From a virus: DNA of 20,044 nt. The DNA lies in the IMG/VR virus record IMGVR_UViG_3300006802_000807, positions 1 to 20,044 of that record. One strand, 5' to 3'. This document shows positions 1-20,044 of the stretch, one piece after another (within the stretch, counting starts at the first letter, position 1; each line of letters starts with the position of its first letter). The notes beneath the pieces are model-generated. The model worked only from the letters and a program-made list of their open reading frames with translations, was not told the origin of the DNA and made no database searches. A program made the position numbers and the translations under genes.

Positions 1-107
1 CACAAGAACGTAAGGTTGCCTACTGGCAGCTACACAATCTCTCAGATAGAGAACTGCAAGACATGGGTATTTCCCGTGGTCAAATCTACGAAGTCCTAAA
101 GGGCTAA
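1..107 (+). CDS. DUF1127-like small protein, C-terminal part only
   Basis: The reading frame is open from the left edge to a TAA at 105-107 and gives 34 complete codons. The visible residues include LSDRELQDMGISRGQIYEV. This matches the core pattern of the DUF1127 (YjiS-like) family, in which a 'L-x-D-x-x-L-x-D-h-G-h-x-R-x-x-I' helix pair follows an aromatic/basic N-terminal half. The N terminus lies outside the window, so full length and start are unknown. DUF1127 proteins are short, often under 80 residues, very common in Alphaproteobacteria and Gammaproteobacteria, and several are linked to phosphate, carbon or RNA-related regulation. Here the gene ends 15 bases before the packaging genes in the same direction. 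It may be a host-derived regulatory gene or a small DNA/RNA-binding phage protein. The family assignment is by eye from one short motif. Confidence 0.6.
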   Translation, partial: QERKVAYWQLHNLSDRELQDMGISRGQIYEVLKG

Positions 108-122
108 CAAGGAAGACACAAC

Positions 123-494
123 ATGGCACGTAACCTAACAGAAAATCAGCAGAAGTTTCTCGACGTATTGTTTGACGAAGCTAACGGTGACGTTGTGACT
201 GCTAAGAGGCTGGCAGGTTACAGTGATACGACAGCTACCACTGTTATCGTTGAAGCTCTTAAAGACGAGATTGCGGAGAGAACCCGTACATACTTCGCAA
301 GAATTGCACCGAAAGCAGCAGTCTCTATGGCTAATGCTCTATATGATCCTACAGAGTTAGGCATTAAAGAGAAGATGGTAGCAGCAAAAGACTTGCTTGA
401 TCGTGCTGGGCTTGGTAAAGTAGATAAGGTTGATGTCACTTCCTCCAGTGGCGGAATCTTCTACTTACCACCCAAAGAAGGTACGAATGAGTAG
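123..494 (+). CDS. Terminase small subunit candidate
   Basis: This is a 123-residue protein starting at an ATG with a good ribosome site (AAGGAAG in the preceding bases). The N-terminal half (LTENQQKFLDVLF, then TAKRLAGYS at about residues 27-35) has the helix-turn-helix look of phage small terminases, where 'A-x-x-A-G-Y-S' marks the DNA-binding turn. The middle (about 60-95) is helical and could be the oligomerisation region. The C-terminal end (VDVTSSSGGIFYLPPKEG) is extended and could contact the large subunit. Small terminases form rings that bind viral DNA at the packaging start and regulate the large subunit. Size, fold pattern and position two genes before the large terminase agree with this role. 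It overlaps the next gene by eight bases. An alternative is a general DNA-binding protein, with the following gene being the real small subunit. Confidence 0.65.
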   Translation: MARNLTENQQKFLDVLFDEANGDVVTAKRLAGYSDTTATTVIVEALKDEIAERTRTYFARIAPKAAVSMANALYDPTELGIKEKMVAAKDLLDRAGLGKVDKVDVTSSSGGIFYLPPKEGTNE

Positions 495-909
495 TTACGA
501 CTTTGACAGGGATTTAGATTTCTGGCAGCTACCAAAGCCACTCAAAGGTAAAGAAAGAGAGTGGCACGTAATAGCTAGGTCTACGCAGAAAATCCCTTTT
601 GGTTATAGAGAACACCCCGACAACTTTCATCTGTTTGAACCTGTAGTAAAAGAGCTTGAAGCATTAGAACTTGCAAAGAGGCATCTTAAACAGTATAGTT
701 ACAAAGCTGTGGCTGCGTGGCTTACTAAAGAAACAGGCAGGAGTATAACTCCTGATGGACTGAGAAAGAGGATTGAAGTTGAGCGAAGACGTAAAAGAGC
801 ATCTGCAATTAAGCGCAAGCTTGCCGCAAGGCTCCAAGAAACGCTCGACCAAATCGAGAAGCTCGAAAAGGGCAGGGTCGGGGCGTACTCAGTCAGAGAG
901 CAAGAGTGA
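487..909 (+). CDS. Recombinase-domain-like helix-turn-helix protein beside the terminase
   Basis: The 140-residue protein begins at the ATG at 487, preceded by AAGAAGG and overlapping the previous stop; an in-frame upstream ATG at 430 is buried in the previous gene and is less likely. Residues about 36-95 (IPFGYREHPDNFHLFEPV..., then YSYKAVAAWLTKETGR) resemble the DNA-binding 'Recombinase' domain found after the catalytic domain of large serine recombinases. In that domain a P-x-G-Y strand leads to a helix and then an 'IA-x-x-L-N' helix-turn-helix. No serine catalytic domain is present, so it cannot recombine DNA by itself. The C-terminal third is a basic helix (RKRIEVERRRKRASAIKRK), then a heptad-like stretch (LQETLDQIEKLEK) that may form a coiled coil. 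Position suggests a packaging-site recognition role or a second small terminase component. The domain comparison is by eye. Confidence 0.6.
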   Translation: MSSYDFDRDLDFWQLPKPLKGKEREWHVIARSTQKIPFGYREHPDNFHLFEPVVKELEALELAKRHLKQYSYKAVAAWLTKETGRSITPDGLRKRIEVERRRKRASAIKRKLAARLQETLDQIEKLEKGRVGAYSVREQE

Positions 910-2371
910 AACAGTCGCCACCCCTCAGACTGTTCCTGCACAAGTTGCTGCTCCTGAGTTTGATGTCGAGGCGGCACAGGACATTGTGTTCAAGCCAAAC
1001 CCCGGCCCTCAGACGCACTTCTTAAGTTCATCTGAACGAGAGGTGCTTTATGGTGGTGCTGCAGGTGGCGGTAAGTCTTACGCTATGTTGGCTGACCCGC
1101 TTCACGGTTTGAATGATCCTAACTTTAGTGGTCTGCTTGTACGACACACTACAGAGGAACTAAGGGAGCTTATTCAAAAGTCTCAGGAGCTATACCCTAA
1201 AGCGGTGCCGGGTATCAAGTGGTCTGAACGTAAGAGCCAATGGATTAGCCCTAAGGGCGGCAGGCTCTGGATGTCTTACCTAGATAAAGACATGGACGTT
1301 ACAAGATACCAAGGTCAGGCGTTTAACTGGATTGGCTTTGACGAACTTACTCAGTGGCCTACCCCTTATGCTTGGGATTACATGCGTTCACGTTTGCGTA
1401 GCGCACAGTCTCAAAGCTTAGGGCTTTACATGAGAGCAACTACCAACCCCGGAGGAGCAGGACATGCTTGGGTTAAGAAAATGTTCATTGACCCCGCACC
1501 TGCAGGCAAAGCTTTCTGGGCTACTAACATTGAAACAGGCGAAACAATTACGTTCCCTAAGGGACACAGCAGAGAGGGTGAGCCTCTTTTCAAGCGGAGA
1601 TTTATCCCAGCTAGTCTCTTTGATAATCCGTATCTAGCTGACACAGGTGACTACGAAGCAATGCTTCTGTCACTGCCAGAGCATCAGAGGAAGCAACTCC
1701 TTGAGGGCAACTGGGATATCAACGAAGGTGCAGCCTTTCCTGAGTTTGATAGAAAGCAGCACGTTATTGAACGTTTCGACATACCTAAGTCGTGGGTTAA
1801 GTTCAGAGCATGTGACTACGGCTACGGTTCTTACACTGGCGTCTTGTGGTTTGCTGTAGCACCAGATGAACAGCTTATTGTTTATCGTGAGATGTATGTC
1901 TCTAAAGTTACAGCTTCTGACTTGGCTGATCTTATATTGCAGGCAGAACACGAAGATGGTACAATAAGGTACGGTGTGCTTGACTCCTCTCTATGGCACA
2001 ACCGGGGCGACACGGGGCCAAGCTTGGCTGAGCAGATGAATATGAAAGGGTGCCGCTGGCGTCCGTCTGACAGATCACGTGGCTCTCGTGTCGCAGGTAA
2101 AAACGAAATACACCGCAGGCTACAGGTAGACGAGTTTACTGAAAAGCCACGGCTCGTATTTATGGATCACTGTACACATACTATTGCACAGATACCTACT
2201 ATCCCTCTAGACAAACGAAACCCTGAGGATGTAGATACAAATGCAGAAGATCACCTGTATGACGCCTTAAGATATGGCATCATGACTCGTCCTCGCAGCA
2301 GCCTATGGGACTATAATCCTGCTACTCAACGCACTGGTTTTCAAGCTAGTGACACAACGTTTGGCTATTAG
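779..2371 (+). CDS. terL: Terminase large subunit (packaging ATPase and nuclease)
   Basis: This is the packaging motor ATPase that pumps DNA through the portal and cuts the concatemer. Counting from the TTG at 779 (530 residues), the Walker A loop GAAGGGKS lies at about 93-100 and Walker B is WIGFDELTQ with the D-E pair at 188-189. A coupling motif TTNPGGAG is near 221. The C-terminal RNase H-like nuclease shows acidic residues in RACDYGYG (about D346), GVLDSS (about D402) and AEDHLYDALRY (about D491 and D495). No ATG occurs in frame before Walker A. I chose the TTG at 779 because AGAGGA lies six bases upstream. The TTG at 773 has no usable spacing, and a GTG at 986 would remove the Ser/Pro-rich lead-in and give 461 residues. 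From 779 the gene overlaps its upstream neighbour by 131 bases in another frame. Function is near certain; the start is not. Confidence 0.95.
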   Translation: MSEDVKEHLQLSASLPQGSKKRSTKSRSSKRAGSGRTQSESKSETVATPQTVPAQVAAPEFDVEAAQDIVFKPNPGPQTHFLSSSEREVLYGGAAGGGKSYAMLADPLHGLNDPNFSGLLVRHTTEELRELIQKSQELYPKAVPGIKWSERKSQWISPKGGRLWMSYLDKDMDVTRYQGQAFNWIGFDELTQWPTPYAWDYMRSRLRSAQSQSLGLYMRATTNPGGAGHAWVKKMFIDPAPAGKAFWATNIETGETITFPKGHSREGEPLFKRRFIPASLFDNPYLADTGDYEAMLLSLPEHQRKQLLEGNWDINEGAAFPEFDRKQHVIERFDIPKSWVKFRACDYGYGSYTGVLWFAVAPDEQLIVYREMYVSKVTASDLADLILQAEHEDGTIRYGVLDSSLWHNRGDTGPSLAEQMNMKGCRWRPSDRSRGSRVAGKNEIHRRLQVDEFTEKPRLVFMDHCTHTIAQIPTIPLDKRNPEDVDTNAEDHLYDALRYGIMTRPRSSLWDYNPATQRTGFQASDTTFGY

Positions 2372-2821
2372 ATGCGTATTTGCAACGTTTGTAAAATAGG
2401 AAAGCCTCTAGATTCTTATCATAATTGTAAGGTCTTTCCATTAGGTAAGACTTACACCTGCAAAGAGTGTGCAAAACAAAAGACGCTAAACTGGAATGCG
2501 GATAACTATAAAAGAAAAATAGAGACTGCAAAGAAAGAATACCAAAAAAATAAACCAGCTTATATTGCAAGAGTTGCAAAAAGAAAGGCTGCAAAATTAC
2601 AAGCTACACCAGCTTGGGCAGACCTAGAACAGATCAAGCGTATATACACAGTCTGTGCATCTATAACAGAGAGTACTGGTGTATTGCATCATGTAGACCA
2701 TATCATACCCTTGCAGGGAGAGGCAGTTTGTGGTTTACATGTTGAAAAGAATTTGGCTATCATCCCTGCTCAAATGAACCTCCAAAAGAGTAATACCTAT
2801 ACTACATGGGACACAGATTAA
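2372..2821 (+). CDS. Free-standing HNH homing-type endonuclease
   Basis: This 149-residue protein has an N-terminal zinc ribbon with cysteines at 4, 7, 30 and 33. A Lys-rich helical linker follows (about 40-78), then a C-terminal HNH nuclease motif. HHVDHIIPL (His106, His107, Asp109, His110) leads into GLHVEKNLAII and a final N-x-x-K-S-N near 136-141, the metal-binding beta-beta-alpha fold that nicks or cuts DNA. The ATG follows directly after the large terminase stop (TAGATG) and the stop overlaps the portal ATG (TAATG), so the gene fills exactly the gap between two essential genes. No Shine-Dalgarno sequence is visible before it, so translation probably depends on coupling. Codons look richer in A and T than the flanking genes (many AAA, ATA). 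This is typical of mobile phage endonucleases that invade neighbouring phages, although some HNH proteins next to terminases assist DNA packaging. Confidence 0.9.
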   Translation: MRICNVCKIGKPLDSYHNCKVFPLGKTYTCKECAKQKTLNWNADNYKRKIETAKKEYQKNKPAYIARVAKRKAAKLQATPAWADLEQIKRIYTVCASITESTGVLHHVDHIIPLQGEAVCGLHVEKNLAIIPAQMNLQKSNTYTTWDTD

Positions 2822-4923
2822 TGGCAAACAATGAAGAAATGTTTGAGACAGACGCAGTAGTAGCTGCTGAAAACAGTGAGGATAGCATCTTTGACTCTAA
2901 GAGTGATCTTGTCTCGTTTGTAGAGGATCGCTTTAGTAGAGCAGAAGATGCTAGACTTGCAGATGAAGAACGCTGGCTAAGAGCCTATAGAAACTATAGA
3001 GGTTTATATGGGCCGGATGTCAAGTTCACTGATGCGGAAAAGTCGAGGGTTTTTGTTAAAGTCACAAAGACGAAGACGCTGGCTGCTTATGGTCAAATCG
3101 TTGATGTTCTTCTTGGCAACAATAAGTTTCCTCTATCAGTAGACCCTTCTGTTCTTCCTGATGGTGTAGCTGAGTCTGTACACATTAACATTGATCCTAA
3201 AGCTGATAAGGGTGGCGTTAGAGAGCTTACTAAGTCTGAGCCTGCAAAGCCATACTTGATTGACCCGACTAAAAAGCTCGCCCCCGGTGAAACTCTGTAT
3301 GACCTGCGTAAGCGCATGGGTCCGCTTGAAGCTAAGCTTGGGCCTGTATCTGAAAAGATTGTAGAGGGTGACGGTACTGGACCTACCACTGTTACGTTCC
3401 ATCCTGCTATGGTTGCAGCTAAGAAGATGGAAAAGAAAATCCACGACCAACTTGTAGAGTCTGGTGCTTCTATCCACCTTCGTAGCATGGCATTTGAAAT
3501 GGCTCTTCTTGGCACAGGCGTCATGAAGGGTCCGTTTGCTGTAGATAAAGAGTATCCTGATTGGGATGACGAAGGTGAGTATAACCCGCTGATTAAGACT
3601 GTACCCGAATGCGGTCATGTCAGTGTGTGGAACTTCTACCCTGATCCTGAAGCCAAAGCTATGACTGAGGCTGAATACACAGTTGAGCGTCACAAGATGT
3701 CACGCACACAACTGCGTAACCTTAAGACCCGTCCTTACTTTATGGAAGACGGAATCCAGAACGCTATTGATAAAGCTCCCAACTATGTTGCTAAGTATTG
3801 GGAGCAGATCATGGAAGACAACGCAACTCAGCCTAACTCTGAAAGATGGGAAGTGCTGGAGTTCTGGGGTTATGTTGGTACAGATGTTCTAACAGACCAC
3901 GGCATTGAGCTTCCTAAAGAGTTGTCTGAACTAGACGAAGTAAACTGCAACGTCTGGGTATGTAACGGTGAAGTGCTGCGCTTTGTGCTTAACCCGTTCA
4001 AGCCTACTCGCATTCCCTACTATGCTGTTCCTTATGAGCATAACCCCTACAGCTTCTTTGGTGTAGGCATTGCAGAAAACATGGATGACACGCAGACGCT
4101 GATGAACGGCTTTATGCGTATGGCGATTGATAATGCTGCTCTTTCTGGCAACCTTATCATTGAGGTAGACGAGACTAACCTCGTCCCCGGACAAGACCTC
4201 TCTGTGTACCCCGGCAAAGTGTTCCGGCGTCAGGGCGGGGCACCGGGTCAAGCTATCTTCGGCACAAAGTTCCCCAACGTTGCTGGAGAAAACATTCAAC
4301 TGTTTGATAAAGCAAGGGTACTAGCAGATGAAAGCACTGGCTTCCCAAGTTTTGCTCATGGTCAGACAGGCGTATCTGGAGTGGGTAGGACTGCCTCTGG
4401 CATTAGTATGCTTATGTCTGCTGCTAATGGAAGTATTCGCAATGTTATCAAGAATGTAGATGACTACCTTATCCGTCCTATGGGTAAAGCTTTCTTCTCG
4501 TTTAACATGCAGTTTGACTTTCATCCTAGCATCCGTGGCGACCTTGAGATTAACGCATCTGGTACTGAAAGCTTGATGGCTAATGAAGTTCGTAGCCAGC
4601 GTCTTATGCAGTTCCTTCAGGTTGCACAGAATCCTGTGCTTGCACCCTTTGCTAAAATGGATTATATTATCCGTGAGATTGCTAAGAGCATGGACCTTGA
4701 CCCTGATAAGGTCACTAACTCTATGCAGGACGCAGCTATCCAAGCAGAGCTTCTTAAGGGCTTCCAAGCGCAGCCTGCACCTGCTGCAGCACCGGGAGTT
4801 GCTGGCCCTGAAGGCCAAGGCCCACAAGGTGTAGCTGATACGTCTGGCGGCGGCGGCTCACAGATTGGTATAGGCACTGCGCCTACTCCGGGTGAACAAG
4901 GATTTACTGGTAATGTCGCTTAA
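2821..4923 (+). CDS. Portal protein
   Basis: This 700-residue protein fits the portal, the twelve-subunit ring at one capsid vertex through which DNA enters and leaves. It follows the large terminase (with the nuclease gene between) and precedes the scaffold and capsid genes. The N-terminal region is acidic and helical (SDLVSFVEDRFSRAEDARLADEERWLRAYRNYRG), a common opening of large portals in short-tailed phages. The middle holds aromatic-rich beta segments such as GHVSVWNFYPDP and YAVPYEHNPYSFFGVG. The last 50 or so residues are Ala/Pro/Gly-rich and look disordered. The size is close to the P22-type portal. I chose the ATG at 2821, which overlaps the previous stop by one base. An in-frame ATG at 2806 would add five residues. 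Neither start has a clear ribosome site, so reinitiation after the nuclease gene is likely. Confidence 0.88.
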   Translation: MANNEEMFETDAVVAAENSEDSIFDSKSDLVSFVEDRFSRAEDARLADEERWLRAYRNYRGLYGPDVKFTDAEKSRVFVKVTKTKTLAAYGQIVDVLLGNNKFPLSVDPSVLPDGVAESVHINIDPKADKGGVRELTKSEPAKPYLIDPTKKLAPGETLYDLRKRMGPLEAKLGPVSEKIVEGDGTGPTTVTFHPAMVAAKKMEKKIHDQLVESGASIHLRSMAFEMALLGTGVMKGPFAVDKEYPDWDDEGEYNPLIKTVPECGHVSVWNFYPDPEAKAMTEAEYTVERHKMSRTQLRNLKTRPYFMEDGIQNAIDKAPNYVAKYWEQIMEDNATQPNSERWEVLEFWGYVGTDVLTDHGIELPKELSELDEVNCNVWVCNGEVLRFVLNPFKPTRIPYYAVPYEHNPYSFFGVGIAENMDDTQTLMNGFMRMAIDNAALSGNLIIEVDETNLVPGQDLSVYPGKVFRRQGGAPGQAIFGTKFPNVAGENIQLFDKARVLADESTGFPSFAHGQTGVSGVGRTASGISMLMSAANGSIRNVIKNVDDYLIRPMGKAFFSFNMQFDFHPSIRGDLEINASGTESLMANEVRSQRLMQFLQVAQNPVLAPFAKMDYIIREIAKSMDLDPDKVTNSMQDAAIQAELLKGFQAQPAPAAAPGVAGPEGQGPQGVADTSGGGGSQIGIGTAPTPGEQGFTGNVA

Positions 4924-5116
4924 GACAATCGTAAACGACAAAGAAGTATATGATGCCTTTTTGGAGGTGCTAGACGAGTACATTGCACTAGAGCATTCTT
5001 GTCTAGTATCTGCCGATAATATAGTAGACTTGCATCGTGCACAAGGGGCTGTTAACGCCTACAAGAAACTAAAGCACTTACGGGAGAAGGTTAATGGCCC
5101 TAGAAGATCAGACTGA
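4913..5116 (+). CDS. Small helical protein after the portal, unknown function
   Basis: This is a 67-residue protein that overlaps the portal end by eleven bases. I chose the ATG at 4913 because AAGGA lies about ten bases upstream; a GTG at 4892 is further inside the portal gene. The sequence is predicted helical (EVYDAFLEVLDEYIALEHSCL, then HRAQGAVNAYKKLKHLREKVN) and mildly acidic at the front, basic at the end. Short proteins of this type with a 'R-A-Q-G' turn and a following Leu/Lys helix recur beside portal genes in short-tailed phages, but no role is known to me. It overlaps the next gene by 23 bases, so the three are probably translated as a coupled unit. A chaperone or a minor head protein is possible; this is only a guess from position. 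Confidence 0.7.
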   Translation: MSLKTIVNDKEVYDAFLEVLDEYIALEHSCLVSADNIVDLHRAQGAVNAYKKLKHLREKVNGPRRSD

Positions 5117-6530
5117 GGCTGTGTTTAAGACAGGCCGTGTAGACCCTGTGTCTGGCAATGATGTACCTACTGGGGCTATGCCTGAGGAAGTACGTGATGA
5201 CATCCCCGCTCAGCTAAGCGAGGGTGAGTACGTTGTGCCTGCAGACGTAGTGCGTTACTACGGCGTTAAGTTCTTTGAAGACCTGCGCTCAGAAGCTAAG
5301 ATGGGCTGGACTGACATGGAACGTAAAGGCCGTGTAGGTGGAGAGCCTACTGGTATGGAGATCATTGAACCTGAAGACGGTCTTCCGTTTGATATCTCTG
5401 AGTTGGAAACTGCTGACGACCAGCCTGCAGGCTTTGCAGAGGGTGGCGATGTTACGTTCCCTTCCTTTGAAGAGCTTACCAACCAAGACGTATATACGTA
5501 TGTAGAGTACGCTAACGATCAAGGTCGCACACTACTAGTGCCTTTCTTTAGAGGCCAGCCTATGTCTGTAATTCCTGAGGGATATACTCCTGCAGGACAA
5601 CAAGTTGAAAAGGCTACTCAAACAGATAGAACGGGCGGTGGAGCAACCCCGTCACAACAGCAAGTTCAAGCCGCACGGCCTAAAGCTATTGACTATGCTT
5701 CTCTCTCCGTAGACCAGCTTTCCAAGATGGTAGAAGACCAAACTAAGTTTGGAATGGATGACGTTGTATCTATTGGTGCTGGACTTATTAATCCTATCTT
5801 CGGGCTTATCATTAAGGGTGCCATGATGGCACAAGCTAAACAAGTAGAGCGTGAGCTTGAAAGACGCTTAGAGGATCAGAGCTTAACTCAAGAAGATAGA
5901 GCCGCCTTGACTAACCTGCTTGATGTAACACAACAAGACAGACCCGGATTGTTCAGCCGCCTGTTAACTGCATTCAAAGGCGAAGACAAAGAAGGTATCG
6001 TTAGTGCAGAGCCTAGTGCAGTAAACGCAGCAGTTCAAGAGGCTATGGCTTCCTATACTCCAGCTACTACTAGCGTAAAGCCTGAGCCGCCTACAGCAAC
6101 ATCCATCCCTACGTATGATATTAAGACTACAACTCTCGTACCGGGAACCGGCAAAACTCTAGATGAAATCCTAGAACAACCTAAGACTACACCTGCTGCA
6201 ACTACAGCACCTAAGCCTGCTGCAACTGGCCCCGTTCATAGTGAGGCTTTCATGCAGGAAGCAAACGATGCTGCTGCTACAGCTAGACAGCTAAGAGATA
6301 ATCTTAAAAGATCGCAACAAAAAGAAGCTGCATTAGATATGGCTGTTGCAGCACCTGCTAAAACTGCAGAAGTTGTTGCTCGTGCTGAAAGCGGTTTAGC
6401 TACTCCTGCGGAGATTAAGAAGATCGAAGAGGAAGGCAAGCGCATTGAAGGCGCACTAACTGCAAGAGGCTGTGGAGCTAGTGTTGGTTTCAGTAAAGGT
6501 GGGCTTGCAAGTAAAAAGAAAAAGAAGTAA
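5094..6530 (+). CDS. Conserved-type phage protein with hydrophobic Gly-rich segment and poly-Lys tail, unknown function
   Basis: This is a 478-residue protein starting at an ATG preceded by GGAGAAGG. The first 125 residues are ordered and acidic (MPEEVRDDIPAQLSEGEYVV, then VVRYYGVKFFEDLR) and end in GFAEGG. Residues 224-246 form an uncharged stretch (VVSIGAGLINPIFGLIIKG) that could insert into a membrane or pack as a helix bundle. A charged helix follows (ERELERRLEDQ), then a Pro/Thr/Ala-rich linker and a final helical Ala/Lys/Glu region. The end reads GFSKGGLASKKKKK, repeating the G-F-x-x-G-G pattern and closing in five lysines. Its place between portal and scaffold suggests a head or ejected internal protein. 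I see no protease triad or dyad, so I do not call it a maturation protease. The function is unrecognised. Confidence 0.75.
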   Translation: MALEDQTEAVFKTGRVDPVSGNDVPTGAMPEEVRDDIPAQLSEGEYVVPADVVRYYGVKFFEDLRSEAKMGWTDMERKGRVGGEPTGMEIIEPEDGLPFDISELETADDQPAGFAEGGDVTFPSFEELTNQDVYTYVEYANDQGRTLLVPFFRGQPMSVIPEGYTPAGQQVEKATQTDRTGGGATPSQQQVQAARPKAIDYASLSVDQLSKMVEDQTKFGMDDVVSIGAGLINPIFGLIIKGAMMAQAKQVERELERRLEDQSLTQEDRAALTNLLDVTQQDRPGLFSRLLTAFKGEDKEGIVSAEPSAVNAAVQEAMASYTPATTSVKPEPPTATSIPTYDIKTTTLVPGTGKTLDEILEQPKTTPAATTAPKPAATGPVHSEAFMQEANDAAATARQLRDNLKRSQQKEAALDMAVAAPAKTAEVVARAESGLATPAEIKKIEEEGKRIEGALTARGCGASVGFSKGGLASKKKKK

Positions 6531-6594
6531 AATAGCTTCCGTAAAATAATAAGGCTACCCGGCTGTATAGCTGGCCCCAACATAAGGACTAGAT

Positions 6595-7530
6595 ATGAAT
6601 ACTGCAACTACTACAGACTCTAGAGTACACAATAGACTTCAAGCTAAGATTGCCAGAGAAGAAGCGGAGCTTAAAGCTTTGCTTGAAGGTAACGAAAGTG
6701 AAACAGACGAAGAAGAAGAACAGTCTGAAAGTGAGGAATCTGCCAGCGAAAGAGTTGAGGCAGAACCCACAGTTTCGCCAGAAGATAATACCAAACAAGA
6801 AAAGGCTACAGAAGCTGAAGCACAAGAAGAAGATGCTAAGCTGAGTGCAGAAGAACGTACTTTCAAACAACGCTATGGTGATTTACGCAAGCATCAACTT
6901 GCTAAAGAAGCAGAGTTTAAAGAAGAGCTTGGGAAGCTTAAGCTTCAGCTAGAGAAGGCTACTAAGAATGAATTGGTTCTGCCTAAGACTTCTGAAGAAG
7001 TAGAGGCTTGGGCTAAGAAGTACCCTGACGTAGCTGCTATCGTTGAAGCTATTGCAGACAAGAAAGCTTCTGAAAGAGCCAGCGATCTAGATGTGCGACT
7101 TCAAGAGATTGAGTCTATGCGTGTGCAAGCTAAGAAAGAAAAAGCAGAAGCTGAACTTCTTGGCTACCACCCTGACTTTGTAGATATTCGTGAAGACGAT
7201 GCATTCCATGAGTGGGCTGAGACACAGCCTAAGTGGGTGCAAGATGCCCTCTATGAGAACACTGATGACGCTAAGTCTGTAGCCCGTGTGATTGACTTGT
7301 ATAAAGTTGACGCTGGTATCAAGACAGCTAAGAAAACATCAAGCGATAAGTCTGCTGCTTCCTCTGTTAAGACCCGTAGTACTACTAAGCCTGAGGCAGA
7401 TCAAGCTAGTAAGTACTTGTCGGAATCGCAAGTAGCAAAGATGTCTATGAAAGAATACGAGAAGCGTCAAGAAGAAATCTTTGAAGCGCAACGTACTGGT
7501 AAGTTTATTTACGATATGAGTAAAAAGTGA
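6595..7530 (+). CDS. Capsid scaffolding protein candidate
   Basis: This is a 311-residue, highly charged protein directly before the major capsid gene. The start ATG has AAGGA nine bases ahead. Residues 15-85 are a Glu/Ser-rich acidic region, 90-125 and 165-195 are Lys/Glu/Leu-rich and look like coiled coils, and a short more compact part (about 192-240, LGYHPDFVDIREDDAFHEWAETQPKWVQDAL) follows. The C-terminal end is basic and helical (SQVAKMSMKEYEKRQEEIF), as expected for a scaffold tail that contacts the capsid protein. Scaffolds guide assembly of the procapsid and leave or are degraded before DNA filling. The call rests on composition, length and position, since scaffolds share little sequence. 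The 64-base gap before it (6531-6594) holds only a weak six-pair hairpin without a T tract. Confidence 0.8.
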   Translation: MNTATTTDSRVHNRLQAKIAREEAELKALLEGNESETDEEEEQSESEESASERVEAEPTVSPEDNTKQEKATEAEAQEEDAKLSAEERTFKQRYGDLRKHQLAKEAEFKEELGKLKLQLEKATKNELVLPKTSEEVEAWAKKYPDVAAIVEAIADKKASERASDLDVRLQEIESMRVQAKKEKAEAELLGYHPDFVDIREDDAFHEWAETQPKWVQDALYENTDDAKSVARVIDLYKVDAGIKTAKKTSSDKSAASSVKTRSTTKPEADQASKYLSESQVAKMSMKEYEKRQEEIFEAQRTGKFIYDMSKK

Positions 7531-7564
7531 TTGACAATACTCAAGTAGTAAGTAAAACTATAGT
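7531..7564 (+). promoter_or_regulatory. Candidate promoter for the capsid gene
   Basis: A perfect TTGACA lies at 7531-7536, immediately after the scaffold stop. At 16 bases spacing stands TAAAAC (7553-7558), a four-of-six match to the -10 consensus. The better-looking TATAGT at 7559-7564 is 22 bases away, which is too far for the usual sigma factor arrangement. It sits at the start of the only long non-coding stretch and ahead of the most highly expressed virion gene, which supports a promoter. The -10 choice is uncertain. Confidence 0.4.
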
Positions 7565-7566
7565 AT

Positions 7567-7582
7567 ATACACAATAGTGTAT
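7567..7582. other. Small inverted repeat just after the candidate promoter
   Basis: ATACAC at 7567-7572 and GTGTAT at 7577-7582 are perfect inverted copies with a four-base AATA spacer. It could be a protein-binding site over the transcription start or a small hairpin at the 5' end of the leader RNA. It is short and could occur by chance in this A/T-rich stretch. Confidence 0.35.
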
Positions 7583-7589
7583 GCTTATC

Positions 7590-7637
7590 GGGCGGGGAGT
7601 GTGATAATTGCAGCCTCGCCCACCTAGCACTCCTGCC
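7590..7637 (+). promoter_or_regulatory. Structured leader upstream of the capsid gene with two exclusive stems
   Basis: GGGCGGGG (7590-7597) pairs with CCTCGCCC (7614-7621) as eight pairs with one G-T wobble and a 16-base loop. The same left arm can pair differently: bases 7591-7601 (GGC, G, GGGAGTG) with 7628-7637 (CACTCC, T, GCC), with one bulge. Both stems cannot form together. No T tract follows either stem, so neither is a classic terminator. A further imperfect palindrome AGGACGGCCATCCT lies at 7678-7691. The remainder of 7638-7787 holds no open frame that I accept, and ends in the capsid ribosome site AAAGGAA. A regulatory or stabilising 5' leader is an inference. Confidence 0.4.
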
Positions 7638-7787
7638 ACTAAAAGAACTACCTCTGAATAAAGGCCCAGCGCATTACAGGACGGCCATCCTCATATGCAA
7701 AGCTGACTACCCTTACATTAAGAGCCTCTTTCATCGTGGATATGCGTGTCTACTAATTTTGCCATATCATCATGAAAGGAACATAAC

Positions 7788-8855
7788 ATGGCATTCGCAA
7801 AAGAAACTGCTTGGGGCAACCTCCCCAATGGCAACTTCTCCCCGACTATCTTTAGCAAACAAGCTCAGCTTGCTTTCCGTAAAGCTGCTGTTTGTAATGC
7901 TATTACTAACTCGGACTACATGGGTGAAATCTCGGCTCAGGGCGACACTGTTCGCATCATGAAAGAGCCGGATATCACTGTCAACACCCTTAAGCGTGGT
8001 ACTCAAATCTCCGCTCAAGACCTCGTTGACACCGACTTCCAGCTTGTCGTTGACAAAGCTAACTACTTTGCCTTCAAGATGGATGACATCGAAGAAGCTC
8101 ACTCGCACATTGACTTCATGCGCCTTGCCACTGATCGTGCCGCCTACAAGATGGCCGATAAGATGGACGAAGAAGTTCTCGGCTACCTGTCTGGCTATGC
8201 TGGCGGTGCTGGTTCGTGGGCTGTTAACACGACTGTCTCTGGCACTAAAGCTGACTCGGCTGCTGGTTCTGACGAACTTCTTGCTGCCAACAAGCTTGAC
8301 GCCACTGACTTCGGCAACCTGACTATTTCTGCTACTGCGACTGCTGGCGACTCGATTCCGCTTGCTCCTCGCTTTGGTGGCGCTACTGCCGCTTCGACTA
8401 CAACTGTTTCGCCGCTCTCGGTTATTGCTCGTATGGGCCGTCTCCTTGACCAGCGCAATGTTGATACTCGTGGCCGCTGGCTGGTTGTTGACCCGGTGTT
8501 CGTCGAGATGCTCAAAGACGAAGACAGCCGTATGCTGAATGCTGACTTCGGTGGTTCGGGCCTACAGAACGGTCTGATCCTTAACTCTCTGCATGGCTTC
8601 CGTGTCTATGTCTCGAACAATATGCCGTACCTCGGCACGGGTTCGGGTACTTCGGGCACTTCGGCTCAGAATGCTAACTACGGTGTTATCGTTGCTGGTC
8701 ATGACTCGGCTGTTGCTTCGGCTGAGCAACTGACCAAGACCGAAACCTACCGTGACCCGGATGGCTTCGCTGATATCGTTCGTGGTATGCACCTCTATGG
8801 CCGCAAGATTCTGCGTCCTGAGGCTCTTGTCACTGCGAACTACAACGCTGCCTAA
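7788..8855 (+). CDS. Major capsid protein
   Basis: This 355-residue protein follows the scaffold gene and has the composition of an HK97-fold shell protein. It opens with a short N-terminal arm (FAKETAWGNLPNGNFSP) and a helix. Segments such as YMGEISAQGDTVRIMKEPDI and DFQLVVDKANYFAFKMDDIEEAHSHIDFM look like an extended E-loop-type strand followed by the spine helix. A DRNVDTRGRWLVVDP-like region and a C-terminal LYGRKILRPEALV strand follow. It is the building block of the icosahedral head. The start has AAAGGAA about eight bases ahead. Its codons differ strongly from its neighbours: every arginine I checked is CGT or CGC with none AGA or AGG, Ser is often TCG, and C-ending codons prevail. That is a mark of very high expression. 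No prohead protease gene is visible nearby. Confidence 0.9.
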   Translation: MAFAKETAWGNLPNGNFSPTIFSKQAQLAFRKAAVCNAITNSDYMGEISAQGDTVRIMKEPDITVNTLKRGTQISAQDLVDTDFQLVVDKANYFAFKMDDIEEAHSHIDFMRLATDRAAYKMADKMDEEVLGYLSGYAGGAGSWAVNTTVSGTKADSAAGSDELLAANKLDATDFGNLTISATATAGDSIPLAPRFGGATAASTTTVSPLSVIARMGRLLDQRNVDTRGRWLVVDPVFVEMLKDEDSRMLNADFGGSGLQNGLILNSLHGFRVYVSNNMPYLGTGSGTSGTSAQNANYGVIVAGHDSAVASAEQLTKTETYRDPDGFADIVRGMHLYGRKILRPEALVTANYNAA

Positions 8856-8865
8856 TATTACTGAG

Positions 8866-8894
8866 AAAGGGCTGGCTTCTGCTGGCCTTTTCTT
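8866..8894 (+). terminator. Likely intrinsic terminator after the capsid gene
   Basis: AAAGG (8866-8870) pairs with CCTTT (8886-8890). After a one-base bulge, CTGGC (8872-8876) pairs with GCTGG (8881-8885) through two wobbles around a TTCT loop. TTTTCTT follows. The hairpin lies 10 bases past the capsid stop. The stem is imperfect and the T tract is broken by a C, so it may be only partly efficient, giving more capsid than downstream message. Confidence 0.55.
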
Positions 8895-8927
8895 GCCTTG
8901 TGAAACTTATACATAGGACATCCTAAG

Positions 8928-9365
8928 ATGGCTATTACAACTGCTGTGTGTAACAGCTTCAAGCAAGAGCTTCTTGGGGGTGTTCATGATTTAGACACCG
9001 ATACAATAAAAGTTGCGTTAATTAAGGTATCACCAACTGGTGCATATAACGTAACTACGACTAACTACTCAGACGTTACAGATAATTCCGATGAAGCTGT
9101 AGGTGCTAACTATACTGCAGGCGGTAATACACTAACAGGTGCAGCTATTTCTTTAGACAGTTCTACTGCTACAGTCGATTATGACAATACCACATGGTCA
9201 TCTGTAACTGTTTCTGCTGATGGGTGTATCATTTATAACTCATCTAAATCCAATAGAGCTATAGCAATAGTTTCTTTTGGGTCTACTAAGAAGTCTATTA
9301 ATGGGGATTTTACAATTCAATTTCCCACAGCAGACGCAACTAACGCCATAATTCGTATTGCATAA
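8928..9365 (+). CDS. Small beta-rich virion protein, head decoration candidate (first of a pair)
   Basis: This is a 145-residue protein with AGGA nine bases before its ATG. The pattern is a helical opening (AVCNSFKQELLGGVHDL), then alternating short strands rich in Thr, Ser, Gly and Asn (DTIKVALIKVSPTGAYN, GGNTLTGAAISLDSSTATVDYDNTTW, GCIIYNSS). It ends in the strand FTIQFPTADATNAIIRIA. Proteins with this layout are frequent directly after the capsid gene in aquatic phages and are presumed to be virion surface or decoration proteins. The next gene shares the 'DS/DTFKVALT' strand and the terminal 'F-x-x-x-F-x-x-x-x-x-x-x-I-x-I-A' strand, so the two look like old duplicates. Exact role is unknown. 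Confidence 0.65.
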   Translation: MAITTAVCNSFKQELLGGVHDLDTDTIKVALIKVSPTGAYNVTTTNYSDVTDNSDEAVGANYTAGGNTLTGAAISLDSSTATVDYDNTTWSSVTVSADGCIIYNSSKSNRAIAIVSFGSTKKSINGDFTIQFPTADATNAIIRIA

Positions 9366-9376
9366 GGAGTGACAAA

Positions 9377-9787
9377 ATGGCAACGTTTAACAAATTCAAC
9401 TCATTCATTGAGTATGCTGTAGAGAGCGCAAACTTGGGGTCAGACTCCTTTAAAGTTGCGTTGACTAATACAGCACCATCTGCAGCTAACAGCTTACTTG
9501 CCGATATTACACAAGCAACTGGCGCACCTGCCAATCTTGACAGCGTAACAATTACTACAACTTCGTCTGCTCAGACAAGCGGTACGTACAAGTTGGTTCT
9601 TGCTGACAAAACAATGACAGCTTCTGGTACGGTAGGCCCGTTCCGTTATGTTGTTATTTATGATGATACAGTATCAGGTGATCCTCTAGTAGGTTACTAT
9701 GACTATGGTTCGTCTATTACTTTGAACTCTGGTGACAGCTTCACTGTTGATTTCGATGCAACTAACGGCTTTATCCAGATCGCATAA
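9377..9787 (+). CDS. Small beta-rich virion protein, head decoration candidate (second of a pair)
   Basis: This is a 136-residue protein with a strong ribosome site (AAGGAG). It opens with a helix (FNKFNSFIEYAVESANL), then DSFKVALTNTAPSAANSLLADITQ, a threonine-rich strand region (SVTITTTSSAQTSGTYKLVLADKTMTASG), FRYVVIYDDT and the final FTVDFDATNGFIQIA. Its order of elements parallels the preceding protein: helix, 'FKVAL', Gly-containing strands, 'YVVIYDDT' against 'GCIIYNSS', then the closing beta strand. The pair may occupy different positions on the capsid or form a mixed oligomer. No enzyme motif is present. Function is assigned only from position and fold type. Confidence 0.65.
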   Translation: MATFNKFNSFIEYAVESANLGSDSFKVALTNTAPSAANSLLADITQATGAPANLDSVTITTTSSAQTSGTYKLVLADKTMTASGTVGPFRYVVIYDDTVSGDPLVGYYDYGSSITLNSGDSFTVDFDATNGFIQIA

Positions 9788-9800
9788 GGAATAAGTACCT

Positions 9801-11450
9801 ATGGTCACCCTAGTTAATAGAGCACAAATGACTACCAGTACTACGGGTACAGGTACGATAACCTTGGGCAGTGCTTCCACTGGCTATCAAAATTTTGCTA
9901 CGGCTGGGGTGACTGATGGTGCTTCTGTGCGCTACCTCATTGAGGATGGCTCTGACTGGGAGATTGGCACAGGCACCTACACGGCGTCTGGCACCACCCT
10001 GACACGGACTGTCAGCGAGAGCAGCAATGCTGGCTCTGCCATTAACCTCAGTGGCTCTGCGATTGTTGCATTGACAGCAACTGCAGCAGATTTTAGTAGC
10101 GGTGGCGGCGGTGGTGGAACATACACTATTTCCGATAAGAGTACTGCTTATACTATTACATCTGCTGATGTTGGTACTGTTATTAGATTTACCACAGGCA
10201 CTGTGGATGCCACCCTCCCAGCAATTTCTGGGCTAACTACGGGTTTTTCTGTTAGCATTTGGAATGACGGCACTGGTACTATTAGTGTTAAACCTGACTC
10301 TGGTTTACCCGACTATATTGGTAGTAGCTTTAGCAATGGGTATACAAGCAGCGATCCGCTTTTGCTTAATAGAGGCACTGGCGTTACGCTTGTAAATAAT
10401 GGCACTAGTTGGGGTATAGCCAATGAAAAACCTTACGATTACTACCACCATAGCGTTGCAATAGGTGATGCTGCTAAAGCATATAACAATTTTACTACGG
10501 CTGTTGGTGTAAACTCTAATGCAGATGGGGTGTTTTCTACTGCTATTGGTAGTGGCAGTGGTGCTGGAACAGGGCCAATTTCATCAGGGTCTAGGTCGAT
10601 TGCACTGGGGGAATACGCATACACCAGTGGTGATACCGCCGTTGCAATGGCAAAATCAAGAGCATCAGGTGCTAATAGTTTTGCAGCAGCTATTAATGAT
10701 AATACCACTACTTATGGCGCTTCTGGTACTAACGCTGTAGCTATTGGGTATTTAGCAAAAGCAAGTGGCAATTACTCAACCGCTATTGGACGGGGTAGTG
10801 CAACAGGAACATCCTCTGTTGCTATTGGTGGTTTCCAATATGGTGCCGCTAGTGCAACAGGAACAGCCGCTGTTTGCATTGGTGGAAACTACTCTCTGTC
10901 AAACCCATCTGCGACAGGAAATGGTTCTATTGCGTTACATGATGGCTCCTCTGCAGGAGCACAAAACTCTATAGCTATTCAAGGTGCTAATACTACTATC
11001 TTTGGTCAGTTTGCTTATGCTGGTGGTGAGAGCGGCTCTACTGCTCAAACATCAATGTATGTTCTCAAACGAGGAACAACAGACGCTACTCCTAGTGCTT
11101 TGGTAACAGAACGAATTGCTGTTAACGCCTCCCCTAGCACCACAAACCAAATAGTTCTTCGCAACAACTCTGCCTATGCCTTCCACGGCACCATCGTGGC
11201 CCGTCAGCAGGCATCCGCTGGCACTGCATGTGCAGCATGGGAAGTAAAAGGTTTACTACGTAGAGAAGATTCTGCAGCTTCTACTACTTTGGTGAGTTCT
11301 ACCACAACCGTTATTGATAACACGCCATCTTGGGGCATGGCTTTGAGTGCAGACACGACTAACGGTGGTCTGGCTATTACCGTAACAGGCGCAGCATCCA
11401 CTAATATTCGGTGGGTAGCTACCATCAACACATCAGAAGTAGTGTATTAA
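9801..11450 (+). CDS. Trimeric fibre with YadA-like head repeats
   Basis: This 549-residue protein shows four parts. Residues 1-98 are an N-terminal module of the type shared by many phage fibres ([23 protein letters not shown]..., [19 protein letters not shown]). A GGGGGG hinge at 101-106 leads to a beta capping domain (107-210, [30 protein letters not shown]). Residues 217-395 hold about 12 S/A-x-A-I-G repeats such as SVAIG, STAIG and SIALG. The steps are mostly 13-20 residues with a frequent 14-residue step, the signature of the YadA head beta-roll that trimerises in bacterial adhesins. The last 100 residues are a conserved-type C-terminal domain ([20 protein letters not shown]... [18 protein letters not shown]). 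The ends look GC-richer than the repeat core, suggesting module exchange. A receptor-binding or capsid-surface fibre is likely. AAGGA lies ten bases before the start. Confidence 0.8.
10449..10985 (+). repeat. YadA-head-type repeat tract within the fibre gene
   Basis: About twelve degenerate protein repeats centre on A-I-G or variants at residues 218, 232, 246, 266, 279, 293, 312, 326, 339, 357, 376 and 390 of the fibre. Several steps are exactly 14 residues, the known length of the left-handed beta-roll turn of YadA heads. The DNA copies have diverged, so this is an old protein repeat and not a recent tandem duplication. Confidence 0.8.
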
Positions 11451-11461
11451 AAGGGACTAGA

Positions 11462-11761
11462 ATGGCTATTCAACTTGATCTAATAACTAGTCAATACGGC
11501 ACCCCATTTACGGGTGCTTACTTTCGTATTGTAACTACAGCTATTAACCGTATGCGTTCTGGTAATGCTAAGTTTACTGTAATGATCGACGTAGCTGGCT
11601 ACGCCACTGCAACGCCAAACGATGATACTCGTGAGGTGGACTTCCGCCGATATTATGCTGATCTTACGGATATTCAAGCCGAAAGTGGTAATGATTTTCT
11701 CGGAAAATGTTATTCTTGGGTAATGACTCAGGAAGATATGGCAGGGAGTGTTGCTGTATGA
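11462..11761 (+). CDS. Small protein within the fibre cassette, unknown function
   Basis: This is a 99-residue protein. I chose the ATG at 11462, preceded by AAAAGGGA; an earlier in-frame ATG at 11411 lies inside the fibre gene. It opens MAIQLDLITSQYGTPFTGAYFRIV, has a strand pair (NAKFTVMIDVAGYATATPNDD, EVDFRRYYADLTDI) and a helical end (DFLGKCYSWVMTQEDMAGS). Short proteins with this 'G-x-x-x-x-x-A-Y-x-R-I/K-I' opening and aromatic end occur among fibre genes of many phages. They may be minor virion parts or fibre chaperones. It overlaps the next gene by ATGA, so the two are translationally coupled and may act together. Confidence 0.65.
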   Translation: MAIQLDLITSQYGTPFTGAYFRIVTTAINRMRSGNAKFTVMIDVAGYATATPNDDTREVDFRRYYADLTDIQAESGNDFLGKCYSWVMTQEDMAGSVAV

Positions 11762-11970
11762 TACAAAAAGCAAGACTTAACGATCAACGTAAAATTAAAG
11801 TTGTAGATGATAATACTGTTATCTGTGAATTTGAAGCTGTTGAAACGGATACGGTAGCAGGTACTGTAGATTTTATCACAAAGCAAATAAAACTAGACGC
11901 TACTTCTTCGACACCTTACGCAGATATTATAGATTTGGCAGAAGCTGCAATCACTAACTGGATTAATTAA
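11758..11970 (+). CDS. Small protein coupled to its upstream neighbour, unknown function
   Basis: This is a 70-residue protein whose ATG at 11758 overlaps the previous stop as ATGA; the longer frame from 11707 runs inside the previous gene. The sequence is a series of short strands (RKIKVVDDNTVICEFEAVET, VDFITKQIKLDAT) followed by one helix (ADIIDLAEAAITNWIN). No motif is recognised. GCAGGGAG, 9 to 16 bases before the ATG, may add to initiation. With the preceding gene it forms a two-gene unit between a fibre and a large surface-type protein, so a role as assembly helper or small virion component is possible but not shown. Confidence 0.6.
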   Translation: MIQKARLNDQRKIKVVDDNTVICEFEAVETDTVAGTVDFITKQIKLDATSSTPYADIIDLAEAAITNWIN

Positions 11971-11972
11971 TT

Positions 11973-14126
11973 ATGGCAGTTTATTGGGTTGACCCCTACA
12001 TTGAAGCCTCTGTTGGGGGCATTCATGGTACAACCGATACGACTTCTCGTAGCGGCACCTATGCTGCGCCTTGGGCGTTGTCGGATATGTATGGAACATC
12101 CACTACAGGTAATGCTAATTTATCTGGTCTATCTGATGGAGATGAAATACGCTTTAAGGGTTTGTCTCAATCTTCTTATTTAATAGATGCGGGTTCCGAT
12201 TGGTATCCAGATAGTAATAATATTTCAAAAGCTACCGCCTTAAATAGTGCTACTACTTCAGCAATTAGTTCTTGGGGCAATGCTGGTTTAGTAGCAATGT
12301 TTGATACTACTGCTACAAACAAGTTTACTGTAGCAGACTCTGATGGCAATAAGCCTTTGCTCTTTGCTACTGTATACGTTGACAGCACCAGTACACCGTC
12401 TAGTTTTTTTCGTTCTTCGTCTGCTCCGCATACTGTTTTAAATGTTGGCCCACTTCGTGCTGAAGGTACTTCTTCTGCGAATGCAGCTTTGCAAATGTAT
12501 TTAGTTGATCCTCAATACTATATACCTAGCACTATTACAGGCAATCAATATTTTTGCCTTTATGATGACATTGGCATAAAAGTAACAGATGGATGGACAT
12601 CTTCTACAACAAGAGATGGATATACCCTTCTTCCTATTTATAGGTCTAGTCCTACTACTAGTATTACTTGGTATTTTAACCGCAATACAAATGCTAGTAA
12701 TGGGCCTGATACTTTATATGATATGCCTAGCACTTATTTTATTTTTCATAACAATGCTGGCAATAGTTATACATATGGAAGTATTTACATTTGTTCCGCA
12801 ATTGGCGGGTATCATTCTGGTTATACATACACACAACGTTTTGGTGGATTTCATATAAATGGGACTAGTTCTGGACAAGTTTTTGACTACACTGGATATT
12901 ATTATTATTCTGGAGCGGGTGGTGGAACTGCGGCTGCGTTGGGTGTTAATGGGTGCGAAATAAATAGTGGAAGTATTATGTACTACGGTATTCGTGGCTA
13001 CAAGAGATATGGTTCTACTACTTCTTCCGAATGGGCAACTAACAGATATAATAATGTTTTTACTTATTATTATCAGTACCAATTGCAACAATACTTAACT
13101 GATAATGGGAATTATTATCTTGGTACAAGTATGGCTTTTTACATGCTTGAAAGAGGTTTGATTCTTGGCTCTAGTTCTAGTTCAGCAACAATTAACGTTA
13201 ATCTTCTTAGTGGAGCGTATTTCTGGAAATATGGTCTGTATGGAGGCGGTTTATTTACTTCAACATTATCCACAATGATTCCAAGTTTTAGCGGAACAGT
13301 TTATAATTATGATGGTCCTGCATTGTCTAGTAGACTTTCGTATTCTGGTGAAGGGCCAGAGTATTTATACGAAGCACAATCTGTAGCGCCATACATGTCT
13401 AATCCAAAAATGAATCCAACAAGTTGGACAGATGGTATTGGTGCGGCTTGGATTAAAAACAATTCTAGCAGTGCTTTTAATACAAGTACAATAGCATCTC
13501 TTGGTATTCTTGATGTGGGAACAGGTGACTATACAACAGGTTCTTGCAAATTTAAAGTAGGCTCTGATTTAGATTTGTTTAGGTATAGTGAAACATCTGG
13601 CCCTGCTATTCAAACAAATCTGGTTATTCACACAAACAGTAACACAGCGGATGGTTTGCCTATTGGTATGGCATTAAGTACGGAAAAAACTAACTTAACG
13701 CATTCGCCTATGCTGTACTATAATGACTCAGATAAAAGTGGTGCACTTTGTTTTGTATCTAACGATCAGGCGGATAACGTAGTATTTAGACAAAGCCTTG
13801 AGATTCCTATTACTGGAGGGGCTTACACAAGCTCTAGTACTATTCGTTTAAAGGCTAGATTAGAAACATCGTCTAGCTGGACTAGTTCTCTGTATGTTAT
13901 TGGTGCATGGTATTATAACACTAGCAATGAGCCTACCTTCCAAACTATACAGAGTAGTTCAACTGCTGTGACAACTGCTACTGATTATACATACGATTTA
14001 GCCGCATCTTCTTTATACGATGCTGGAAATAATTATAGATTCCTTCGTTTTATTATTTACGTTACGAACAGAAATGATACTAATCAAAAACTATGGGTAC
14101 ATGAATTATCTGCAACCGTAGTATAA
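11973..14126 (+). CDS. Large Tyr/Ser/Thr-rich virion protein, tail fibre or spike candidate
   Basis: This is a 717-residue protein two bases after the previous stop; no clear ribosome site is seen, so coupling is likely. The first 65 residues (YWVDPYIEASVGGIHGTTDTTSRSGTYAAPWALSDM ... LSDGDEIRFKG) resemble the opening module of aquatic phage surface proteins, probably the attachment end. The middle (about 180-460) is unusually rich in tyrosine, serine, asparagine and glycine (DYTGYYYYSGAGGG, TYYYQYQLQQYL). This would suit a beta-helical or receptor-contacting surface. The last 250 residues are beta-rich with a carbohydrate-binding-like look (NVVFRQSLEIPITGG, STIRLKARLETSSSW, FLRFIIYVTNR). I see no catalytic motif of a known depolymerase. 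The DNA is richer in A and T than the flanking genes, with runs such as TTATTATTATT, suggesting transfer from another phage. Confidence 0.65.
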   Translation: MAVYWVDPYIEASVGGIHGTTDTTSRSGTYAAPWALSDMYGTSTTGNANLSGLSDGDEIRFKGLSQSSYLIDAGSDWYPDSNNISKATALNSATTSAISSWGNAGLVAMFDTTATNKFTVADSDGNKPLLFATVYVDSTSTPSSFFRSSSAPHTVLNVGPLRAEGTSSANAALQMYLVDPQYYIPSTITGNQYFCLYDDIGIKVTDGWTSSTTRDGYTLLPIYRSSPTTSITWYFNRNTNASNGPDTLYDMPSTYFIFHNNAGNSYTYGSIYICSAIGGYHSGYTYTQRFGGFHINGTSSGQVFDYTGYYYYSGAGGGTAAALGVNGCEINSGSIMYYGIRGYKRYGSTTSSEWATNRYNNVFTYYYQYQLQQYLTDNGNYYLGTSMAFYMLERGLILGSSSSSATINVNLLSGAYFWKYGLYGGGLFTSTLSTMIPSFSGTVYNYDGPALSSRLSYSGEGPEYLYEAQSVAPYMSNPKMNPTSWTDGIGAAWIKNNSSSAFNTSTIASLGILDVGTGDYTTGSCKFKVGSDLDLFRYSETSGPAIQTNLVIHTNSNTADGLPIGMALSTEKTNLTHSPMLYYNDSDKSGALCFVSNDQADNVVFRQSLEIPITGGAYTSSSTIRLKARLETSSSWTSSLYVIGAWYYNTSNEPTFQTIQSSSTAVTTATDYTYDLAASSLYDAGNNYRFLRFIIYVTNRNDTNQKLWVHELSATVV

Positions 14127-14136
14127 GAGGTAATAC

Positions 14137-16242
14137 ATGTTAGGTTTTTCACCATTAGCCTCTGCACCGCTCGGTGATAATGACGCTATTGACAGTGGGT
14201 CTTACAGCCTAACCTCCGGTACAGGGGCTTTTAGTCTTGCGGGACAGGATGCAGTACTTACGTCTACTGCAAATGTATCCTATAGTCTTACTTCAGATGT
14301 AGATACTTTTAGTCTTACAGGACAAAATGTAACACTTACCTATACACCAGTTTCTGAAGTAGCTACTTTAGTTTCCGGTACACTTGCGGTAGCATCTACT
14401 GGATTTGATTACGGCATATACCTTGATAGTGCTGGTTTTGGTAGTTTAAATATAGGTCCACTAAGTGCAGCTCAAGCACTTACATTAACTGCTGCCCAAG
14501 GTACTTTTGCACTTACGGGACAAGATGTAACCTTTACTGTTTCTGCAAGTTATACTCTTGCTGCTGATGCTGGTAGCTTTACTTTAACTGGACAAACTGT
14601 AGCAACTACAGCAAACTTAATTGTTGCGCTAGGCAATAGTAGCTTTACTTTAACGGGTCAGGCAACAGGATTAAACCAGTCTCTTAATGTTTTAGCTGAG
14701 CAAGGTTCATTTAGCCTAACTGGTCAAGTAGCAAACTTTACTAAAGTTCTGAATGTTACCGCTGATCAAGTTACATTTAGTCTTTCCGGCCAGACTGTTG
14801 CGCTAACGACAGACAACAATGTTGCTGCAGAATATGGTTCATTTAGTTTAGCAGGTCAAGCTGCAAACTTTACTAAAGACAATAGTATTGCTGCTGGTCA
14901 TGGTTCGTTTGTACTCACTGGACAAGACGCACTAAAGAATATATCTGAAACCGCTGGACTTGTATCTTTCAGTGTAAGTGGGCAGGCAGTAACACTTACT
15001 AAAAATCTTAATGTAGCAGTAGACAATGCAAGCTATACTGTAACAGGTCAAAGCGTAACGCTTGGTTTAAGTTATAGTATAACATCAAATACTGGTAGCT
15101 TTACTTTAACAGGTCAAGCTGCATCAAAAGGAATTGCTGAAGCTGTTGAGTATGCATCTTTCAGTGTTTCTGGACAAAGTGTATCGTTTACTAAAGTCCT
15201 TAATGTTACTCTTGATCAAGGTACGTTTACGCTAACTGGTCAAGATGCAGCACGAAATATTCCACTAAAGACTAATACAGGTTACTACGCACTTAGTGGA
15301 AAAGATGCAGGCTCTGTAAAAGAAATTAGCATTATTTCATCTAGGGGTATCTTTACCCTGTCTGGGCAAAGTGCTGTAGTTGGTATTTCTAAACGTCTTT
15401 CTGTAGATGCTGGGGCATACAGCATAACAGGCTATGACGTAAGATTTAGTATATCTTTAGCGGCTAATACAGGCACGTACACACTCACTGCTCCTGCAAC
15501 AAACCTAACTAAATACCTAAGAATATCGCTTGGACTAGGTTCGTTTACTTTTGAAGGTCAGGATGCATTTAAAGCAATCTCCGAGCTTGCTGGTCTAGTA
15601 TCCTTTACAGTAAATGGGAAAAATACAACACTAACATCTGTACGTTCTTTTGCCGCAGATTCAGGTAGCTTTACTGTTACGGGTCAAGATGCAGCTACGC
15701 TAAAAGAAGTTAAAGTTGTTGCCACATCTGGTAGCTATACGGTAGCTGAACAAGATGTAACATTTGGTGTTGAACTATCTATTATACCTAACACTACAGA
15801 ATATGTATTTACAGGTCAAGCAACATCCTTTAAAATTAACAGAGCACTCTCTGCTGATTATGAAACATTCACAGTTACGGGCCAAGATGTAACTGTACGT
15901 GTTAAAAGAAAAGTATCTAGTAACGCTGGTGTATTTGTACTAACTGGACAGGACGTTAGTTTTCTTAATACGGTTAGTTTGGCTGCTGCCAATACAAGCT
16001 TTACTCTAACAGGTCAAGATATAGGTATTGGAACTGCTACAACACTGTCTAGTGCAGCACTACACATAAATACAAATAGCGTCTCAATTGTAGAGAACGT
16101 AGGTGTATATACACCAGTATACACAAACATACTGTATCTAACACCAGACGATGAAAGAAACACAGTTTATATTTCGCCTAAAGAAAATCATACAGTTGTG
16201 CTGACACCACAAGACAGACGATCAACAGTATACGCCGCATAA
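14137..16242 (+). CDS. Repeat-built virion surface protein with 26 GSFTLTGQ-type repeats
   Basis: This is a 701-residue protein with AAGAGGT ahead of the start. After a short opening (MLGFSPLASAPLGDN) it consists almost wholly of a repeat with the core G-S-F-T-L-T-G-Q-D-A/V. The G-Q (or equivalent) stands at residues 36, 62, 128, 152 and then every 20 or 22 residues to 626. Between cores lies an 'x-L-x-V-x-A-x-x' strand, so each unit is a two-strand beta element. The last 40 residues hold three roughly ten-residue units (LYLTPDDERN, TVYISPKENH, TVVLTPQDRR) closing in STVYAA, which look like a separate C-terminal cap. No enzyme or membrane signal is seen. Proteins of this style recur in aquatic phages next to the fibre-tail adaptor. 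A long fibre or capsid appendage is the likely role, with binding target unknown. Confidence 0.75.
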   Translation: MLGFSPLASAPLGDNDAIDSGSYSLTSGTGAFSLAGQDAVLTSTANVSYSLTSDVDTFSLTGQNVTLTYTPVSEVATLVSGTLAVASTGFDYGIYLDSAGFGSLNIGPLSAAQALTLTAAQGTFALTGQDVTFTVSASYTLAADAGSFTLTGQTVATTANLIVALGNSSFTLTGQATGLNQSLNVLAEQGSFSLTGQVANFTKVLNVTADQVTFSLSGQTVALTTDNNVAAEYGSFSLAGQAANFTKDNSIAAGHGSFVLTGQDALKNISETAGLVSFSVSGQAVTLTKNLNVAVDNASYTVTGQSVTLGLSYSITSNTGSFTLTGQAASKGIAEAVEYASFSVSGQSVSFTKVLNVTLDQGTFTLTGQDAARNIPLKTNTGYYALSGKDAGSVKEISIISSRGIFTLSGQSAVVGISKRLSVDAGAYSITGYDVRFSISLAANTGTYTLTAPATNLTKYLRISLGLGSFTFEGQDAFKAISELAGLVSFTVNGKNTTLTSVRSFAADSGSFTVTGQDAATLKEVKVVATSGSYTVAEQDVTFGVELSIIPNTTEYVFTGQATSFKINRALSADYETFTVTGQDVTVRVKRKVSSNAGVFVLTGQDVSFLNTVSLAAANTSFTLTGQDIGIGTATTLSSAALHINTNSVSIVENVGVYTPVYTNILYLTPDDERNTVYISPKENHTVVLTPQDRRSTVYAA
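14224..16029 (+). repeat. 26-copy protein repeat, period 20-22 residues
   Basis: The repeat covers residues 30-631 of the protein. Intervals between successive G-Q positions are 26, 66 and 24 at the start and then 22 or 20 throughout. All are even, and the 66-residue interval equals three periods and holds degenerate sequence. Copies with altered core include GYDVRF at 432, APATNL at 452, GKNTTL at 494 and EQDVTF at 538. DNA copies differ at many synonymous sites. Confidence 0.85.
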
Positions 16243-16255
16243 TAAGGAAGATAAA

Positions 16256-16573
16256 ATGTCATATAGATGGCCCGACAAAGACCCTGATGAGATTGTAGAT
16301 TACAGTGTAGACTGGTCACGCTTACTAAGGGACGACACGTTATCTGCCACTACGTGGTATATCTATGATGGTGAAGGTGTCAAGACTGAGGTTACTGGTG
16401 CTTCCGTAGTGAATGGCTTACAGTTCGTAACTGGTACTATCTCTGGTCAAGTTGCTACTGCACGTTTTTCTCTAGGCACAAACAACGTGAGATATACAAT
16501 TAACTGTAAGATCATCTCTGGTAGCGGCCTTGTGTATGAACGCTCTATCTTCCTGCGTATGAAGGAGAAGTAA
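16256..16573 (+). CDS. Fibre-tail adaptor candidate
   Basis: This is a 105-residue protein with AAGGAAG before the ATG. The opening WPDKDPDEIVDYSVDWSRLLRDDTLSATTWYIYDG matches the pattern of small phage proteins described as fibre-tail adaptors. Those share 'K-D-P-D-E-V/I-x-D-Y-x-x-D-W', 'D-T-I/L-x-x-x-x-W' and a later Ig-like strand set ending in a 'G-x-x-Y/F-E-R-S/T-I-x-L-x-V/M' strand. Here the end is GLVYERSIFLRMKEK. The usual central 'W-L-S-G-G' is replaced by RFSLGTNNVRYTINCKI. It would link a fibre to the tail or head surface. It lies between the repeat protein and the head-tail adaptor, which agrees with a joining role. Confidence 0.6.
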   Translation: MSYRWPDKDPDEIVDYSVDWSRLLRDDTLSATTWYIYDGEGVKTEVTGASVVNGLQFVTGTISGQVATARFSLGTNNVRYTINCKIISGSGLVYERSIFLRMKEK

Positions 16574-16575
16574 TA

Positions 16576-17268
16576 ATGCCTGCGTATAACTACTTAGGTC
16601 TTGTCAATGACGTAAACAGAAGGCTCAATGAGGTAGAGTTAACTTCGGCTAACTTTGATGGAGCTACTGGTTACTACAGTTTTGCTAAGGATGCAGTCAA
16701 CTCCGCTGTACGACATATCAATCAGGAAGAGTTTGAGTGGCCGTGGAACCATGTTGAGGAAACAGAGGTTTTAGTTCCGGGTGTTGTGCGTTACAGCTAT
16801 CCCTATGATGCCAAGACCATTAACTTCAACACCTTTCGTATCCGGCAAGACGATGTTAATGCTAACGAAACACGTAAATTAAAAGCCATGAACTACGAAG
16901 AATATATTGACAAATACGTGTACAGCGAGTATAACTCTAGTAATAGTATAAGAAGTATGCCCTCATACGTTGTGCGTACTCCTAGCAGAGAGCTTATCTT
17001 GGTCCCTTCGCCGGATAAAGCCTATGAAGTAGTGTATGAATACTACACATACAGCTTTACTCTTGAGAAGGCTACTGACATCCCGACCATCCCAGAGCCT
17101 TACAGACACGTTATTGTAGACGGTGCTATGTACTACGTTTACCAGTTCCGTGGGGATATGCAGGCAGCTAACTTTGCTCAGGATAAGTTTGAATCTGGTA
17201 TCAAGAACTTACGTAGTTTGCACATTAATAGAACCGAATACCTTAAAGATACAAGAGTTCATTTCTAA
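16576..17268 (+). CDS. Head-tail adaptor (tail tubular A-like / phage adaptor protein)
   Basis: This 230-residue protein begins at an ATG preceded by GGAGAAG. The first part is helical (YLGLVNDVNRRLNEVEL, YSFAKDAVNSAVRHINQEEFEWPWN), followed by a beta part (EVLVPGVVRYSYPYDAKTINFNTFRI, YEVVYEYYTYSFTL). It ends in long helices (IPEPYRHVIVDGAMYYVYQFRGDMQAANFAQDKFESGIKNLRSL). This order and length fit the adaptor ring that binds under the portal in short-tailed phages, comparable with T7 gp11 or the adaptor of Escherichia phage SU10. 'PYRHVIVDGAMYY' with a following Ala-rich helix is typical. Its stop overlaps the next ATG (TAATG), pairing it with the nozzle candidate. Exact family is judged by eye. 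Confidence 0.75.
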   Translation: MPAYNYLGLVNDVNRRLNEVELTSANFDGATGYYSFAKDAVNSAVRHINQEEFEWPWNHVEETEVLVPGVVRYSYPYDAKTINFNTFRIRQDDVNANETRKLKAMNYEEYIDKYVYSEYNSSNSIRSMPSYVVRTPSRELILVPSPDKAYEVVYEYYTYSFTLEKATDIPTIPEPYRHVIVDGAMYYVYQFRGDMQAANFAQDKFESGIKNLRSLHINRTEYLKDTRVHF

Positions 17269-18806
17269 TGGCTACAGCATGGCAGACATTTCCTATTGAG
17301 TTTAAGGGGGGCTTGATTTCTAGCCTCTCCCCTTTACAGCAGGGTATTCAAGCTGTTGGTTCTGCCTCTATCCTACAAAACTTTGAGCCGTCTAAAGAGG
17401 GTGGCTACGCAAAGATTAGAGGGTATGATAAGTTTGATAGTAATGCTATCCCCGGCACTGAGCCTGTACTTGGGGTTAAAGTAGTTGCAGCGGGTGAGGT
17501 CTTAGCTATCCGTAGTGATGGTACTTACAGTAAAGTATATAAAAGTACGGGCATAGGTTGGACATTAAAAGCTACGGCTGCTCTAAACGGAGCTAAAGTA
17601 CGGTTCACTGAGTTAAACTTTGGTACAGGCCATGTTATCCTTGGCGTAGACAGCGTTAACTATCCCTTTGTGTATGATGATGTTGCAGATACTGTTACTT
17701 ATCTTACAACCCCGGCGGATGTTGAGGGCGCTTCTCACATAGCTGTATTCAAGACTACCACCTTTTACGCTAAAGAGACTAGTCTTTACTTTACTGCGCC
17801 CTCTACCTACAGCGACTTTACTGCTGCTAATGGTGGTGGTGTTATTAATGTAGGCAACCAGATCACAGGCTTAGCGGTATTCCGTGACCAACTGATTGTG
17901 TTTAGCAGAAACAGCATCAAGCGTATTACTGGTAGTTCAATCGCTGATTTTGTTGTTGCTCCTATTACGGATCGCATTGGCTGCATTAATGGCGATACTA
18001 TTCAAGAAGTAGGCGGCGACATTATGTATGTTGCTCCTGATGGTATTAGGCTCTTAAGTGCAACAGATCGCATTGGTGACTTTGGCTTAGATATTCCTTC
18101 TGATACTATTGCTAAAGACGCCTATAACTTCCTGCAGTCTGCTACAAACTTTAGCTCTATTGTTTTACGTGAGAAAGCCCAGTACCGTATCTTTGCATAT
18201 GTACCGTCTGAGCAGCAGAGTTCTGCTAAAGGGCTTCTTGCTACTAAGTTTTCTAGCCAAGGTGCAGAGTCTATTGCTTGGGCTACTACAAAAGGTATTA
18301 AAGCATACTGCAGCGATAGTAAGTATACAGCAGGCTATGACGAGACAACCATATTTGCTAACGACGATGGGTATGTCTATGAGTTAGACACAGGCTCTTC
18401 TTTTGATGGGGATGTCATTGAGGCTATCTATGAGTCTCCTTATATGGCTATTACTGACCCGCAAGCACGTAAGACGGTATACAAACTCATCTTATATGCT
18501 GATCCTTTAGGGACTATGTCTCTTGATGTAAACCTTAAGTTTGATTTTGGCAAGGCTACCAATACAGACGTTATTCAGCCTACTACTTTTAACATCACAA
18601 GTACTGGTAGTGCTATATTTCTCTACGGCTCTACTAATGCAGTGTTTGGCTCTGCTACTTTTGGGGGCGTATTAGATAAACAATACGCTAGAAACATTAT
18701 AGGCTCTGGTAAAACTGTAGCTATGCGTATTGAAGATAGTTCAACTAACCCTTCATTTACTCTGGACACGGCGATTCTAGAGTTTAGACAGAACGATAGA
18801 CAATAA
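17268..18806 (+). CDS. Tail nozzle / DNA-stabilisation protein candidate
   Basis: This 512-residue protein overlaps the adaptor stop by one base. It begins PIEFKGGLISSLSPLQQGIQAVGSASILQNFEPSKEGGYAKIRGYDKFD. This is a hallmark opening of nozzle-type tail proteins, in which a G-G-L segment leads to 'N-F-x-P-x-x-x-G-G-Y-x-x-x-x-G-Y'. The rest is a beta-propeller-like series. Conserved-looking pieces are ITGLAVFRDQLIVFSRNSIKRITGSS (about 200-225), GCINGDTIQEVGGDIMYVAPDGIRLLSATDRIGD (about 240-272) and a C-terminal beta domain. By analogy with P22 gp10 and T7 gp12 it forms the lower tail tube that holds in the packaged DNA and docks fibres. Frame, length and adjacency to the adaptor all agree. Confidence 0.75.
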   Translation: MATAWQTFPIEFKGGLISSLSPLQQGIQAVGSASILQNFEPSKEGGYAKIRGYDKFDSNAIPGTEPVLGVKVVAAGEVLAIRSDGTYSKVYKSTGIGWTLKATAALNGAKVRFTELNFGTGHVILGVDSVNYPFVYDDVADTVTYLTTPADVEGASHIAVFKTTTFYAKETSLYFTAPSTYSDFTAANGGGVINVGNQITGLAVFRDQLIVFSRNSIKRITGSSIADFVVAPITDRIGCINGDTIQEVGGDIMYVAPDGIRLLSATDRIGDFGLDIPSDTIAKDAYNFLQSATNFSSIVLREKAQYRIFAYVPSEQQSSAKGLLATKFSSQGAESIAWATTKGIKAYCSDSKYTAGYDETTIFANDDGYVYELDTGSSFDGDVIEAIYESPYMAITDPQARKTVYKLILYADPLGTMSLDVNLKFDFGKATNTDVIQPTTFNITSTGSAIFLYGSTNAVFGSATFGGVLDKQYARNIIGSGKTVAMRIEDSSTNPSFTLDTAILEFRQNDRQ

Positions 18807-18817
18807 GGACTCATATT

Positions 18818-20044
18818 ATGACAGGCTACACACGCCGAGACGAAGATAATAGTATTGCTACCGGCAAAGTTATTGATGCTTCTGATTTTAATGAAGAGTA
18901 CGACGCTATTGAAGGTGCATTCAATGCTACTGAAGGCCACAAACATGACGGGTCTTCAGGAGAAGGTGCACCTATTACTAAGGTTGGTCCGGGCCAAGAC
19001 GTTGTGGTGTCTACTTCTGCAGTCGCTCCAAAGACTACAAACACACTTGATCTTGGTACAAGCTCTGTTCAGTATAAAGACGCCTTCTTTGACGGCACTG
19101 TAACAACAGACATTCTTACTGTAGATGAGACTTCTACCTTTGCTGGTGACATCACGGCTTCTGCTAATCTTTCTATAGGTGGAAACCTGACAGTTACAGG
19201 CAATGCTACTATTAATGGCAATCTGACCTTTGGCGAGGCAGGCACAGATACTGTAGCCTTTAGTGCAGACATTAACAGTAACATCATTCCTGATGTAAAC
19301 AATGAATATGACTTAGGTAGCTCTACACAAGAGTGGCGTGACCTTTATGTAGACGGTACAGCTAACATTGACAGCCTTGTAGCTGATACTGCTGAGATTA
19401 ACGCTGGTACTATTGATGGCACTGTTATTGGTGGTACATCTGCTTCTGATATTACTGGCACTACTATTGAAGCAACTACAGGCTTTACAGGTAATCTTAC
19501 AGGTAACGTAACTGGTGACCTTGATGGTAATGCTTCGACAGCTACTGCATTAGAAACTAAACGTACTATTGAGCTGTCTGGTGACGTTACAGCTACGGGT
19601 GTTGACTTTGATGGTACTGAGAACATTACTCTTACTACTACTATTGAGCCTAACTCTGTAGAACTAGGCACAGACACTACAGGAGACTACGTAGCTACTA
19701 TTGATGGTACTGCTGATCAGATTGAAGTAACAGGAAGTGGCTCTGAGAGTGCCGCTGTTACTGTTGGTCTGACTAATAGTGTAACCATTACAAACGATCT
19801 TAGTGTTGGTGATAATCTTACTGTTGGTGATAATCTTACTGTTGGTGGTAATCTTACTGTTAGTGGTGATTTTACTGTATCAGGCACAACTACTACAGTT
19901 AATACTGAAACTATTAATCTCGCTGATAACCAGATTGTTCTTAACTCTAATTACGATGGCGATGATCCTACACAGAATGGTGGCATTGAGATTGAACGTG
20001 GCACAGAACCTAATAAAACTCTTGTGTGGGATGAAGCTGCTGAC
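18818..20044 (+). CDS. Tail fibre protein, N-terminal 409 residues (runs off the window)
   Basis: The frame opens at the ATG at 18818 (AAGGA nine bases ahead) and has no stop up to the window end. The N terminus (GYTRRDEDNSIATGKVIDASDFNEEYDAIEGAFNATEGHKHDGSSGEGAPI) is a widespread phage fibre anchor. Its GHKHDG at 40-45 contains an H-x-H of the kind that coordinates metal in fibre trimers. Two similar units follow: TLDLGTSSVQYKDAFFDGT (about 76-94) and EYDLGSSTQEWRDLYVDGT (about 163-181). A TGNLTGNVTGDLDGNASTAT stretch (about 224-243), tandem L-T-V-G-D-N hexapeptides at 328-351 and VNTETINLADNQIVLNS come next. This shaft resembles fibres known from cyanophages and other aquatic phages. The receptor-binding tip lies outside the window. 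Confidence 0.8.
   Translation, partial: MTGYTRRDEDNSIATGKVIDASDFNEEYDAIEGAFNATEGHKHDGSSGEGAPITKVGPGQDVVVSTSAVAPKTTNTLDLGTSSVQYKDAFFDGTVTTDILTVDETSTFAGDITASANLSIGGNLTVTGNATINGNLTFGEAGTDTVAFSADINSNIIPDVNNEYDLGSSTQEWRDLYVDGTANIDSLVADTAEINAGTIDGTVIGGTSASDITGTTIEATTGFTGNLTGNVTGDLDGNASTATALETKRTIELSGDVTATGVDFDGTENITLTTTIEPNSVELGTDTTGDYVATIDGTADQIEVTGSGSESAAVTVGLTNSVTITNDLSVGDNLTVGDNLTVGGNLTVSGDFTVSGTTTTVNTETINLADNQIVLNSNYDGDDPTQNGGIEIERGTEPNKTLVWDEAAD
19799..19870 (+). repeat. Tandem 18-base repeat in the fibre shaft
   Basis: Four successive 18-base units encode L-S-V-G-D-N, L-T-V-G-D-N, L-T-V-G-G-N and L-T-V-S-G-D, followed by a partial F-T-V-S-G copy. The first three are nearly identical at DNA level (CTTACTGTTGGTGATAAT type), which points to recent duplication by slippage. 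Copy-number change would lengthen or shorten the shaft by six residues without breaking the frame. Confidence 0.8.

Follow-up and report, generated by a model that had tools for sequence, protein, structure and literature searches.

A protein of tandem repeats encoded in a 20,044-nucleotide stretch of viral DNA (hereafter the window) is, with a probability of roughly 60%, a modular rod-like virion appendage and most likely part of the tail-fibre apparatus. In the model we put forward, a constant N-terminal peptide would be followed by a variable number of ~22-residue all-beta units, with rod length set by repeat number; the C-terminal segment would dock on a small Ig-like adaptor of the Gp77/BppU_N type, the product of the adjoining downstream gene, and this adaptor would tie the rod to tail or neck; and repeat family and tip would be swapped by recombination. 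Within the repeat family, changes in unit length would mostly be by two residues, since the continuous beta strands predicted for each unit must keep their inward/outward alternation. The model draws directly on sequence, repeats, spacing statistics, synteny, covariation of C-terminus and adaptor, and copy-number variation, and extends from these to fold, virion location, docking and a function in adsorption. Phage fibre and adhesion modules are already known; the repeat family is without an entry in the libraries searched.

The window is a linear 20 kb IMG/VR fragment. Capsid and adaptor protein similarity indicates that the phage is an HMO-2011-type podophage standing closest to the cultured Roseobacter CRP phages: the capsid protein is 57-72% identical to its counterparts in CRP phages and HMO-2011, and the head-tail adaptor up to 73%. 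This assignment uses capsid and tail genes, the DNA polymerase lying outside the window. Gene order (Table 1) starts with terminase and portal, which were named by inspecting their sequences and by comparing gene order with CRP-207. Then come the coat gene, a pair of phrog_644 genes, a fibre gene of YadA type and the gene for a 717-aa protein, just ahead of the repeat gene. On its other side lie, in turn, the genes for the Gp77 fibre-tail adaptor and the SU10-type adaptor, a tail/connector gene and a tail-fibre-like gene truncated by the end of the contig. The adjacent phrog_644 proteins (8928-9365 and 9377-9787) belong to a family that also occurs upstream of many relatives of the repeat cassette, and a small ORF (2372-2821) that by eye looks like a zinc-finger/HNH protein separates the gene for the large terminase from that for the portal. 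The 717-aa protein had no match in Pfam or PHROG, and close relatives were found only in L072 and L001. Searches for tRNAs and Rfam families returned no matches.

Table 1. Features of the window around the repeat gene (positions in the window; aa, residues of the repeat protein where a range is given).
Feature	Position	Strand	Evidence or remark
P22-like major capsid protein	7788..8855	+	phrog_267
Fibre-like protein, YadA head repeats	9801..11450	+	PF05658 E 2.2e-14
717-aa protein, same cassette	11973..14126	+	no family match
Repeat gene (putative rod), 701 aa, 26 GSFTLTGQ-type units	14137..16242	+	open frame from ATG
Constant N-terminal cap MLGFSPLASAPLGD, aa 1-14	14137..14178	+	N-terminal in proteins of at least five repeat types
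Repeat array, aa 22-628, units of 20, 22, 24 or 26 residues	14200..16020	+	
Insert, aa 64-121, between units 2 and 3	14326..14499	+	shared with L072; low pLDDT
C-terminal tip ...NTVYISPKENHTVVLTPQDRRSTVYAA, non-Trp class	16021..16239	+	class co-occurring with adaptor gene
Gp77-type small fibre-tail adaptor, 105 aa, directly downstream	16256..16573	+	PF23148 E 8e-14
Head-tail adaptor (SU10 adaptor family)	16576..17268	+	PF24175 E 6.5e-20; phrog_10775 tail protein
Tail/connector structural protein	17268..18806	+	phrog_5107 (labelled amidase), phrog_3287 virion structural, weak Hc3
Tail-fibre-like protein, runs off contig	18818..20044	+	phrog_356, phrog_25747, phrog_7389

All 26 repeat positions put forward in the sequence-only reading were verified in the 701-aa ORF, 21 of them with a literal GQ and five degenerate (388 GK, 432 GY, 452 AP, 494 GK and 538 EQ), and all 25 intervals between them are indeed even. 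The same 26 units were recovered by a position-specific scan, which across 37 cluster representatives yielded 621 sites, against 4 in shuffled sequence at the same threshold. No tandem array was found at the DNA level in the gene, so the repeat in the window exists at the protein level only. Searches of Pfam, PHROG, NCBIfam and PDB sequences (the last by protein and profile search) assigned the protein to no family, tail-fibre families included, and the FTLTGQ motif was not found in the literature. The single interval of 66 residues had been read as three 22-residue periods hiding two degraded units; this was rejected, with no G at residues 84 and 106 and no unit in register. The interval is an insert rather than a run of degraded units, because these glycines are missing, because relative L072 has a similar stretch (...DYGIY...) in an interval likewise 66 residues long, and because, among the inner parts of the 701-aa structural model, it is the most poorly ordered (pLDDT < 50 at 72-113).

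Relatives were gathered by pattern searches of viral contigs, a single pattern returning more than 300 related stretches in IMG/VR; one scan of genome contigs returned only a weak locus, in a Hyphomicrobium MAG. Spacing was analyzed in 82 non-redundant repeat proteins. Counted over unique units, even spacings comprised 18 (5 units), 20 (264), 22 (803), 24 (24) and 26 residues (3), and odd spacings 19 (1), 21 (29), 23 (13) and 25 (1), the latter amounting to 44 of 1143 units and leaving 96% even. All intervals are even in 53 of the 82 proteins and at least one is odd in 29, with L082 reaching 8 odd intervals out of 16. A strong bias of length variation to steps of two is thus supported for the GSFTLTGQ-type family, and the expectation that homologues share even spacing, pursued with a repeat profile and a viral-contig search, holds as a tendency. 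A strict even-spacing rule is excluded by the odd intervals and by the sibling repeats of 21 and 23 residues described below.

The pattern within units offers one source for this bias. Hydrophobic residues alternate at positions 1, 3, 7, 9, 11 and then 16 and 18 of 22-residue units; 20- and 24-residue units retain the alternation with one position fewer or more, and 21- and 23-residue units disrupt it. Because even-length units keep the alternation and odd ones do not, strand register appears to be a real bias on length, though not a law, so that the limit proposed from the window survives as a preference and falls as a requirement. Alternatively, a few 20- and 22-residue unit types may have been copied about, with even spacing due to descent and no selection for strand register. 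The I-S/T-E type signature common to 123 of the 264 unique 20-residue units places many of them in one lineage, so that part of the parity bias is descent, and a set of ITTGQP repeats holds exactly 23 residues in 413 of 420 units, as descent would simply produce. As a full account, descent is nevertheless rather unlikely: 141 of the 20-residue units lack the signature, units of 24, 26 and 18 residues exist too, the alternation follows parity, and the ratio of 20- to 21-residue units (264:29 among unique units) still stands at 63:13 when units are collapsed at 50% identity (sign test 5e-9, with residual relatedness remaining).

The constant N-terminal peptide, MLGFSPLA..PLAD, is shared well beyond the GSFTLTGQ-type proteins, and the window cap aligned to CRP-207 gp50 with a score 8.6 s.d. 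above shuffles. Other repeats in capped siblings include SVSATG (about 20 residues, CRP-207), SISGSATVSGQG (20 residues, L183), SASGQTATG (21 residues, L175 and relatives) and ITTGQP (23 residues). Since the 21- and 23-residue repeats sit on the same cap, and have the same downstream adaptor as the GSFTLTGQ-type proteins, an even period is not needed by the capped architecture; nor are steps of two general whatever the base period, the seven deviations in the 23-residue family being 24. Found in L206, L240 and further loci with 8-27 units almost strictly of 23 residues, the ITTGQP proteins form what is apparently a second, unnamed repeat family on this cap. Relatives sharing 94-95% identity in their downstream DNA differ in copy number, with 34, 23, 22 and 16 units. 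One array (L077:3741-5414) is interrupted by a tail-fibre-type domain (phrog_30742, E 7e-21), an insertion seen among the relatives only in L077. On a 183-kb phage contig, L040:3945-7799 encodes a 1285-aa protein in which unrelated N- and C-terminal regions enclose 26 units.

Structure prediction for the monomer agrees with the beta strands postulated for the repeats. AlphaFold2 models of the 701-aa protein (mean pLDDT 58.5, pTM 0.50) and of L036 (pLDDT 62, pTM 0.66) are all-beta and without helix, at low confidence (pLDDT 58-62), so the predicted all-beta fold, and with it the consecutive-strand arrangement, is a lead and not a result. The best part of the 701-aa model consists of 19-residue strands and 3-residue turns, and a Foldseek structure search gave no significant PDB match, to solenoids or to other folds; both observations leave an antiparallel meander, a stacked sandwich or a trimeric beta-spiral shaft as a tentative alternative to a monomeric parallel beta-solenoid. 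Against it, most of the weak Foldseek matches are to parallel beta-helices or solenoids (RsaA, EtpA, P22 tailspike and a beta-helical antifreeze protein), and direct coupling analysis, which is confounded by tandem duplication, peaked at separations of i to i+22 and i+44 with no clear hairpin diagonal. The best structure matches in BFVD are uncharacterized phage proteins or unnamed entries.

The adaptor encoded downstream of the repeat gene is 64% identical to CRP-207 gp49. By its Pfam name, Gp77 is the fibre-tail adaptor of podophage GP4, to which a paper cited in PMC11784390 ascribes three fibre types. Linker and appendage are separate genes, with a BppU_N-like linker domain adjoining the appendage gene both in the window (PF23148) and in six relatives, whose downstream genes contain PF10651 above cut-off in a domain search. 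Of 80 non-redundant relatives with sufficient flanking sequence, 40 have a Gp77/BppU_N gene immediately after the repeat gene; the other half, with no recognized adaptor in that position, count against the appendage model. Presence of the adaptor nevertheless covaries with the class of C-terminus: it accompanies 34 of 36 capped proteins with non-Trp ends versus 1 of 21 whose ends, for example ETWTEQ or PNWTEI, are rich in Trp (Fisher 4e-12, a value that overstates independence, relatedness not having been removed). This rule was borne out by families that had played no part in deriving it, the adaptor being present for 33 of 34 non-Trp proteins in a later set with other repeat types and absent for the one Trp-ended member, the ITTGQP protein L248. 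Over the first 250 residues proteins L123 and L124 match at 94.8% identity, yet their C-termini differ, and only L123 has the adaptor; separate switches are visible in L124 and L118 versus L123, L024 versus L060, L091 versus L079, and L248. Because C-terminus class and adaptor presence switch together, the evidence points to the C-terminus as the probable docking end for the adaptor.

Synteny bears on where in the virion such a rod would be placed. A tail-fibre-assembly chaperone lies directly upstream in 28 of 77 relatives with enough flank, and the cassette neighbours, as judged from flanking-gene domains (PF10651 and PF16778 among them) and PHROG tallies of tail-fibre and chaperone neighbours, comprise the tail-fibre, chaperone and adaptor genes of a tail-fibre module. 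In the cultured phages CRP-207, CRP-603 and CRP-345 the same slot holds a repeat protein, whereas HMO-2011, CRP-738, CRP-1, CRP-2 and CRP-212, among the HMO-2011-type phages inspected, have neither the slot nor a Gp77 match. In cultured phage CRP-6, which has a tape-measure gene, the repeat/adaptor pair lies between portal and capsid genes. CRP-6 gp58 (L191:5954-7723), a 2OG-Fe(II) oxygenase-like protein (phrog_61), is encoded between a tail-fibre chaperone and the repeat gene, a position that hints at a possible modification of fibre or host glycans.

Some of these arrangements count against a tail-fibre role. In the window the gene upstream encodes the unrecognized 717-aa protein and not a chaperone, and in many phages the cassette is found among head/connector genes, where a neck or head fibre fits too. 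The repeat protein could then be a neck whisker or head fibre, with the adaptor forming a ring around the portal/adaptor region: several siphophage-like loci have the cassette between portal and protease or capsid genes, and the window cassette adjoins connector genes. In baseplate models of TP901-1 the BppU N-terminal domains form a 12-mer ring, and a similar ring of BppU N-terminal-like domains has been modelled for its neck passage protein (PMC10747895). We regard this placement as unlikely, the frequent upstream neighbours being tail-fibre assembly chaperones and tail-fibre genes and the adaptor family taking its name from a fibre-tail adaptor, and we retain the tail-fibre apparatus as the favored location.

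The arrangement recalls known devices while differing from each. In the BppU/FibU/NPS devices of Gram-positive siphophages (TP901-1, 80alpha), a BppU_N-like domain links a receptor- or carbohydrate-binding appendage to tail or neck; here, in contrast, the BppU_N-like domain has a gene of its own, of about 107 aa, and the appendage consists of tandem repeats. The hypothetical proteins CRP-207 gp50, CRP-603 gp57 and CRP-345 gp55 occupy, like the window gene, the slot before the Gp77 adaptor, and gp50 clearly shares the window cap and weakly its C-terminal tip, but these proteins are 223-287 aa long and carry the repeat SVSATG..ISE at about 20-residue spacing rather than GSFTLTGQ. CRP-6 gp57 and the ITTGQP-type proteins have a similar cap and a BppU_N-like adaptor directly downstream; they differ from the window protein in their 23-residue repeats, in a phage that has a tape-measure gene and in a cassette placed between portal and capsid genes. 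Related repeats of about 18-22 residues also occur in EBPR siphovirus 2 gp72 and in the repeat protein of Manatee Spring podovirus MW202742, both without the MLGFSPLA cap; those of gp72 precede a C-terminal domain common to Azospirillum phage Cd and Caulobacter phage Sansa.

The chances are about even that these proteins represent a plug-and-play appendage common to podophages and siphophages, combining a constant N-terminal peptide, swappable and seemingly unrelated 20-23-residue beta repeats of tunable copy number and a C-terminal plug that would co-switch with a separately encoded BppU_N/Gp77 ring. If this is true, rod chemistry, rod length and docking would be exchanged independently. The proteins described here form a structural family, widespread in abundant marine phages and apparently without a name, in which limits set by strand register on insertions and deletions in beta-repeat proteins can be tested. 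The family would also provide a natural series of rods alike except for repeat number, repeat type or docking end, through which the contributions of repeat identity, length and docking to adsorption may be tested, and the cassette is present in the cultured phages CRP-207, CRP-603, CRP-345 and CRP-6.
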